64,000 nucleotides of DNA from Vagococcus sp. CY52-2. GTDB taxonomy: Bacteria > Bacillota > Bacilli > Lactobacillales > Vagococcaceae. Positions within the stretch are counted from its first letter, which is position 1. Every line of letters begins with the position of its first letter. Shown in pieces: positions 1-64,000 of the stretch. The position numbers and the translations under genes are program-made. The notes beneath the pieces are model-generated. The model saw only the letters and a program-made list of their open reading frames with translations, searched no databases and was not told the DNA's origin. The stretch is from contig NZ_CP093384.1 of the NCBI RefSeq assembly GCF_022655055.1, positions 186,001 through 250,000 of the forward strand, in the 5' to 3' direction.

Positions 1-73
1 ATTATTCATTTTATTAGTTAATTAAATGATGTATAGTGTAGATATGATACATAATACGGTGAGGAATGTGAGT

Positions 74-442
74 ATGGAAAATAAATTAATGGAGAGATGG
101 TTAGATTATACCAATCAACATAATAAGCTAGAAAAAAAATTAGAAAATACACTAAAAAGAAAAGTGAATTTATCATTAAATGAATATTATGTTTTATATT
201 ATTTGGGAAAGACACCTAGCCACTGTATTAAATTGATTGATATAAGTAAATATTTTAATTTAAGTCAAAGTGCGATGTCTAGAATGATGGTTAGAATGGA
301 AAGTGAAGATTATGGTATGATAGAAAGAACGACGTGTCTAGATGACAAACGTGGTATATATATCCATCTAACAAAAAAAGGAAAAAATATGTTGATTGAA
401 GCTGAGAGATATATAGAAATTATCCTAAATGAACGTTTATGA
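74..442 (+). CDS. MarR-family transcriptional regulator
   Basis: A protein of about 122 residues with a winged-helix pattern. It has a helical N-terminus, then a helix-turn-helix (IDISKYFNLSQSAMSRMMVRM) followed by a wing ending in DDKRGIYIHLTKKGK, which is the MarR signature. I chose the ATG at 74 because GGTGAGG lies about 9 bases upstream; an upstream in-frame ATG at 26 has no ribosome site. It lies just upstream of and parallel to a flavin oxidoreductase, so it probably controls that gene in response to a small electrophile or phenolic compound. The ligand is inferred from family habit only. Confidence 0.8.
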   Translation: MENKLMERWLDYTNQHNKLEKKLENTLKRKVNLSLNEYYVLYYLGKTPSHCIKLIDISKYFNLSQSAMSRMMVRMESEDYGMIERTTCLDDKRGIYIHLTKKGKNMLIEAERYIEIILNERL

Positions 443-544
443 TTAAGTCATTATGCTTGCTCATAGACTTTTTTTATTATAACATACTATCCATAAAATG
501 CGTGCGCATGCATTTATATAAAACTTTCATGAAAGGTGAGGATC

Positions 545-1654
545 ATGTTGAAGAATTTTACTGATAGTGTAACATTTAAGCGAGGATTAACATTAAAAAA
601 TAGATTGTTTATGGCCCCGATGACAACTAAGATGTCTTTTTACGATGGTGTTATTACAACGGATGAAGCAAATTATTATGGGTTGCGCTCAGGTGGCGTG
701 GGAGCAGTAATCACAGCTGCAGCTAATGTTCAAGAAGATGGTAAAGGATGGGAAGGCGAATTGGGAGTTTATGACGATAGACAGATTCCTGGTTTGAGTA
801 AACTTGCAAGTAGTATTAAAAAAAATGGCACCAAGGCTATTCTACAAATTTTTCATGCTGGAAGAATGACTAATTCTCAGATTTTACGTGGTACTCAACC
901 AATTTCAGCAAGCAGTATAGCTGCAGAAAGACCAGATGCGGAAATGCCACGTGAAATGACTGAAAGTGATATTTTACATTTAATCGATAGCTTCAAGCAA
1001 GCGACAATTCGTGCAATCAAGGCAGGATTTGATGGAGTTGAAATACATGGAGCAAATACTTATATTATTCAACAATTTTTCTCACCACATTCTAATCGAC
1101 GAAAAGATGAATGGGGTGGCACATTAGAAAAAAGATACCATTTTATTGATACTATTGTTGATGAAATAATTGATACAGTTGATCAATCAGATGTAGAAAA
1201 TTTTATTATTGGGTATCGATTCTCACCAGAGGAGTTTGAAAATCCTGGTATTAAATTTGAAGATACGTTGTTCTTAATCGATAAATTATCTAATAAAGGA
1301 TTGGATTATCTTCATATTTCTTTAAATGATTATAATCGTAAATCTGTTTCTCCTTCTTATCAGGATAAATCGATGCTTGAATATGTTTATCAAAAAATAA
1401 ATAATAGAGTCCCTTTAATTGGAATAGGTGATGTGAGAACTTTAAAAGATGTCCAAAATGTTCTAGAGAATGCTGATTTTGTAGCAGTTGGTCGTTCTAT
1501 GATTATTGATCCTCATTGGGCACAAAAAATATTGGATAATAAAGAACCTCTGATTAGAACGTCTTTATCTATGTATGACAGAGAAGAATTGTTTATTCAA
1601 GATGGGTTGACTGAATTTCTTGAATTTATGATGCCTGAAAGATTAAAAGAATGA
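545..1654 (+). CDS. NADH:flavin oxidoreductase, old yellow enzyme family
   Basis: An FMN-dependent TIM-barrel ene-reductase of about 369 residues, the normal length for the short OYE class. Visible family motifs are LFMAPMTTKM near the N-terminus, HAGRM, the substrate/FMN segment HGANTYIIQQFFSPHSNRR with DEWGG following, and the C-terminal phosphate-binding IGIGDVRTLKD and VAVGRSMIIDP. The start is taken at ATG 545 because AAAGGTGAGG sits just upstream; a GTG nine bases earlier lies inside that ribosome site. The cytoplasmic enzyme likely reduces activated C=C bonds with NAD(P)H. The preceding MarR gene suggests induction by an electrophile. The exact substrate is unknown. Confidence 0.88.
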   Translation: MLKNFTDSVTFKRGLTLKNRLFMAPMTTKMSFYDGVITTDEANYYGLRSGGVGAVITAAANVQEDGKGWEGELGVYDDRQIPGLSKLASSIKKNGTKAILQIFHAGRMTNSQILRGTQPISASSIAAERPDAEMPREMTESDILHLIDSFKQATIRAIKAGFDGVEIHGANTYIIQQFFSPHSNRRKDEWGGTLEKRYHFIDTIVDEIIDTVDQSDVENFIIGYRFSPEEFENPGIKFEDTLFLIDKLSNKGLDYLHISLNDYNRKSVSPSYQDKSMLEYVYQKINNRVPLIGIGDVRTLKDVQNVLENADFVAVGRSMIIDPHWAQKILDNKEPLIRTSLSMYDREELFIQDGLTEFLEFMMPERLKE

Positions 1655-1680
1655 TGAGATGACTCATCATTCTTTTTTTA
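1650..1680 (+). terminator. Rho-independent terminator of the oxidoreductase gene
   Basis: A nine-base-pair stem (AATGATGAG / CTCATCATT) with a four-base loop is followed by a T-rich run. It overlaps the end of the oxidoreductase gene. Confidence 0.85.
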
Positions 1681-1712
1681 TAATAGGATTTAGTTATTTT
1701 TTGATAAAAAAT

Positions 1713-1802
1713 AGACCTAACAGGATTTTGTGCTTTTTGTCGTACGTTTCACATTGGAGTGCCTTTTGTTTCTCCAATAAATCTTAAACACCTGTTAGGT
1801 CT
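1713..1802 (-). other. Structured intergenic element, possible small RNA or terminator
   Basis: A perfect 12-bp closing stem (AGACCTAACAGG / CCTGTTAGGTCT) encloses about 66 bases containing a second seven-bp hairpin (ATTGGAG / CTCCAAT). On the minus strand the 3' arm is followed by ATTTTTTA, so transcription in that direction would end here. No open reading frame explains it. It resembles the end of a small structured RNA; I do not recognise the family. Confidence 0.45.
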
Positions 1803-2074
1803 TATTTTGTTAATAAGGAAGATTTCAAATTCCCACGCCTTTCTATCTTGTTTAAACTTCTAATTCACTTACATGTGTTTCTGTTTACATGTCAACCAGT
1901 TACAAATCTTTTAAATATTACCTTTCTCGTTTAAAGCTGATAAGATCTAAATATCTTGTTAACTAATTGTGGGAATTGTAGTTCCTTATATGCTTATAAT
2001 AACCTGTCTCTAAAAAAAATGCAAACGATTACATTTAGGTGGTATATGTTTTTTCAGCTATCTTTTATACAAAG

Positions 2075-2118
2075 AAACAGAAAAACAAAAGCCGTTTTTA
2101 GCTTCTGTTTTTCTTTAC
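2075..2118 (-). terminator. Terminator after the 49-residue peptide gene
   Basis: A long stem with one mismatch (AGAAAAACAGAAGC against GCTTTTGTTTTTCT) and a loop of about eight bases, followed on the minus strand by a U-rich tail. It lies 36 bases past the stop of the small gene and closes a one-gene transcription unit. Confidence 0.75.
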
Positions 2119-2153
2119 AGGTATTTTGTTCGATAAATAATTGTTAGGAAGGC

Positions 2154-2300
2154 TTAGTTAAATTGACGACAACCAACTAGAGTGGGATGAGGGTCAAAAT
2201 CGTCAGATAATATTGGTATATCTGTAACTATCTCTGTGGCATTGTGTCCCACAATATGAGCCACAACAATTGCAATGGCAAAAACTATCATCATAATCAT
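2154..2300 (-). CDS. 49-residue membrane peptide under an M-box riboswitch
   Basis: A short reading frame beginning MIMMIVFAIAIVVAHIVGHN and ending with an acidic, soluble tail (DDFDPHPTLVGCRQFN). The N-terminal 18 residues form one predicted membrane helix; the tail has three histidines and several aspartates that could bind metal. TAGGAGGTGG lies six to eight bases before the start, an excellent ribosome site. It is the only gene between the Mg2+ riboswitch terminator upstream and the terminator downstream. M-box elements normally control Mg2+ transporters, so this peptide is probably made at low Mg2+ and may modulate a transporter or the membrane. I do not recognise the family. Confidence 0.7.
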   Translation of the reverse strand: MIMMIVFAIAIVVAHIVGHNATEIVTDIPILSDDFDPHPTLVGCRQFN

Positions 2301-2313
2301 CCACCTCCTAAAA

Positions 2314-2349
2314 TTAAAAATAGCCCTAACTAAATAAAGAGGTTAGGAC
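2314..2349 (-). terminator. Expression-platform terminator of the M-box
   Basis: On the minus strand CCTAAC...GTTAGG forms a hairpin followed by GCTATTTTT. It stands between the aptamer and the ribosome site of the peptide gene, so Mg2+ binding is expected to favour termination here. Confidence 0.8.
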
Positions 2350-2364
2350 TTGAAAGAACGAACA

Positions 2365-2525
2365 TATTTTAAGTAATATGTTGAGCTTTAGCACTATGCA
2401 ACGTAAAGAAACATCTTAGCTATCTTATGAAAAGCCTTAACGACAATTCCTGTTCTACCCATTGGTGTCTCTCGACGTTTTTGGGCAATAGCCTGTGTTT
2501 GCATAGGAGCCTCACCTAACAAAAT
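2365..2525 (-). promoter_or_regulatory. M-box (ykoK) magnesium riboswitch aptamer
   Basis: The minus strand reads GTTAGGTGAGGCTCCTATGC at its 5' end, then GCTATTGCCCAAAAACGTCG, CACCAATGGGT and, near the 3' end, GCATAGTGCTAAAGCTCAAC. These are the conserved blocks of the ykoK/M-box RNA in their usual order. In the known family Mg2+ compacts the aptamer and switches off downstream expression. Here it is followed by a terminator and one 49-residue peptide gene rather than an mgtE, mgtA or corA gene. Confidence 0.93.
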
Positions 2526-2541
2526 TCATTTATCGTATTTT

Positions 2542-2569
2542 ATTTTAACGGAATATAAGGCATTGTCAA
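2542..2569 (-). promoter_or_regulatory. Promoter of the M-box transcript
   Basis: A minus-strand -35 TTGACA and -10 TAAAAT are separated by 16 bases, shortly before the aptamer. The -35 overlaps the stop codon of the upstream YibF-like gene. Confidence 0.7.
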
Positions 2570-3318
2570 TTTTTAACTTGTTTTATGAGTAAGAAAATCG
2601 TAATGGGAATCGTGATGGCAATACTAATCCCGCTAAAAATAATTGCAACCCATTCTGTGACAATTAATTTACTGTTTACCAGTTGTGTTAGACTATAATT
2701 CAAATCAAATACCCAAATTAATAATGCAAACTGACTACCTATAGCTGCGAAAATGAGGGTATTAATTGTTGGTCCTAAAACATCTTTACCTACTGTTAGA
2801 CCAGAAGATTTCCATTCAGAAAGAGACAGGTCAGGAAGTTGTTCTTTAATTTCAATCATGGATGAGGTAATTGAAATAGCAATGTCGTTAATAGCACCAA
2901 TGACAGTCATAAGAAGGACAGACACACTTAAATCAACAAAAGATATTCCAATATGTAACGAGTACATATCCATTTCCATTAATCCTTCAAGAGGGATTCC
3001 TTGAAGATGCAATAAGGAAGTGGTAAAAAATATCGGAAAAACCATGAGTAAAATAATGAATGTACTACTTAAAAAAGCTGACTTTGTTGAAGGGTTAAAC
3101 CCATTAATATTAAATAGATTATTTGCACTGATTAAAATAGAGGTTATAACGGTTAATATAATTGGAGAAAAGCCTAAGTTAAACCCTAAAATCATGAAAA
3201 ATAGCATTGCTAAATTAATCCCCAATGTGATTAATGTAAGTAATCCCCTTTTTTTTTGAAAAAACCAGAATAACAAGATAAGAACTAGAAGTAAGACTAA
3301 GTTAACACTCATGTTCAT
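2566..3318 (-). CDS. YibE/F-family membrane protein (YibF-like)
   Basis: A protein of 250 residues with about seven hydrophobic segments and no catalytic motif. It shows the paired family segments GAINDIAISITSSM and VGKDVLGPTINTLIFA, which also occur in slightly different form in the gene just upstream. The two genes overlap by 17 bases and are certainly co-transcribed. The family is widespread in Firmicutes and its function is unknown; the glycine/proline-rich repeated membrane motif suggests a transporter or channel, which is inference. Confidence 0.85.
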   Translation of the reverse strand: MNMSVNLVLLLVLILLFWFFQKKRGLLTLITLGINLAMLFFMILGFNLGFSPIILTVITSILISANNLFNINGFNPSTKSAFLSSTFIILLMVFPIFFTTSLLHLQGIPLEGLMEMDMYSLHIGISFVDLSVSVLLMTVIGAINDIAISITSSMIEIKEQLPDLSLSEWKSSGLTVGKDVLGPTINTLIFAAIGSQFALLIWVFDLNYSLTQLVNSKLIVTEWVAIIFSGISIAITIPITIFLLIKQVKN

Positions 3319-4423
3319 TCCTCCTTGTCAGAAAAATACTTGCAATGAAACTGGTAATGGGGATAGTTAAGATAATCCCAATGCTTCCAATTAATGCGCG
3401 AGTCACTTCGAGCGAGAGAGAAATAGGAAACGTATAATTAAAGGACATATCATTTCTTAAAAAAATAAGGATTAAAGGAATGGATCCACTTAAATAAGAA
3501 AAAAACATAATATTAATCATTGGACCAATGACATCAGATCCAACTTGTATCCCTGATTGATACAATGCTTGAGGGGTTAATTGCTTATGTCTTTGACCGA
3601 TTTCATTCATGGCAGTACTGAGTGTAATGGAAATATCCATTGTTGCTCCCATCGTCCCAATTAATAAACTAGAGATGAAGAGAACATGTTGGGGCCTAGT
3701 AATCAATTCCATTTCTTCATAACGAAGTCCTTTATGTTTTAATAAAGTGATTACGCCTACTCCTACGATAAAAGTCACCAGTGTGCTACAAATTGTTGCT
3801 AAAATAGCAATCTTAGTTTTTTGATTCCAACCATTTGAAATAATTAAGGTACTAGACACAATGATAGGAAAAAATAGTAAGCAAAGCCACACAAGAGATT
3901 GACTAGAAATCTGTTCATAAATGATTAATAAGCAGTAAAAAAGACCAGTATTTATTATAAGTCCTAGTAGAGACGTAACCCCATTTTTTCTTCCTATAAG
4001 TATTAGTAAAAGAACAAAACAAAACATCATGATAGCCAAACCTGTATCTCGTTTAGTATCGAGAATGGTAGTTTGTGACATGTTACTATCCTTGATAGAT
4101 AGAAATACTAACTCGCCTTTTTTATAATCTTGATCCTTAATTTTTGATTGACTAAAGGTATTTGAAAGAGTTAGTTTTTTTCCTTTATATTGAGAGGATA
4201 ATACAATTAATTCTATCTTTTGAGTTGTTAGGACGTCTTTATTTTGATGTTCATCAATAGTGTCTTGTTTATTGCTTGTTTCAATTTTAGTAATTTTCCC
4301 TAAAGGATCATGGTATTGATTATATTGCAATGTTTGATAAATCCACCAAATATTTAAGGTTAAAAGGATGGCGGCAAAAAAGCCCCATAGATATTTTTGT
4401 AACAAAGTAAACCTCCTTATCAA
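3302..4423 (-). CDS. YibE/F-family membrane protein (YibE-like)
   Basis: A protein of 373 residues. A first membrane helix is followed by an extracytoplasmic domain of about 90 residues (rich in K, D and T, with KGKKLTLSNTFSQS), then about seven further helices. The membrane part has GATMDISITLSTAMNEI and VGSDVIGPMINIMFF, matching the motif pair in the partner gene downstream. It is the first gene of a two-gene operon; GGAGG lies just before the start. Its biochemical role is not known. Confidence 0.85.
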   Translation of the reverse strand: MIRRFTLLQKYLWGFFAAILLTLNIWWIYQTLQYNQYHDPLGKITKIETSNKQDTIDEHQNKDVLTTQKIELIVLSSQYKGKKLTLSNTFSQSKIKDQDYKKGELVFLSIKDSNMSQTTILDTKRDTGLAIMMFCFVLLLILIGRKNGVTSLLGLIINTGLFYCLLIIYEQISSQSLVWLCLLFFPIIVSSTLIISNGWNQKTKIAILATICSTLVTFIVGVGVITLLKHKGLRYEEMELITRPQHVLFISSLLIGTMGATMDISITLSTAMNEIGQRHKQLTPQALYQSGIQVGSDVIGPMINIMFFSYLSGSIPLILIFLRNDMSFNYTFPISLSLEVTRALIGSIGIILTIPITSFIASIFLTRRNEHEC

Positions 4424-4683
4424 TCAAACTATCATAATTATAGACATATTATGATAGTTTTTCATTAGAAGATTAATGATATTTATTATTTATTAATTAT
4501 TTAATCATTTTATAATAAAAAGTAATGAATATCATTTTTTAAAAATATTCTCGAAAGAGCTAAATTAAAAAGAATATAAGGTGTTACCATTGACAGGGAG
4601 AAATTAATATTAAGTAGATGAAAACGGAACTATTTGAATTTAGACTTAAGTAGCAAGATTTGATAGATTTACTTGAGTATATT

Positions 4684-4717
4684 AAAAAATCACAAAATAT
4701 AGATTTGTGATTTTTTA
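4684..4717 (-). terminator. Terminator of the XRE-membrane protein gene
   Basis: AAAAAATCACAAA and TTTGTGATTTTTT form a 13-bp stem ending exactly at the gene's stop. The remaining bases from 4424 to 4684 hold no reading frame or clear signal. Confidence 0.75.
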
Positions 4718-5128
4718 ATTAATGAATTTTTTTATATAATAAGTAAGTGCAAATAGATTCACTAATTCTCCTAACATAATCATTCCAGAAATAATCAGTT
4801 TAGAATTTTCTGTTAGCAATGATGCGAATAAAACAGCCAATAAAATAATTAAAGTCACTAGGCAAATAATGATGGAAAATTGAAAATAGTGTTTATTTGT
4901 TTGTTTCATGATAGGCTTTAAAGGTGTCTGATTGTCTGTTAGGAATAGGTCATCCAATGAAAAGCCTAATAGTTTTGCAAGTTTTACTAAATCATTTATA
5001 TCTGGATAGAGAATATCATCTTCCCACTCTATAATCGTATCTTTTGTAACGTGTAATTTTTTCGCTAATTGATCCTGGGTTAGCTGTTTCTCAATTCGTT
5101 TACTTGTAATAATGGTTCCTAAGTTCAT
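4715..5128 (-). CDS. XRE-type DNA-binding protein with membrane anchor
   Basis: A protein of 137 residues. Residues 1-60 are a Cro/CI helix-turn-helix (LTQDQLAKKLHVTKDTIIEW, then PDINDLVKLAKLLGFSLDDL), typical of small lactic-acid-bacterial regulators. Residues about 80-133 contain two hydrophobic helices, so the regulator is probably membrane-bound. Such proteins often sense envelope state or pair with a membrane partner. It lies directly downstream of a decayed signal peptidase gene on the same strand. Its target is unknown. Confidence 0.8.
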   Translation of the reverse strand: MNLGTIITSKRIEKQLTQDQLAKKLHVTKDTIIEWEDDILYPDINDLVKLAKLLGFSLDDLFLTDNQTPLKPIMKQTNKHYFQFSIIICLVTLIILLAVLFASLLTENSKLIISGMIMLGELVNLFALTYYIKKFIN

Positions 5129-5144
5129 ATTATCTCACACTCCT

Positions 5145-5535
5145 TTAATTTATTTTTCCAATAGAAGGAAGTGGAAAAAAAAGATAAATCATTTTTCCCA
5201 CAATATTGCGTTTATTAATACAACCAAAATGTCTACTGTCGATAGAATTTCCTCCATTGTCATCTAAAACAAAAAATTCATGACGATTTAATTTATAAGA
5301 AAAAATCCAGTATGTACTCTGTTTTTTTAATCAAATGCTTCTCTTACTTGTTAATTATTGATAAAAAGTTGCTTCTTTTTATAGCAAACAGTTTCTCCAG
5401 GTAAACCAATAATACGCTCTACATATTGTTTTTCTTCGCTAGACACCTTAGTTGAGGAAACAATAAATAATTGTAGCAATAGAATAAAAAAATACTGAAT
5501 AATAATAGTATATTATTTTTTAAAATTTTTTTCAT
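5145..5535 (-). pseudogene. Decayed type I signal peptidase
   Basis: Reading the minus strand across frames gives MKKILKNN, a hydrophobic stretch, then VERIIGLPGETV (signal peptidase box D, around the catalytic lysine) and FFVLDDNGGNSIDSRHFG (box E), ending FPLPSIGKIN. Several stops and frameshifts separate these pieces, and the segment with the catalytic serine is not visible. It faces away from the secreted-protein/sortase operon, which suggests that this operon once had a dedicated peptidase. Confidence 0.75.
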
Positions 5536-5670
5536 GTTCGACCTCTTTTTATTTATTATAATGTAATATCAAAAAAGTAGTCATATAGCTATATAAAGGA
5601 ATGAACAATAGATATGATTAGAAAAATATGAGAAAAAATAGATAAAAAGGTAGGTTGTATCATTAGGTTG

Positions 5671-5679
5671 TGATATAAT
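5671..5679 (+). promoter_or_regulatory. Extended -10 promoter of the sortase operon
   Basis: TGATATAAT is a perfect extended -10 element about 30 bases before the first start codon. No good -35 is visible at the right distance, as is common for extended -10 promoters. Confidence 0.6.
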
Positions 5680-5708
5680 ATAACAGTATAAAAAGGAGGT
5701 TTTAATTA

Positions 5709-6278
5709 ATGAAAAAATTAGTATCACTTATTTTTACTTTGTTAGTAGTCATGTTACCGATTACAGCGAATGCTGCTGGAGCCATCTCTACTGATGAACA
5801 ACGTATATTAGATTCTTTGAATGCGGGGATTACGACTAAAGAAGGCCAGCGTTTTTTCTTTTCAGCAACTGATATTCAGCAAGCTGAAAATGATTTAAAA
5901 ACCAATGATTATAGTGCTGAAACTGTTAATACTGTAGTTGGTCATATTGAAGCGGCTAAACAATTAGCTGTTGATAATTCAGCAGGTATTAAAGCAACAG
6001 GTTTGGAAGACTTTTTAAAACAGTTACCTAAACATATACAAAACCAAATTCAAAATCATATTTTAGAAGCAGCAAAAGCACTAGGCTTATCTGTGGATAG
6101 TAAAGGAAATGTTACAAATAATGCTGGACAAAAAGTATTTGTTGCGACAACAAGTAGTAATCCAGTTGTAAAAACAACCGGTATTTCACTAACTAGTGCC
6201 ATCGTGACAATTGCTAGTTTAGTGGCATTAACAGTAGCGACAGGTTTCTTCTCAAAAAGAAGAGGAGCTAGTTGTTAA
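5709..6278 (+). CDS. Secreted wall-directed protein with atypical C-terminal anchor
   Basis: A protein of 189 residues with a signal peptide (MKKLVSLIFTLLVVMLPITANA, cleaved near residue 22-23), a mostly helical domain rich in D, Q and N, then NPVVKTTG, a hydrophobic segment (SLTSAIVTIASLVALTVATG) and a positive tail KRRG. That is the layout of a sortase substrate, but no LPXTG is present; the motif position holds PVVKTTG. AAAAGGAGG precedes the start. The next gene, overlapping by one base, is a sortase, so this is probably its dedicated substrate. I do not recognise the helical domain. Confidence 0.75.
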   Translation: MKKLVSLIFTLLVVMLPITANAAGAISTDEQRILDSLNAGITTKEGQRFFFSATDIQQAENDLKTNDYSAETVNTVVGHIEAAKQLAVDNSAGIKATGLEDFLKQLPKHIQNQIQNHILEAAKALGLSVDSKGNVTNNAGQKVFVATTSSNPVVKTTGISLTSAIVTIASLVALTVATGFFSKRRGASC

Positions 6279-6946
6279 TGAATAAAAGGGTACTGGCATA
6301 TGTTTATATGCCAGTACTCTTTTTTATTTCTGCCTATGTCATTTTATTCTTGTTATTCTTGCCATTTAGAGAGACAGTTGACTTATTTGTCAGTGCTATT
6401 AGCATTACAGAAAAAGCAGAAAATACAAAAGTTAGTTCTATCTTTGATGAAGCGAAGCAAAAAAATATTACCTCTGTAAAAAATAAAATCCCTTCGAGTC
6501 AGATTGAATATCCTAGCCTAGGAGCGGAGTACGGGGTCGTTAATATAGATAAATATAATGTTCAAGCACGATTAATTTACGGTGATTCTCAGGAAGATTT
6601 GAGAGAAGGAGTAGGGCAATTTAATGGGAGTGTTTTTCCTGGTGAAGAAGGAACAACACTTATAGGTGGTCATAATACAGCAGATTTAGCAGCTCTAGAT
6701 GGAGTTGAATCAGATGACACAATTACTATTAAAACAAGTTATGAAACGTATCAGTATAAAGTAACTCATAAAAAAGTTGCTCGATTTGATGATAAGTCTG
6801 CCATCGAAACTCTCTATAAAAAATCAGATAATAATCAATTAATTTTATACACGTGTTATCCGATAGATATGATTGGCTTAACTGATAATCGATTGTTTGT
6901 CTATGCTGAACGAATTTCTGGAAAAATGATTGATCAAAACCAATAG
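6278..6946 (+). CDS. Sortase, class D-like
   Basis: A protein of about 223 residues with one N-terminal membrane helix and a C-terminal sortase fold. The catalytic set is visible: His132 in GGHNT, Cys193 in LYTCYP and Arg205 in TDNRLFV, with the expected spacing. It lacks the long C-terminal extension of pilin sortases. The start overlaps the stop of the upstream secreted-protein gene (TAATG); a TTG six bases earlier is a possible alternative. It probably anchors the upstream protein in the cell wall. The class assignment is from overall shape and is less certain than the sortase call. Confidence 0.85.
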   Translation: MNKRVLAYVYMPVLFFISAYVILFLLFLPFRETVDLFVSAISITEKAENTKVSSIFDEAKQKNITSVKNKIPSSQIEYPSLGAEYGVVNIDKYNVQARLIYGDSQEDLREGVGQFNGSVFPGEEGTTLIGGHNTADLAALDGVESDDTITIKTSYETYQYKVTHKKVARFDDKSAIETLYKKSDNNQLILYTCYPIDMIGLTDNRLFVYAERISGKMIDQNQ

Positions 6947-6961
6947 AGAAAGGATGTTTAG

Positions 6962-7843
6962 ATGAATAAAAAGATAAAGCATGTCTATCAATTTTTGCTA
7001 ACATTACTTTCTGTATTGTGTTTATTGATTGCTAGTGAGATATTGATTGCAAAACCGTTTTTGTTATCTTCAAATCATTGGATAAAGGTAGCTATGGAGA
7101 GTGATTACACTAAAAGTTTGACTGATTCAATTAATCAATCCATTCAAGATATCGGGATGGCTAGCGGTATAAAACAAGACGGATTAAATCAAATAATATC
7201 ACAATCGGAAGTAACAAAAGATTTTGACCAATTTATAACTAAGGCGTTCAAAGGCGAATCTTATGAAATAAAACAAGATGTAGTTGAATCAAGGCTAAAG
7301 ACTGCGGTAGAAGATTATGCTAAAAAAGAAAATAAACCTATTACAGCAGAAAATCAAGCGTCTGTCGACCAATTCATTACAAAAAGCATCGAGATTTATA
7401 ATGGAAAAATTCATAATAAAATTATTTCAACAATTGGTTTACGGGTTAGTTTAATTAAACGATTAACTACGATTACTTTGATTGTGTCGCTTATCGTATT
7501 GTGTTTATTAATTTTATGTTTGTACTTTGCAAGCGGCCGATATAAGCATGTGTTTGTAAGAAATATTGCTTATGTGATAACGAGTACAGGTTTGTTACTT
7601 GTATCTTTTACCGTTATTCTATCAATGAAAAATCCACTGACTTATTTATCGATTATTGACGATCACATGAAAGTATGGATTATAGAAAGCCTTAAATTAC
7701 CAATGCTAGTACAAGTTATAGTAAGTCTAGTATTTTTAATATTAGGTATTTTATTAAGTGTGTATTCTTATAAAGAATATAAACGTTTAGAGAAACGTGG
7801 GTTTAGACGAAAGCAACAAGTAATGGACGAAATAGAATATTAA
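6962..7843 (+). CDS. Membrane protein with extracellular domain, sortase operon
   Basis: A protein of 293 residues with one membrane helix near the N-terminus (FLLTLLSVLCLLIASEILI), about 130 mostly helical extracytoplasmic residues with abundant K, D and Q, then three helices near residues 170-265 and a basic cytoplasmic tail. It begins 15 bases after the sortase gene and ends before a terminator, so it belongs to the same operon. I do not recognise the family. The context suggests a role with the sortase or its substrate, for example as a receptor or chaperone. Confidence 0.75.
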   Translation: MNKKIKHVYQFLLTLLSVLCLLIASEILIAKPFLLSSNHWIKVAMESDYTKSLTDSINQSIQDIGMASGIKQDGLNQIISQSEVTKDFDQFITKAFKGESYEIKQDVVESRLKTAVEDYAKKENKPITAENQASVDQFITKSIEIYNGKIHNKIISTIGLRVSLIKRLTTITLIVSLIVLCLLILCLYFASGRYKHVFVRNIAYVITSTGLLLVSFTVILSMKNPLTYLSIIDDHMKVWIIESLKLPMLVQVIVSLVFLILGILLSVYSYKEYKRLEKRGFRRKQQVMDEIEY

Positions 7844-7850
7844 ATACTGA

Positions 7851-7878
7851 ATCCAACCAGATTAACGGTTGGATTTTT
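7851..7878 (+). terminator. Terminator of the sortase operon
   Basis: ATCCAACC and GGTTGGAT pair with an eight-base loop and are followed by TTTTTC, immediately after the membrane-protein gene. Confidence 0.85.
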
Positions 7879-7943
7879 TCAACATGTGTATAGGTAATCA
7901 GCTATGGAGCTAATTAATATAACGGCAAGGAGCGTAATGCTCG

Positions 7944-8456
7944 ATGAAAAAAATGATAGTCATAGGTTCTCCTGGTACAGGAAAAAGTACCATAGCAAAA
8001 CAATTAGCGGATAGTTTAGCAATAAACTTATATCATTTAGATAAATTGTTTTGGAAACCACACTGGAAGATGAGTACAAAAGCAGAGCAACGAGAGATAT
8101 TATATGATATAGTTAAGCAAAATTTTTGGATTATTGATGGAAATTATAGTAGTACGTTAGATATTCGAATAAGAGAAGCAGATACCATCATTTATTTAAA
8201 ACGTTCAAGACTGACTTGTTTGTATCATGTGTTCAAACGTTTTATTCGTTACCGAGGAAAAACGCGTCCTGATATGCAAGAAAATTGCCCAGAGAAATTA
8301 GATTGGGCGTTTATCAGATGGGTTTGGCAATTTCCAAAAAATCATGAGCCGTTGATAGAGGAGCATCTTAAGGATTTAACTAGTGAACAAACTTTAATCA
8401 AATTAATGAACCAAAAAGAAATAGATGATTTCTTAAATTCTTTAGAAAATATGTGA
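7944..8456 (+). CDS. P-loop kinase-like protein (topology-modulation/FlaR type)
   Basis: A protein of 170 residues with a Walker A motif GSPGTGKST at residues 8-16, then INLYHLDKLFWKPHW and IIDGNYSSTLDIRI. These are the conserved blocks of the small adenylate-kinase-like family often labelled topology modulation protein. A lid-like arginine-rich segment (KRFIRYRGKTRPDM) follows. AAGGAG lies upstream. The substrate is unknown; the fold predicts transfer of phosphate from ATP to a nucleotide or similar small molecule. It stands alone between terminators. Confidence 0.8.
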   Translation: MKKMIVIGSPGTGKSTIAKQLADSLAINLYHLDKLFWKPHWKMSTKAEQREILYDIVKQNFWIIDGNYSSTLDIRIREADTIIYLKRSRLTCLYHVFKRFIRYRGKTRPDMQENCPEKLDWAFIRWVWQFPKNHEPLIEEHLKDLTSEQTLIKLMNQKEIDDFLNSLENM

Positions 8457-8646
8457 AATAGAAAAATGTATGTGGTGTGTTATGTAGAAGAAATTATGTT
8501 ATCAAAAGTCGATTCTTTTCATATAACGATGATAAAAATTTGGTATTTATAAGAGAACTTGTTACGAGTTATTGAGTTTTTACGCTAAAATATAGAAGAA
8601 AAGTAATATAAAATATATGGGAAATTCAGACAAGGCATAGGAAAAT

Positions 8647-8905
8647 CAAGACTGGAAAAGTTTAAAAAAGTATTGTGAAGCGTTTTTTGATGTCGCAAAA
8701 GATACGGGTAAGGGATTTCAACAACTATCTCCTTGTGTATTAACGTAATATTTGTACGATTGTGTGATGACTAAGGAGTAGAATTTTGTTAAAGAATGCA
8801 AAAAAGATAGAGGAAATATGCTACTTACTTGTTAATAACCATCATCGCTTAGCACAAGGGATGACTGATGTTATTCAAATTTGTAAAAATCTTGTATCTG
8901 AGTAA
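8647..8905 (+). pseudogene. Unidentified degraded gene fragments
   Basis: The stretch between 8457 and 9000 has no intact gene. Two protein-like fragments can be read: KYCEAFFDVAKDTGKGFQQL in one frame and, shortly after and shifted, IEEICYLLVNNHHRLAQGM continuing to DVIQICKNLVSE and a stop. They look like the ends of one former gene with frameshifts. I do not recognise it. Confidence 0.35.
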
Positions 8906-9000
8906 TTAAATAACTAGATGATTAACAGAATCTGAGTGATTAATTTGACTCTTAAGCGGATACATGACATACTGTGTGTGAAATAAATTAAATACATAAC

Positions 9001-9097
9001 CGTCACAAAGGGGAGCCTTCAAGCTGAGAATGAGTATAGACTCTAAACCCTCGAACCTGATATTGTTAATTCAATCGTAGGAATTGTGTGAAGTGGT
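9001..9097 (+). promoter_or_regulatory. TPP (thi-box) riboswitch
   Basis: The conserved blocks AGGGGAGCC, GCTGAGA, ACCCTCGAACCTGAT and ATCGTAGGAA appear in order, matching the thiamine pyrophosphate aptamer. It precedes the thiamine transporter gene by about 65 bases. A short GC-containing hairpin (AGTGGT / GCACTGCT region) between aptamer and ribosome site may form the switch; whether it acts on transcription or translation cannot be decided by eye. Confidence 0.93.
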
Positions 9098-9162
9098 AGC
9101 AAGTAAGCACTGCTCTTTTGTTGATTGGTCACGTATGAATCGATAATAGGAGGAGTTTTTTT

Positions 9163-9723
9163 ATGTCGAAAAGGTCAAGAATTATTTTAGAGGGGACGAT
9201 CGTTGCCGCATTATCAATGTCATTATCGTTTATCCCATTAAATATAGGAACAGGATTTTCCATTTCTTTAGGAATGATTCCCTTAACATTATACGCATTA
9301 CGTCGTGGAACTATACCGGGAATATATGCTGGGTTAGTTTGGGGCTTACTACATTTTTTAATGGGACAAGTTTATTTTTTAACCGTCTCTCAAGTTATTG
9401 TTGAATACATTTTTGCTTTTGCAGCGGCTGGTTTTTCTGGTTTATTCAATAAAAAACTACAAATAACGCTGAAAACTAATCCATCAAATGCTTGGCGTTA
9501 TGTCGTCTCAGGGACATTTGTCGGTGTGTTAGCACGTTACATTTTTCATTTTATTGCGGGGTTTATCTTTTGGGGTAAATATGCCATTTGGGGACTATCT
9601 CCAGTGACGTATTCATTAGTGGCAAATGGGATAAGTGGTTTACTGACTGGTGTTGTGACGATGGTTATTCTACTATTAATCTTGAATAAAAATAAAAGCC
9701 TATTTATGATGACAGATAATTAA
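9163..9723 (+). CDS. thiT: Thiamine ECF transporter S component
   Basis: A protein of 186 residues with six hydrophobic segments. The ligand-binding features of ThiT are visible: GLVWGLLHFLMG near residues 57-68, ARYIFHFIAGFIFWGKYA in the fifth helix region, and a C-terminal VANGISGLLTGVVT helix. It works with a shared energising module (EcfA, EcfA', EcfT) encoded elsewhere to import thiamine. Control by the TPP riboswitch just upstream confirms the substrate. TAGGAGGAG lies upstream of the ATG. Confidence 0.93.
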   Translation: MSKRSRIILEGTIVAALSMSLSFIPLNIGTGFSISLGMIPLTLYALRRGTIPGIYAGLVWGLLHFLMGQVYFLTVSQVIVEYIFAFAAAGFSGLFNKKLQITLKTNPSNAWRYVVSGTFVGVLARYIFHFIAGFIFWGKYAIWGLSPVTYSLVANGISGLLTGVVTMVILLLILNKNKSLFMMTDN

Positions 9724-9732
9724 CCTGCTTGA

Positions 9733-9768
9733 AAAAACACTCTTTAATAAAGGGGTGTTTTATTTTTT
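9733..9768 (+). terminator. Terminator of thiT
   Basis: AAAACAC...GTGTTTT forms the stem with a small internal mismatch and loop TTAATAAA, followed by ATTTTTT. Confidence 0.75.
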
Positions 9769-9878
9769 AATTTAAAAGTGGTGGACTGAAACAAATCCAT
9801 TGTAGTATCCTATGTGACAAAGTTAGACTATTTCGCTTAGTGTAAATACTTTAAACAGGTGATGAATTATTCACCTAA

Positions 9879-10127
9879 GTGAAAGTAGGAAAAATAATGA
9901 AAAATATTCCTCAAGTGACAGTCATACAACAAACAATACCCTCAGAAAAAATTGCATCAGTTTATTCAGCCAGTAGTGTATTATACTCCTTGATTTTTTC
10001 TTTAAGTTTAATCTTGTTAAGTATTGTATCAGATAAGCTGGGTTTTAATATGGTATTTATCATTTCTAGTCTCTGTTTATTAGCCATGACATCTATTACA
10101 AAAAGATATAATCGCTTTTTTAATTAA
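9879..10127 (+). pseudogene. C-terminal fragment of a membrane transporter
   Basis: 82 residues with two hydrophobic helices (SSVLYSLIFSLSLILLSIVS and FNMVFIISSLCLLAMTSI), preceded by IPSEKIASVYSASSVLYS, which resembles the last two helices of a major-facilitator efflux protein. There is no upstream remainder, so about 300 residues are missing. The short region 9770-9878 before it has no reading frame. Confidence 0.45.
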
Positions 10128-10130
10128 TAA

Positions 10131-10162
10131 TTGCTCTCCTTGATAATTAAGGAGGGCTTTTT
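10131..10162 (+). terminator. Terminator after the transporter remnant
   Basis: GCTCTCCTT and AAGGAGGGC pair around ATAATT (one G-T pair) and are followed by seven Ts. Confidence 0.8.
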
Positions 10163-10196
10163 TTATTTTACTTCTACTGGTGAGATATTCTTTTAA

Positions 10197-10250
10197 CTAT
10201 AAAAATACACCCGTTGAATTTATGTGAAATAAAACGGGTGTGTTTTTATA
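10197..10250 (-). terminator. Terminator of nrdHIEF (bidirectional)
   Basis: AAAAATACACCCGTT and AACGGGTGTGTTTTTA form a long stem 30 bases beyond the nrdF stop. A-rich and T-rich flanks allow it to act in both directions. Confidence 0.8.
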
Positions 10251-10282
10251 GTTTTGTAATAAATGGGTGAGTCTTTTTAATG

Positions 10283-11254
10283 TTACATACCAATTAGATA
10301 ATCATCATTTTCCATGGCTTCTACTGTACCAAGTAAGTAACCATTTCCTACTTGAGAGAAAAAGTCATGGTTGCTTGTTCCAGTTGATAATCCATTCATA
10401 ACGATAGGGTTGACGTCATTGGCTGTATCTGGGAATAAGGCATCCATCCCTAAGTTCATTAGGGCTTTATTTGCATTATAGCGTAAGAATGTTTTGACTT
10501 CTTCTGTCCAACCTAATTTATCATACAATAAATCGGTATAGACTTCTTCGTTTTCATAAAGAGTGAAGAGTAAGTCATACATCCATTCTTTCATTTCTTC
10601 TTGTTCTTTCGTGCTTAATTCATTGAAACCTAGTTGGAATTTATACCCAATATAAGTCCCATGAACGGACTCGTCACGGATAATTAATTTAATAATTTCG
10701 GCTACGTTTGCTAATTTATTGTTTCCTAAATAATACAAAGGTGCGTAGAAACCAGAGTAGAAAAGAAACGTTTCAGCATACACGTTCGCTACTTTTTTTT
10801 GTAATGGGGATCCATTTAAATAAATTTCATTAATAATCTCAGCTTTTTTTTGTAGTTGAGGATTGGTGTTTGTCCATTCAAAAATTTCTTCGATTTCAGC
10901 CTTAGTGTTTAGTGTACTAAAGATGGATGAGTAACTTTTGGCATGAACAGATTCCATAAATTGAATATTGTTTAACACAGCTTCTTCATGAGGTGTGCGG
11001 CTGTCTTTGCGTAAGGCTTCGATAGCACTTTCAGATTGAATCGTATCTAGTAGTGTTAAACCACCAAATACCAGGCCAATATTTTCTTTTTGATCGTCGT
11101 TAAAGTTACGCCAATCATCTAAATCGTTTGATAAAGGAATACGTGTATCCAACCAAAATTGTTCTGTCAATTTTTCCCAAGTGGACTTATCAATAATGTC
11201 TTCAACAGCATTCCAGTTAATTGCTTGGTAATAGCTATTGTCTAACGTTGTCAT
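10283..11254 (-). CDS. nrdF: Class Ib ribonucleotide reductase, beta subunit
   Basis: A protein of 323 residues, the usual NrdF length. The radical-cofactor ligands are visible in ESVHAKSYSSIF and RDESVHGTYIGYKF, the two E-x-x-H helices of the dimetal site, and the C-terminus ends ENDDYLIGM-like, the tail that docks to NrdE. It forms the manganese or iron tyrosyl radical that drives reduction of ribonucleoside diphosphates. It is the last gene of nrdHIEF, 13 bases after nrdE. Confidence 0.97.
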   Translation of the reverse strand: MTTLDNSYYQAINWNAVEDIIDKSTWEKLTEQFWLDTRIPLSNDLDDWRNFNDDQKENIGLVFGGLTLLDTIQSESAIEALRKDSRTPHEEAVLNNIQFMESVHAKSYSSIFSTLNTKAEIEEIFEWTNTNPQLQKKAEIINEIYLNGSPLQKKVANVYAETFLFYSGFYAPLYYLGNNKLANVAEIIKLIIRDESVHGTYIGYKFQLGFNELSTKEQEEMKEWMYDLLFTLYENEEVYTDLLYDKLGWTEEVKTFLRYNANKALMNLGMDALFPDTANDVNPIVMNGLSTGTSNHDFFSQVGNGYLLGTVEAMENDDYLIGM

Positions 11255-11267
11255 TTATTGTTCCTCC

Positions 11268-13436
11268 TTAAATAACACAGCTTTCACATTGGTTGCTACC
11301 AATTTCTTCATCGTCATCAGTATAAGTACGAACGTAGTAAATTGATTTAACGCCTTTATGGAATGCGTAGTGACGTAAGATATTTAAATCACGTGTTGTT
11401 TGTTTTGTTGTCTTTGTTTTCCATTCATACAAGCCTTCAGGTATATCTGAGCGCATAAATAGCGTTAAACTCATCCCTTGATCAATATGTTTTTGAGCTG
11501 TTGCATACACGTCAATGACTTTACGCATATCCATATCATAAGCGGACGTGTAATACGGCATGGTGTCATTTGATAAGAAAGGTGCTGGGTAATAGATTTT
11601 CCCAATTTTCTTTTCTTGACGTTCTTCAATCAAACGAGTGATTGGGTGGATGCTGGCACTTGTATCATTGATATAAGAAATTGAGCCATTAGGTGCTACA
11701 GCTAAACGGTTTTGATGGTATAAACCAAATTCTTTAATGGATTGTTTCAATTCTTCCCAGTCTTTTGCTGTTGGAATAAAAATACCATCGAATAATTCTT
11801 TGACTTTATCAGAAGAGGGTTTAATTTCTTCATTAATGTAGAGATCAAAGTATTCTCCAGTAGCATATTTTGATTTTTCAAAGTTATCAAATGATTCGTT
11901 GCGTTCTTTTGCAATATTGTTACTTTCAACTAAAGTCCAATAGTTTAATAACATGAAATACACATCTGTAAATTCTAATGACTCTTCTGAACCATACTCC
12001 ATTTGATTTTTGGCAAAGTAAGTATGTAATCCCATAGCCCCTAAACCAATTGTATGATTTAGTCGGTTGCCGTTTTGGATTGATGGAACAACTTCGATAT
12101 CAGAAGCGTCTGTGATATAAGTTAAAGCTCGTGTCATGGTTTTAACAGATTTTCCAAAGTCTGGACTATCCATTAGGTTGACAATATTTGTAGAGCCTAA
12201 GTTACAAGAAATATCTGTTCCAAGGACGTCATATTCTTGGCGATCGTTAATGACAGATGGTTTTTGGACTTGTAAGATTTCAGAACATAAGTTACTCATA
12301 ATGATTTTACCATCAATAGGGTTTGTACGGTTGGCAGTGTCAATGTTGATGATATAAGGATAACCAGATTCTTGTTGTAATTTACTAATTTCATTTTCTA
12401 AGTAACGAGCGTCAATTTTTTGTTTTCTAATACGTGGGTTAGCAACTAAGTTGTCATATTCCTCTGTAATATCAATGTAAGAAAATGGTACGCCATATTC
12501 TTTTTCCACACTATATGGACTGAATAAGTACATGTCCTTATTGTTACGAGCCAATTCATAAAACTTATCTGGGACTAACAAACCAAGTGATAATGTTTTA
12601 ACACGAATTTTTTCGTCAGCATTTTCTTTTTTTGTTGATAAGAACATTTCAATATCCGGATGGAAGACGTTTAAGTAAACCACACCAGCACCTTGACGTT
12701 GACCAAGTTGGTTACTATAACTAAAACTATCTTCAAATAATTTCATGACAGGAACGACACCACTTGCTGCTCCTTCAAATCCTTTGATTGGTGCTCCAGC
12801 TTCACGCAAGTTTGATAGTGTGATTCCAACACCACCACCAATACGTGATAATTGTAGTGCACTGTTAATTGAGCGACCAATGCTATTCATATCATCAGTT
12901 ACTTGCACTAAGAAACAAGACACTAATTCACCACGACGTTTACGTCCAGCGTTTAAAAAGGATGGTGTTGCTGGTTGGTAGCGTTGATGAATCATTTCAT
13001 CTGCTAAACTCATAGCCAGTTCTTCATTACCGTTAGCAAAGTACAAGGCGTTAAACGCTACACGGTCTTCATAGCGCTCTAAATATTGTGTGCCATCATT
13101 TGTTTTTAAGGCATATTGAGAGTAGAACTTGTAAGCTGCCATAAATGATTTAAAGGTAAATGATTGAGACGCTAGATACGCATATAGTGATTCAATAAAC
13201 TCTAGTGAGTAAAGAGATAAAAATTCTTCTTCTACATACTCATTTTCAGTTAAGAATGTCAATTTTTCTTTTATAGAAGAAAATTGTTTCGTATTTGGCT
13301 CCACGTTTTCTTTAAAAAAGGCATCTAAAGCCTCTTTATCTTTATATAAGGGAATTTGATCATTTACGGGGCGGTTGATTTCGTTATTTAATTCGAAATA
13401 AGTTACGTCAGTCAGATCTTTTAGACTCAAATTCAT
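11268..13436 (-). CDS. nrdE: Class Ib ribonucleotide reductase, alpha subunit
   Basis: A 722-residue catalytic subunit. It contains VSCFLVQVTDDMNSIGRS, the active-site NLCSEI segment, the substrate-site PNGSISYINDTSAS, and the C-terminal redox pair in SNQCESCVI, which is re-reduced by NrdH. It lacks an N-terminal ATP-cone, as expected for class Ib. The start overlaps the end of nrdI by 29 bases, so the two are translationally linked. Substrates are the four ribonucleoside diphosphates. Confidence 0.97.
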   Translation of the reverse strand: MNLSLKDLTDVTYFELNNEINRPVNDQIPLYKDKEALDAFFKENVEPNTKQFSSIKEKLTFLTENEYVEEEFLSLYSLEFIESLYAYLASQSFTFKSFMAAYKFYSQYALKTNDGTQYLERYEDRVAFNALYFANGNEELAMSLADEMIHQRYQPATPSFLNAGRKRRGELVSCFLVQVTDDMNSIGRSINSALQLSRIGGGVGITLSNLREAGAPIKGFEGAASGVVPVMKLFEDSFSYSNQLGQRQGAGVVYLNVFHPDIEMFLSTKKENADEKIRVKTLSLGLLVPDKFYELARNNKDMYLFSPYSVEKEYGVPFSYIDITEEYDNLVANPRIRKQKIDARYLENEISKLQQESGYPYIINIDTANRTNPIDGKIIMSNLCSEILQVQKPSVINDRQEYDVLGTDISCNLGSTNIVNLMDSPDFGKSVKTMTRALTYITDASDIEVVPSIQNGNRLNHTIGLGAMGLHTYFAKNQMEYGSEESLEFTDVYFMLLNYWTLVESNNIAKERNESFDNFEKSKYATGEYFDLYINEEIKPSSDKVKELFDGIFIPTAKDWEELKQSIKEFGLYHQNRLAVAPNGSISYINDTSASIHPITRLIEERQEKKIGKIYYPAPFLSNDTMPYYTSAYDMDMRKVIDVYATAQKHIDQGMSLTLFMRSDIPEGLYEWKTKTTKQTTRDLNILRHYAFHKGVKSIYYVRTYTDDDEEIGSNQCESCVI

Positions 13437-13788
13437 TCACTACTTTCTTAAAATTTTTTACATCGTCATTTGTGCCACTAAATTCAAAAGAAAACACAAG
13501 AGGAATGCCATAATCTTTTGCAATGTCTTTTGCAGTAAAGACAAATAAGTCTCCAAAGTTAAGATTGCCACCACCAGCGACACCTAGTAAGTGCTCTTGG
13601 TTGGTTTTGTACTCAATAAAATCGTTCACTACTTCTGTGACTTCTTTGTCATAAGTAGGAACGATTAATAGATAGTCTTCATTGATTTCATGAAAAGGAT
13701 TGGTTGTGTCAATTTCATGAAAAGGAAGGTCTAGTTTGTTAATAAAACGTCTTGTCTGTCCGGTTAAAGAAAAAAAGACTAGTTTCAT
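13408..13788 (-). CDS. nrdI: Flavodoxin-like NrdI, maturase of NrdF
   Basis: A protein of 126 residues with the FMN-binding loop FFSLTGQTRRF at the N-terminus and VAGGGNLNFGDLFVFTA later, both typical of NrdI. The reduced flavoprotein supplies the oxidant that generates the manganese-tyrosyl radical in NrdF. It lies two bases after nrdH and overlaps nrdE. Confidence 0.95.
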   Translation of the reverse strand: MKLVFFSLTGQTRRFINKLDLPFHEIDTTNPFHEINEDYLLIVPTYDKEVTEVVNDFIEYKTNQEHLLGVAGGGNLNFGDLFVFTAKDIAKDYGIPLVFSFEFSGTNDDVKNFKKVVNEFESKRSD

Positions 13789-13790
13789 GA

Positions 13791-14024
13791 TTAAACCGCC
13801 AACGTTCTTAATTGATCAGGTCTAAAACCAACAATTGTCATATTTTCATCCATTGTTTTTAAAACAGGCACACTTTGGAAACCTTGTTCTTTTAATGAAT
13901 CAATATATTGTGGTTCTTTATCTATGTTAATTTCATTAAATTCAACATTTTTTTGTGCTAAAAATTTCTTTGTCATTAAACATTGTGGACAATTGTTTTT
14001 TGTGTATAGTGTGATTGTATTCAT
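13791..14024 (-). CDS. nrdH: Glutaredoxin-like NrdH redoxin
   Basis: A 77-residue redoxin with the CPQC active site at residues 12-15, a cis-proline segment (SVPVL) and FRPDQLRTLAV at the end, the NrdH signature. It passes electrons from thioredoxin reductase to NrdE. It is the first gene of the operon; AGGAGGAAG precedes the ATG. Confidence 0.95.
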   Translation of the reverse strand: MNTITLYTKNNCPQCLMTKKFLAQKNVEFNEINIDKEPQYIDSLKEQGFQSVPVLKTMDENMTIVGFRPDQLRTLAV

Positions 14025-14064
14025 GAGTTCTTCCTCCTAATTTGTTCTTCTTAATATAAATATA

Positions 14065-14092
14065 AGTATAGCTTGAAATAAAAAAAAGTCAA
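14065..14092 (-). promoter_or_regulatory. Promoter of nrdHIEF
   Basis: A minus-strand -35 TTGACT and -10 TATACT are separated by 16 bases, about 40 bases before the nrdH start. Confidence 0.7.
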
Positions 14093-14099
14093 TAATGAA

Positions 14100-14115
14100 A
14101 CACTAGATATTGTGT
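14100..14115 (-). promoter_or_regulatory. NrdR box 1
   Basis: ACACTAGATATTGTGT matches the 16-bp palindromic NrdR box (ACACWATATATWGTGT) at almost every position. It sits just upstream of the nrd -35 element. Confidence 0.85.
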
Positions 14116-14130
14116 TTGGATTATTGAAAG

Positions 14131-14146
14131 CTACTATCTATTGTGT
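14131..14146 (-). promoter_or_regulatory. NrdR box 2
   Basis: CTACTATCTATTGTGT is a second, weaker NrdR box. Its distance to box 1 is 31 bp, three helical turns, the classical arrangement for cooperative NrdR binding. The rest of 14147-14439 has only a small hairpin (TCGTCT / AGACGA) and the promoter region of the next gene. Confidence 0.8.
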
Positions 14147-14439
14147 TTTAGGTGAAAAAGAAAAAATTCTCATAAAATAAAAATGCTTAACCAATAGTTT
14201 CTAGTATAGACATACTAAGTATAAAAGTAAATAGAAAAAAAATTTGAAAAAAACCAAATTTGTCGTCTCATCAGACGAAACTATTCATAAACTTATATTA
14301 AATTATCTATATAATAATAAATAGTATAGATGACTTTTATAAAAGGTGGTTACCTTAAAATTTACATGATACGTTTAATGAATAAGGTATTAATCCCCTT
14401 TTTTGAAAAATAGATGATATCAGAAAAGATGGTGAGATA

Positions 14440-15006
14440 ATGGCAAATGATTATTTAGAAAAAGCGAATCATTTATTTGAAGAAGCGATGAGTGATACCA
14501 AAGAAAAATTAAATGTATTTGAAAAAACATTTTATTATAGACAACTTAACTATTCTGAACGGAGAATGTCTCGAAGAGTTATTATGTCCTTTAGTGAATA
14601 TATGTTTGATTATCACTTTCAGACATTAGATAATTGGAATGAGCAAGCGCTACAAGATGTCTTATTAGATATTTTTCCCCATGAAGTTATTGCAGGAAAG
14701 AAATGTTTTGAGAAAATTCTTCTCATTTTGGTAAAATTTTTTGAATTTCTATATTTTCACGAAAAATGTTCACAAGGGCTACAATTAGCCGAGACGACTA
14801 AAAATTTAAAAGAATTGGTTTTACTGGAAGTCGAGAATTTATTAATAGGAACTCCAGAAGCAGATTTATTAACATTAGGTGAAGAAATAGGCCTCGATAT
14901 AGGCAACTTAGAAGACATTGATTGTTTATATCAATTAGCCGAATTAATACAGAATGAGGGAGAAAGGTCTAGAAATATCGTTCCAATGAAAGTACGTAAA
15001 ATCTAG
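14440..15006 (+). CDS. Hypothetical protein, helical
   Basis: A 188-residue cytoplasmic protein with no signal peptide or membrane helix. It is mostly helical, with a basic stretch near residues 30-50 (YRQLNYSERRMSRRVIMSF) and an acidic C-terminal half (LLTLGEEIGLDIGNLEDIDCL). GATGGTGAGA lies before the ATG. It ends just ahead of the tRNA-Lys gene. I do not recognise the family. Confidence 0.65.
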   Translation: MANDYLEKANHLFEEAMSDTKEKLNVFEKTFYYRQLNYSERRMSRRVIMSFSEYMFDYHFQTLDNWNEQALQDVLLDIFPHEVIAGKKCFEKILLILVKFFEFLYFHEKCSQGLQLAETTKNLKELVLLEVENLLIGTPEADLLTLGEEIGLDIGNLEDIDCLYQLAELIQNEGERSRNIVPMKVRKI

Positions 15007-15014
15007 AAAATTTC

Positions 15015-15043
15015 TTGCGTGAAAAAATAACAAGTGATATAAT
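15015..15043 (+). promoter_or_regulatory. Promoter of tRNA-Lys
   Basis: TTGCGT and TATAAT are separated by 17 bases, with TG at the extended -10 position. The -10 ends 16 bases before the mature tRNA. Confidence 0.8.
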
Positions 15044-15059
15044 AGACCCGTTAACTATT

Positions 15060-15132
15060 GGGCTGTTAGCTCAGTTGGTAGAGCAACGGACTCTTAATCC
15101 GTGGGTCAAGGGTTCAAGCCCCTTACAGCCCA
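15060..15132 (+). tRNA. tRNA-Lys, anticodon CTT
   Basis: GGGCTGT and ACAGCCC form the acceptor stem; D-arm GCTCAGTTGGTAGAGC, anticodon stem ACGGA/TCCGT with loop CTCTTAA (anticodon CTT at 15093-15095), and T-arm AGGGTTCAAGCCCCT. The discriminator base is A and the CCA end is not encoded. Confidence 0.97.
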
Positions 15133-15321
15133 TAAAATAAGAAAAACATTGTGGAATGAGTGAGTATGAACTTATTTGTCAATGTTTTTTTATTTTTACG
15201 CCGTTAAACAGTCAATCTGTCGAGAGACGATAAGAGTGTTGTTATATAAAGAAGGGGTTTTAGTACAAGAAAAAATTCTTTGATGTTATAATAACTTGTA
15301 AAGAGATGGAGGATGATTAGT

Positions 15322-15627
15322 ATGAAAAAATCAACAAAATGTGCCATTGTAGCAACAGGTGTCATAGGTCTAATCACTATCACTAAACTAACCAAAAGAG
15401 GGATTGAGAAAACTACAGAATCTGTAAATCGCCTAAAGTATAAATTGTTAGTAAAAGATAAATTACAAGACAATCAAAATTTATTAGATATTATCGATGA
15501 ATTAGATGATGAAGAGTTAAAAACAATGGTTAGTGTCTTTGAACGACTAGAAGTTGAGCCAACGGAAAGCCATATTGATTCATTGAAGTCAAAATTAAAT
15601 GCGATTAAAACACAGGTGAAAGCTTGA
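15322..15627 (+). CDS. Small membrane-anchored hypothetical protein
   Basis: 101 residues beginning MKKSTKCAIVATGVIGLITI, a single hydrophobic N-terminal segment, followed by a charged helical region (LKYKLLVKDKLQDNQNLLDI, DELDDEELKTM). GGAGG sits nine bases before this ATG; an in-frame ATG at 15313 directly abuts the ribosome site and is unlikely. I do not recognise the family; the layout suggests an inner-membrane-tethered coiled-coil protein. Confidence 0.65.
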   Translation: MKKSTKCAIVATGVIGLITITKLTKRGIEKTTESVNRLKYKLLVKDKLQDNQNLLDIIDELDDEELKTMVSVFERLEVEPTESHIDSLKSKLNAIKTQVKA

Positions 15628-15654
15628 TTTTTTAGCATAATAAAAGAGGATACA

Positions 15655-15687
15655 AAAAAAGTTGAGATCACATCTCAACTTTTTTTG
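15655..15687 (+). terminator. Bidirectional terminator
   Basis: AAAAAAAGTTGAGAT and ATCTCAACTTTTTTT form a perfect stem with a three-base loop. The stretch 15690-16060 that follows has no gene; it contains a TATAAT at 16006-16011 that probably serves walR. Confidence 0.85.
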
Positions 15688-16060
15688 CTTCTATAAGACT
15701 AGACTTTGTAAGGGAAGGGGAAACCTAGTCTTACTTCAATTATTAGCCGAATAAATTAAATGAATTAATTTATATATTAAGTTTAAGTTATATACAGGAA
15801 AGTCACAATGAAAAAAACAAGTTAATTAAATAACACAGATTAGAATGTTTATAAACATTGATATATCAACTAATATAAAATCGTCATTTTTTTCTTATGC
15901 ATATGCAAAATACCGAAAAAAATAAGTGATATTTACTGAAAATTGTCAAAAAAGTTTGAAATGATTCTGAAAATCGGAAATGTTTTTTAAGTATTCAAAA
16001 TGTTGTATAATAGTGGGGATGACTTTTATGATAATGAAGAATTGAGGATGGTGACCAATA

Positions 16061-16765
16061 GTGAAAAAAATACTAGTTGTAGATGATGAGAAGCCTATTT
16101 CAGATATAGTAAAATTTAATTTAACAAAAGAAGGATATGAAGTTTTTACCGCTTTTGATGGTGAAGAGGCAGTTGAAATGGTGGATGAAGTAAATCCGGA
16201 TTTAATTATTTTGGACTTAATGTTACCCAAAAAAGATGGTTTGGAAGTGTGTCGTGATGTGCGTAAAAAGTATGATACACCGATTATTATGGTAACAGCC
16301 AAGGATTCCGAAATAGATAAAGTGTTAGGATTGGAACTTGGAGCAGATGATTATGTGACAAAACCATTCTCTAATCGTGAATTAGTGGCGCGTGTGAAAG
16401 CTAATTTACGTCGACATGGTAATACAACGTCTAAAACGGAAGAAGCACCAAGTAATGAATTAACAATTGGTGCGTTAACTATTCATCCAGATGCTTATGT
16501 GGTATCAAAACGAGGTGAAACCATTGAGTTAACGCATCGTGAATTTGAATTGCTCCATTATCTTGCAAAACATATTGGACAAGTTATGACACGTGAGCAT
16601 TTACTTCAAACGGTTTGGGGGTATGATTATTTTGGTGATGTGCGTACAGTGGATGTGACGGTACGGCGTTTGAGAGAAAAAATAGAGGATAATGCTAGTC
16701 ATCCTAATTGGTTAATTACACGACGTGGTGTTGGTTATTATCTTAGAAATCCAGAACAAGATTAG
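16061..16765 (+). CDS. walR: Cell-wall response regulator WalR (YycF/VicR)
   Basis: An OmpR-type regulator of 234 residues. The receiver domain has the acidic pair VVDDEKP, the phosphorylated Asp52 in [13 protein letters not shown], and VTAK and [14 protein letters not shown] at the end; the C-terminal winged helix contains [20 protein letters not shown] and [11 protein letters not shown]. The start is GTG with GAGGATGG upstream. It is the first gene of the conserved walRKHIJ operon and controls peptidoglycan hydrolases; the system is normally essential in Firmicutes. Confidence 0.97.
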
Positions 16766-16777
16766 GTGAAGCATATA

Positions 16778-18604
16778 ATGAAAAAAAATAGAACGCCCTT
16801 TTTTTCATCTGTTCACTTTAAAATTGCTTTGGTGTTTGTGCTATTATTGATGATTTCGATTGAGATTGTCGGAGCTATTTTTATCCGAGTGCTTGAAACA
16901 TCAACCATTCAAACGTTTGAGGAAAATGTGACTAACCAAGTTGAAACACTCGCGACCAATTTAAGTTCTGAAATTAGCAAAAAAAATGATTCACAACAAG
17001 AATCTAATTTAAAGCGAATTTTAGATGAATTTTCTAAAAACGAAATTTTAGAAGTTCGTTTAGTAGATGATAAAGGGATTGTTATGGCAACAAGTGATCC
17101 AAATCTACAAGGAGATGTTGGAAAAAAAAATGATTATGAATTATTTAATTCATTTAATCAAAAAAAAGAAGAACGGACAGACCCAAAAACGGGGCAGAGG
17201 GTATTTATTAATATTGAACAAATATATTCTCCCACTGGTGATACGGTAATTGGTTCATTATATGTTAAAAGCAATATAGAAAGTAAGTATCAACAAGTTA
17301 GTGAGATTACGTTGATATTTTTCTATGCATCGATGATTGCACTTATCTTTACGTTAATCATAGCGCTGCTTGTATCTAGAACGATTACAAAGCCTATTGG
17401 CGAAATGAAACAACAAGCAGATAGAATTGCTAATGGTGATTATTCAGGACAAGTGGAAGTTTATGGGAAAGACGAATTAGGACAATTAGGGGAGACATTT
17501 AATGAACTGTCTTATCGTGTTAAAGAAACACAAGAAACCATGGATGCTGAAAGGCGTCGCTTAGATAGCGTTCTAACTCATATGTCTGATGGTGTTATCG
17601 GAACCGATCGTCGTGGAAACATCATTTTAATTAATGACACAGCGTTAAATTTACTGCGAATTGGTACTGAAGATGTCATCAATCAATCCATTTTAGAGTT
17701 ATTAAAATTAGGAGATAAGTATAGCTTTAGGGACTTACTAGAAGTACAAGAAGATGTGTTACTTGATTTTAGTGAAGATTTTAGTGAAACAACTCTTATT
17801 CGTGCAGAGTTTTCAATGATTCGGCGAGAGTCTGGTTTTATCAGTGGATTAGTATGTGTGCTTCATGACGTGACCAAAAAAGAAAAAGACGAAGAAGAAC
17901 GTCGCCAATTTGTTTCAAATGTATCTCATGAGTTAAGAACACCTCTAACAAGTATGAAAAGCTACATTGAAGCTTTACTTGATGGCGCATGGCAAGATTC
18001 AGAAGTTGCCCCACAATTTTTAAAAGTTACACAAGAAGAAACCAATCGCATGATTCGGATGATTAATGATTTACTTCAATTATCACGTATGGATGCCAAT
18101 AAAATTGAGTTACAAAAAGAATTAGTCCATTTAAATGAATTGTTTAATTATGTGTTAGATCGTTTTGATATGGTGATTAAGGATAGTGATAGAAATTATG
18201 TGATTAAACGAGAATTTACTCAACGAGCGATTTGGGTCGATATTGATACTGATCGCATGATTCAAGTATTGGATAATATCTTAAATAATGCCATGAAATA
18301 TTCGCCAGATGGTGGAACGATTACTTGTCGTTTACTTGAAACACACAAAAATGTCGTATTAAGTATTTCTGATGAAGGATTAGGTATTCCAAAACAAAAT
18401 CTTGGCAGAGTGTTTGATCGTTTTTTCCGTGTTGATAAAGCACGCTCCCGTGCAATGGGCGGTTCTGGTTTAGGACTGGCTATATCAAAAGAATCAATAC
18501 TAGCACATGGTGGAAATATTTGGGCAGAAAGCGAAGAGAATAAAGGTTCGACATTCTTTATTTCACTACCTTATGAACCCTACGAGGAGGATCTATGGGA
18601 ATGA
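16778..18604 (+). CDS. walK: Sensor histidine kinase WalK (YycG/VicK)
   Basis: About 608 residues: one membrane helix near the N-terminus, an extracellular PAS-like domain, a second helix near residue 190, HAMP (ITKPIGEMKQQADRIANGDY), a cytoplasmic PAS domain, the dimerisation helix with phospho-His384 in FVSNVSHELRTPL, and the ATPase lobe (NNAMKYSPDGG, DEGLGIP, GGSGLGLAIS). The ATG at 16778 follows AGGTGA at a good distance; a GTG at 16766 is an alternative start. It phosphorylates WalR, encoded just upstream. Confidence 0.97.
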   Translation: MKKNRTPFFSSVHFKIALVFVLLLMISIEIVGAIFIRVLETSTIQTFEENVTNQVETLATNLSSEISKKNDSQQESNLKRILDEFSKNEILEVRLVDDKGIVMATSDPNLQGDVGKKNDYELFNSFNQKKEERTDPKTGQRVFINIEQIYSPTGDTVIGSLYVKSNIESKYQQVSEITLIFFYASMIALIFTLIIALLVSRTITKPIGEMKQQADRIANGDYSGQVEVYGKDELGQLGETFNELSYRVKETQETMDAERRRLDSVLTHMSDGVIGTDRRGNIILINDTALNLLRIGTEDVINQSILELLKLGDKYSFRDLLEVQEDVLLDFSEDFSETTLIRAEFSMIRRESGFISGLVCVLHDVTKKEKDEEERRQFVSNVSHELRTPLTSMKSYIEALLDGAWQDSEVAPQFLKVTQEETNRMIRMINDLLQLSRMDANKIELQKELVHLNELFNYVLDRFDMVIKDSDRNYVIKREFTQRAIWVDIDTDRMIQVLDNILNNAMKYSPDGGTITCRLLETHKNVVLSISDEGLGIPKQNLGRVFDRFFRVDKARSRAMGGSGLGLAISKESILAHGGNIWAESEENKGSTFFISLPYEPYEEDLWE

Positions 18605-19890
18605 GTAAATTAGGAGAGAATCTGTTAAAGATTGGTGTCATTTTAATGGTGCTACTTAGTTTATTTTTATCTTGGAAAATTTGGACAAAACCTGCTAATC
18701 GCAGTTTTCAAGATAGAACAGCGAAGGTCAAAGCCGTTGTGCAGAAAAAAGATATGACGGAAGTATATATGCCAACCAAATTATTTTATCATCACGGGAA
18801 TGGAGATCATTTTCTGTACTCTAATAAAGAATCTACCATGACAAGTTTGCATGAGAAAATTGTGTCACTTGAATTTGGGACTGCTCGGACTATGACAACA
18901 GGCCAAGTAGAAAGTCTAATTACGCAACGCGATTTATTTAATTTGGTTTATCCAAGTGCTATTCCAGCCTCTTTATTCATCAATATGAATAATTTATCTA
19001 TCTCCTTGCCACGTGATAGTAAAAACTTAATGTTTAATTGGTTAATTATGTCACTAGATGATGGAAAAATTTACTTTGTGAATTACAAAAATAAATTAGG
19101 AGTAGAAGTTGAGGTTAAAGGAAATATTTCTAGTATTACTTCAATACTTGATGCTGAAAATAATAATTATGTAAACGCCCTATTATCTACAGATAATGTC
19201 GCAGGTATCTATTATTTAGCTGATAGTGCCAAGCTCAAAACTTATAGTTATATTATTGCCACACAGTCTTTTACGACGTTTTCACATGGCTTTTTCAATC
19301 AACCAAATGATTTGTTTTCAAATGAAGGTGAAAACTTAAGTTTGTCAAATAGTGAGGGAGAGTCATTAACTATTGATAGTCAAACAGGTGAAGTGAATTA
19401 TTTTGGTAAGTTAAAACAGAGTCATGTTGGAAATGAAAATAGCTTATATTATGATACGTTTCAATATGTAGAAGACATGGGGACATCTTTAGGTAATCTA
19501 CGATATTTTTCAGATACTAGTAATGAAGTGGTATATAGAAATTATGTAGAAGGATTCCCTGTATTTGGTGATAATATGAAAGGGTGTCTGGCAACGACTG
19601 TTCAAAATAAAAATGTGTTTATTAAAGCCAATCAAGATACCTTGCAAATTCCTCTACCTTCAGACGATTCTGTGACTCTTGTACCCACTCAAGAATTAGT
19701 TGATCATTTGAAAAATCAAGGTGCAGATATGTCTAAAATAATAGATATTCAGATAGGATACAAGTGGGAGCAAAATAAAGAAACGCAACAAGCCATTGAT
19801 TTAGTCCCTTCTTGGTATATAAAATATGATGACAATTGGATGACTCAAGAAGAGTTAGAAAAAACACTGGCTAAAGGAGGCCAGATTTAA
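18595..19890 (+). CDS. yycH: WalK regulator YycH
   Basis: A 431-residue protein with one N-terminal membrane helix (LKIGVILMVLLSLFLSWKIW) and a large extracytoplasmic domain, as in YycH. GAGGAGG precedes the ATG, and the start overlaps the end of walK. With YycI it binds WalK in the membrane and modulates its activity. Sequence conservation in this family is low; operon position supports the call strongly. Confidence 0.92.
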   Translation: MGMSKLGENLLKIGVILMVLLSLFLSWKIWTKPANRSFQDRTAKVKAVVQKKDMTEVYMPTKLFYHHGNGDHFLYSNKESTMTSLHEKIVSLEFGTARTMTTGQVESLITQRDLFNLVYPSAIPASLFINMNNLSISLPRDSKNLMFNWLIMSLDDGKIYFVNYKNKLGVEVEVKGNISSITSILDAENNNYVNALLSTDNVAGIYYLADSAKLKTYSYIIATQSFTTFSHGFFNQPNDLFSNEGENLSLSNSEGESLTIDSQTGEVNYFGKLKQSHVGNENSLYYDTFQYVEDMGTSLGNLRYFSDTSNEVVYRNYVEGFPVFGDNMKGCLATTVQNKNVFIKANQDTLQIPLPSDDSVTLVPTQELVDHLKNQGADMSKIIDIQIGYKWEQNKETQQAIDLVPSWYIKYDDNWMTQEELEKTLAKGGQI

Positions 19891-20723
19891 TGGATTTTAG
19901 ACGAGTTGAAGGCATCTTTTTTATCGTGTTTTTATTTTTGAACATGTTTTTATTCTATATCTATCAAGAAGGAAGAGAGCCTCAAGATTATATTTCAACA
20001 GGAAGTATTTCAGAAAATTTAGAAGAACGTTTAAAGGCTGAACATATTGAAGTCCCTAGCAATCTGTCAAAAGTGAAAAAAGAGGGATACTATCTCTCAG
20101 CAGAAGAAGATGACTTAGCAACTGATGCACGTGAAAAATTGACTGACCAATCATGGCAAGTGAACAATCATCAACTGACTAGTCAAATGATGATTCAATC
20201 TGATGTCGTCATAAAAAAAACAAATGCCATTGAGTCACTTGATAATTTTATTCGTAATTCATCCAATATATTATATGGAATAGATTATGTATTAAACGAA
20301 GAGGAAACCATTCCGTTAAAGAATTATATTTACAATCAAACATATGAAGGTATTCCATTTTATGATGAAACAGCCCAATTATCTGTGATTGTTTCTCAAG
20401 ATAAATTTGAAAATAATCATATATCTAGCTATAAGCAAACACACATTAGTCGCATTGAGCCACTACGTGAAATACAAAGTGTCATTTCTGAGCGTGATGC
20501 GATTATTAGTTTATATACTAATAATCGCATTCAATCTGGCGATACAATTAAATGGATACACTTAGGTTATACGCGTATTTTTTCGGTTCGAGGAAAGGAT
20601 GTCTATATTCCAGCGTGGTTTGTTTCAGTTGAAAGTAGTAAAAATGTGACACAAACAGAACGTGTGAACGCTTTTACTAATGCGGTCATTTCATCTTCTG
20701 TATCAGAGGTTATTAATAAGTAG
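19890..20723 (+). CDS. yycI: WalK regulator YycI
   Basis: A 277-residue protein with one N-terminal membrane helix (FFIVFLFLNMFLFYIY) and an extracytoplasmic domain, matching YycI in topology and size. The start overlaps the yycH stop in TAATG. It contains VYIPAWFVSVES near the C-terminus, typical of the YycH/I fold. It partners YycH in controlling WalK. Confidence 0.92.
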   Translation: MDFRRVEGIFFIVFLFLNMFLFYIYQEGREPQDYISTGSISENLEERLKAEHIEVPSNLSKVKKEGYYLSAEEDDLATDAREKLTDQSWQVNNHQLTSQMMIQSDVVIKKTNAIESLDNFIRNSSNILYGIDYVLNEEETIPLKNYIYNQTYEGIPFYDETAQLSVIVSQDKFENNHISSYKQTHISRIEPLREIQSVISERDAIISLYTNNRIQSGDTIKWIHLGYTRIFSVRGKDVYIPAWFVSVESSKNVTQTERVNAFTNAVISSSVSEVINK

Positions 20724-20747
20724 CTAGTAGGAAGGATGCATTTAATA

Positions 20748-21551
20748 GTGTCAGAAACAAGTTTTAATATTAGTGTACTGGCTAGTGGAAGTACTGGTAA
20801 TTCGTTATATATTGAAACAGATAAACGAAAAGTACTAGTTGATGCTGGTCTTAGTGGAAAAAAAATCACGAGTTTACTATCATCCATTGATCGCTCGCCA
20901 GAAGATTTAGATGCAATTTTGGTAACTCATGAACATCGTGATCATATTCATGGGGTAGGTGTTTTAGCAAGAAAATATCATTTAGATATTTATGCTAATG
21001 AATTAACTTGGCAAGCGATGGAAAAATCAATAGGAAATGTTCCTTTTGAACAACGAAATATATTTGATATGGGAAAAATTATGACTTTTGGTGATATGGA
21101 TATTGAAAGTTTTGGCGTATCCCATGATGCAATAGCGCCACAATTTTATCGATTTTATAAGGATAATAAATCGTTTGTTGTTTTAACCGATACTGGATAT
21201 TGCAGTGAACAAGTTAAAGGCATCATAAAAAATGCTGATGCTTACTTATTAGAAAGTAACCATGACCCTAATATGTTGCGGATGGGTCATTATCCATGGA
21301 ACACTAAGCAACGGATATTAGGTGATAAAGGCCATTTATCAAATGAAGATGGTGCACTAGCTGCTACTGAATTTATTGGTGATCGAACCAAACACATTTA
21401 TTTAGGGCATTTAAGTAAAGAGAATAATATGAAAGAGTTAGCTAATATGACAGTAACAGGTATTTTACAACAACATGGTATTGATGCAGGTGGTCAAGTT
21501 AACATTATGGACACTGACCCTGATAAAGCCTGTGATTTATTTGCAATTTAG
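20748..21551 (+). CDS. yycJ: Metallo-beta-lactamase-fold protein YycJ/WalJ
   Basis: A protein of about 268 residues. It has the metal-binding motif VTHEHRDHIHG near residue 63, SHDAIAPQFYRF, LTDTGYCSE and YLGHLSKENN, the signature of the YycJ exonuclease-like family. I prefer the GTG at 20748 because AGGAAGG directly abuts the ATG at 20736; the protein then begins SETSFNISVLASGSTGNS, like its relatives. It is the last gene of the wal operon and is linked to DNA repair or replication-division coordination in the known family. Confidence 0.93.
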   Translation: MSETSFNISVLASGSTGNSLYIETDKRKVLVDAGLSGKKITSLLSSIDRSPEDLDAILVTHEHRDHIHGVGVLARKYHLDIYANELTWQAMEKSIGNVPFEQRNIFDMGKIMTFGDMDIESFGVSHDAIAPQFYRFYKDNKSFVVLTDTGYCSEQVKGIIKNADAYLLESNHDPNMLRMGHYPWNTKQRILGDKGHLSNEDGALAATEFIGDRTKHIYLGHLSKENNMKELANMTVTGILQQHGIDAGGQVNIMDTDPDKACDLFAI

Positions 21552-21559
21552 TTAAAAAG

Positions 21560-21606
21560 CAACACCCCAATCAGTCGTAGTGCATGGTTGATTGGGGCGT
21601 TTTTAA
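21560..21606 (+). terminator. Bidirectional terminator between yycJ and htrA
   Basis: CACCCCAATCA and TGATTGGGGCG form a strong stem followed by TTTTTAA. It separates the converging yycJ and htrA genes. Confidence 0.85.
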
Positions 21607-21612
21607 TTTATA

Positions 21613-22980
21613 TTAGTTAAAAGGGTTAGTTGAGTTATTACGACTTTGTTCTGTTTGTTGTTCTTGAGCCTGTTTTTGTTGTTCTTCTAATTTACTGGAA
21701 TCTTCAGTCAAGTTAACCGTTGTTTTTGCTTCTTTTCCATCGCGATAGTAAGTCAATTCTATTTTATCACCAATGTTTTTAGAATAAAGAATGGATTGTA
21801 GTTCAGTTGTGCTAGAAATGTCTTTCCCATCTATTTTAGTAATGACATCATATTGTTTCAAACCAGCAGCTGCAGCAGGTGTATCCTTCTCAACAGAGGC
21901 AACTACGACACCATTAGTAATTTTATCATCTAATTTTAGAACACTTTTCTTGTCTTCTGTTTTTAATACATTTAAATTAACCATTTTTATACCAAGCATA
22001 GGACGAGCGACAGATTTACCTTGTTCAAGTTGATTAATGATATTGACTACTTCATTACTTGGAATAGCAAATCCCATCCCTTCAGCACTCACACCAGAAG
22101 CTGCTTGAGCGATTTTACTTGAATTGATTCCAATAACTTGTCCAGCAGTATTGATCAAAGCACCACCAGAGTTACCTGGGTTAATTGCCGCATCTGTTTG
22201 AATAGCTTTACTATTAATAATCGCACCATCAGATGTTTGATTTGTAATCATACGATCTTTTGCTGAGATAATTCCTTGAGAAACAGAGTTTGCAAAAGTT
22301 GATCCAAGAGGAGAACCGATTGCTAGAACAGTTTCACCAACTTTTACGTTGTTTGAATTACCAAATTCAGCTATAGTGGTAACGTCTTTATCGGAAATTT
22401 CAAGAACAGCTAAGTCACTATAGGTATCTGTTCCTATGATTTTGGCATCAGCTTTTTTACCACTATGTAACATAATACTGACAGCACTAGCACCAGCAAC
22501 AACATGATTATTAGTTACAATATAAGCCTTTCCATTATCTTTTCTGTAGATAACACCACTACCTTCACCAGCTTCTTGTAATTCATCTTTAGATGATTGT
22601 GAACCAGAAGCAGGACCAAATATTTTTTCTATATCGGATAATTCAGAATTACTTTTTTGGTAAGTTGTAACGGATACAACAGCATCTTCAACTTTTTCAA
22701 CTGCCTTTGTTACTTCGGATTCAACATTGACATTCACATTGCTGACAGTTGTTTTTCCTTTTTCAACAGGTGCAGTTGTAGTTGACGCATTATTGGAGCT
22801 TGACGCATTATGGTCATTTATATAAGCAGAACCCCCTACTACGAGTAGCCCACCCAATGCACCAGCGGCTAATGAAATACCAAAACGCTTAAAAAGAGAG
22901 GGGTTTGATGGAGTAGGATTATTTTTTTTATGTATCGTTTCACGCTTTTGTTCTTCGTTTGGTGTGACGTCTTTTCTCAT
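21613..22980 (-). CDS. htrA: Membrane-anchored serine protease HtrA/DegP
   Basis: About 455 residues: a cytoplasmic N-terminal tail, one membrane helix (LAAGALGGLLVVGGSAYI), a low-complexity linker, the trypsin-like domain with catalytic His in VTNNHVV, Asp in YSDLAVLEI and Ser in NPGNSGGAL, then one PDZ domain (GVVVASVEKDTPAAAAGLKQ) and a Q/E-rich tail. The ATG at 22980 has GGAGG nine bases upstream; an ATG three codons earlier abuts it. It degrades or refolds misfolded exported proteins. Its position beside the wal operon is conserved in the order. Confidence 0.96.
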   Translation of the reverse strand: MRKDVTPNEEQKRETIHKKNNPTPSNPSLFKRFGISLAAGALGGLLVVGGSAYINDHNASSSNNASTTTAPVEKGKTTVSNVNVNVESEVTKAVEKVEDAVVSVTTYQKSNSELSDIEKIFGPASGSQSSKDELQEAGEGSGVIYRKDNGKAYIVTNNHVVAGASAVSIMLHSGKKADAKIIGTDTYSDLAVLEISDKDVTTIAEFGNSNNVKVGETVLAIGSPLGSTFANSVSQGIISAKDRMITNQTSDGAIINSKAIQTDAAINPGNSGGALINTAGQVIGINSSKIAQAASGVSAEGMGFAIPSNEVVNIINQLEQGKSVARPMLGIKMVNLNVLKTEDKKSVLKLDDKITNGVVVASVEKDTPAAAAGLKQYDVITKIDGKDISSTTELQSILYSKNIGDKIELTYYRDGKEAKTTVNLTEDSSKLEEQQKQAQEQQTEQSRNNSTNPFN

Positions 22981-23152
22981 AGATGTCATCCTCCTTTAAA
23001 TTTATGTTTAACCTATTATAAGATAAGAACGTGGTATTAGTCTAATATTAGTGGTTATATTGGAACAATACTTGAAAAACTTAAGATATTTTTTTAAAAT
23101 ATGAAGAAATAATGAATTTAAGAAAAAAATGTGAAGGCGAGAAATAAAAAAG

Positions 23153-23680
23153 TTATCAACATAACTTATCCACAATTTAGTGGGTAAGTAAAAAATCTTT
23201 ATAATAGAAATTTTTTGATTGTGAGTAAAACTGTGGATAATTTTTTTAGTATAAAAATAAAGAGAACGGATGGATAAAAGTGAAAATAAAAATCATTACG
23301 GTAGGCAAATTAAAAGAGAAATATTTGAGACAGGGGATCGATGAGTATAGTAAACGCTTGAGTCGATATTGCAAATTAGAGATGATAGAGGTGTCTGATG
23401 AAAAAGCACCAGAAAGCCTAAGCCAGATAGAGATGAAACAAGTTAAGGACAAAGAAGGACAACGCATTTTAAGTAAGGTAAGTGACCAAGATTACGTCTT
23501 TGCTTTAGCTATTGAAGGCAAACAATTATCATCAGAAGAATTCGCTAGTGAACTAGACAAATTAACAACACGTGGGAAAAGTCAGTTTGTGTTTATTATA
23601 GGAGGATCACTTGGGTTATCCACAGATGTGTTAAAGAGAAGTGATGAAAAACTATCATTTGGTCGACTGACTTATCCACA
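23153..23680 (+). promoter_or_regulatory. Cluster of DnaA boxes around rlmH
   Basis: Exact TTATCCACA boxes (either strand) lie at 23166-23174, 23232-23240, 23616-23624 and 23672-23680, plus the one-mismatch TTATCAACA at 23153-23161. Three are in the AT-rich gap before rlmH and two inside the gene. DnaA-box clusters near the origin, including one at the rlmH homologue yydA, are reported to titrate DnaA in Bacillus subtilis; a similar role here is an inference. Confidence 0.7.
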
Positions 23681-23759
23681 CCAATTAATGAAATTGGTTT
23701 TAACAGAACAAATTTATCGAACTTTCAGGATTAATAATGGAGAACCGTATCATAAATGA
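23280..23759 (+). CDS. rlmH: 23S rRNA pseudouridine1915 N3-methyltransferase RlmH
   Basis: A SPOUT methyltransferase of 159 residues, the full family length, with [20 protein letters not shown] at the start, [11 protein letters not shown] (SAM-binding knot) and [20 protein letters not shown] at the end. The start is GTG. Its last codons, GAACCGTATCATAAATGA, correspond to the site that SCC-type elements use as an attachment site in staphylococci. An accessory island begins immediately downstream. Confidence 0.97.
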
Positions 23760-24050
23760 TGCGGTTTTTTTGTTGGTTATCTATATATAGTGTTAAATGA
23801 GGTTGTTAAACCTTGAATAAATACTAATCTTTATATATGCAGAGATAGTTTACTATGTTCTGAATAGAAGCACAAAGTATTTTATTCATCTTCAAATAAT
23901 ATAAGAATACATAACTATGACCAGAAAGAGAAAAAGATAACAACATCAAAAAGTAAGCCAGCTAAATCTAAGGCTGCTAAGGTTTTAGTAGATCATAAAA
24001 ATAAGAAACACTGATTTAGTGGTAAATATGAATATATATTATAACAATGA
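23760..24050 (+). other. Gene-free stretch with a small basic-peptide remnant
   Basis: No intact gene. A short open stretch near 23943-24014 would encode a basic tail (SKPAKSKAAKVLVDHKNKKH) but has no start or ribosome site. This looks like a degraded junction at the left edge of the accessory island. Confidence 0.3.
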
Positions 24051-24086
24051 GTCCAATGACATGAAAGTCATTGGACTTTTTCTATG
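24051..24086 (+). terminator. Terminator-like hairpin
   Basis: AGTCCAATGAC and GTCATTGGACT pair perfectly with loop ATGAAA, followed by TTTTTCT. Confidence 0.8.
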
Positions 24087-24118
24087 CCCCAAAAATGAAT
24101 AATTAAGGAGGTTACGAA

Positions 24119-24340
24119 ATGAAAGTTGAATCAGAAACAGTTAGGAATAAAGTTTTTATGAATGGTAAGAAAACACGTCGTTATTTATTGCAAGGAAGAT
24201 TGAAGGAGATATTGAACCTACTTACTAAAACTAATAAAGAAAAAGTAGTGGCGATTGTTGATGAAAAAGATAGACCAATCCATCCTTTGGTACCAAGTAT
24301 CAGAAATCAGCCATGGACGTTGGAGAAAATAAAAATATGA
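24119..24340 (+). CDS. Small hypothetical protein upstream of radC-like gene
   Basis: 73 residues, basic, without membrane segments (for example RRYLLQGRLKEILNLLTKTN then KVVAIVDEKDRPIHPL). AAGGAGG precedes the ATG at ideal spacing. It ends 16 bases before the RadC-like gene, so both are co-transcribed. I do not recognise it; such small proteins accompany RadC genes on mobile elements. Confidence 0.6.
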   Translation: MKVESETVRNKVFMNGKKTRRYLLQGRLKEILNLLTKTNKEKVVAIVDEKDRPIHPLVPSIRNQPWTLEKIKI

Positions 24341-24356
24341 AGGGAGTAAAATAACG

Positions 24357-24803
24357 ATGAAACCTAGGAAAAGAATTGATGTCGTGAGTTTAAAATTGGT
24401 TAAGGAGTCCAGCTTATTGTATGAGCCAAGACAATGTACTTCTGTGGCATCCGCTTACCAACTAGTGAGACCCTTTATTGAAGAAAAAGATAGAGAACAT
24501 TTGGTTGTCGTGGGGCTCAATACAAAACATGAACCTTTAATTATTAACTTAGTTCATATAGGAACAGTTAATCAGAGTATCGCAGAACCTAGAGATATTT
24601 TTAAACCAGTTCTACTGTCTAACAGTACTAGATATATAGTTGCTCATAATCATCCTTCTGGAGATACGACACCTTCAACACAAGATAAGTTATTAACAAA
24701 AAAATTAAAAGCTGCGGGAGAGTTGTTAGGAATAGAATTACTGGATCATTTAATTATAGGAGGTAATTGTTATTATTCTTTTAAAGAAGAGGGACAACTA
24801 TAA
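24357..24803 (+). CDS. RadC-family JAB-domain protein
   Basis: 148 residues corresponding to the JAB/MPN metalloprotease-like domain of RadC. The metal motif is visible as AHNHPSGDTTPSTQD near residues 98-112, with ELLDHLIIGGNCYYSF at the end. The N-terminal helix-hairpin-helix part of chromosomal RadC is absent, as in the short mobile-element versions found in SCC-type elements, plasmids and phages. Its role is uncertain despite the DNA-repair name. Confidence 0.85.
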   Translation: MKPRKRIDVVSLKLVKESSLLYEPRQCTSVASAYQLVRPFIEEKDREHLVVVGLNTKHEPLIINLVHIGTVNQSIAEPRDIFKPVLLSNSTRYIVAHNHPSGDTTPSTQDKLLTKKLKAAGELLGIELLDHLIIGGNCYYSFKEEGQL

Positions 24804-24901
24804 GGAGTTAGTTTGTAAGGTATTGATGATTCAGCTTTCATCTTGTTATGTGGGAGGCATGGAATGATTGATTTAAAGAGAGAGAAAGGTATTTGAAAAA
24901 T

Positions 24902-24985
24902 ATGATTGTGGAAATATTAGAGTTATTGGTAGATTGCTTATCAGAAATATTAGATACTATGGAAGAAATAGGAGGAAGCAAATGA
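24902..24985 (+). CDS. Tiny acidic peptide
   Basis: 27 residues (MIVEILELLVDCLSEILDTM, then EEIGGSK), amphipathic and helical. A GGAGGAAG ribosome site for the next gene lies in its end, and the stop overlaps that start (ATGA). No database family is known to me. Coding status rests on the coupling only. Confidence 0.35.
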   Translation: MIVEILELLVDCLSEILDTMEEIGGSK

Positions 24986-25056
24986 ATTGGTTTAAATTAT
25001 TTATTAAGGTAACTACTACGATTGTTATAGAGGTTCTGTTGCAAAGTTTTAAATAA
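24982..25056 (+). pseudogene. Gene start cut by the first IS1216
   Basis: A start with a good ribosome site (GGAGGAAGCAA) encodes MNWFKLFIKVTTTIVIE, then enters the IS1216 inverted repeat and stops after a few codons. This is the 5' end of a gene truncated by the insertion; the remainder is not found beyond the second IS. Confidence 0.45.
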
Positions 25057-25840
25057 AGAATAAAATCCCTTACGGTATCTATGATTTAAGCTGGGATTCC
25101 CAATAATACCTTGATTTCAGTACAGACCGAAAACCCGAAGAGAGTGCCTTCTTTTCGGGTTTTCTTATATAATCCTCGAATGGCTTCCATGCCTTTAATC
25201 GTGGTAGAGGCAGTGCGTAAACTTCGATAGAATTTATTGCGTCTCTTTACTGGACGATGGTCTTGTTCAATCAAATTATTCAGGTATTTAATGGTACGAT
25301 GTTCTGTCCCTTGATAAAAGCCGTATTCTTTTAGTTTCTTAAAGGCACTTGTAATAGAGGGGGCTTTATCTGTGACTACAACCTTCGGTTCATCAAACTG
25401 CTTCACTAACCGCTTAAGAAAAGCATAGGCTGCTTGTGTGTCCCGTTTTTTACGTAACCAAATATCCAAGGTTAAACCATCTGCATCGATGGCTCGATAC
25501 AAATAATGCCATTTTCCTTTAATTTTGATGTACGTTTCATCCATTTTCCATGAATAAAAGGATTTTTTATTTTTCTTTTTCCAAATTTGATAGAGTAGTT
25601 TGCCATATTCTTGCACCCAACGATAAATCGTCGTATGAGAAACGTTAATGCCACGATCATATAAGATTTCTTGAACTTCACGATAGCTAAGGTTATAACG
25701 AAGATAGTAGCCCACGGCTACAATAATCACATCCTGCTGAAATTGCTTTCCTTTAAAATGATTCATCGTCATTCCTCCTGCTATCTTTTTCTATTATTCT
25801 ACCTTATTTGATAGTAGATTTAAAACTTTGCAACAGAACC
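25032..25840 (-). mobile_element. IS1216-type element (IS6 family), copy 1
   Basis: 809 bp bounded by GGTTCTGTTGCAAAGTTTTA and its inverse (AAACTTTGCAACAGAACC), the IS1216/IS26-group ends. It encodes one transposase. The flanking octamers (GTTATAGA left, CATCGAAG right) do not match, so there is no simple target duplication. With copy 2 it brackets the lsa(E)-lnu(B) region in direct orientation. Confidence 0.96.
25086..25772 (-). CDS. IS1216-type transposase
   Basis: 228 residues with an N-terminal helix-turn-helix (SYREVQEILYDRGINVSHTT) and a DDE catalytic core: first Asp in WKMDETYIKIKGKWHYLYRA, second in VVTDKAPS, Glu in NLIEQDHRPVKRR. Full length and identical to the second copy. IS6-family enzymes act by replicative cointegrate formation or conservative targeted recombination, which moves neighbouring resistance genes as translocatable units. 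Confidence 0.97.
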   Translation of the reverse strand: MTMNHFKGKQFQQDVIIVAVGYYLRYNLSYREVQEILYDRGINVSHTTIYRWVQEYGKLLYQIWKKKNKKSFYSWKMDETYIKIKGKWHYLYRAIDADGLTLDIWLRKKRDTQAAYAFLKRLVKQFDEPKVVVTDKAPSITSAFKKLKEYGFYQGTEHRTIKYLNNLIEQDHRPVKRRNKFYRSLRTASTTIKGMEAIRGLYKKTRKEGTLFGFSVCTEIKVLLGIPA

Positions 25841-25982
25841 CATCGAAGCCTCTAGTGAGCAGCATCTGAACGACATTGATGAGTTCAATATCAACAGGAA
25901 TGGTCTTATCGGCGCATTTACAACAAGGCTTCGACCAAATTTCACTGTATAGCTCTAAACATCGTGGACACATCGTCATCAT
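25841..25982 (-). pseudogene. Zinc-ribbon protein truncated by IS1216
   Basis: A start with AAGGAAGTG upstream encodes MMTMCPRCLELYSEIWSKPC, then CKCADKTIPVDIELINVVQM and LLTRGFD, and then runs into the IS1216 end. The paired CPRC and CCKC motifs suggest a small zinc ribbon. Function unknown; the 3' part is lost. Confidence 0.55.
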
Positions 25983-26043
25983 ACAATCACTTCCTTCACC
26001 AGTTTATAGAAAGTAGTTCTTTTAAGATTAAGTGCCTGCATAG

Positions 26044-26628
26044 TTGCAGTTGCAGTTTGCTCGCCAGTGCGGTGATATTTACCGCCGGGTACACTGGAAT
26101 AACCGAGGTTACAAGTCTATTGTTTGGAGATGCGTCAGCCGTTTGGAGGAAAAAGGATCTGAATGTACTGCCCCTACCATAAACGAGGAAACATTGCAGA
26201 CAGCAGTGGTTAAGGCTATTAACGAACTTTTGGCTAACAAAGAACCCTTCCTCCAGGCGTTGCAGAAAAACATAGCTACTATACTTAATGAAGAAAATGA
26301 TAATGCCACCAATGATATTGATAGCAAATTGGAAGAATTACAACAACAGCTTCTTATCCAAGCAAAATCCAAGAATGACTATGAAGATGTGGCTGATGAA
26401 ATCTACCACCTTCGAGAATTGAAGCAAAATGCACTTGTTGAAAATGCAGAGCGTGAAGGAAAAAGGCAACGAATCGCTGAAATGACTGATTTCTTTAATG
26501 AACAATCCTGTGAGTTAGAGGAATATGATGAGCAGTTAGTAAGGAGGCTTATAGAAAAAGTTACGGTATTTCATGATAAGTTCGCCGTTGAATTCAAATC
26601 AGGAGTCGAGATTGATGTAGAAGGGTAA
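26044..26628 (+). pseudogene. C-terminal part of a large serine recombinase
   Basis: About 190 residues matching the end of a large serine recombinase: half of the recombinase zinc ribbon (CGDIYRRVHWNNRGYKSIVW with one Cys pair), TINEETLQTAVVKAINELL, then a long coiled coil (LEELQQQLLIQAKSKNDYED) and LVRRLIEKVTVFHDKFAVEF at the end. The catalytic serine domain is absent, so it is not functional. It marks the edge of the element from which the resistance genes came. Confidence 0.75.
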
Positions 26629-26656
26629 TCTTTAGAAAGAGAACAGAAGAATTATA

Positions 26657-26685
26657 TTGGATTTTTAAAGATAATATGATATAAT
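26657..26685 (+). promoter_or_regulatory. Promoter of the lsa(E) leader
   Basis: TTGGAT and TATAAT separated by exactly 17 bases, with TG at the extended -10 position. The transcript would begin just before the leader mini-ORF. Confidence 0.75.
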
Positions 26686-26707
26686 AAAACGACTTGGAGG
26701 TGGAAGA

Positions 26708-26728
26708 ATGTATAACTTTTCTTGCTAA
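26708..26728 (+). CDS. lsa(E) leader peptide MYNFSC
   Basis: A six-codon frame (MYNFSC) with GGAGG seven bases before its ATG, located between the promoter and the attenuator hairpins. Its codons overlap the sequence TTTCTTGC, which can pair with a downstream segment. The layout fits a ribosome-stalling leader for an antibiotic-resistance ABC-F gene. Confidence 0.6.
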   Translation: MYNFSC

Positions 26729-26914
26729 TTATATGATGCATAATAAGATATTTAAAGAAACGGCTATAGAACCGTTTGTTTTGTTATGCAAATTGCAAGA
26801 AAGTTAAGTATTCTACACTCAATAATACATTACAGTAACCTTATGTTATGTATAACAAAAGGTAATAATAGTATTTGTTTTTGAGCCGTAAGAATTTACT
26901 TTCTTGCGGCTTTT
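26718..26914 (+). promoter_or_regulatory. Attenuator controlling lsa(E)
   Basis: Four pairing segments are visible. Segment 1 (TTTCTTGC, 26718-26725, inside the leader ORF) can pair with segment 2 (GCAAGAAA, 26795-26802). Segment 2 extended (GCAAGAAAGT, 26795-26804) can pair perfectly instead with ACTTTCTTGC at 26898-26907. That sequence is also the loop and 3' arm of a terminator (GCCGTAAGAA / TTCTTGCGGC, then TTTTAAT, 26885-26914). A separate hairpin (AAACGG / CCGTTT) lies between. A ribosome stalled on the leader would free segment 2 and prevent termination. Confidence 0.75.
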
Positions 26915-27070
26915 AATATTTGTAAAAGAAAGGAAGATAAACGTGATAGACAATGATACTATGTCATTCATGACAAAATCCTTGCAGAGTTGGATAACAT
27001 TATAGAGTAATTAATGCCGAAAACCGACTTTGCTTATAAAATTTTTATAATGTAAAGGAGGAAGAAATAT

Positions 27071-28555
27071 ATGTCCTTAATAAATGTTTCAAATCTAACT
27101 TTTTCATATGAAGGAAGTTATGACAATATTTTTGAAAATGTAAGTTTTCAGATAGATACAGATTGGAAACTCGGTTTTATTGGAAGAAACGGACGCGGTA
27201 AAACTACTTTCTTAAATTTACTGCTTGGCAAATATGCGTATTCCGGCAATATAAGTTCTACAGTTAAGTTTGAGTATTTTCCTTATGATGTGGAAGATAA
27301 GAGTCTATATACAATTGAAGTAATGAAGAGTATTTGTACGGAATGTATGGATTGGGAGATTTTTCGTGAAATATCATTGCTTGATGTTCAAGAAGATGCT
27401 TTATATCGTCCGTTTAATACATTGTCAAATGGTGAGCAAACAAAGGTCCTTCTTGCAGCTTTATTCCTTACAGCGAGTTGTTTCCTGCTTATTGATGAAC
27501 CTACAAACCATCTTGACATCGATGCACGTAATGTAGTGCAAAACTATTTGAAACGCAAGAAGGGGTTTATTTTGGTATCTCATGATAGAAGCTTACTTGA
27601 TCAATGTGTTGACCATATACTATCTATCAATAAAACGAATATCGAAATCCAAAAGGGAAATTTTACTTCTTGGTGGGAGAACAAAACGTTACAAGATAAT
27701 TTTGAACTGGCAGAAAACAAGAAACTCCTTAAAGAAATAGGAAGGTTGTCTTATGCAGCAAAACGTAGTTCAAACTGGTCAAATAAAGTAGAAAAAAGTA
27801 AATATGGAACAACAAATTCTGGTTCAAAACTGGATAAGGGTTATGTTGGACATAAGGCTGCAAAAGCGATGAAACGTGCCAAAAATATTGAGTCAAGACA
27901 TCAGGAAGCCGTTTTACAAAAATCAGAACTGCTCCACAACATTGAACAATATGATGACTTAAAAATTTCACCACTTGAATTTCACAAAGAGTGCTTAATA
28001 GAAGCGAATGATTTATCATTGTCTTATGGAGATAAAGAAGTATGCAGTAATCTTAATTTCAGAGTCAATATTGGTGATAGAGTTGCCATTATCGGAAAAA
28101 ATGGGAGTGGTAAGTCTAGTATCCTAAAATTGATTAATGGAGATGATATTAAATTTACCGGAAATTTTATGCTAGCAAGTGGACTAAAAATTTCTTATAT
28201 TTCGCAAGATACTTCATATTTAAAAGGTAATCTATCTGAATTTGCCTATAATAATAAGATCGATGAAACTCTATTTAAAACGATTCTTCGTAAACTGGAT
28301 TTTAATAGAGAGCAGTTTGATAAGAACATGGTGGATTTTAGTGCTGGTCAGAAAAAGAAAGTACTAATTGCTAAAAGCCTTTGTGAAAGTGCACATTTGT
28401 ATATATGGGATGAGCCATTGAACTATATTGATATTTTTTCACGTATCCAAATTGAAAAAATGATTTTGGAATATTGTCCTACACTATTGTTTGTGGAGCA
28501 TGATGATGCTTTTTGCAATAACATTTGTACGAAAAATATTAATTTAGGTTTGTAG
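27071..28555 (+). CDS. lsa(E): ABC-F ribosome-protection protein Lsa(E)
   Basis: 494 residues with two ATP-binding domains and no membrane segment. Domain 1: Walker A GRNGRGKTT, signature LSNGEQTKV, Walker B LLIDEPTNHLD. Domain 2: GKNGSGKSS, FSAGQKKKV, YIWDEPLNYID. The linker of about 80 basic residues is the antibiotic-resistance domain that reaches the ribosomal peptidyl-transferase centre. AAAGGAGG precedes the ATG. Lsa(E) confers resistance to lincosamides, pleuromutilins and streptogramin A. Sequence and coupling to lnu(B) identify this variant. Confidence 0.96.
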   Translation: MSLINVSNLTFSYEGSYDNIFENVSFQIDTDWKLGFIGRNGRGKTTFLNLLLGKYAYSGNISSTVKFEYFPYDVEDKSLYTIEVMKSICTECMDWEIFREISLLDVQEDALYRPFNTLSNGEQTKVLLAALFLTASCFLLIDEPTNHLDIDARNVVQNYLKRKKGFILVSHDRSLLDQCVDHILSINKTNIEIQKGNFTSWWENKTLQDNFELAENKKLLKEIGRLSYAAKRSSNWSNKVEKSKYGTTNSGSKLDKGYVGHKAAKAMKRAKNIESRHQEAVLQKSELLHNIEQYDDLKISPLEFHKECLIEANDLSLSYGDKEVCSNLNFRVNIGDRVAIIGKNGSGKSSILKLINGDDIKFTGNFMLASGLKISYISQDTSYLKGNLSEFAYNNKIDETLFKTILRKLDFNREQFDKNMVDFSAGQKKKVLIAKSLCESAHLYIWDEPLNYIDIFSRIQIEKMILEYCPTLLFVEHDDAFCNNICTKNINLGL

Positions 28556-28608
28556 AGATTTTGAGTTGCCACAATAACTAAAAGATATTTACATGAAAGG
28601 GTGAAGAA

Positions 28609-29412
28609 ATGTTAAAACAAAAAGAATTAATTGCAAACGTTAAGAATCTTACTGAGTCAGATGAACGAATTACAGCTTGTATGATGTATGGATCGTTTAC
28701 CAAAGGAGAAGGTGACCAATACTCTGATATAGAGTTCTATATATTTTTGAAAGATAGTATAACCTCGAACTTTGATTCATCCAACTGGTTGTTTGACGTA
28801 GCTCCGTACTTGATGCTTTATAAAAATGAGTACGGAACAGAGGTAGTTATTTTTGATAATCTTATACGTGGGGAATTTCATTTCCTTTCTGAAAAAGATA
28901 TGAACATAATCCCCTCGTTTAAAGATTCAGGTTATATTCCTGATACGAAGGCTATGCTTATTTACGATGAAACAGGGCAATTAGAAAATTATTTATCAGA
29001 GATAAGTGGTGCAAGACCAAATAGACTTACTGAAGAAAATGCTAATTTTTTGTTGTGTAATTTCTCTAATCTATGGTTGATGGGAATCAACGTTCTAAAA
29101 AGAGGAGAATATGCTCGTTCATTAGAACTCTTATCACAACTTCAAAAAAATACACTACAACTTATACGTATGGCAGAAAAAAATGCTGATAATTGGCTAA
29201 ACATGAGTAAAAACCTTGAAAAAGAAATTAGCCTTGAAAATTATAAAAAATTTGCAAAGACCACTGCTCGATTAGATAAGGTAGAATTATTTGAAGCCTA
29301 TAAAAATTCTTTGCTATTAGTTATGGATTTGCAAAGTCACCTTATTGAACAATACAACTTAAAAGTTACACATGACATTTTAGAAAGATTGTTGAATTAC
29401 ATTAGTGAATAG
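28609..29412 (+). CDS. lnu(B): Lincosamide nucleotidyltransferase Lnu(B)
   Basis: 267 residues of the nucleotidyltransferase fold. The metal-binding signature GSFTKGEGDQYSDIEFYIF lies near residues 27-45 and a helical C-terminal domain follows. It transfers a nucleotide to lincomycin and clindamycin. It starts 53 bases after lsa(E) with GAAAGGGTG before the ATG; this order is the well-known lsa(E)-lnu(B) cassette of enterococci, staphylococci and streptococci. It probably shares the lsa(E) transcript. Confidence 0.96.
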   Translation: MLKQKELIANVKNLTESDERITACMMYGSFTKGEGDQYSDIEFYIFLKDSITSNFDSSNWLFDVAPYLMLYKNEYGTEVVIFDNLIRGEFHFLSEKDMNIIPSFKDSGYIPDTKAMLIYDETGQLENYLSEISGARPNRLTEENANFLLCNFSNLWLMGINVLKRGEYARSLELLSQLQKNTLQLIRMAEKNADNWLNMSKNLEKEISLENYKKFAKTTARLDKVELFEAYKNSLLLVMDLQSHLIEQYNLKVTHDILERLLNYISE

Positions 29413-29675
29413 GAGAGTAACGTTATTCACAGTATTGGGTACTGAAAATTAACAGCATACCTCAGTTTTTCAAAAAACAGCGAAGCCTATGGATATGTTC
29501 CCGTCTACCGATAGTGCAAAAAGTGTCGTGGATATGTTTCCGAGAACGGACATACACAAATGACATTCATTCTGTCCTCTCAATCCATATTGAATGTGTG
29601 ACTGTTTTAAGTAAGTAAGGAAAACATAAAAAAACGGGCTCTTTGTCAAATCGGACTGATGAGACAAATATTGAA

Positions 29676-29718
29676 GATGATGAATTTGAGAATTTTCTCA
29701 AATTCATCATCTTTTTTT
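29676..29718 (+). terminator. Strong hairpin downstream of lnu(B)
   Basis: A 17-bp perfect stem (GATGATGAATTTGAGAA / TTCTCAAATTCATCATC) with two-base loop, followed by TTTTTTT. It lies at the end of the ISL3 remnant and can end transcription from lnu(B). The 260 bases before it hold no gene. Confidence 0.75.
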
Positions 29719-29720
29719 AG

Positions 29721-29948
29721 TTATTCAATTGTGACAAGGTCGTTTATCATAAAAATTCTTATCTTCATATTACTAAAAGATTTGAAGCCATAAGATACTC
29801 TTTTTAATATCTTAATATGAGTATTTTTAGCTTCTATTTTTCCGTTAGAATACTTATACGTTAAGCATTACGAATCCCTTCTTCATAATTAATCAGATTT
29901 TCAATCTTCTGTTTAAATAGTGGATCTAAGGTAGTCGGTAAGTTCTTT
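29721..29948 (-). pseudogene. ISL3-family transposase, 3' remnant
   Basis: The minus strand, across one frame change, gives LPTTLDPLFKQKIENLINYE followed by a YSNGKIEAKNTHIK-like stretch and VSYGFKSFSNMKIRIF, the characteristic C-terminus of ISL3 transposases. The 5' part is cut off by the second IS1216. Confidence 0.6.
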
Positions 29949-30757
29949 GGTTCTGTTGCAAAGTTTTAAATAAAGAATAAAATCCCTTACGGTATCTATG
30001 ATTTAAGCTGGGATTCCCAATAATACCTTGATTTCAGTACAGACCGAAAACCCGAAGAGAGTGCCTTCTTTTCGGGTTTTCTTATATAATCCTCGAATGG
30101 CTTCCATGCCTTTAATCGTGGTAGAGGCAGTGCGTAAACTTCGATAGAATTTATTGCGTCTCTTTACTGGACGATGGTCTTGTTCAATCAAATTATTCAG
30201 GTATTTAATGGTACGATGTTCTGTCCCTTGATAAAAGCCGTATTCTTTTAGTTTCTTAAAGGCACTTGTAATAGAGGGGGCTTTATCTGTGACTACAACC
30301 TTCGGTTCATCAAACTGCTTCACTAACCGCTTAAGAAAAGCATAGGCTGCTTGTGTGTCCCGTTTTTTACGTAACCAAATATCCAAGGTTAAACCATCTG
30401 CATCGATGGCTCGATACAAATAATGCCATTTTCCTTTAATTTTGATGTACGTTTCATCCATTTTCCATGAATAAAAGGATTTTTTATTTTTCTTTTTCCA
30501 AATTTGATAGAGTAGTTTGCCATATTCTTGCACCCAACGATAAATCGTCGTATGAGAAACGTTAATGCCACGATCATATAAGATTTCTTGAACTTCACGA
30601 TAGCTAAGGTTATAACGAAGATAGTAGCCCACGGCTACAATAATCACATCCTGCTGAAATTGCTTTCCTTTAAAATGATTCATCGTCATTCCTCCTGCTA
30701 TCTTTTTCTATTATTCTACCTTATTTGATAGTAGATTTAAAACTTTGCAACAGAACC
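29949..30757 (-). mobile_element. IS1216-type element (IS6 family), copy 2
   Basis: 809 bp with the same terminal repeats, encoding the same 228-residue transposase as copy 1 and in the same orientation. Flanking octamers (AGTTCTTT and CAGCGGGG) do not match each other or those of copy 1. The segment between the copies is 4.1 kb and carries lsa(E) and lnu(B). Confidence 0.96.
30003..30689 (-). CDS. IS1216-type transposase, copy 2
   Basis: The 228-residue protein is identical to the one in copy 1, including the DDE residues in WKMDETYIKI, VVTDKAPS and IEQDHRPVKR. Identity of both copies implies recent arrival or gene conversion. A GGAGGAATG ribosome site precedes the start inside the element. 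Confidence 0.97.
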   Translation of the reverse strand: MTMNHFKGKQFQQDVIIVAVGYYLRYNLSYREVQEILYDRGINVSHTTIYRWVQEYGKLLYQIWKKKNKKSFYSWKMDETYIKIKGKWHYLYRAIDADGLTLDIWLRKKRDTQAAYAFLKRLVKQFDEPKVVVTDKAPSITSAFKKLKEYGFYQGTEHRTIKYLNNLIEQDHRPVKRRNKFYRSLRTASTTIKGMEAIRGLYKKTRKEGTLFGFSVCTEIKVLLGIPA

Positions 30758-31047
30758 CAGCGGGGGAAATAGTTAAATCACCAGCTAATAAAGGAAAAGA
30801 AAAGTTACAAGAGATGGTAGGTAAGTGGGGAGTTGTACCAGGAGATAGTTTCTTTACAATTGTTTCAGATAGTGAAGTGGAAATCTTCAGAGGACCAGGT
30901 GAACCAATTGAGAAAAAACAAGTGGAAGAGGTAACACTTGATGGCAATACGCTTACTATTGTTTTGGCGGATAAAACAATGACGTTAGAATTAATTGATG
31001 ATCAAACGATTAAAATGGGAGAAACAACGTATAAGAAAATTGAGTAA
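30758..31047 (+). pseudogene. Gene body cut off at its 5' end by IS1216
   Basis: An open frame continuous with the IS end encodes PAGEIVKSPANKGKEKLQEM then VGKWGVVPGDSFFTIVSDSE, DGNTLTIVLADKTMTLELID and TYKKIE. It looks like a small beta-rich extracytoplasmic domain, perhaps a lipoprotein whose signal peptide was lost to the insertion. The formal ATG inside the IS end has no ribosome site. The 370 bases that follow hold no gene other than a likely promoter near 31340. Confidence 0.5.
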
Positions 31048-31418
31048 GACCTGCTATATGAATTACTGTAAGAGTTTATTAAATCATTTATCTATCAATA
31101 TTTATTGAGAAAACGACTCTGTATTAACCAGTCTGTAGGATATTTATTGACAGGAAGAATGTTCTTTAACACGCAAAAGACGATAGATGAAGAGTAATCA
31201 TTATTCAAATGTAAATGGAATTAATTGATTGAATTAAGAGTTTTTGGGATGATGTCTATCTTAGTTTTTTATTAGTTATTATGAGGTAGCTATTAATCTA
31301 TTTTTTTAAGTATAGGTATCTTGTCTTTTTTGTTCTATTTTAGTGTATAATTAATTACATATTTATCAAAAAAATATAGAATTATATTAATCATAAAAGA
31401 TACATGAGGTTATCCGAA

Positions 31419-32675
31419 ATGAAAAAGAAAAAACGTGTGAGGATATCTAAAATAAAGAATAAAAAATATAAGAAACTAAGTAAATCTTGGAAACGATTTA
31501 TTATTTCATTTTTTCTAATAATTAGTTTAGTCAGTGCCTATTTATTTTTCAAAGCATATCATTATATTAATGATATACCTGAGGCACAAAATATCACTCA
31601 AGAAGAGATCTATCTTCTCACTAAGATTGAAGAGACAGATACCAGATTAATAAGAGCTTTAAAAAATAATGCATTTGAGTCGTGGTTATATGAAGCAAAT
31701 GATGAAAAAGTTAAACAACTATCTAAAAATGAAGCATCACTATTAGAAGTAATGGAGGGAAAAACAGCTATTTCAGATATTGATGCTACTATGGTGAATC
31801 TAAAGAAACATATCGACATTATAGAAGATGAAGATATTGAAGAATTGTATATTATGTACTACAGAAGTGTCCTACCGAGACAATATAATAAATTAAGGGA
31901 TATCTTTCAAGAAGCAACTGTTACAAATGCTGAAAAGATGAGTACAGATGGACAAGAATTACTAAATTTATTGAACAAAATATATAATCAAGAAGGGATG
32001 CTAACAGTCACAAATGAGCAAAGCTTTCAAAAATCTGTTAGTTTATTAGATGAAATAAATGACAATATAATTGAAGCAAATAACATTAAACATCAAGTTT
32101 ATTCTTATCGTAATCTTTTAGAAGCTATACCCGCACCGAATACTAAATTTGGAATGGAACTAAGTGGATATGTTGATTTGGCAAATAATTATCTTCAGTC
32201 AAAAACTATGGAAGAGGAGTTTAAAAGAAAATATAGTGACCTTCAATCTAATTTAGAAACTAACGAGAAACTAATTAAAAAATCAGTCGACATGCCAGAT
32301 TTAGTTGGGATGACTGTTAGAGAAGCTAAGCAAGAAATGAACCAATTAAACTTAAATTTAAGTATACAAGGTTATACTAACACGACGTATAAAAATGGTG
32401 AAACAGCCCCTGATGATATCCGTGATACGGAAAGTTGGGATAGGGATGAAAAAGATAAAATTTTAAAACAAGAACCTTCACCTCAAACCTATCAATTTAT
32501 TGTTAAAGGATCTACCATCCAAGTAGTAGTGGAGAATCAACCTATTGTCAAAAAAGCATTTTCTTCAGAATCGAGTAGCTTGTCTACTTCGTCTTCTACC
32601 TCTACTTCTATCTCTTCGACAACTAGTGAAACTACCTCACCCAGTACAGAGGAGACAACAGAATCAAGTGATTAA
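31419..32675 (+). CDS. Membrane-anchored PASTA-domain protein
   Basis: About 418 residues: a very basic cytoplasmic start, one membrane helix (FIISFFLIISLVSAYLFFKA), about 240 helical extracellular residues, one PASTA-type domain (MPDLVGMTVREAKQEMNQLN, then IQGYTNTTYKNG and QEPSPQTYQFIVKGSTIQVV), and a tail of Ser, Thr and Glu that could cross the cell wall. ATG 31419 has GAGGT eight bases upstream; an ATG five codons earlier has none. PASTA domains bind muropeptides or stabilise PBP partners. The next gene is a PBP-like enzyme, so the two probably act together. Confidence 0.8.
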   Translation: MKKKKRVRISKIKNKKYKKLSKSWKRFIISFFLIISLVSAYLFFKAYHYINDIPEAQNITQEEIYLLTKIEETDTRLIRALKNNAFESWLYEANDEKVKQLSKNEASLLEVMEGKTAISDIDATMVNLKKHIDIIEDEDIEELYIMYYRSVLPRQYNKLRDIFQEATVTNAEKMSTDGQELLNLLNKIYNQEGMLTVTNEQSFQKSVSLLDEINDNIIEANNIKHQVYSYRNLLEAIPAPNTKFGMELSGYVDLANNYLQSKTMEEEFKRKYSDLQSNLETNEKLIKKSVDMPDLVGMTVREAKQEMNQLNLNLSIQGYTNTTYKNGETAPDDIRDTESWDRDEKDKILKQEPSPQTYQFIVKGSTIQVVVENQPIVKKAFSSESSSLSTSSSTSTSISSTTSETTSPSTEETTESSD

Positions 32676-32730
32676 TCATGTTGTTATTTATAAACAGTAT
32701 GGTTAATAAATAGGAAAAAGGAGGTCTACA

Positions 32731-32804
32731 ATGTCTAAAAAAAAGTTTCTAAGAAACGTTCAACGTTTCTTAATCGTCGCCATTTAGCCGTAATCATTCT
32801 AGGG
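32731..32804 (+). other. Frameshifted 5' end of the PBP-like gene
   Basis: AAAGGAGG followed by ATG at 32731 is a far better start than anything inside the downstream frame. ATG TCT and a run of eight As (32737-32744) lead into a frame that stops within 20 codons. One more A would join the start in frame to KRSTFLNRRHLAVIILGMVA and the rest of the PBP. Confidence 0.7.
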
Positions 32805-34922
32805 ATGGTAGCCATGATGATGATATTATCTATGTCGATAGGAACTTATAGTATGAGCAAACGATATAGTCCTTATAGTTCTTTACTTGAAATTCAAAAC
32901 ATTGATGATAAGATTACACAATCTTTCATTATTTTAGATAAAAATGGTGAACCATTAGATAAAAATAATGTCGTCGTTAAATTTGATCCAGTTCAACACA
33001 ATCCAACTTGGAATGTGAATCAATTATATTTAGATACACTACTAGCAGTAGAAGATGCTTCTTTTTATACTAGAAAAACAAATGGCTTTTCTATCAAAGA
33101 CACAATGGGGGCAGTAGTTTCTCAAGTTAGAAAGAAATTAGGGAAAAAAGTTGTTTCTAGAGGTGCTTCAACCATTGAGCAACAATTGGTTAAAATCATG
33201 GTGTTTGGTTCAAACAATAAAAATTCATTGTCAGATAAGATTATTCAATTAATTGATGCTAGAAAATTATCATTAAAATATAATCGTGATGAGATTTTAA
33301 AAGCGTATTTAAATGAATTACGTTTAACACCTAATACTGTAGGAGTTAGAGCAGCATCAATTGAGCTATTTGGTAATGATATGTCTAATATAGATAAGAA
33401 TGACCCAAAACAAGTCGCTCAAATGGCTTATATGGCTGGTTTAGGTCAATCTCCTTCAGTCTATGTTCAAGACTTTGAAAAAAGTGGAAAGGAGCGGACT
33501 CTTACTGTTCTATCTATTATGAAAGACAAAGAACTCATTAGTAAAAAAATATATGAGCAAACAGTAGACATGGTTAAAAGTGAAAATGAAGAGTTTACAT
33601 TAAAAAGATACAAACAACAAAGCACACCCAAAGAATATCAATCTTACGTTTCAAAAGTTAAAGATGAACTAAGCAGATTAAATTTACCACAAAATACAAC
33701 GATTACAGTCAAAACTTATGCAGATAGTCATCAATTAAAAGAATTGCACAATATAGTAGAGGGAACTTATCCTCAAGATGACCGATTACCTAATGGCTAT
33801 ATTGAGCATAAAGAAAGTTTGACTGCTCTTTCAGTAGTAGACACGAAAACAGGACACATCCTTGGTCTTGCAACTAATTCAGATAACCCACTCATTCCAT
33901 ATACTGCAACACGTTCATCAGGCTCTACGATTAAACCTTTACTAGATTATGCTCCAGCCGTTGAGTATGCTGGACTGACACCAAATACGAGGCAAAAGGG
34001 GAGTTCTTTCACAGTAGGCGACTGGAAAGTTAATAACTATGGCAATCAAAATTTTGGTCAGGTAAGTGCTTCTTTTGCTTTAGGCTTATCACTTAATACG
34101 GCTGCAGTAGAAGCATTTCAAATGACAAATGACCAACAAAAAAACAGCATGATGGAACCTTTGGGTTTGGCATCTTATAACCCAAAAGGCTCAACTTACA
34201 CAGCAGAGCAAGCAATTAATTATCCAACGAATGTTTTAGCATTGTCATCTGCATTTAGCGTTTTTGGAAATGACGGCGTTCGAGTTGAGCCTACAACTAT
34301 TGAAAGTATTGAAACGGACTCTGTCAAAATAAAACTTTCTGATGTTGAAAGCGAGCGAACGATGAGTTCAAGCACGACCAAAACTATAGTGAGTATGCTA
34401 AAAGAAGTGACTGGAGAGAATGGATCAGAGCCGTATGCTGGACCTAAATATACAGGTTTTAGTCAAGATACTTATGTGATGAAGTCAGGTTCAAGCAATT
34501 TTGAGAGTTCTGTACCAAACAGTCAAACTAAATCTCCAGATTCGCTTCTGGTGATGGCATCACCTGAGATTTCAATTGCTACGTGGCTAGGAAGTCCAAC
34601 CTATGTTGATGCGACTTATGCACCAACGACTTATCCACATGAGACAGCAAATCAAGGAAGAGTATATTTAATGAATAGTGCTTTTAAAGTCATGATGAAT
34701 GGTAGAGAAGCTAAATCATTTGAATTTGGAAATGAAGTTTTCAAAAGTAACCAACAATCTAATCCACTTATTCCTAAACTAGACACTTTATCTGATACTG
34801 ATTTAGACAAATTAAAGATACAAAATAAGAAAATTGATGAAAAAGATATAGACAAATATCATTCCCTTGAAGAAGATTATTTAAAAACAAAAGAAATATT
34901 AGATCAAACGTATCAAGATTAG
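32805..34922 (+). CDS. Class A PBP-like transglycosylase/transpeptidase
   Basis: Glycosyltransferase (GT51) motifs: EDASFYTRKTNGF, RGASTIEQQLVK and KYNRDEILKAYLNELRL. Transpeptidase motifs: SxxK in RSSGSTIKPLLDY, SxN in LSLNTAAVEA and a KTG-like MKSGSSNF. GT51 normally has the histidine of EDxxFxxHxG; here it is replaced (FYTRKTNG), so glycosyltransferase activity may be altered. The first frame ATG cuts into the membrane helix; the real start is probably at 32731 behind an A8 tract. It likely builds peptidoglycan together with the upstream PASTA protein. Confidence 0.85.
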   Translation: MVAMMMILSMSIGTYSMSKRYSPYSSLLEIQNIDDKITQSFIILDKNGEPLDKNNVVVKFDPVQHNPTWNVNQLYLDTLLAVEDASFYTRKTNGFSIKDTMGAVVSQVRKKLGKKVVSRGASTIEQQLVKIMVFGSNNKNSLSDKIIQLIDARKLSLKYNRDEILKAYLNELRLTPNTVGVRAASIELFGNDMSNIDKNDPKQVAQMAYMAGLGQSPSVYVQDFEKSGKERTLTVLSIMKDKELISKKIYEQTVDMVKSENEEFTLKRYKQQSTPKEYQSYVSKVKDELSRLNLPQNTTITVKTYADSHQLKELHNIVEGTYPQDDRLPNGYIEHKESLTALSVVDTKTGHILGLATNSDNPLIPYTATRSSGSTIKPLLDYAPAVEYAGLTPNTRQKGSSFTVGDWKVNNYGNQNFGQVSASFALGLSLNTAAVEAFQMTNDQQKNSMMEPLGLASYNPKGSTYTAEQAINYPTNVLALSSAFSVFGNDGVRVEPTTIESIETDSVKIKLSDVESERTMSSSTTKTIVSMLKEVTGENGSEPYAGPKYTGFSQDTYVMKSGSSNFESSVPNSQTKSPDSLLVMASPEISIATWLGSPTYVDATYAPTTYPHETANQGRVYLMNSAFKVMMNGREAKSFEFGNEVFKSNQQSNPLIPKLDTLSDTDLDKLKIQNKKIDEKDIDKYHSLEEDYLKTKEILDQTYQD

Positions 34923-35186
34923 GGGAATATAAATTTTACATGATGATGATAAAAACTATCTCTGTTGATTTCTATTACATGAATTCAGCGGGGATATTTT
35001 TTATATTTATCTTATCTTTGATATACTGTTTTTATGAACTTTTTTTCTATCATCATGAAACTATCTATGTGATTAAGTACCTATATTTAAAATGATAATA
35101 ATTTGCTTAAACCAACAGATTTTAGTATGATTCTATGAATAATTGCAAAAAATACAAGCATGGCTGAATAAGAAAGGGGAAATAGT

Positions 35187-36188
35187 TTGTTAACAAGAGA
35201 AAAAATCAAACAATTACCAAAAATAGAGTTACATTGTCATTTAGATGGTTCGATTTCAATGGAAACTTTAAAAAAACTAGCAATTAAAGAAAAAATTCCA
35301 TTAAAGGAATTAGATAAGGTCGTAGCACCTAAAAAATGTCTAGATTTGAGAGAATACTTGGAGAGCTTTGATAGTGTGTTGGCATTACTTCAAAATGAAG
35401 AAAATCTAGAAATAGCGGCTTATGATTTAGTTAAACAAGTTGGAGAAGAAAATGTTCGTTACATAGAGATTCGGTTTGCTCCACTACTCCATCAGCGAAA
35501 TAACTTAAGTGTTGAGCAGATTATTCAAGCTGTGATGAAAGGGATAGATAAGGCTCAGGAGGAAGTTGATGTACAAGTTAACTTGTTAGTATCTGCTATG
35601 AGGCACCATCAAACAACAAAGAATATGGAGCTTGTAGATAGTATTAATCAGTTAAAAGATAAACCAGTTGCTGGGTTTGATTTTGCTGGGGATGAGAAAG
35701 CTGTATCAAATAGACAAATCAAGGAGGTTGTTTCTATTGCGACACAATCAAAGTTGAATATAACTTTGCACTCGGGAGAATGTGGCTGTATTCAACATGT
35801 GATTGAAGCAATCGAGATGGGAGCAACGAGGATTGGTCATGGTGTGGTTATTAAAGATAGTGTCGAAGCAATGGAATATTGTGCTAATCAGCATGTCTTA
35901 TTGGAATTATGTCCTACTAGTAATATTCAAACTAATGCTATAGAAACATGGGAAGAGTACCCTTTTAGGTTATTTTTAGATCATCATATTTTATGTTCTA
36001 TAAATACGGATAATCGCACAGTCTCTAATACGAATTTGACTAATGAGTTTTTTTTATTAGCAACCTATTTTGATCTTACATTAGCTGAGATGAAACAATT
36101 GAATTTAAATGCTGTAGAAGCATCTTTTTCAAGTGCGGAAGTAAAAGAAAGGTTAAAAAATATGATACATAGAGAGTATATATATTAA
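35187..36188 (+). CDS. add: Adenosine deaminase
   Basis: 333 residues of the amidohydrolase TIM barrel. Zinc ligands and catalytic residues are visible in ELHCHLDGS, GFDFAGDE, LHSGECG with the catalytic Glu, IGHGVVI and INTDNRTVS (the usual SLNTDDP block, with N in place of the second D). It converts adenosine to inosine for purine salvage. The start is TTG behind AAAGGGGAA. It stands alone. Confidence 0.9.
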   Translation: MLTREKIKQLPKIELHCHLDGSISMETLKKLAIKEKIPLKELDKVVAPKKCLDLREYLESFDSVLALLQNEENLEIAAYDLVKQVGEENVRYIEIRFAPLLHQRNNLSVEQIIQAVMKGIDKAQEEVDVQVNLLVSAMRHHQTTKNMELVDSINQLKDKPVAGFDFAGDEKAVSNRQIKEVVSIATQSKLNITLHSGECGCIQHVIEAIEMGATRIGHGVVIKDSVEAMEYCANQHVLLELCPTSNIQTNAIETWEEYPFRLFLDHHILCSINTDNRTVSNTNLTNEFFLLATYFDLTLAEMKQLNLNAVEASFSSAEVKERLKNMIHREYIY

Positions 36189-36200
36189 TGAGTTTATTTT

Positions 36201-36365
36201 ATGTATTATCTACTGATGAATGGTTATAAATTGAAACCTGTCTACTTTTCTATGGAGGAAGTATTGGATAATTATGTAAACATAAAAGAAATTAATAAAG
36301 TAGAAGTTGAAAAAGATTTGATAAAACCGTATGTGTATCATTTTAATATGTATATCGATAAGTAA
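36201..36365 (+). pseudogene. Small remnant ORF after add
   Basis: 54 codons beginning MYYLLMNGYKLKPVYFSMEE with a weak ribosome context. Similarity to anything is not apparent. It is followed by out-of-frame protein-like sequence, so it is probably the 5' piece of a decayed gene. Confidence 0.35.
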
Positions 36366-36453
36366 TCGAAGTCTTATATCGTTGAAGCTACTTCTATACC
36401 TTATCAATCTGGGAAATTCTCCAATATGATAAGGATTTTAATGTTTTATTGAA

Positions 36454-36750
36454 TATGAGCAACAATCAGCTGGTCAACCTAATTATGAGATTGATTTACA
36501 TGATATAGACTATGCTAAAGTAGCTGAGGCGTGTGGTGGGGTAGAGTATACTGTCCGTACACCTGAAGAATTAGAAAAGTTACTTCCTAATCTAGTCAAT
36601 GTTTATGTAGCAGATGATGCGCCATTACTAGGAAAAATTGTTTGGGATGAAGCAAAAGTATCTGGAAAATTTTCTGTTAAATCGATTGTTCAAGAGCATA
36701 CAATGCTAATATTGCCGACATTAAAAGAGATTATACGTCAATTTTTTTAA
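36454..36750 (+). pseudogene. C-terminal end of a thiamine-pyrophosphate enzyme
   Basis: A 98-residue open stretch reads YEQQSAGQPNYEIDLHDIDY, then AKVAEACGGVEYTVRTPEEL, ADDAPLLGKIVWDEA and IVQEHTMLILPTLKEIIRQF. This matches the last part of pyruvate oxidase or acetolactate-synthase-type enzymes (the YDKVAEACGG and TPEEL blocks). The first 450 or so residues are missing. Confidence 0.65.
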
Positions 36751-36766
36751 TAAATGGCAATAAAAA

Positions 36767-36794
36767 AACTACTCATTATGATAATGAGTAGTCA
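36767..36794 (-). terminator. Terminator of the clpP-like gene
   Basis: CTACTCATTA and TAATGAGTAG pair with a four-base loop; on the minus strand the stem is followed by GTTTTTTTA. Confidence 0.8.
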
Positions 36795-36818
36795 GCCTCT
36801 TTTATTTAGTTTAAATTG

Positions 36819-37391
36819 TTACTTTTCTAAATCACTAGCAGAAGAAATGATATTTGTCACAATACCATAATCTTTTGCTTCATCAACTGACATCCAAAAG
36901 TTTCGGTCAGTATCTTCTGCAACTTTTTCATATGTTTGTCCAGTTGCATCTGCAATTAAACGATTAATTCTTTCACGCATTTTGACAATTTCACGTGCTT
37001 CGATTTGAATTTCAGTACTTTGTCCTTGAACACCACCAGCTGGTTGATGAATCATAAAACGAGTATTTGGAAGAGAATAGCGATTTTCTTTTTTTGCTGC
37101 TAAGAAAATGGTAATTCCAGCACTAGCTACCCAACCAGTTCCTACCATTTTTACTTCCGGTTTAACAAATTTAATCATATCATGAATGGTATCACCAGCT
37201 TCAACGTGGCCACCTTGACTGTTGATATAAATCGTGATTGGTTCATCATTTAATGATGAAAGTAATAGTAATTGACTGCTAACTTCTTTTGCTAAATCTT
37301 GATCGATTCCTCCATAAATTAAAATAGTCCGTGTTTCAATCATTTTTTGAGTTAACATGGTATTTGTATCCATTTGTGTTTTATCTGACAT
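36819..37391 (-). CDS. ClpP-family serine peptidase (divergent second ClpP)
   Basis: 190 residues with the ClpP catalytic triad: Ser in GTGWVASAGITIF, His in RFMIHQPAGG and Asp in DTDRNFWMSVDEAKDYGIV. The nucleophile region (WVASAG) differs from the canonical AASMGA, and helix E region MRERINRLIADATGQTYEKV is typical. It is a paralogue-type ClpP rather than the main housekeeping copy. It may form mixed rings or work with a particular Clp ATPase; this is inference. Confidence 0.85.
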   Translation of the reverse strand: MSDKTQMDTNTMLTQKMIETRTILIYGGIDQDLAKEVSSQLLLLSSLNDEPITIYINSQGGHVEAGDTIHDMIKFVKPEVKMVGTGWVASAGITIFLAAKKENRYSLPNTRFMIHQPAGGVQGQSTEIQIEAREIVKMRERINRLIADATGQTYEKVAEDTDRNFWMSVDEAKDYGIVTNIISSASDLEK

Positions 37392-37460
37392 AAAATAAAA
37401 TCCCCTTTCAAGTCGTCATCTAGTAATAGTTTAGCATAAATACTTAAAATATACGCGTTA

Positions 37461-38507
<1,047 letters not shown>

Positions 38508-38718
38508 TTAGTCATAAGTGTATTATACTAGAAATTAAGAATAAATAGGGAATAAAACGAAAGGAAATTTGATTTAAACGGCTGTCTTGTTATAAAACAT
38601 ATAAAAGTCGTTTTGAAACACACTAAAAGGATGAGATAAAGTGTTTTTTTATACGCTCGATATTCTAAAAAGGTATTTCGTTATTCTAAAAAAATATTAA
38701 GTTTAGTCATATAATGTA

Positions 38719-38747
38719 AAAAAAACCTAGTAATCATAGGTTTTTTA
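38719..38747 (+). terminator. Hairpin between trpS and spx
   Basis: AAAAAACCTA and TAGGTTTTTT pair around GTAATCA in the gap between the diverging trpS and spx genes. With no gene ending here, it could end a short transcript or serve as an attenuator. Confidence 0.5.
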
Positions 38748-38824
38748 TAGTACAATTTACACATACTAGATTTTAGTTAAATAAAATTTTTTCTACTTAT
38801 TACTTGTGAAAGGAAGTGACAGAT

Positions 38825-39223
38825 ATGTTAAAATTATACACTTCACCCAGCTGTACATCTTGTCGAAAAGCGCGTGCTTGGCTACAAGAAAATCAAATAG
38901 AATTTGTTGAACGCAACATTTTTTCTGAGCCGTTGACACAAGATGAACTAAAGGAAATATTACGAATGACAGAAGATGGAACAGAAGAAATTATATCAAC
39001 GCGTTCGAAAGTATTTCAAAAGTTAGATGTTGATTTAGACGAGTTATCACTTCCAGAGTTATTAGAATTAGTTCAACAAAATCCTGGATTATTACGTCGC
39101 CCAATTATGATTGATGAAAAACGACTTCAAGTAGGCTTTAATGAAGATGAGATTCGTCGTTTCTTACCAAGGGATGTTCGAGCAATTGAGTTAAAACAAG
39201 CACAATTGATGGCAGGTATTTAA
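38825..39223 (+). CDS. spx: Global regulator Spx
   Basis: About 132 residues of the ArsC/Spx fold with the redox switch CTSC at residues 10-13 ([16 protein letters not shown]), [20 protein letters not shown] and the C-terminal [13 protein letters not shown]. It binds the RNA polymerase alpha subunit and drives the thiol-stress response. The ATG at 38825 follows AAAGGAAGTGA; a GTG three codons upstream lies in that site. The next gene encodes MecA, a ClpC adaptor, in the conserved spx-mecA arrangement. Confidence 0.95.
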
Positions 39224-39428
39224 CAGATCATTTTGTATAATATAATTAAATAGCGAAACTGGTTATAAGAAGATGGATTTGACTTATGTTCAAATGTATC
39301 TTTTTTTTTCTTAAAAATTCTTAATTTTCGTAGGGAACATGGACGAAATAAAGGTGATTTTCTTTACTTTTTATTAATATACTATACAATGTAACTATAT
39401 AAATAATTTTGAAAAGGGGTGTAGCCGT

Positions 39429-40118
39429 ATGGAAATGGAACGAATTAATGAGAACACAATTCGAGTATCAATTGGAAATGATGATCTTGCAGAACGCGGA
39501 ATTACTTTTTTAGATTTGTTAGGTAACCAAAAACAAATTGAGACTTTCTTCTATAGTATTTTAGAAGAGGTGGATGTGGATGAACAGTTCCAAGGGACCG
39601 ACGCTGTAACGTTCCAAGTGCTACCCAATCATGATGGACTTGAATTGTTTATCAGTAAAAATGCGTCAATAGATGAAACGGCTGACTTTAGTGGACTAGA
39701 TAATGGACAAGCAGATGGTTTTGTTGATTACCTCAAAAATCAAATGAATACTCCTGAAGCTAAAAGTTCTGTTGAAGAACCAACAGATAATGAAGAATTG
39801 AATTATTTAGAAGATAGCATGTTTGGTGCAACTTACGAAACAGTTTTTAAAGCAGCTGACTTTGAGGACATTGTGGAGCTAGCTAAAAATATTCAGTTAT
39901 TAAATGTGTTATCATCGCTTTATTTTTATAATAACACTTATTATTTACAGTTAACTTTCTTGCTTGAAAATACTTCTAAGAATCAAGCCAAAAATGATGT
40001 CTCAAAAATATATGATTTTATGCAGTTAACTAACATTACAAAAGATGTACTGGATGAGTATGGGGAATTGGTTATTGATCGTAATGCATTAAGTATTTTA
40101 AAGCACTATTTTAAGTAA
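39429..40118 (+). CDS. mecA: Adaptor protein MecA
   Basis: 229 residues. The N-terminal domain (MEMERINENTIRVSIGNDDL and ERGITFLDLLGNQKQIETFF) is the substrate-binding part, an acidic linker follows, and the C-terminal domain (ATYETVFKAADFEDIVELAK) binds ClpC. It targets proteins to the ClpCP protease. This is the regulatory adaptor, not the methicillin-resistance gene of the same name. AAAAGGGGTG precedes the start. Confidence 0.95.
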   Translation: MEMERINENTIRVSIGNDDLAERGITFLDLLGNQKQIETFFYSILEEVDVDEQFQGTDAVTFQVLPNHDGLELFISKNASIDETADFSGLDNGQADGFVDYLKNQMNTPEAKSSVEEPTDNEELNYLEDSMFGATYETVFKAADFEDIVELAKNIQLLNVLSSLYFYNNTYYLQLTFLLENTSKNQAKNDVSKIYDFMQLTNITKDVLDEYGELVIDRNALSILKHYFK

Positions 40119-40146
40119 AGAATGTTTTCGGACATTCTTTTTTTAT
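40118..40146 (+). terminator. Terminator of mecA
   Basis: AAGAATGT and ACATTCTT pair around TTTCGG, followed by TTTTTAT. Confidence 0.85.
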
Positions 40147-40175
40147 GAAATCAAGCCAAATTTGGAGGTGATAGA

Positions 40176-40697
40176 GTGATTAAACGACGCGAACTATTAT
40201 GGTATAGTATCTTTGGAACGACTGCTACTTTTATCTATTTTTTTATTCGGTTTATGTCTAAAAATTGGACGGATAATGTGTTGATAACAGTTATGTTAGC
40301 CCAAAGTGTGGCAATCGTTTTTTCATTCTTCGCCAACAAGTTTTTTGTGTTTAAAAATACAGGATTAGGATTTGCCCGTTCGTTGAAGCAATTTATAGAA
40401 TTTATTGCAGGTCGTTTTTTTGTGATTATGTTAGATTTAGGGATTGCCTACTTTTTTGTGGAAAAGTATAGTAGAGTAATGATTTCGGTACTTCATTTAC
40501 AACGAATTAATTATCAACAATTATTATTCCGCCACCCATTAATTGGTCCGTATATGGGAAATGCTTATTTACTAAATGAATTTATTTTTACCGTCTTATC
40601 ACAAGTTTTGGCTACAATCATCAACTATGTGGTTTCTAAACGAATTGTTTTTAACGCAAAAAAGAGCTATGAGGGAGAGTTGGTCTCTTCCTCATAG
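40176..40697 (+). CDS. GtrA-family membrane protein
   Basis: 173 residues with four membrane helices. The GtrA pattern is visible: WYSIFGTTATFIYFFIRF at the first helix, FSFFANKFFVFKNT after the second, and ATIINYVVSKRIVFNAKK at the C-terminus. GtrA-like proteins usually help move lipid-linked sugars for cell-envelope glycosylation; no glycosyltransferase gene is adjacent here. The start is GTG with GGAGGTG upstream. Confidence 0.88.
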   Translation: MIKRRELLWYSIFGTTATFIYFFIRFMSKNWTDNVLITVMLAQSVAIVFSFFANKFFVFKNTGLGFARSLKQFIEFIAGRFFVIMLDLGIAYFFVEKYSRVMISVLHLQRINYQQLLFRHPLIGPYMGNAYLLNEFIFTVLSQVLATIINYVVSKRIVFNAKKSYEGELVSSS

Positions 40698-40705
40698 TTA
40701 TTTTT

Positions 40706-41455
40706 TTAATAAGTTGAATTTTTATTTACAACCACAGTATTTTCAGGAACAGAACGTGTAATCCATGTTCCACTTCCAATGACTGTATTATCACCAATAA
40801 ATGTGTCTCCTCCAAGAACAGTTGCTCCAGCATAAACAACCACACCATTGCCAATATTCGGGTGTCGTTTTCCATATTTTGCTAGAGACCCATCTTCCAT
40901 TATGTTAAAGTTACGCACGCCTAAGGTGACATTTTGATAAATTCTGACATGCTCTCCTATCACAGTTGTTTCTCCAATGACGATGCCAGTTCCATGATCA
41001 ATGAAAAAATACGCGCCAATTTGAGCTCCTGGATGAATATCTATCCCTGTTAAACTATGCATATTTTCAGATAACATGCGTGGCACAATCGGAACATCTA
41101 ACAGATAGAGTTCATGAGCTAGTCGATGGATGCTAATAGCCTTAAACCCAGGATAAGTCAAAATGATTTCATCGGTGCTTTTTGCTGCAGGATCTCCTTG
41201 GTAGGCTGCTTGAATGTCTGTATCAATTAACTGTTTAATGTTTGAAAGACGTTGTGTTAATTTTGCTGCAATAACCTCACTTTGATTTTTTTGCTCAATA
41301 GTGAAAGATAATAACTGCTCAAGAGAATGATTAAAGGTCGATGTTGTCATCGTTTGGTCAGGTGAACCAAAAAATGCTGGAAATAGCAATGCGAAAAAGT
41401 CAGAAATAACCTGTTCGACGGCTTTATCCATCCCAATGTAATTCTTATTCATCAT
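40706..41455 (-). CDS. cysE: Serine O-acetyltransferase
   Basis: 249 residues of the left-handed beta-helix acetyltransferase type. The N-terminal helical domain is followed by hexapeptide repeats, with the catalytic region DIHPGAQIGAYFFIDHGTGI, then IGETTVIGEHVRIYQNVTLG and RHPNIGNGVVVYAGATVLGG. It converts serine and acetyl-CoA to O-acetylserine, the substrate for the cysteine synthase encoded just upstream. The two genes are five bases apart in one operon. Confidence 0.93.
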   Translation of the reverse strand: MMNKNYIGMDKAVEQVISDFFALLFPAFFGSPDQTMTTSTFNHSLEQLLSFTIEQKNQSEVIAAKLTQRLSNIKQLIDTDIQAAYQGDPAAKSTDEIILTYPGFKAISIHRLAHELYLLDVPIVPRMLSENMHSLTGIDIHPGAQIGAYFFIDHGTGIVIGETTVIGEHVRIYQNVTLGVRNFNIMEDGSLAKYGKRHPNIGNGVVVYAGATVLGGDTFIGDNTVIGSGTWITRSVPENTVVVNKNSTY

Positions 41456-41460
41456 TTTTC

Positions 41461-42393
41461 CTATTCTGTAAACATAGGTGTAGATAAATAGCGTTCACCA
41501 GTATCCGGTAACAATACTACAATATGTTTAGTTTTATTTTCATCTCGTTTAGCTAGCTCCATTGCAGCACATACTACAGCCCCTGAAGAAATACCTGCAA
41601 GGACACCTTCTTGTTCTGCTAATAGTCGCCCAGTTGCAAAAGCATCTTCATTGGATACAGTGATAATTTCATCATAAACTGATGTATCTAAAATTGATGG
41701 AATAAAGCCTGCACCAATTCCTTGGATTTTATGGCTTCCAGCTACTCCAGTGGATAGGACAGCAGAGTCAGTTGGTTCAACAGCCACAATTTTGACGTTT
41801 GGATTTTTTTCTTTAAGGAATGTTCCAACTCCAGTAACAGTCCCACCAGTTCCGACTCCAGCAACAAAAATATCTACATTTCCTTCAGTGTCATTCCAAA
41901 TTTCAGGTCCAGTTGTTTGGTAATGAATTTCAGGATTAGCGGGATTAGAAAATTGTGATGGAATAAAGCTATTTTTTATACTTTCAGCTAATTCTTCTGC
42001 TTTAGCAATAGCTCCTTTCATTCCTTTAGCTCCTTCAGTTAAAACCAATTCAGCTCCATAAGCTTTCATTAACTGACGGCGTTCAACAGACATTGTTTCT
42101 GGCATGACGATAATCAATTTATAACCACGAGCCGCTGACATCATAGCCAAGCCAATACCAGTATTTCCAGATGTTGGTTCGATGATGGTTGTTTCTTTTG
42201 TTAATTTACCTGCTTTTTCTGCTGCATCAAGCATAGCTTTGGCAATTCTATCTTTGACTGAACCACCAGGATTAAATGATTCGATTTTAGCTAGGATTGT
42301 TGCATCAAGCTTTTGGCTATCCTCCAAAGATGTTAATTCAAGTAAGGGAGTGTTTCCAATTAATTGATCAACTGATGTATAAATATTAGACAT
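41461..42393 (-). CDS. cysK: Cysteine synthase (O-acetylserine sulfhydrylase)
   Basis: 310 residues of the PLP fold-type II family. The PLP lysine lies in [11 protein letters not shown], the substrate loop in [12 protein letters not shown], the phosphate-binding glycine loop in [10 protein letters not shown], and [13 protein letters not shown] toward the end. It makes cysteine from O-acetylserine and sulfide. It is the first gene of a cysK-cysE operon. Confidence 0.95.
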
Positions 42394-42966
42394 ACAATTC
42401 TCTCCTTTTTATTAAAATATATTTAGCATAGTTTTTAGGTATATAAATTATAACGTGTTTAACTGACTATTCAAAATATAAAGTTCATATGAATGAAAAA
42501 ACATTGAAGTAACAAAAAATGATTTTATTAATTTTGTAGATAAATTAATTAAAGAAATATAAGAGAAGCAACCATTAGATAGGAATAATCAAGAATTACA
42601 AAAGCCTCCATCTTATCAAACGTCTTAATAATTAAAAGAAAACATAGATATTTATAAAAAATGGTGAAGAATTAATTCAAGTGATTAATAAGAGATTCCG
42701 ATGATTTTATTAGCAACGATTCGTGACCCACATGACCAAATAAAGAAATGTTAGGATTAAATATTAAGAAAAATTGATGATTCTAGTTATAGATAGTGAT
42801 TATATCAATCGTTTAATATTATTATGTAAATATTTAGCAGTTTTACCTATAGGTATGTCGAATAGGTTGACATTCATAATATAAGCAAAGAAGATTATTT
42901 ATATACATAGACTCTTTCTTATATCAGAAGTGAGTCTATTTTTATTTGTGTTTATAAATAATATTG
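42394..42966 (+). other. Gene-free stretch with scraps of decayed genes
   Basis: There is no intact gene here. The first 80 bases hold the cysK promoter region. A protein-like scrap near 42700-42760 (MILLATIRDPHDQIKK) lacks a continuing frame, and the rest is AT-rich without clear signals. Confidence 0.3.
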
Positions 42967-43222
42967 TTACATTTGCTTAAGTTCATCTATTATCTTTTTC
43001 TTAAATGAAGTGGGGCTAATAATTTCAACTAGAAAACCTTGACTAAGAACCCAGAGAATCATTCCATTATTAAAAGCTCTGATTTCAAAGATTGTGTATT
43101 GATTTTTAACTATTTTTTTGATCACTGCTTGAGGAAAACAATCTAGAACTACTTCTTGGTATCCTTTGTAATGGAATGTAATAAGTTGAGTTATTTTCTT
43201 TACTGAAAACGAACGACTTGTT
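42967..43222 (-). pseudogene. WYL-domain regulator, C-terminal remnant
   Basis: The minus strand encodes FSVKKITQLITFHYKGYQEV, then VLDCFPQAVIKKIVKNQYTI, GMILWVLSQGFLVEIISPTS and FKKKIIDELKQM with a stop. The order (an F-like beta segment, W-V-L-S-Q-G, V-x-I-x-S-P) is the end of a YafY/WYL-type regulator. The DNA-binding N-terminus is not recoverable. From 43223 to 43774 nothing else is recognisable. Confidence 0.6.
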
Positions 43223-43774
43223 ATAAGAATCTTTGCTATACCATGATGTTAAATAACGTTAATTAACTGGTTGTATTAAGCAATAGGTTATTACAATCAT
43301 TTAACTCTAGATAAACTTCTAATCTCACGTTTTGATAGTCCAGTCCTTTAGTACCTCACGAATAATTTTAATATGTTCATTCTTTCAGTTATATTATATT
43401 TTTCGGTTAACTCATTAATTTGTCCTAATGCGATATGTTTATAAATTAAAAAGAATGAATTAAATAGTTATCATAATGTTTTATCTTTCTAGTGACATTA
43501 TACGTTAGTACTAAGTAATGTTAATGATAAATAGTATAGTAATAATCTTATAGGAGATGGAAATGTCTACACTTTAAATATATAAATGTTATTATAAAAG
43601 TGTGTGTCTTTTTTTATTGGTATTAGAGTTTTTATTATTTATATTGGTTATATAGTTGAATTAAGTATCATTGATATTTTTTACAATAAATGATAGTAAG
43701 AATATCTTGTTGTAATTTGTAGGTTACTTAGGTGACTTGATTTAAAACAATTTAAGTATGGATGTATAGTTATT

Positions 43775-44689
43775 ATGATGATAGGTGGCCTAGTTATTGT
43801 GCGTGATATTTTATTTTTAATGGGTAAATTTTTTTTGAGTCTACTTTTTGGGGCATTTCGTTTTAGTAGTAAAATGTTTAATATAATGATGGGTTTAACT
43901 GGCATACAAGCTGTGGAGGACACACATGTTAATAAGTATGGTGTTCAATTTTTGATGGTTGAACCTTATGAGTTAAAGCAAACATTTTTTTCTCGTAAAA
44001 AAGCAAAACACTTAGGGAAAGTTTATACTTCTAGGTTAAAAGAGGGAAGAGTTCAAGGAGCTTATGTTGTCATTAATCGTAGCATACTAATGGAAAGAAA
44101 AAATAAAGTCAATCGATCGATTTTTAGAAATGACGAAGATAGATATAATGCTTATGTACCAGGTTTTGATGAAGTTAGAAGTGAAAAAATAAAGTGTGAT
44201 AAACGTATGCAAGCAATGTACCATCGAACACATCTTTTGCCTTTTCGATTTTGTTTAAGCGAGGGAGATGATATGACTAATTTATTATTCACAGGCACAG
44301 CTCATTTGAACAGTGGGAGTCGTCCACAGCTTCATTATTTTGTTCCAAATGATAATTTATTTAAAGATAGTTTTTATTATCGCCAACTATATTTGTCTGA
44401 TTTATGTAAGACTAAAATAAGAAAAAAAAAGTTAATAAAAGAATCTAATATCACTATTCAACACATTTCTGCTCCCTCACCAGCACCAATTGGTAGTCAT
44501 TATTCGTTGGATGACTTTGAAAGAGTTGCGACAAGTTATATATTAGATCATCCTAATAATAGTTTTAAATATGGTGTTTTTTGTCATTATAGTGATGACG
44601 GCGTTATTCCTAGCAGTGTTTCTGTGTATTTAATAAATAATACTTTAAATAAAATGATTTTTTCTGTTGAATTACCAAATGTCTTTTAA
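43775..44689 (+). CDS. Probable membrane-anchored DNA/RNA non-specific endonuclease
   Basis: 304 residues with two short hydrophobic stretches at the N-terminus, then a domain similar in layout to EndA/NucA-type beta-beta-alpha-metal nucleases. The block MYHRTHLLPFRF stands where those enzymes have the catalytic DRGHL; the nearby LLFTGTAHLNSGSRP fits the downstream Asn segment, and SVYLINNTLNKMIFSVELPN the C-terminal strand. The Asp and Gly of DRGH are replaced but the His is kept. It may act in DNA uptake or nutrient scavenging. The assignment is moderate. Confidence 0.55.
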   Translation: MMIGGLVIVRDILFLMGKFFLSLLFGAFRFSSKMFNIMMGLTGIQAVEDTHVNKYGVQFLMVEPYELKQTFFSRKKAKHLGKVYTSRLKEGRVQGAYVVINRSILMERKNKVNRSIFRNDEDRYNAYVPGFDEVRSEKIKCDKRMQAMYHRTHLLPFRFCLSEGDDMTNLLFTGTAHLNSGSRPQLHYFVPNDNLFKDSFYYRQLYLSDLCKTKIRKKKLIKESNITIQHISAPSPAPIGSHYSLDDFERVATSYILDHPNNSFKYGVFCHYSDDGVIPSSVSVYLINNTLNKMIFSVELPNVF

Positions 44690-44693
44690 AAAA

Positions 44694-44723
44694 GTCTCAA
44701 GGTCTTTATTAAGACCTTGAGAC
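44694..44723 (+). repeat. 30-bp terminator hairpin, left copy (IS1182 target)
   Basis: GTCTCAAGGTC and GACCTTGAGAC form a stem that ends directly against the left end of the IS. The same 30 bp (one C to T change) lies directly after the right end of the second IS copy, so it is probably a duplicated target. Here the T tail of the terminator has been separated from its stem. Confidence 0.75.
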
Positions 44724-46252
44724 TTCAGACTGTAGACAAAGTATTGATAAATTTCGATACTTTGTCTTTTTTTTTGGTAAAATAGAGGAAAGAAGTGACT
44801 ATTAATGTTGAAAAAGCAAGATATGAGTAAACGCAATCAAATAGGTTTTTATTCATTAGAAGACTTAGTTCCACAGGAACATCTTCTAAGAGATATTGAT
44901 AAATACGTCGATTTTAGTTTTATTTATCAACTTGTTGAGGATAAATACGATCAGTCTAATGGACGACCTAGTTTAGATTCAGTTATGTTAATCAAACTTC
45001 CCTTGATACAATACTTATACGGAATTAAGAGCATGAGACAAACGATTAAAGAAGTCGAAGTAAATATGGCTTACAGATGGTTTTTAGGTTTAGATATCCA
45101 AGACTCAGTCCCTCACTTTTCAACTTTTGGTAAAAATGACTCAAGAAGATTTAAAGGAACAGATATCTTTGAACAAATTTTTTATGGTATTTTAGCGCAG
45201 TGTATAGAAGCTCATTTAGTTGATACGTCTGAGATATTTATTGATGGGACTCATATTAAAGCACATGCAAATAATAAAAAGTATGAAAGCAAAGAAATAA
45301 CTGAAGACACATTATTTTATGTAAAATCACTTCAAAAAGAAGTTGAAATCGATAGAGAAAAACAATTAAAAAAGCCCTTAAAAAGAAAAGAAAAAAGTGA
45401 GACAAATACAAAGGTTAAAAAAATTAGTAAAAACGATGCTGACAGTGGCTGGTTTCATAAAGGAGAACATAAACAAGTCTTTGCCTATGCCACACAAGTG
45501 GCATGTGATAAAAACGGATGGGTTTTAGGATATACAACGCATCCAGGTAATCAACATGATAGTCGTACTTTTATCTCTATTTACAATAAATTAAAAAGTC
45601 ATTTCACTCTGAATAAATTAGTGATGGATGCAGGCTACAAGACACCAGGTATTGCCCATTTGTTATTTCAAGATAACTTAACACCTATCTTTCCATATAA
45701 GAGACCCATGACCAAGAAAGGTTTTTTCAAAAAATATGATTATGTTTATGACAAATACTATGATCAATCTATTTGTCCCAATATGAAAACATTAACTTAT
45801 ACGACAACTAATCGAGATGGTTATCGAGAATATAAAAGTAACCCTCACGATTGTATGACGTGTTCTTTAATAAATAAATGTACGCAATCAAAGGATAAGA
45901 GAAAATAAGTTCAACGTCATTTATGGGAAGATGATATGGAACGATGTGAGGACATACGTCATTCCATTGGAATGAAATCTATCTATAATAATCGTAAACA
46001 GACGATTGAGAGGTTATTTGGAACAGCCAATGAATTTCATGGATTACGTTATACCAACTTAATAGGCAAAGAAAAAATGCACATGAAAATTGGGCTTATT
46101 TCGCATGTCTTAATATAAAAAAATTAGCAAAAATGCTTAAATTAAGAGACCTAGAGGGCTCTATTTTTAATTTTTTACCTACATTAATCATAGAATATAA
46201 AAAAGACAAACCAATTACTCTTAATGAGTAATTGGTTTGTCTTCACTCTGAA
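44724..46252 (+). mobile_element. IS1182-family element, copy 1 (full length)
   Basis: 1529 bp bounded by TTCAGACTGTAGACAAAG and the imperfect inverse CTTTGTCTTCACTCTGAA-like end. It carries one transposase gene that has a nonsense codon and a frameshift, so this copy cannot move by itself. Perfect hairpins abut both ends (GTCTCAAGG-type left, GCCACTACC-type right). Confidence 0.85.
44805..46231 (+). pseudogene. IS1182-family transposase (interrupted)
   Basis: The frame starts MLKKQDMSKRNQIGFYSLED and shows DDE-type features (IFIDGTHIKAHANNKK, VMDAGYKTPGIAH) and the IS1182 Cys cluster (CMTCSLINKC). It stops at TAA 45906-45908, continues in the same frame (QTIERLFGTANEFHGLRYTN), and near 46098 needs a frame change to reach the expected ACLNIKKLAKML ending. 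One nonsense and one frameshift mutation make it inactive. Confidence 0.85.
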
Positions 46253-46352
46253 GCCACTACCTCTGTAAAGGTAGTGGCTTTTGTGCTAGATATACTAGCA
46301 AATCTTCTTGTTTTCGCATATTTATTATATCATGATTCTAAATAACAATCAA
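46253..46352 (-). ncRNA. Orphan par RNAII-type antisense RNA
   Basis: On the minus strand a promoter TTGATT, 17 bases, TATAAT (46352-46324) leads into GCGAAAACAAGAAGATTTGC, TAGCACAAAAGCC and a hairpin GCCACTACC / GGTAGTGGC that ends at the IS. Promoter and body are clearly related to RNAII of the intact fst locus at 54.8 kb. No toxin gene remains, and the IS insertion removed the terminator's U tail. Confidence 0.65.
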
Positions 46353-46377
46353 AATCCATTGTTTACATATTTTTTTA

Positions 46378-46710
46378 TTACTTAATACTATTCCAAAACT
46401 TATCACCCCATGCACATATATTATCGACTATTGGTAATAATTCCATTCCAATATCTGTTAGTTGGTATTCAACTTTTGGAGGAACTACAGGGTATACAGT
46501 TCGTTTAACTATGTTGTCTTTTTCTAGTTCACGTAACTGCCTAATAATCATTCTTTGATTAATATCTGGCAGCATCTTTTCTATTTCGCTTAATCGTAAT
46601 ATAGGTTTTTGTAACAAAGACCAGACAATTGCTATTTTATATTTTCCGCCAATAACAGACATAGCTAAATCCTTAGTATTGACAAAATATTTTTCATTGT
46701 AATTATACAT
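46378..46710 (-). CDS. HxlR-family transcriptional regulator
   Basis: 110 residues of winged-helix type: GGKYKIAIVWSLLQKPILRL, SEIEKMLPDINQRMIIRQLR, then VPPKVEYQLTDIGMELLPIV, all hallmarks of HxlR/YodB. A single cysteine is near CAWGDKFWNSI. It is divergent from the formaldehyde dehydrogenase gene, so it probably senses formaldehyde or another electrophile and represses that operon. Confidence 0.88.
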   Translation of the reverse strand: MYNYNEKYFVNTKDLAMSVIGGKYKIAIVWSLLQKPILRLSEIEKMLPDINQRMIIRQLRELEKDNIVKRTVYPVVPPKVEYQLTDIGMELLPIVDNICAWGDKFWNSIK

Positions 46711-46789
46711 AAAAGGAACCTCATTATTGTTTTTGATTTATATTTTTAGAAATTATATCAATTAAAATCTATAGTGTCAAAAACATCAG

Positions 46790-46827
46790 TATTGCTTTTT
46801 TTGTCATTGTTTATATAATAAGCAATA
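46790..46827 (+). promoter_or_regulatory. Promoter and operator of the formaldehyde operon
   Basis: TATTGCTT and AAGCAATA form a perfect inverted repeat that encloses the promoter: -35 TTGCTT inside the left arm, 16-base spacer, -10 TATAAT directly before the right arm. This layout suits an HxlR-type repressor. Confidence 0.6.
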
Positions 46828-46867
46828 ACGTACAAAAAGGATTTTAATAAATAAGATAGATGAGTAA

Positions 46868-48013
<1,146 letters not shown>

Positions 48014-48017
48014 ATGT

Positions 48018-48863
48018 ATGGACTTGAAAATATTGGAAATTCATACTTCTTTTGGTGGAAAGCAAATTAAATATCAGCATACTTCAAAAATTTTGAAATG
48101 TGAAATGATATTTAGTTTATTTTTACCAGAATCTAAATCAGAAACTGAAACAGTTCCACTTATTTGGTGGTTGGCAGGTTTAACTTGTACAGATGATAAT
48201 TTTAGTCAAAAAGGAGCATTTCAGAAATATGCTTCTGAGCAAAACGTTGCATTTATTATGCCAGATACATCACCTAGAGGCAATGTTGCTGATAGTGATG
48301 ACTGGGATTTAGGACAGGGAGCTAGTTTTTATATAAATGCTACTTTAGAACCATGGAAAGAAAATTTTCAAATGTATGATTATCTAACTAAAGAACTTCC
48401 TGAAATTGTGTACACTTTAATTCCAAATTTCTCAGGAAAAGAAAGCATTATGGGACATTCAATGGGAGGTCATGGTGCATTAGTACTTGGGCTAAGAAAT
48501 CCAAACCGATTTGTTTCTATCTCAGCATTTGCTCCAATATCTAATCCAAGCAACGTTCCTTGGGGGAAAAAAGCCTTCTCCTCTTATTTAGGAAATGATA
48601 AGTCAGCATGGAAAGAATGGGATGCTACAGAAATTATAAAAAAATCAACCAAAAATAATGTTCCGATATTAATAACACAAGGTACAGATGATAACTTCTA
48701 TGAGTTACAATTAGATGAAGAGGCATTTTTATCTGCTGCTAAAAATGTTGATAGAGACGTAACATATAAAAGAGAAATAGGTTATGATCATAGTTATTTT
48801 ACTATAGCAACATTTATTGAAAGTCATATTAAATTTCATTTAAGAGAATTAAAAAAAATATAA
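48018..48863 (+). CDS. S-formylglutathione hydrolase
   Basis: About 281 residues of the esterase D alpha/beta-hydrolase family, with nucleophile Ser in GHSMGGHGALVLGLRN, WWLAGLTCTDDNFSQKGAFQ and the catalytic His in IGYDHSYFTIATF. It releases formate and glutathione and completes the pathway begun by the dehydrogenase upstream. The start ATG 48018 follows the dehydrogenase stop by four bases; an ATG overlapping that stop is an alternative. Confidence 0.94.
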   Translation: MDLKILEIHTSFGGKQIKYQHTSKILKCEMIFSLFLPESKSETETVPLIWWLAGLTCTDDNFSQKGAFQKYASEQNVAFIMPDTSPRGNVADSDDWDLGQGASFYINATLEPWKENFQMYDYLTKELPEIVYTLIPNFSGKESIMGHSMGGHGALVLGLRNPNRFVSISAFAPISNPSNVPWGKKAFSSYLGNDKSAWKEWDATEIIKKSTKNNVPILITQGTDDNFYELQLDEEAFLSAAKNVDRDVTYKREIGYDHSYFTIATFIESHIKFHLRELKKI

Positions 48864-48867
48864 AAGG

Positions 48868-48897
48868 AAAGCCTTCAGAATTATACTGAAGGCTTTA
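48868..48897 (+). terminator. Terminator of the formaldehyde operon
   Basis: AAAGCCTTCAG and CTGAAGGCTTT pair perfectly around AATTATA. The T tail is weak (AAGTATTTT). Confidence 0.65.
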
Positions 48898-48950
48898 AGT
48901 ATTTTGTAGAGTTAACATAAATCAAATTATACCTAGTGAAATCAAATACA

Positions 48951-49009
48951 ATCAAACTTGTACTTGATTATTACAATCTGTTTATATATAATCAAGTATG
49001 AACTTGAAT
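48951..49009 (+). promoter_or_regulatory. cad promoter and operator
   Basis: -35 TTGATT and -10 TATAAT are separated by 17 bases (48964-48992). They are framed by related inverted segments, CAAACTTGTACTTGATTA and TAATCAAGTATGAACTTGAA, suited to binding a CadC dimer at each side. Confidence 0.65.
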
Positions 49010-49031
49010 GAGTGATTTTGGAGGAATAAAC

Positions 49032-49394
49032 GTGACAAATGAAATATGTGAGATTACTTGTATTCATGAGGAGCAAGTAACTAATTCAAAAGAGAGATTA
49101 AAAAATACTAATAGCAAAGATCTAAGTTCTTTATTTAAAATTTTATCAGATGAAAATAGATTCAAAATATTACATGCTTTAGCTTATGAAGATCAACTAT
49201 GTGTATGTGACGTAGCCAATATTATTGGAGCAACTATGGCAAATACATCACATCATTTGCAATCATTAAAAAAATTAGGTGTTGTAGATAGTAAAAAAAT
49301 AGGCAAATTAGTTTATTATTTTAGTTCTGATGATAGGATTGTTGAATTGATAAATTTTGGAAAACAACTAGAAAAGGGTGATAGATATGAGTAA
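49032..49394 (+). CDS. cadC: Cadmium-responsive ArsR-family repressor CadC
   Basis: About 120 residues with the N-terminal Cys pair region ([12 protein letters not shown]), the ArsR metal site CVCD in the recognition helix ([20 protein letters not shown]) and [19 protein letters not shown]. The start is GTG 49032 behind GGAGG; an ATG at 49008 has no good ribosome site. It represses the operon until Cd2+, Pb2+ or Zn2+ binds. Overlaps the start of cadA. Confidence 0.93.
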
Positions 49395-51504
49395 AGAAAC
49401 TTCTAGTAAAACATATCGAGTAGAGGGATTAAGCTGTACGAATTGTGCTGCTAAATTTGAAAAAAATGTTAAAAGTATTGAAGGTGTAACAGATGCAAAA
49501 GTAAACTTTGGTGCTGGAAAAATTAAAGTTGAGGGAACATCTTCCATTCAAGAAATTAAGTCTGCTGGAGCTTTTGAAAATCTAATTATTCAAGATGAGG
49601 ACAATCAAGAATCTGAAGGGGAACAGAAAGATTCTTTCTTGAAACGTAATTGGACATTAGTTATTTCAGTAATATTAATAGCCATAGCTTTTTATTTTAG
49701 AGCTACTGCAGGCGAGAATGATATCATAACTAAAAGCTTATTTATATCAGCTATCGTTATTGGTGGATTTAGTTTATTTACAGAAGGAATTAAGGATTTA
49801 CTTAAATTAAACTTTTCAATGGAAGTTTTAATGACAATAGCAATTATAGGCGCATCAATTATAGGTGAATGGGCTGAAGGTTCTATTGTAGTTATCTTAT
49901 TCGCTGTTAGTGAAGCCCTTGAACGATTTTCAATGGATAAAGCAAGACAATCTATTCGTTCGTTAATGGATATAGCACCAAAAGAAGCTTTGATTAGAAG
50001 AAATAACGAAGAAAAAATGATAAATGTTTCTGATATTCAAATAGGAGATATTATGGTTATTAAACCAGGGCAAAAAATAGCTATGGATGGGGTAGTCATT
50101 AAAGGACATTCTGCTGTTAATCAAGCAGCAATAACGGGTGAGTCTGTTCCAATTGAAAAACAAAATAAGGACGAAATTTTTGCAGGTACTTTAAATGGAG
50201 AGGGGATTTTAGAAGTGGAAGTGACTAAACATGTTAATGATACAACCATTGCTAAAATCATTCATTTAGTGGAAGAAGCACAAGGAGAACGAGCACCTGC
50301 ACAAGCATTCGTTGATAACTTTGCTAAATACTATACCCCTTCTATCATGGCTATTTCGGCTTTAATTATCATTATTCCACCATTGTTTTTTGGTGGTGAT
50401 TGGAATAAGTGGTTGTACCAGGGTTTATCACTATTAGTAGTTGGTTGTCCTTGTTCATTAGTTATCTCAACACCTGTTTCAATCGTTTCAGCTATTGGAA
50501 ATTCAGCTAAAAATGGTGTGCTGGTAAAAGGAGGTATTTATCTCGAAGAAATCGGAGGATTAAAAGCAATCGCTTTTGATAAAACAGGGACTTTAACCAA
50601 AGGAACGCCTTCTGTAACAGACTTTGTTGTAAGTGACACAAATCAAGAAAATCAGTACTTATCTATCATTTCAGCGTTAGAAATACTTTCTCAACATCCT
50701 TTAGCTTCAGCCATTCTTAAAGAAGCTGATAGAAGAGAGTCAAACTATCAAATGATCGATATTATGAATTTTAAATCAGTAACTGGTAAAGGAATTAAAG
50801 GTGATTATCAAGGTACAACTTATTTTGTTGGAAGTCCTAAATTATTTGATTCAGAATTAATTAGGCAAGCTAGTGTCATGAAAAATTATGAGAAGTTACA
50901 AGAGCAAGGAAAAACCGTCATGATTTTTGGAACAGCACAAAATATTTTGGCAATTATCGCAGTTGCTGATGAATTAAGAAAGTCAAGTTCAGAAGTAATC
51001 GCTAAGCTTCATCAGTTAGGTATTGAACATACAATTATGTTAACTGGTGACAATATCAGAACAGCTAAATCAATTGGAGAACAAGTTGGTGTGACAGACA
51101 TTAAAGGTGATTTAATGCCACAAGATAAGTTAGAGTATATTAAAGAGCTTAAAGAAAAGTATGGAAAAGTGGCTATGGTAGGAGACGGAGTAAATGATGC
51201 TCCTGCGTTAGCATCAGCAACTGTTGGGATTGCAATGGGTGGGGCTGGAACGGACACTGCTTTAGAAACAGCTGATGTTGCCTTAATGGGTGATGATTTA
51301 CAAAAGTTACCGTTTATTGTTAATCTTAGTCGAAAAACATTAAAAATTATAAAACAAAATATTACTTTCTCTTTAAGCATTAAATTCTTAGCTTTATTGC
51401 TAATTATTCCAGGATGGTTATCACTTTGGATTGCTATTGTTGCAGATATGGGAGCAACTTTATTAGTAACACTTAATGGATTGAGATTGATGAAACAGAA
51501 GTAA
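49387..51504 (+). CDS. cadA: Cadmium/zinc-exporting P-type ATPase CadA
   Basis: About 705 residues: an N-terminal metal-binding domain with CTNC ([13 protein letters not shown]), the CPC membrane motif ([11 protein letters not shown]), the phosphorylation site [19 protein letters not shown], and the hinge [11 protein letters not shown]. The transport-site CPC and single soft-metal domain place it in the Cd2+/Zn2+/Pb2+ export group. The ATG at 49387 overlaps cadC. It expels heavy metal across the cytoplasmic membrane. Confidence 0.96.
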
Positions 51505-51620
51505 GAAATAGTTATTTATCTCGTTGATTAACATAATCTCGCTTTTAAGAAGTATCATACCTACCAACGGATTCAGTTCGCGAGATTGTGAATGCCAATT
51601 GGTCTACATAAACAGTCAAA

Positions 51621-51654
51621 AAAGAATCCCATCAAGTGGCGATTCTTTTTTTTT
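51621..51654 (+). terminator. Terminator downstream of cadA
   Basis: AAGAATC...GATTCTT with a stem interrupted by a few bases and followed by a run of nine Ts. Confidence 0.6.
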
Positions 51655-52022
51655 CGAGATAGTGAAAGACACCCAATCATTTTTTTTGTTTCGTGTTATT
51701 TTTTGTTGATTGATTAGATGAAAAAAATAAAAAAGATGTCACCAAGTAAAACAAAAAAATTAAAAAAATTTTTAAAAGCCTGCGAACAAAAAGAAAAAAG
51801 AGAGAGAAAAACTGTTGTCTTTTTTGAAAAACAACTGGTGTGACAAATGAAAAAAAATCACGTGTATTAAAAAAAGTTTGGTGAAAAAAATTAAAAAAGA
51901 GACCAGACTAAAAATCAAGTATTGCCAAAAAATCAATAAGGCAAGCAACGGGTTTGTCATGACAAACCCAAAAATTGAATTTTTTTAAGCTTGTTAGGTT
52001 GCACCTAAGACCGCTGAAAAAA
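51655..52022 (+). other. Gene-free AT-rich plasmid segment
   Basis: No convincing frame on either strand. The stretch is very A-rich (A-tracts of seven to nine bases) and borders the rep remnant; it is probably plasmid non-coding DNA. Confidence 0.35.
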
Positions 52023-52270
52023 TAAAAACACTTTTCCAAAAGTAAGGAAAAGTGTTTATTTTTTTGTCGCGCTGCTCGATACTTTTTTGAATTCAAAAAA
52101 TAATTTTCTGATTAACGGAATTCTCTTTTTAAATGATTCAAACTGTTTTTTCTAACGATTTCTTTTTCAACTTTTTCAAATTCTTTTTATTTCTGAACGT
52201 GAAAATTTAACTCATGTGTGTCGATTTTTAAATCTAAAACGTCATTTTTTTTTGACTTATTTTTTTATAG
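52023..52270 (-). pseudogene. 3' end of a second rep gene with its terminator
   Basis: The terminator (CTTTTCCAAAAGTAAGGAAAAG) and roughly 170 bases after it are a diverged copy of the terminator and 3' end of the intact rep gene at 52573-52790, including the blocks ACTTTTTCAAATTC and ACTCATGTGTG. The rest of this gene is missing, so this is the remnant of a second replicon. Confidence 0.65.
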
Positions 52271-52410
52271 ATGAGTCATTCAATCATTAGTCATCTTACT
52301 TTTGGCCAATTTTGCGTTTAAGAGCATAAGGGAAACTGCCAACAGGCAAGCTGTTGGGTTGATAGTATCAACGTTTCCGATGTAACATGATTTTTTCTCG
52401 TTTGCACTGT

Positions 52411-52498
52411 TTTAACACACCTTTGACACACCTTTTAACCACCTTTAACACACCTTTGACACACCTTTAACACACCTTTTAACCACCTTTGACATACA
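52411..52498 (+). repeat. Iteron array of eight 11-bp units
   Basis: Eight tandem units with an exact 11-bp period: TTTAACACACC (A), TTTGACACACC (B) and TTTTAACCACC (C) in the order A B C A B A C B (last unit TTTGACATACA). One unit per helical turn is typical of theta-plasmid iterons. The array lies upstream of the rep remnant and downstream of the intact rep gene. Confidence 0.8.
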
Positions 52499-52572
52499 CT
52501 ATTTTTTATCAATAAAAGAATTATCCTAAATCATTTCAATTGAAAAATTAGTTTTTCAAAAAAAAAAAAATA

Positions 52573-52604
52573 AAAAACTTTTCCAAAAGTATGGAGAAGT
52601 TTTT
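52573..52604 (-). terminator. Terminator of the rep gene
   Basis: AAAAACTTTTCC and GGAGAAGTTTTT pair (one mismatch), just downstream of the rep stop. Confidence 0.75.
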
Positions 52605-52638
52605 CTACTTTGTCGTGTTGTTCGAAATAGTTTTCTGA

Positions 52639-53565
52639 TTAATGGAAACCACTTTTTAAATCATCTAAAATATCTTTTCGAAGTTTTTCTTCTTCAATTT
52701 TTTCAAATTCTTTTTGTTTCTGAGCGTAAAAATCTGACTCATGTGTGCCAATTTTTAAACCTAATACTTTATCTTTTGCGACCCATTTTTCTTCTTGAGA
52801 AAGATCACCATTGTGTTCGATATTAAATATTTTTTGTCGTAAGTCTTCGCGTTCTCCTTTAGAAAAGTCATTAGCATTTTTATTTTCTGGTTTAAAAGCA
52901 AATTGGTAACCAACAACAGGTTTCCCACGTCCTTTACCATATTTCTTACGAATGGTAAGACCGCGAAATAATGGAGTTAATTCGTCTTTAATAGGCTTTA
53001 AGACTCTTTTATCAAGATTAGCAGGTTCTTTCAAATAACTTTTAGGAATATCTAAAAGCTCAAAAAAATCTTCTTTAGAGAAATATGCATAGCCCGTTGT
53101 TCGAAATTGTTTTAACAATCGAAACATGGTTTTTGAATAACTGCTTTGTAGGTCATTAAACTGTTGAAGAGAATAACGAACCCATTCGTCTAAGTCATTG
53201 AGTAAAGGAATAGCTTTTTCATGTATTTGAATTTCAGCATAAGGGGAATCTGCTTCTCCATTAATGTCGAATGAGCTAAATAAAACGAAACGCTCACGTC
53301 TCAAACCAGAGGCGCTTCTACGACCAAATCTCAAATCCATTAATTTGTCATACGTTTCTTCTAAGTCATCAATAAAACGATTATTGGCAGTTGCTTTATA
53401 ATCACTTAATTCTTTAAGTTGGCTAAAAGAGAAGGTTACTTTATTTTGCCCCTTATCACGCATTCTAGAGATAATTGAAAAAAATAAATTCATTTGAACA
53501 GGGGTAAACTTTCTCAAAGGAATAGTATTTAATTCTGTATGATGTTTAACTAATTCATTAACCAT
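52639..53565 (-). CDS. repB: Rep_3-family plasmid replication initiator
   Basis: 308 residues with two winged-helix domains. NTIPLRKFTPVQMNLFFSII near the start and TTGYAYFSKEDFFELLDIPK, then DKRVLKPIKDELTPLFRGLT in the middle are the Rep_3 (RepB of lactic-acid-bacterial theta plasmids) signature; a charged tail follows. It would bind the iterons upstream and open the origin. Its presence means this region was once an autonomous plasmid. Confidence 0.93.
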   Translation of the reverse strand: MVNELVKHHTELNTIPLRKFTPVQMNLFFSIISRMRDKGQNKVTFSFSQLKELSDYKATANNRFIDDLEETYDKLMDLRFGRRSASGLRRERFVLFSSFDINGEADSPYAEIQIHEKAIPLLNDLDEWVRYSLQQFNDLQSSYSKTMFRLLKQFRTTGYAYFSKEDFFELLDIPKSYLKEPANLDKRVLKPIKDELTPLFRGLTIRKKYGKGRGKPVVGYQFAFKPENKNANDFSKGEREDLRQKIFNIEHNGDLSQEEKWVAKDKVLGLKIGTHESDFYAQKQKEFEKIEEEKLRKDILDDLKSGFH

Positions 53566-53696
53566 AAACGCACCTCACATTAATATAATATTTATAAAGT
53601 ACATATTACAAGTTCAAGTACTTTAAGTAAAGACTTAAAACAGACAAAATGTACTTATAAATATTCTGTATCCATTGGGGGAGTAAGGATTAAACA

Positions 53697-53742
53697 AGGT
53701 CTAAAAGAGGTTTAAAAGAGGTTTAAAAGAGATTATAAAAGA
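53697..53742 (-). repeat. Iterons upstream of rep
   Basis: Four tandem units of 11 to 12 bp (AGGTCTAAAAG, AGGTTTAAAAG twice, AGATTATAAAAG) lie 130 bases before the rep start, the usual place for the origin of this plasmid type. An AT-rich stretch adjoins. The interval 53743-54062 holds no gene, only scattered short repeats. Confidence 0.7.
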
Positions 53743-54062
53743 GGGGATATATTTTCCCACCAAAACTTTTTCTTTATTTTGTTAAAATGATCTATGCGTA
53801 CTATGAAAATATATAAAAAGGAGTGAGAGAAAACCACTCTCACATTGAACTTGCAGCAGTCGCTATACGCTCCTTTGCTAAAACCTAACCCATTTCTCCA
53901 AAGAAATCATTCAACAGCCTTAAAACGCAAAAAAAGAGCTATTTAAGCTCATTTGATTAAAAACCTTATTCAGATAAGTAAAACGTCTTTCAGACGGTCA
54001 GGGTAAACCCTAACAACCCTAGAGTGGAAATCAGTAGTAAATGACAAGAATAAAAAGCGAGT

Positions 54063-54485
54063 TTATTTCCACCACTGCCACCATTTTTTAGTGTCTATGT
54101 TTTCTTCGAGTAATTTTGTATTCTTTTGTTGCTCGTAAAGTAGTAATTGTTGTTGTTGGTTTAGAATTGTTTGAAGTGAATTAATCTGCTCATCTTTTGA
54201 CCTCAATTGTTTATTTTTATCTTTTACTTCCTTTTGCAAAAAATGATTAGAATCTTCAAGGCTTTTAATATATTGAGCTTTAAAATCAACTGCAACATCA
54301 TTTATTTCGGCGTTTTGGTCTTTATTTTTAGATAAACCTTTCATAACAAGGTTTACAACCGCATCATCATACAGTAACGTTTGTCCATTTTTAGTCACTT
54401 CTGTTGCACCAATTGTTTTGACGTATCTTGATACAGTCATTTTTGAAACATCAAGCATATCAGCCATTTCTTTAATACTTTTCAT
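54063..54485 (-). CDS. Plasmid replication-associated protein (DUF536-like)
   Basis: About 140 residues. The N-terminal 45 form a helix-turn-helix (KSIKEMADMLDVSKMTVSRY), followed by a long coiled coil (FLQKEVKDKNKQLRSKDEQI, NSLQTILNQQQQLLLYEQQK) and the end KKWWQWWK. This is the RepX/DUF536 protein commonly next to Rep_3 genes in lactic-acid-bacterial plasmids, often linked to copy control or maintenance. AGGAGG lies six bases before the chosen ATG. Confidence 0.85.
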   Translation of the reverse strand: MKSIKEMADMLDVSKMTVSRYVKTIGATEVTKNGQTLLYDDAVVNLVMKGLSKNKDQNAEINDVAVDFKAQYIKSLEDSNHFLQKEVKDKNKQLRSKDEQINSLQTILNQQQQLLLYEQQKNTKLLEENIDTKKWWQWWK

Positions 54486-54633
54486 CATAAACCTCCTGTA
54501 ACAAATCATAACAACATGCTACCACTTTTGTTGTGGTCATAAAAGATAGTATAAAATGTTAGAAAAATTATGCTATATTAATTAATGGCACTTAGCCTAC
54601 CAAAGCTATTATAGGTTTGGAGGTGAAACTTGC

Positions 54634-54732
54634 ATGGTTGAAAAACTTCTAACGTTAATTATCGCACCAATCATTGTTGGGGCAGTTCTTGAACTGTTTG
54701 CTTACTGGTTGGAAAAGCAAGACGATAATTAA
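54634..54732 (+). CDS. fst: Fst-family type I toxin
   Basis: 32 residues: MVEKLLTLIIAPIIVGAVLE followed by LFAYWLEKQDDN. The pattern of one membrane helix with the APIIVG core and acidic tail is that of Fst from the par locus of plasmid pAD1 and its relatives. GGAGGTG is eight bases before the ATG, and a 5' hairpin (CCAAA...TTTGG) can hide that site. It poisons the membrane if the antisense RNA is lost, which stabilises the plasmid. Confidence 0.9.
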   Translation: MVEKLLTLIIAPIIVGAVLELFAYWLEKQDDN

Positions 54733-54772
54733 AGGCTAATGCTAATCAACCCACACGCTTAGTCGCAAAGCG

Positions 54773-54852
54773 AAAAAAAAGCCCTAACCACTCGCAATGG
54801 TTGGGGCTTTTGTGCTATGAAACTTGCACTCGAAACTTCTAACGTTTTCGCA
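54773..54852 (-). ncRNA. RNAII antitoxin of the par locus
   Basis: A convergent transcript opposite the toxin RNA. It contains ACGTTAGAAGTTTCGAGTGC, complementary to the start region of fst (CTTGCATGG and ACTTCTAACG repeats), and shares the bidirectional terminator GCCCTAACCA / TGGTTGGGGC with the toxin transcript. In the known par system RNAII pairs with RNAI at these repeats and at the terminator loop and blocks translation. Confidence 0.8.
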
Positions 54853-54857
54853 CCTTT

Positions 54858-54886
54858 ATTATATCATGGTTTTAAATTTCAATCAA
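54858..54886 (-). promoter_or_regulatory. RNAII promoter
   Basis: A minus-strand TTGATT, 17 bases, TATAAT: a strong promoter, as expected for an antitoxin RNA made in excess. Confidence 0.8.
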
Positions 54887-55006
54887 AATACATAATTGAT
54901 TAACATAAATCACGTTATGCATAGTTAAAAATAAGATGTTATACTTATTATAACCACTTGATATAAGTGTTATACAAAATAAGTTTTTAACATACCCCTC
55001 AATCCG

Positions 55007-55048
55007 TTAATCTATATTTTCTCAAATAATTGAGAAAATATAGATTAA
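55007..55048 (+). repeat. Perfect 19-bp inverted repeat upstream of the DUF389 gene
   Basis: TTAATCTATATTTTCTCAA and its exact inverse are separated by ATAA. It lies about 80 bases before the start codon. It is too AT-rich and lacks a T run to be an ordinary terminator, so an operator, cruciform or site-specific recombination site are options. Confidence 0.6.
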
Positions 55049-55128
55049 TAAATAACAACAGGTCCATAAGGTTTCCTACTAAAAATCGAAAGATAAAAAC
55101 CTTAAATATAATATACAAGGATGAGAAC

Positions 55129-56394
55129 ATGAATACATACAATAAAAAAGATAATCCATTTTTAGTGAAAATTAATAGTGAATTACATTTTAACATCGAG
55201 GATATTATTATTCTAATTTGTTCTATTTTTATTGCATCTATTGGTTTGAATATGAATTCGACACCAATTGTTATAGGAGCAATGCTTATTTCTCCTCTAA
55301 TGACTTCTGTGATAGGGATAGGAATTAGTTTGGCTTTTCAAGACACTTCCATTTTAAGAAAATCAATAACCTTACTAGCGCTACAAGTAATTGTCAGTCT
55401 AGTTGTTTCAACGCTATATTTTTCTTTCTCACCACTTACTTATGCAAGTAGTGAAATAATAGCCAGAACAAATCCTACAATCTGGGATGTTGTGATTGCT
55501 TTTACAGGAGGAGTAGCTGGTGTAATAGGGTTTAAGAAAAAAACTGCTAATAATATTGTTCCTGGAGTTGCTATTGCTACAGCACTTATGCCGCCTCTTT
55601 GTACATTGGGATATGCTATTTCAATTCAGAGTATGACTTATATTTTTGGTGCGTTCTATTTGTTTGTTATTAATATCTTTTTCATCAGTCTTTCGACATT
55701 TATAACTGTTTATATTTTTGAAGCAAAACATGATAAGCAGATTGATTCAATAAAAAAGAAATCAACAAATACAATGTTCATTATCTTGACGATTATTATC
55801 ATTATACCTAGTATTTATACGGCTTCGTCAATGGTCAAAGATTCATTAAATGAAAATAATTTAAATCGATTTATTGAAAGTGAATTAAAAGACTCACTGA
55901 TTTTAGAAAAGAAAATCTCAAAAGAAAAAAAGACAATTCATTTAACATTATCAGATACAAGTATCAATGATACTAAATTACAAAGTTTACAGAATAAATT
56001 ACCAGAGTATCATCTAGGTAATATGGATTTAAATATTAAACAAATTACTGAAACAGATAGTTTATCTGGAAAAGAATTAGAACATTTAATTCGACAGCTG
56101 ATTGACTCAGAAACTTCTGTGAGACCGTCCGTCAAGGAAGACCCCCAGACTCTAGAGGACTTCATTATTGAAAAAAACAAAATAATAAAAACAAACTTTC
56201 CACTTGATATTAAAAAATTATATATGAATTCAGAAGTAGCTAGTAATGAAAAACAAATTAAAAACGTGTTAACCATAGAGCTTAAATCCAATCTTACGAA
56301 GAGTTTAGAAAGTGACATAGAAAGCTATGTTTTAGATACTTATAATAATAAGATAGACAATTTATCAATAGTATTTAAGGAAGATGGAAATTAG
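55129..56394 (+). CDS. DUF389 membrane protein
   Basis: About 421 residues with six membrane segments in the first half. The DUF389 signature is clear: NSTPIVIGAMLISPLMTSVI, then GGVAGVIGFKKKTANNIVPG and VAIATALMPPLCTLGYAIS. The C-terminal 180 residues are soluble and may lie outside. ATG 55129 has AAGGA upstream; earlier in-frame codons lack a ribosome site. The family is of unknown function. It is placed here beside metal and formaldehyde resistance genes on the integrated plasmid. Confidence 0.88.
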   Translation: MNTYNKKDNPFLVKINSELHFNIEDIIILICSIFIASIGLNMNSTPIVIGAMLISPLMTSVIGIGISLAFQDTSILRKSITLLALQVIVSLVVSTLYFSFSPLTYASSEIIARTNPTIWDVVIAFTGGVAGVIGFKKKTANNIVPGVAIATALMPPLCTLGYAISIQSMTYIFGAFYLFVINIFFISLSTFITVYIFEAKHDKQIDSIKKKSTNTMFIILTIIIIIPSIYTASSMVKDSLNENNLNRFIESELKDSLILEKKISKEKKTIHLTLSDTSINDTKLQSLQNKLPEYHLGNMDLNIKQITETDSLSGKELEHLIRQLIDSETSVRPSVKEDPQTLEDFIIEKNKIIKTNFPLDIKKLYMNSEVASNEKQIKNVLTIELKSNLTKSLESDIESYVLDTYNNKIDNLSIVFKEDGN

Positions 56395-56692
56395 ATAAAG
56401 CGAAGATTGAAAATGGCTATGAGTTAGTCAAGAAAAGTTGACAAGAGGAAGTCTATTTTTGTGTATCTGTTGACAAATTATTATTCAGACTTATATTCAT
56501 CCAATATTTTGTAAATCCTATCAAACTAAAATATAAATAAAGTATAGGCATGTTAATATGCAAAATTGTTGAATTAAACACCTTTAAAAAATGAAAAATA
56601 GGTTATTTTAACAAAAATTCTGGTAGCCGTTTTGATTGATTAAGAGTTTTACCGTACTGTTGACTAAATAAATATTATTACTAGCTAAAAAA
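56395..56692 (+). other. Gene-free stretch before IS1182 copy 2
   Basis: No frame or RNA signal is supported. TTGACAA occurs twice in the first 100 bases as possible -35 elements, but no gene follows. Confidence 0.3.
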
Positions 56693-56714
56693 AGCCCTCA
56701 GAATGATGAGGGCT
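56693..56714 (+). terminator. Terminator hairpin abutting IS1182 copy 2
   Basis: AGCCCTCA and TGAGGGCT pair around GAATGA, preceded by seven As. The stem ends exactly at the left end of the IS. Confidence 0.7.
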
Positions 56715-57605
56715 TTCAGACTGTAGACAAAGTATTGATAAATTTCGATACTTTGTCTTTTTTTTTTGGTAAAATAGAGGAAAAGAGTGACTATTAATGT
56801 TGAAAAAGCAAGATATGAGTAAACGTAATCAAATAGGTTTTTATTCATTAGAAGACTTAGTTCCACAGGAACATCTTTTAAGAGATATTGATAAATACGT
56901 CAATTTTAGTTTTATTTATCAACTTGTTGAGGATAAATATGATCAGTCTAATGGACGACCTAGTTTAGATCCAGTTATGTTAATCAAACTTCCCTTGATG
57001 CAATACTTATACGGAATTAAGAGCATGAGACAAACGATTTAAGAAGTCGAAGTAAATATGGCTTACAGATGGTTTTTAGGTTTAGATATCCAAGACTCAG
57101 TCCCTCACTTTTCGACTTTTGGTAAAAATGACTCAAGAAGATTTAAAGGAACAGATATCTTTGAACAAATTTTTTATGGTATTTTAGCGCAGTGTATAGA
57201 AGCTCATTTAGTTGATACGTCTGAGGTATTTATTTATGGGACTCATATTAAAGCACATGCAAATAATAAAAAGTATGAAAACAAAGAAATAACTGAAGAC
57301 ACATTATTTTATGTAAATCACTTCAAAAAGAAGTTGAAATAGGAAGTTGAAATAGATAGAGAAAAACAATTAAAAAAGCCCTTAAAAAGAAAAAATTGAG
57401 ACAAATACAAAGGTTAAAAAAATTAGTAAAAACGATGCTGACAGTGTCATAAAGGAGAACATAAACAAGTCTTTGCCTATGCCACACAAGTGGCATGTGA
57501 TAAAAACGGATGGGTTTTAGGATATACAACGCATCCAGGTAATCAACATGATAGTCGTACTTTTATCTCTATTTACAATAAATTAAAAAGTCATTTCACT
57601 CTGAA
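56715..57605 (+). mobile_element. IS1182-family element, copy 2 (internally deleted)
   Basis: 891 bp with the same left end as copy 1. It follows copy 1 to the internal sequence TTCACTCTGAA (45603-45613 in copy 1), then jumps to the right end, where the same 11 bp occurs (46242-46252). About 640 bp between the two repeats is deleted. Confidence 0.85.
56797..57605 (+). pseudogene. IS1182-family transposase, deleted copy
   Basis: The frame begins like copy 1 (MLKKQDMSKRNQIGFYSLED) but has a stop at codon 82 (ACGATTTAAGAA), an Asp to Tyr change in IFIYGTHIKA at a likely catalytic position, small deletions near 57330-57450, and no C-terminal third. It is inactive. Confidence 0.85.
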
Positions 57606-57635
57606 GTCTCAAGGTCTTTATTAAGATCTTGAGAC
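57606..57635 (+). repeat. 30-bp terminator hairpin, right copy
   Basis: The same GTCTCAAGGTC...CTTGAGAC palindrome as before IS copy 1, with one base difference, directly after the right IS end. Here it keeps its T tail (TTTTTG), so it looks like the original terminator of the nuclease-like gene at 43.8 kb. Confidence 0.75.
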
Positions 57636-57652
57636 TTTTTGTTAATTTATCT

Positions 57653-58130
<478 letters not shown>

Positions 58131-58139
58131 ATTATTTAG

Positions 58140-59476
58140 ATGGTTTAGTTGAAAAATCGATTAAAGGTCATGCCCCTAATTATGGAATCAATAATTTTGA
58201 ACCGATTGAGACATTAGATAATGCTAGGTGGGTGTACCACTATATTAAATCGGATTTTTTATATAAGGATGGAAAATATGGTAGCATGATTATTTTAAAG
58301 CGAGAAAGTAATTTATTGGAATTTTTTACTAAATGGGGCGTGTGGTTAGTTATTTTTATTATCCTTGTAGCAGTATTGTTGGCTTCTTTAATTATTCAAC
58401 GCTTGAAAAAACCGATTATTCAACCGATTAAACATTTAGAAGAGACAACTTTTTCCGTTCAAGAATCGGATAGCTTACCTAATATGATTGAACAGTTTCC
58501 TGATAAGAATATTGCGAAAGAAGTTGAACATTTACAGATTAGTTTTAAAAATATGTGGATAGAGTTAGAAAGAGCAAAAAAATCAGTGAATAGTACGAAG
58601 ATAATCGTAAAGAATTGATTACTAACATCTCACATGATTTAAAAACACCCATCACTTCTATTATAGGATATGTTGAAGGAATGTTAGATGGTGTATCCAA
58701 TACATAGGAAAAAAGCAACGCTATTTACAAACCATCTATAAAAAGTCTCAAAGTTTAAATGAATTAATTGAAGCATTATTTTTATAGTCAAAATTTAATA
58801 TGGATGCTGTTCTTTTTCATTACGATCGAGTTAACTTAACTAACTTTATACAAGAACTTATGGAAGATTATTTAGTTGATGAGAAGGTAGAATGGACGGT
58901 AAATTTATCCGAAGAAGCGATTTATTATGATATATATACCATTCAATTTCATCGTGCATTGACCAATATTATTCAAAATAGTTTGAAATTTTTGGATTCA
59001 ACAAAAAAATATCTAAGATCAGTCTTTCTTTAATTAACACAGAACAATCTGTCATAATTGAAGTAATAGATGATGGGATAATGACACAAGAACAAGTTAA
59101 TAAAGTATTTCAAAGATTTTATCGAGGGGATAAGTCGAGAACCCCTTTTACAAAAGGGGCAGGTTTAGGTTTAAGTATTGTAGAATATATGATTAAACCA
59201 TTTAGTCCAAATGAGTTAATTACCCGGGTTAAAGCACATTTATCACGTTTTTATAAGTTAACTAAACAAGCATCTTCAGAAAAAGTTCTGATAAAAATTG
59301 CTAATGTTTCCATTGAGTCATCTGATAGAAAAGTCTTTATTAATAATGAAGAGGTCATTTTTACAACTAAAGCATGTTCTTTATTACTTTTCCTAGTGAC
59401 ATATCCTAATATTGTTTGGAGTAAAGAAAAATTATTTGAAATGATTTGGGGAAGTGGGAATCGATTTAATATATAA
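58140..59476 (+). pseudogene. Broken histidine kinase fused to a response-regulator end
   Basis: The first 1050 bases encode, with several stops and shifts, a membrane helix (WGVWLVIFIILVAVLLASLI), a HAMP-like segment, the phospho-His region (NISHDLKTPITSIIGYVEGM), and ATPase parts ending FQRFYRGDKSRTPFTKGAGL and GLSIVEYMI. At 59193 the frame passes straight into KPFSPNELITRVKAHLSRFY, the last helix of a receiver domain, followed by an OmpR-type winged helix (VFINNEEVIFTTKACSLLLF) that is itself cut short. A deletion probably joined two neighbouring genes. Confidence 0.75.
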
Positions 59477-59581
59477 CCATTGTTAGCCTAGTCCATAAAT
59501 TACTTATTTGCATCCAGCATTAGACCTATTTTATGAAATGAAACAGGCTAATATAAAAGTATAGCTAGGGGATGACGAATC

Positions 59582-60199
59582 ATGGAAATTAAAGGATTAG
59601 AACTAACATTATTTTTTAAAGAGGCAAAGAAAAATGATTCATTTATTTTGTTTTTGAAAGATGTTATTGATACAGGATTAAAAAAATTAGAGTCGAAAGG
59701 TATGCCAGACAGCTTACAATTGTATTCTAAATATCGACGTAAAGATGTATTAAGATTGTTAAATATGAAATTTAATCAAAATGAACAAGGGATTGGTGGA
59801 TACGCCTATAATAATAATCAGTTTGTTATATTTGTCGCACTAGCCAAAGGAAAAGAGTCCAAAGCATCTTTAATGGCCTATGAAGAAGTATTTATTGATG
59901 AACAGACATTCCATTGGTTTACTAAACCTTCTAGAACCATAGATTCTCCAGTAGTAACAATATTAAGAGATTCAGAAAACTGGACGATTCATTTATTTAT
60001 AAAGCGTAAATACAATCAACAAGACAGAGAAACAGATGTTTATTATGTTGGAGAAATGAATCCTATCATTGAAACAATTGAACAGAACAAAAAGCCAACA
60101 TCTGATAATACATTAAAAAATGTTGTTGAAATGGATTTTTTGTTAAAAAATAGAGTCGAACCTAACATGTATGAATTTTTAACGGGTAATTTAGATTAG
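59582..60199 (+). CDS. DUF3427-like protein
   Basis: 205 residues. The block LYSKYRRKDVLRLLNMKFNQ followed by GIGGYAYNNNQFVIFVALAK and TFHWFTKPSRTIDSP resembles the DUF3427 domain that normally forms the C-terminus of large helicases in this order. Here it is alone with a ribosome site (AGGGGATGACG) before the ATG. It may be a stand-alone paralogue or a helicase remnant that kept a start; the former looks more likely because the frame is intact. Confidence 0.6.
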   Translation: MEIKGLELTLFFKEAKKNDSFILFLKDVIDTGLKKLESKGMPDSLQLYSKYRRKDVLRLLNMKFNQNEQGIGGYAYNNNQFVIFVALAKGKESKASLMAYEEVFIDEQTFHWFTKPSRTIDSPVVTILRDSENWTIHLFIKRKYNQQDRETDVYYVGEMNPIIETIEQNKKPTSDNTLKNVVEMDFLLKNRVEPNMYEFLTGNLD

Positions 60200-60206
60200 T
60201 ATAAAT

Positions 60207-60241
60207 GAAAACAAGTAGCCTGAAAATTGGCTACTTGTTTT
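60207..60241 (+). terminator. Bidirectional terminator
   Basis: GAAAACAAGTAGCC and GGCTACTTGTTTTC form a 14-bp stem between two converging genes. Confidence 0.85.
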
Positions 60242-60375
60242 CATTTCTTTTTCTTCATGTAACTCTCACGTAATTTAGCAAGTTGTTCTTTTTTGTCAAC
60301 TTTATTTGGTGTTTGTTTTTCATGATACTTAGAAACAGCGACTTTTCCTTTTTGATCTAATTGATATTTTCCCAT
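60241..60375 (-). CDS. Small basic hypothetical protein
   Basis: 44 residues (MGKYQLDQKGKVAVSKYHEK then QLAKLRESYMKKKK), very basic and without membrane segments. AGAGGTG sits at good distance from the ATG. Similar tiny lysine-rich proteins occur in enterococci; no function is known to me. Confidence 0.65.
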   Translation of the reverse strand: MGKYQLDQKGKVAVSKYHEKQTPNKVDKKEQLAKLRESYMKKKK

Positions 60376-60462
60376 AGAATCACCTCTTTTAATTGATTTG
60401 TCTTTGCATTTATAATATACCTTAATATATAAGGAAAACCAATGGAAAGATAGGAGGATTAT

Positions 60463-60858
60463 ATGGAGCAGACAGATAAGCAATTATTAAAAGAATTTCA
60501 AACATCATGGACTAAACATAAATATTGGGTGATGTCTCGTTCACAACAGGCATACAATGATATCCGTTTACTAGCTAAAGGCAATCAATGGACTCAAGAA
60601 AAACATGCCCAATATACAAACACATTATCTGAATTAGAGGATTATCAACCAACAGACAAAACCCTGACAGTTACTTACCAACATATTTGGGGATATTTTA
60701 AAAAGATTGCAACAGTTGAGGAAAAAAATAGATACAAAGATCTAATTGAAACAACACCTTTAAAAAGTAAAGAATTAGAAAATTTTTTAAAAGAGTTAAG
60801 TCAAAAGTATCATCAAACCTATTTATTGAATATAAAATGGGGACTGTCATCTAGCTAG
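60463..60858 (+). CDS. YbgA-like DUF1722 protein
   Basis: 131 residues with the DUF1722 pattern: a start like FQTSWTKHKYWVMSRSQQAY, then LTVTYQHIWGYFKKIATVEE and a helical end. The usual QHxxGYFK block is present. In many species the domain is fused to DUF523; here it is alone. Its biochemical role is unknown, though YbgA genes sit near photolyases elsewhere. TAGGAGG precedes the ATG. Confidence 0.75.
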   Translation: MEQTDKQLLKEFQTSWTKHKYWVMSRSQQAYNDIRLLAKGNQWTQEKHAQYTNTLSELEDYQPTDKTLTVTYQHIWGYFKKIATVEEKNRYKDLIETTPLKSKELENFLKELSQKYHQTYLLNIKWGLSSS

Positions 60859-60944
60859 ATAAATGTAAAGTAAAAACGAAATGTTGGACAGTTTTTTTTT
60901 ATAAGTGCTATCATAAACATAAAATAAGAGTAAGGAGTGATACT

Positions 60945-61730
60945 ATGACAGACTATCAATTACCAAACATTTGGCAATGGGACGATGAAAATACCAATAG
61001 AGGTGGCAATCGACCAACAGCAGGAAGTCGATTTGATCAAACTTTGCCAATTGGAACAGCACCATTTCAAGTGTATTCATTAGGAACACCTAATGGCGTG
61101 AAGGTTACTATCCTATTTGAAGAATTGAAAGAATTAGGAGTGACAGGGGCAGATTACGACTTATACAAAATTAATATAGGTGAAGGAGATCAGTTTGGAT
61201 CTGATTTTGTCTCAATTAATCCAAACTCTAAAATTCCAGCAATGGTTGATCAAAGTCAAACTCCACGAGTGGATGTATTTGAGTCAGGCTCTATTTTAGT
61301 TTATCTAGCTGAAAAATTCGGGAAATTTTTACCATCAAATATACATGAAAGAACAGAAACGCTTAATTGGCTATTTTGGCAGGTAGGGGCTGGACCTTTT
61401 GTTGGTGGTGGATTTGGCCATTTCTTTCACTATGCTCCTGAAAAGTTAAAATACCCAATTGATCGATATACAATGGAAACAAAAAGACAATTAGATTTAC
61501 TAGACAAGGTTTTAGCTGATAGATCTTATATTGCTGGAGAAAATTATACTATTGCAGATATTGCTATTTGGTCATGGTATGGTCAACTTGTATTAGGTAA
61601 ACTTTATGAGGGATCTGCAGAATTTTTAGATATTTCTAGTTATACTAATTTAATTGAATGGACGAATCGAATCGCTAAAAGACCTGGAGTAAAACGAGGA
61701 TTGGCAGTAGAGTACCAATCAATTGATTAA
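60945..61730 (+). CDS. yghU: Glutathione S-transferase family protein, YghU-like
   Basis: 261 residues. The N-terminal extension (LPNIWQWDDENTNRGGNRPT) is diagnostic of YghU/YfcG-type disulfide reductases. A thioredoxin-like half follows (FQVYSLGTPNGVKVTILFEE, NSKIPAMVD, FESGSILVYLAEKFG), then the helical half (YTIADIAIWSWYG). It uses glutathione to reduce disulfides. AAGGAGTG precedes the ATG. Confidence 0.92.
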   Translation: MTDYQLPNIWQWDDENTNRGGNRPTAGSRFDQTLPIGTAPFQVYSLGTPNGVKVTILFEELKELGVTGADYDLYKINIGEGDQFGSDFVSINPNSKIPAMVDQSQTPRVDVFESGSILVYLAEKFGKFLPSNIHERTETLNWLFWQVGAGPFVGGGFGHFFHYAPEKLKYPIDRYTMETKRQLDLLDKVLADRSYIAGENYTIADIAIWSWYGQLVLGKLYEGSAEFLDISSYTNLIEWTNRIAKRPGVKRGLAVEYQSID

Positions 61731-61734
61731 ATGA

Positions 61735-61775
61735 AAAATCTTCTAACTGTTGTGATTGGTTAGAAGATTTTTTTG
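61735..61775 (+). terminator. Terminator of yghU
   Basis: AAAAATCTTCTAAC and GTTAGAAGATTTTT pair with an eight-to-ten-base loop and T tail. Confidence 0.85.
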
Positions 61776-61859
61776 TTATTTAGTTGAAAATTTAAATTTT
61801 GCAAAAAAAGCTGCCGCGCTACCTAGTAAAAGTAGCATCAAGCCAGGTAAAACAGTGCT
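61776..61859 (-). pseudogene. LPXTG surface-protein C-terminal fragment
   Basis: The minus strand encodes SSTVLPGLMLLLLGSAAAFF then AKFKFSTK and a stop. This is the hydrophobic and basic tail of a sortase substrate just after the LPXTG motif; the motif and the rest of the protein are missing. It abuts a sortase fragment on the other strand. Confidence 0.6.
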
Positions 61860-62083
61860 TGACTGACTTAGAAACTGTTTATAAATATAAAATTGATGAT
61901 ATGACATATATTCAAGCTACCGATGTGCATGTGATTGAAAATCATGATGATCACTCCGAGTTAACGTTAATAACGTGTGATGAGACAGGAGAAGGACGTT
62001 CTATGGTGAAGGCCTCTTTTTTGAAGAAAATACCTACTGAAAAAACGAATCAATCTATTATAAAAGTAATGGATAAAAAATGA
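61860..62083 (+). pseudogene. Class A sortase, C-terminal fragment
   Basis: About 74 residues: LETVYKYKIDDMTYIQATDV, HVIENHDDHSELTLITCDET and GEGRSMVKASFLKKIP. TLITC is the catalytic cysteine motif of sortase A and the following GEGR carries the arginine. The N-terminal two thirds, with the histidine, are gone; an open frame upstream runs into the LPXTG fragment and is not the native start. Confidence 0.7.
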
Positions 62084-62093
62084 GGGGGATTTT

Positions 62094-62192
62094 ATGAGAC
62101 AAGGAAGAAGTAGCAGAGTAAAAAAACAAAAAATATATCCAATATTTTGGAAATGGTATTAGGTTTAATCACACCTATCATTGCATTTTGGA
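62094..62192 (+). pseudogene. Small membrane-peptide gene with a frameshift
   Basis: ATG behind GAGGGGGATTTT encodes MRQGRSSRVKKQK and then reaches a stop, but the alternative frame continues NILEMVLGLITPIIAFWK, a plausible single membrane helix with stop. The frames are separated by A-runs of six to seven, so one base change would restore a peptide of about 32 residues. Confidence 0.45.
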
Positions 62193-62198
62193 AATAAA

Positions 62199-62232
62199 AA
62201 CCCCTCTCAATAAATTTGAGAGGAGTTTTTCA
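62199..62232 (-). terminator. Terminator of budA (bidirectional)
   Basis: AAAACCCCTCTCAA and TTGAGAGGAGTTTT pair with a short loop; it ends one base from the budA stop. Confidence 0.85.
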
Positions 62233-62943
62233 TTATTCAACTTGTTTAATGACAGTATCTAATTTATTGATATCACTTAAATCGGCATGAATAAAGTCAG
62301 AATTATCAATGGGGTTACTTTGTAAAAATGAACGGAAGATTTGAGTATAAGCTATAACATGATCAATTTCTGCTGCTAAGACATGTCCACCTATAGATAA
62401 GTTATCAGCTAAGAAATGACTATGAAAGCCAGCAACAGTAACCCCTTGATATAGCATTGGAGAATAATAACTGATAAGTGTCCCTGTCACATTTTTGGCT
62501 GTAAATTCAACTTGATTTTCTCCTACTTTTTCTAAGTTAGGATAGGGTTTAACTGATTTTTTTGCTGAACGAGTTGTAATCTGTTTAAAGTTACCATGAA
62601 GTTTAACTGAAAAGAATAGGTTATTTCCTGAAATAAGTTGTTTAATATCATTTAGACAAGTTGTTAAATCGACATCGTGTACATCGGTTAGTAATTGATA
62701 GTGATCAAAGTGTGTATCTGCAAAAGTAATGTTAAAGGAGTCATTAAGAATTTCGGTTTCCCCGTAATGATTAATTTTATACCCAACCCCATCAATTATA
62801 ATTAGTTCACCATCGATACCTTCACCAGTTCCAATTCCTGTATTACCATGAGAAAGTAATTCTTTTAAGGTAATTGATCCATCTAAAAGTCCTTCACTTA
62901 AAAGTTGCATGGTCCCTTGTTGAAAAAGACTATTATGAGACAT
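62233..62943 (-). CDS. budA: Alpha-acetolactate decarboxylase
   Basis: 236 residues. The family start LFQQGTMQLLSEGLLDGSIT, then LLSHGNTGIGTGEGIDGELI and the zinc site VAGFHSHFLADNLSIGGHVL are all visible. It converts acetolactate to acetoin, which helps limit acidification and pyruvate overflow. It stands alone; the acetolactate synthase gene is not in this window. Confidence 0.96.
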   Translation of the reverse strand: MSHNSLFQQGTMQLLSEGLLDGSITLKELLSHGNTGIGTGEGIDGELIIIDGVGYKINHYGETEILNDSFNITFADTHFDHYQLLTDVHDVDLTTCLNDIKQLISGNNLFFSVKLHGNFKQITTRSAKKSVKPYPNLEKVGENQVEFTAKNVTGTLISYYSPMLYQGVTVAGFHSHFLADNLSIGGHVLAAEIDHVIAYTQIFRSFLQSNPIDNSDFIHADLSDINKLDTVIKQVE

Positions 62944-63032
62944 GATGTATCCTTCTTTCCATTTTTATTAGTGCTTTTTATCTTATCATTACGCAGAAAG
63001 ATATCAAGAAGATGATCTTTTCTCAGCATTTA

Positions 63033-63252
63033 TTATTTGTAGTGCAAATAATCTATTATTAATCCAACAATAGAAAAAGTAATAAAAAAGAGAGGGATAA
63101 TAATTAAAGGTGTTTTTAATAACAATATCTTATCAAGAAACTCATTCATTACACCTTGATTCAATAATAAGAAACTCAGATAGCTGAGCGAAGGTAAGAT
63201 AAATAGCATAATTAATCTAGTTGCTAGACTGATTAGATAGTATTTTTTTCAT
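63033..63252 (-). pseudogene. Small membrane protein with a frameshifted start
   Basis: GAGGATAAAAG then ATG and seven As begin a frame that soon stops, while the adjacent frame reads KYYLISLATRLIMLFILPSL, then NEFLDKILLLKTPLIIIPLF and FITFSIVGLIIDYLHYK to a stop: about 72 residues with two membrane helices. With six As instead of seven the start and body would join. No family is recognised. Confidence 0.5.
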
Positions 63253-63310
63253 CTTTTATCCTCTTTTTTTATCATAATACATTAAGGAGAATAACTGGTC
63301 TAATAAAAGA

Positions 63311-63343
63311 AAAAAACAGAACAAAAACCTGTTCTGTTTTATT
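63311..63343 (-). terminator. Terminator of dps
   Basis: AAAACAGAAC and GTTCTGTTTT pair around AAAAACCT, 13 bases past the dps stop. Confidence 0.85.
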
Positions 63344-63355
63344 ATAAGTAGTTGT

Positions 63356-63817
63356 TTAAATTCCAGGAGCTTCATTAAGAGTTGCTTGTAGCATCCATAC
63401 TTTTTTCTCAAGATCTGTCTTAAATGAAATAAAGATGTCTTGAGTTCCTAGGTCGCCTTCTTTTTCGCTCACTTCAATTCCTTTTTCATAAACACCGATT
63501 AGATATTTATAACCAGCGACTAAGTTTTTTAAGCGTTCAGGAATTGGTTTAGTATAGTTTCCCTTTTCATCTTTAATACCAGTGTTGTCAATAAATTCTT
63601 GCAAGGTAGAGTAAGGCTCGCCACCTAAAGTAATTAAGCGTTCAGAAATAACATCTAGCTGATCGTTTATTTCATCCATATACTCATCCATTAATGGGTG
63701 TAATGATAAAAATTCTGGTCCTCTCATATACCAATGCGTTTGATGAATAACCACCGAAAACTGACTTAAATCTGCTACTAATTGATTCAACGTACGTTTA
63801 GTTTCTTCTAATTTCAT
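63356..63817 (-). CDS. dps: Dps family ferritin-like DNA-protection protein
   Basis: 153 residues of the four-helix bundle. The inter-subunit ferroxidase ligands are visible in VVIHQTHWYMRGPEFLSLHP (His) and MDEYMDEINDQLDVISERLI (Asp, Glu). It stores iron and shields DNA from peroxide. ATG 63817 follows AGGAGGGTGATATAT; ten upstream codons in the frame lack such a site. Confidence 0.93.
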   Translation of the reverse strand: MKLEETKRTLNQLVADLSQFSVVIHQTHWYMRGPEFLSLHPLMDEYMDEINDQLDVISERLITLGGEPYSTLQEFIDNTGIKDEKGNYTKPIPERLKNLVAGYKYLIGVYEKGIEVSEKEGDLGTQDIFISFKTDLEKKVWMLQATLNEAPGI

Positions 63818-63883
63818 ATATATCACCCTCCTAACTATATGATACAACTAAAGAAGAAAAATTACCAAAAATTTGAATACCCT

Positions 63884-64000
63884 TTATTGTTTTATCAAAC
63901 AATTAATGAAGTCATGGTAAGTCTTATATTTTATTGCTTCTTCTAATTTATTTTTATCAGAGAAAAACCAATAATTGACAATTATCTCGTCATGTAAGAT
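63884..64000 (-). CDS. Partial CDS at the window edge
   Basis: The last 38 codons of a minus-strand frame that runs off the window: ILHDEIIVNYWFFSDKNKLE, then EAIKYKTYHDFINCLIKQ and a stop. It has no recognisable motif; the rest lies outside the window. Confidence 0.4.
   Translation of the reverse strand: MLHDEIIVNYWFFSDKNKLEEAIKYKTYHDFINCLIKQ

Follow-up and report, generated by a model that had tools for sequence, protein, structure and literature searches.

A lone small membrane protein gene behind an M-box magnesium riboswitch in Vagococcus, with predicted pairing between the two ends of its mRNA

Results

Organization of the locus

The window, a stretch of 64,000 nucleotides from the 2.1 Mb genome of Vagococcus sp. 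CY52-2, carries on its minus strand, in this order, yibE, yibF, a promoter, an M-box, a terminator, an AGGAGG ribosome-binding site, a small gene and a second terminator. The first two genes encode YibE/F-like membrane proteins matching PF07907 and extend over positions 3302..4423 (yibE; E 1.5e-62, start codon as given by a mechanical ORF list) and 2566..3318 (yibF, directly upstream of the riboswitch; E 2.8e-54). The promoter, TTGACA-16-TAAAAT at 2542..2569, displays 11 of the 12 consensus letters; its -35 hexamer overlaps the yibF stop codon, and both hexamers are kept in five close species, in agreement with the promoter proposed in a first-pass annotation of this DNA. Of the 8 promoter-like sites that a scan of 801 bases listed, it scored highest, but the scan is weak when taken alone because shuffled sequences already give 3.8 sites on average. 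The spacing from the promoter, and nothing else, places the predicted transcript start at 2536-2534.

Positions 2366..2530 constitute a full-length M-box (ykoK) Mg2+ riboswitch aptamer, as the first-pass annotation had recognized. The covariance search that it called for aligned RF00380 model positions 1-169 with a score of 142.7 bits (gathering score 44; E 3.1e-32), and the M-box was the sole match when 1650-2660 was scanned with all Rfam families at E up to 1. Downstream of the aptamer lies an intrinsic terminator at 2309..2350 (stem 2350-2322 plus a T-rich tail), which forms the predicted expression platform and is absent from the list of our simple terminator scan, a scan that allows loops of 3-8 only. 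In five close species its stem is paired in 45/45 cells, and one pair is changed on both sides, from G-C to A-U, in G001. The minimum fold of the leader is the terminator form (core-pair probability of 0.998, computed without any ligand term), while a 205-nt leader intermediate prefers an antiterminator in which UAAAUGAA...GUUAGG at the 5' end pairs with CCUAAC...UUUAUUUA of the terminator 5' arm and loop. The CCUAAC of the terminator 5' arm is thereby the predicted partner of the aptamer GUUAGG, and the platform comprises, as predicted structures, a terminator and a competing antiterminator. With its full aptamer, terminator-type platform and predicted antiterminator strand on the 5' side of the aptamer, the element resembles other members of RF00380.

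The Shine-Dalgarno sequence AGGAGG occupies 2304..2309, and none of the 16 columns at 2310-2295 is variable. The gene ends at 2154 and is followed by the second terminator at 2079..2114, the predicted end of the small-protein mRNA. This was the sole terminator-like site in the scan (0.4 expected); its 11 counted pairs are formed in 55/55 cells, one of them with a two-sided change in two species. The terminator hairpin, ribosome site, small gene and closing terminator of the earlier description were thus all recovered on the minus strand.

Two other elements of the window were observed in passing. A TPP riboswitch lies at 8999-9100 (62.2 bits), and positions 1690-1830 hold a conserved non-coding element with an inverted repeat, AGACCTAACAGG/CCTGTTAGGTCT, and an inner hairpin, ATTGGAG/CTCCAAT. 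The latter is present as a single copy in 5 of the 14 genus genomes, the five close species, at 86-100% identity, and displays no Rfam match.

The small gene and its product

The open reading frame at 2300-2154 comprises 48 codons plus a stop, beginning with an upstream in-frame ATG at 2300. The start at 2294 leaves 9 nt to the ribosome site and coincides in the alignment with the start codon of the divergent relative G002; because it fits both spacing and conservation, the product is taken to comprise 46 residues rather than 48 (gene at 2154..2294). The 49-codon gene initially described therefore stands as a gene, with its start moved downstream by two codons.

Relatives of the small protein lie directly behind an M-box in 6 of the 14 genomes of the genus, counting that of the window itself; five are 77-100% identical along the entire peptide and the sixth (G002) is 40% identical. 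The other 8 genomes lack it, and the profile search gives one match per genome. Conservation of the frame behind M-boxes in relatives, on which the first-pass annotation had made its claim depend, was thus found by genome search. Over ten pairs from five close species dN/dS is 0.12-0.53, and the variable columns at the three codon positions number 12, 4 and 18 of 46 each. On these sequence comparisons the small gene looks real and under purifying selection.

Sixteen residues are invariant in all six proteins. They include A12-H13-I14-x-G16-H17-N18-x-T20-E21-I22, so that the motif AHIxGHNxTEI is common even to the 40%-identical G002. Residues 1-16 form the most hydrophobic stretch (mean Kyte-Doolittle 2.7), and the window's protein contains 5 D/E and 1 K/R (5 D/E and 0-2 K/R across the three species computed). 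A structure model from the six sequences displays one helix, residues 2-25, at a low-confidence mean pLDDT of 63, the first two blocks of ten residues reaching 84 and 78. The membrane helix and acidic tail read from the letters alone are consistent with this weak model and with the charge count. Spaced four residues apart, H13, H17 and E21 would share one face of the helix, where they may bind a metal or a partner.

The protein appears to be confined to the genus. A profile search of 29 family genomes gave matches in 6, all within the genus, and a search of 395 order genomes again returned these 6, along with weak partial matches in 15 further genomes (E 0.004-0.1), many of them inside long frames. 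At seven of the weak matches (G101 three times, G093, G033, G329 and G313) the short ORFs listed, a set restricted to those with a ribosome-site-like motif, included none that matched. A weak match in G006, missed by the profile search, contains an internal stop. A scan of a collection of genome contigs gave a V. bubulae match at 80%, as well as five fragments at 37-39% in Bacteroidetes/Gammaproteobacteria MAGs, which have no M-box in the fetched stretch and were taken as chance. A plasmid search gave no match to the small protein, and no solved structure matched below E 0.7. Pfam and NCBIfam held 0 families at E 1 for the 46-aa form. BAP (E 0.049) and TIGR01757 (E 0.16), each found with a single relative, and CAAD (E 0.26), found with the 48-aa form, fell short of the cut-off and were taken as chance; as no Pfam or NCBIfam family reaches it, the idea that the protein is a fragment of a known family was set aside.

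Outputs of M-box riboswitches in the order

M-boxes usually control mgtE, mgtA or corA. To place the Vagococcus locus among them, 152 M-box loci of the order were surveyed, 24 from the genus, 24 from the rest of the family and 104 from elsewhere, the last taken from the best-scoring matches listed in a search of 395 order genomes and hence not a random sample. A downstream frame was counted when it lay on the same strand, comprised at least 100 aa from an ATG, GTG or TTG start and began within 650 nt; such frames are not proven genes. They follow 145 of the 152 M-boxes. Six of the seven loci lacking one are the small-gene loci, and the seventh, L189, contains a self-repeating insert followed by an MgtC-like frame. 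The first-pass annotation had named transcripts reading through into a transporter gene as the observation that would count against it; as far as sequence allows, this was checked and rejected, no same-strand frame of at least 100 aa starting within 650 nt in any of the six loci. The other 18 genus M-boxes precede frames that we take to be P-type ATPases from their motifs (17, two of them after a GNAT-like frame) or an MgtC-like protein (1). Thus, the riboswitch is of a known kind with an unusual output, a lone small membrane protein gene.

At least one further M-box is present in every one of the six genomes. When the 24 aptamers of the genus are placed in a midpoint-rooted tree, those that precede the small gene group as one clade (support 0.991), and the M-box and the small gene were therefore probably inherited together from a single origin and travelled as a unit, as judged from the sequences. 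In the titles and abstract openings listed from the open-licence PMC literature, no lone small membrane protein was found behind an M-box in this group. The parts of PMC9943018 available to us count 27 antisense-acting M-boxes against 828 sense-acting ones, and mention Vagococcus solely for a cobalamin riboswitch.

Several other arrangements were seen among the surveyed loci. At 14 of the 18 other genus loci (L001, L010-L013, L015-L023) a short ORF beginning MxDS(S/E) lies 3' of the M-box terminator; these ORFs comprise about 32 aa, carry a strong ribosome site where read (MDDSSQ..., MEDSSHGRS...) and, mostly lying ahead of a P-type ATPase gene, apparently represent a conserved leader ORF. Similar short ORFs are found in L057-L071, and in other genera with ...EPGSSRQRR.... 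In some species a one-helix ORF of 33-42 aa (for example MSELTIFLLFLGVGCFLWGIFYGKKV...) immediately precedes the P-type ATPase gene, and in others it is in frame with the ATPase start (L011, L012, L013, L015 vs L001, L017, L022), which hints at a small pump subunit. The GNAT-like frame, presumably an acetyltransferase, follows the M-box as a protein of ~143-180 aa in L075-L078 and stands ahead of the ATPase gene in L013 and L015. At locus L074 (G017:C16:177527-178040) a P-type ATPase-like gene is preceded by two M-boxes in tandem, which are separated by a short ORF. In family f3 of the order, genomes have up to six M-boxes, and those of L129, L131-L139, L141, L142, L146, L148, L204, L207 and others precede cell-envelope-like frames rather than transporters, which by eye we take to be PAP2/sulfatase-like, FtsW/RodA-like and LytR-CpsA-Psr-like.

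Genomic context upstream of the riboswitch

The genes yibEF, which the first-pass annotation had not remarked on, lie directly upstream of the M-box in all six loci. The distance from the yibF stop to the aptamer is 35 nt (36 in G002), most of which is promoter, and the simple scan listed no terminator in this gap. For these two reasons yibEF transcripts would run into the M-box, which may then end them at high Mg2+ and extend them over the small gene at low Mg2+. The available parts of PMC7821165 describe other riboswitches that end or extend transcripts of an upstream gene. The claim that the M-box drives only the peptide consequently holds downstream of the riboswitch but perhaps not for the whole transcript, the yibF stop lying 35 nt upstream.

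Seven other genus members have yibEF matches, none with an M-box or small gene there, and G005 has no yibEF match. In G003 the flanking genes are similar to those of G002, yet a gene on the opposite strand ends within 28 nt behind yibF, which suggests that the module was gained or lost between G002 and G003. The yibEF matches of G007 and G010 (L119, L120) are split or contain stops, so that yibEF seems dispensable in these two genomes. Searches for YibE or YibEF in the open-licence PMC literature gave nothing relevant among the matches listed.

Complementarity between the 5' and 3' ends of the mRNA

The 24 nt that start with the last base of the stop codon (3'UTR arm, 2154-2131) are complementary to 2535-2508 (5' arm), a segment that begins at the predicted start of transcription and takes in the first strand of the aptamer; a bulge of 3 nt and a single unpaired base interrupt the match. 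This complementarity does not figure in the first-pass annotation. The duplex has a predicted energy of -28.1 kcal/mol in four species (0/1000 dinucleotide shuffles in each) and -25.8 kcal/mol in G001 (2/1000 shuffles). G002 has no such pairing: its best value, -11.1 kcal/mol, is reached by 273/1000 shuffles. Pairing beyond chance and conserved was thus found in five of the six species, and the module does not need it everywhere, since G002 lacks it. The duplex is part of the minimum fold of the whole 496-nt mRNA (z -6.1, a value that covers all 496 nt, aptamer included), to which it contributes 18.6 kcal/mol; these folding energies ignore Mg2+ and translation.

The two arms are strongly conserved in comparison with their surroundings. 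No column of the 5' arm region (2535-2506, 30 columns) is variable, and 1 of 25 is at 2156-2132, as against 14 of 17 in the spacer (2131-2115), 18 of 36 in the second terminator and 54 of 101 in the next stretch. Pairing is kept in 119 of the 120 cells of the duplex in five species; 2 of the 24 positions of the 3'UTR arm vary, both in G001, where one change leaves a wobble and the other loses an end pair. None of the 24 pairs displays covariation (22 never vary, one varies on one side and one is the end pair lost in G001), and of all 44 counted pairs 2 changed on both sides, a number reached by 76/500 shuffles and hence not beyond chance. The case for the pairing thus rests on conservation and complementarity. 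Among 63 of the 152 M-box loci, scanned in the same way, the five strongest downstream complements are those of these five species; the sixth-best, at an unrelated locus, already reaches -24.6 kcal/mol.

In sequence, the arm CCUAACAAUUAUUUAUCG resembles the antiterminator strand CCUAACCUCUUUAUUUA, of which it seems to be a second copy, and a better one. By analogy with hbs, described below, the simplest role for the complementarity would be a clamp of the finished mRNA. An inverted repeat at the DNA level is a possible origin of the two arms, but was rejected as the sole cause, because the start of the complementarity coincides with that predicted for the transcript and because conservation covers the arm but not its flank. 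The conservation of the arm might alternatively reflect an antisense promoter: a plus-strand promoter-like site, TTTACA-16-AATAAT at 2114-2141, would read antisense into the small gene. This site displays 10/12 letters in G000, G009 and G012 and 8/12 in G008, and none was found in G001. Pairing of a 3'UTR with an aptamer was not found in the titles and abstract openings listed from the open-licence PMC literature.

Discussion

The reading that we favour, at a probability of about 0.6, is that the cell responds to low Mg2+ by making a protein that modulates a membrane protein, YibEF or MgtA, and that the mRNA for it clamps its own ends. In part this bears out the first-pass proposal of a peptide made under Mg2+ starvation that may modulate a transporter or the membrane; as a sequence finding the locus is stronger than first described, and the proposed role is plausible. 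It starts from the aptamer, the terminators, the selected gene, the aptamer clade, the yibEF linkage and the conserved complementarity, and from these we infer regulation in cells, translation, a partner and the function of the clamp. M-boxes generally stop the transcript at high Mg2+ and allow expression at low Mg2+. Here, at high Mg2+, the M-box would fold, the terminator would form and the transcript would stop before the small gene. Low Mg2+ would instead let GUUAGG, the first strand of the aptamer, pair with CCUAAC of the terminator 5' arm, and transcripts starting at the gene's own promoter, probably joined by others reading through from yibEF, would extend over the gene. Its product would be a protein of 46 residues with one N-terminal membrane helix, a face formed by H13, H17 and E21, and an acidic tail, which may bind a membrane partner and change its activity or stability, as MgtS does for MgtA. 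In five of the six species the 3'UTR, clamped onto the 5' end of its own message, may shield it from nucleases and hold the aptamer open, so that the low-Mg2+ message would stay stable and translatable. As for the partner, a guess from the neighbourhood, YibEF is the first candidate on the circumstantial ground of the yibEF-M-box arrangement, and MgtA the second; the occurrence of yibEF without the small protein in 7 genus members argues against YibEF.

MgtS, MgtR and MgrB are short single-helix membrane proteins linked to low Mg2+ that act on a membrane partner, MgtA in the case of MgtS, and they are controlled through PhoPQ, not an M-box. The Vagococcus protein resembles them in kind only, as a short protein with a single putative membrane helix in a weak model; it differs in lying behind an M-box, and no Pfam or NCBIfam family fits it. 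The locus differs equally from the usual M-boxes, whose outputs are transporter genes such as mgtA, in that a lone small gene follows. Among the published cases found, the pe20 M-box of M. tuberculosis comes closest. As far as the available parts of PMC12810186 describe it, that M-box controls the conserved small ORF rv1805A through a translational platform and Rho; rv1805A is the first ORF of an operon with pe20 and ppe31, and its authors propose that it modulates, or is part of, a Mg2+ transporter. Both M-boxes lie directly before a conserved small ORF, whereas the Vagococcus locus displays an intrinsic terminator and no downstream gene. Pairing between 5'UTR and 3'UTR, for its part, has precedents in the parts of two papers available: the B. 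subtilis hbs mRNA is protected from RNase Y by 14 nt paired in this way (PMC7821165), and the S. aureus icaR mRNA pairs likewise (PMC7821165, PMC3868564). As in these mRNAs, the Vagococcus 3'UTR is predicted to pair with the 5' part of its own message, but with an aptamer strand of a riboswitch as partner, over a greater length (24) and from the predicted transcript start onward. What would be new, judging from sequence, is that a riboswitch of known type has a single small membrane protein for its output, and that the 3'UTR of the message is complementary to the aptamer strand.

A bolder and unlikely reading is that the 3'UTR copy of the antiterminator strand locks its RNA open and also acts in trans, opening or blocking mgtA and other M-boxes, beside the message encoding a membrane protein. 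Also doubtful is that the locus specifies a dual-function RNA in which the 3'UTR arm and terminator form a trans-acting anti-M-box RNA that tunes other M-boxes, mgtA-like and mgtC-like. A trans role is conceivable because the arm covers the common core of other M-boxes: its core AGCCUUCCUAAC is complementary to GUUAGG-U-GAGGCU, found in the six other M-boxes of the five close species, with predicted duplexes of -18.8 to -19.7 kcal/mol. A conserved arm and then a terminator of variable sequence, as seen here, is the layout of a 3'UTR-derived sRNA. The arm nevertheless pairs more strongly with its own 5' end (-25.8 to -28.1 kcal/mol), a pairing that includes CGAUAAAU, which is missing before GUUAGG in the six other M-boxes; the complement of any one M-box core fits others, and G002 has no complementary arm.

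We consider it quite improbable that the ORF matters through its translation and not its product, in the manner of the leader ORFs of mgtA mRNAs, which act via translation. In many loci of the family, short ORFs do separate the M-box terminator from the gene that follows, the MxDS(S/E) ORFs of 14 of the 18 other genus loci among them. Here, however, there is nothing to lead into, as no frame of at least 100 aa starts within 650 nt in the six loci and a terminator hairpin follows in five; amino-acid conservation covers the hydrophobic stretch and AHIxGHNxTEI, while the other leader ORFs are hydrophilic and by eye unrelated.

Very little likelihood attaches, likewise, to a membrane-active, toxin-like peptide with a fold-back mRNA and a plus-strand antisense RNA. 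Such fold-back mRNAs are a feature of the type I toxins hok and AapA1, and the peptide is short and hydrophobic, its mRNA has complementary 5' and 3' ends, and the promoter-like site TTTACA-16-AATAAT lies on the plus strand at 2114-2141, at 10/12 also in G009 and G012. However, no such site was found in G001 and that of G008 is weak (8/12), in contrast to the conserved arm; charge counts for three species make the protein acidic in each (5 D/E, 0-2 K/R), and there is one match per genome. To our knowledge, control by a Mg2+ switch is not typical of type I toxins, which also speaks against this explanation. A spurious ORF in a decayed mgtA leader, suggested by its very short length and its presence in only 6 of the 14 genus genomes, is scarcely credible given dN/dS of 0.12-0.53, the codon-position bias, a frame kept in six species, another M-box in each of the six genomes and a separate aptamer clade.

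Under the favoured reading, in which the clamped message of the small gene yields a modulator of YibEF or MgtA, the locus would supply a riboswitch-controlled Gram-positive counterpart of the small membrane proteins with which enterobacteria tune Mg2+ transport, and, were YibEF the partner, it would provide a first link of YibEF proteins to Mg2+. A 3'UTR copy of its own antiterminator strand would let an mRNA remember the state in which it was made, and, if the arm also acted in trans, a riboswitch mRNA would become a regulator of its sister riboswitches.
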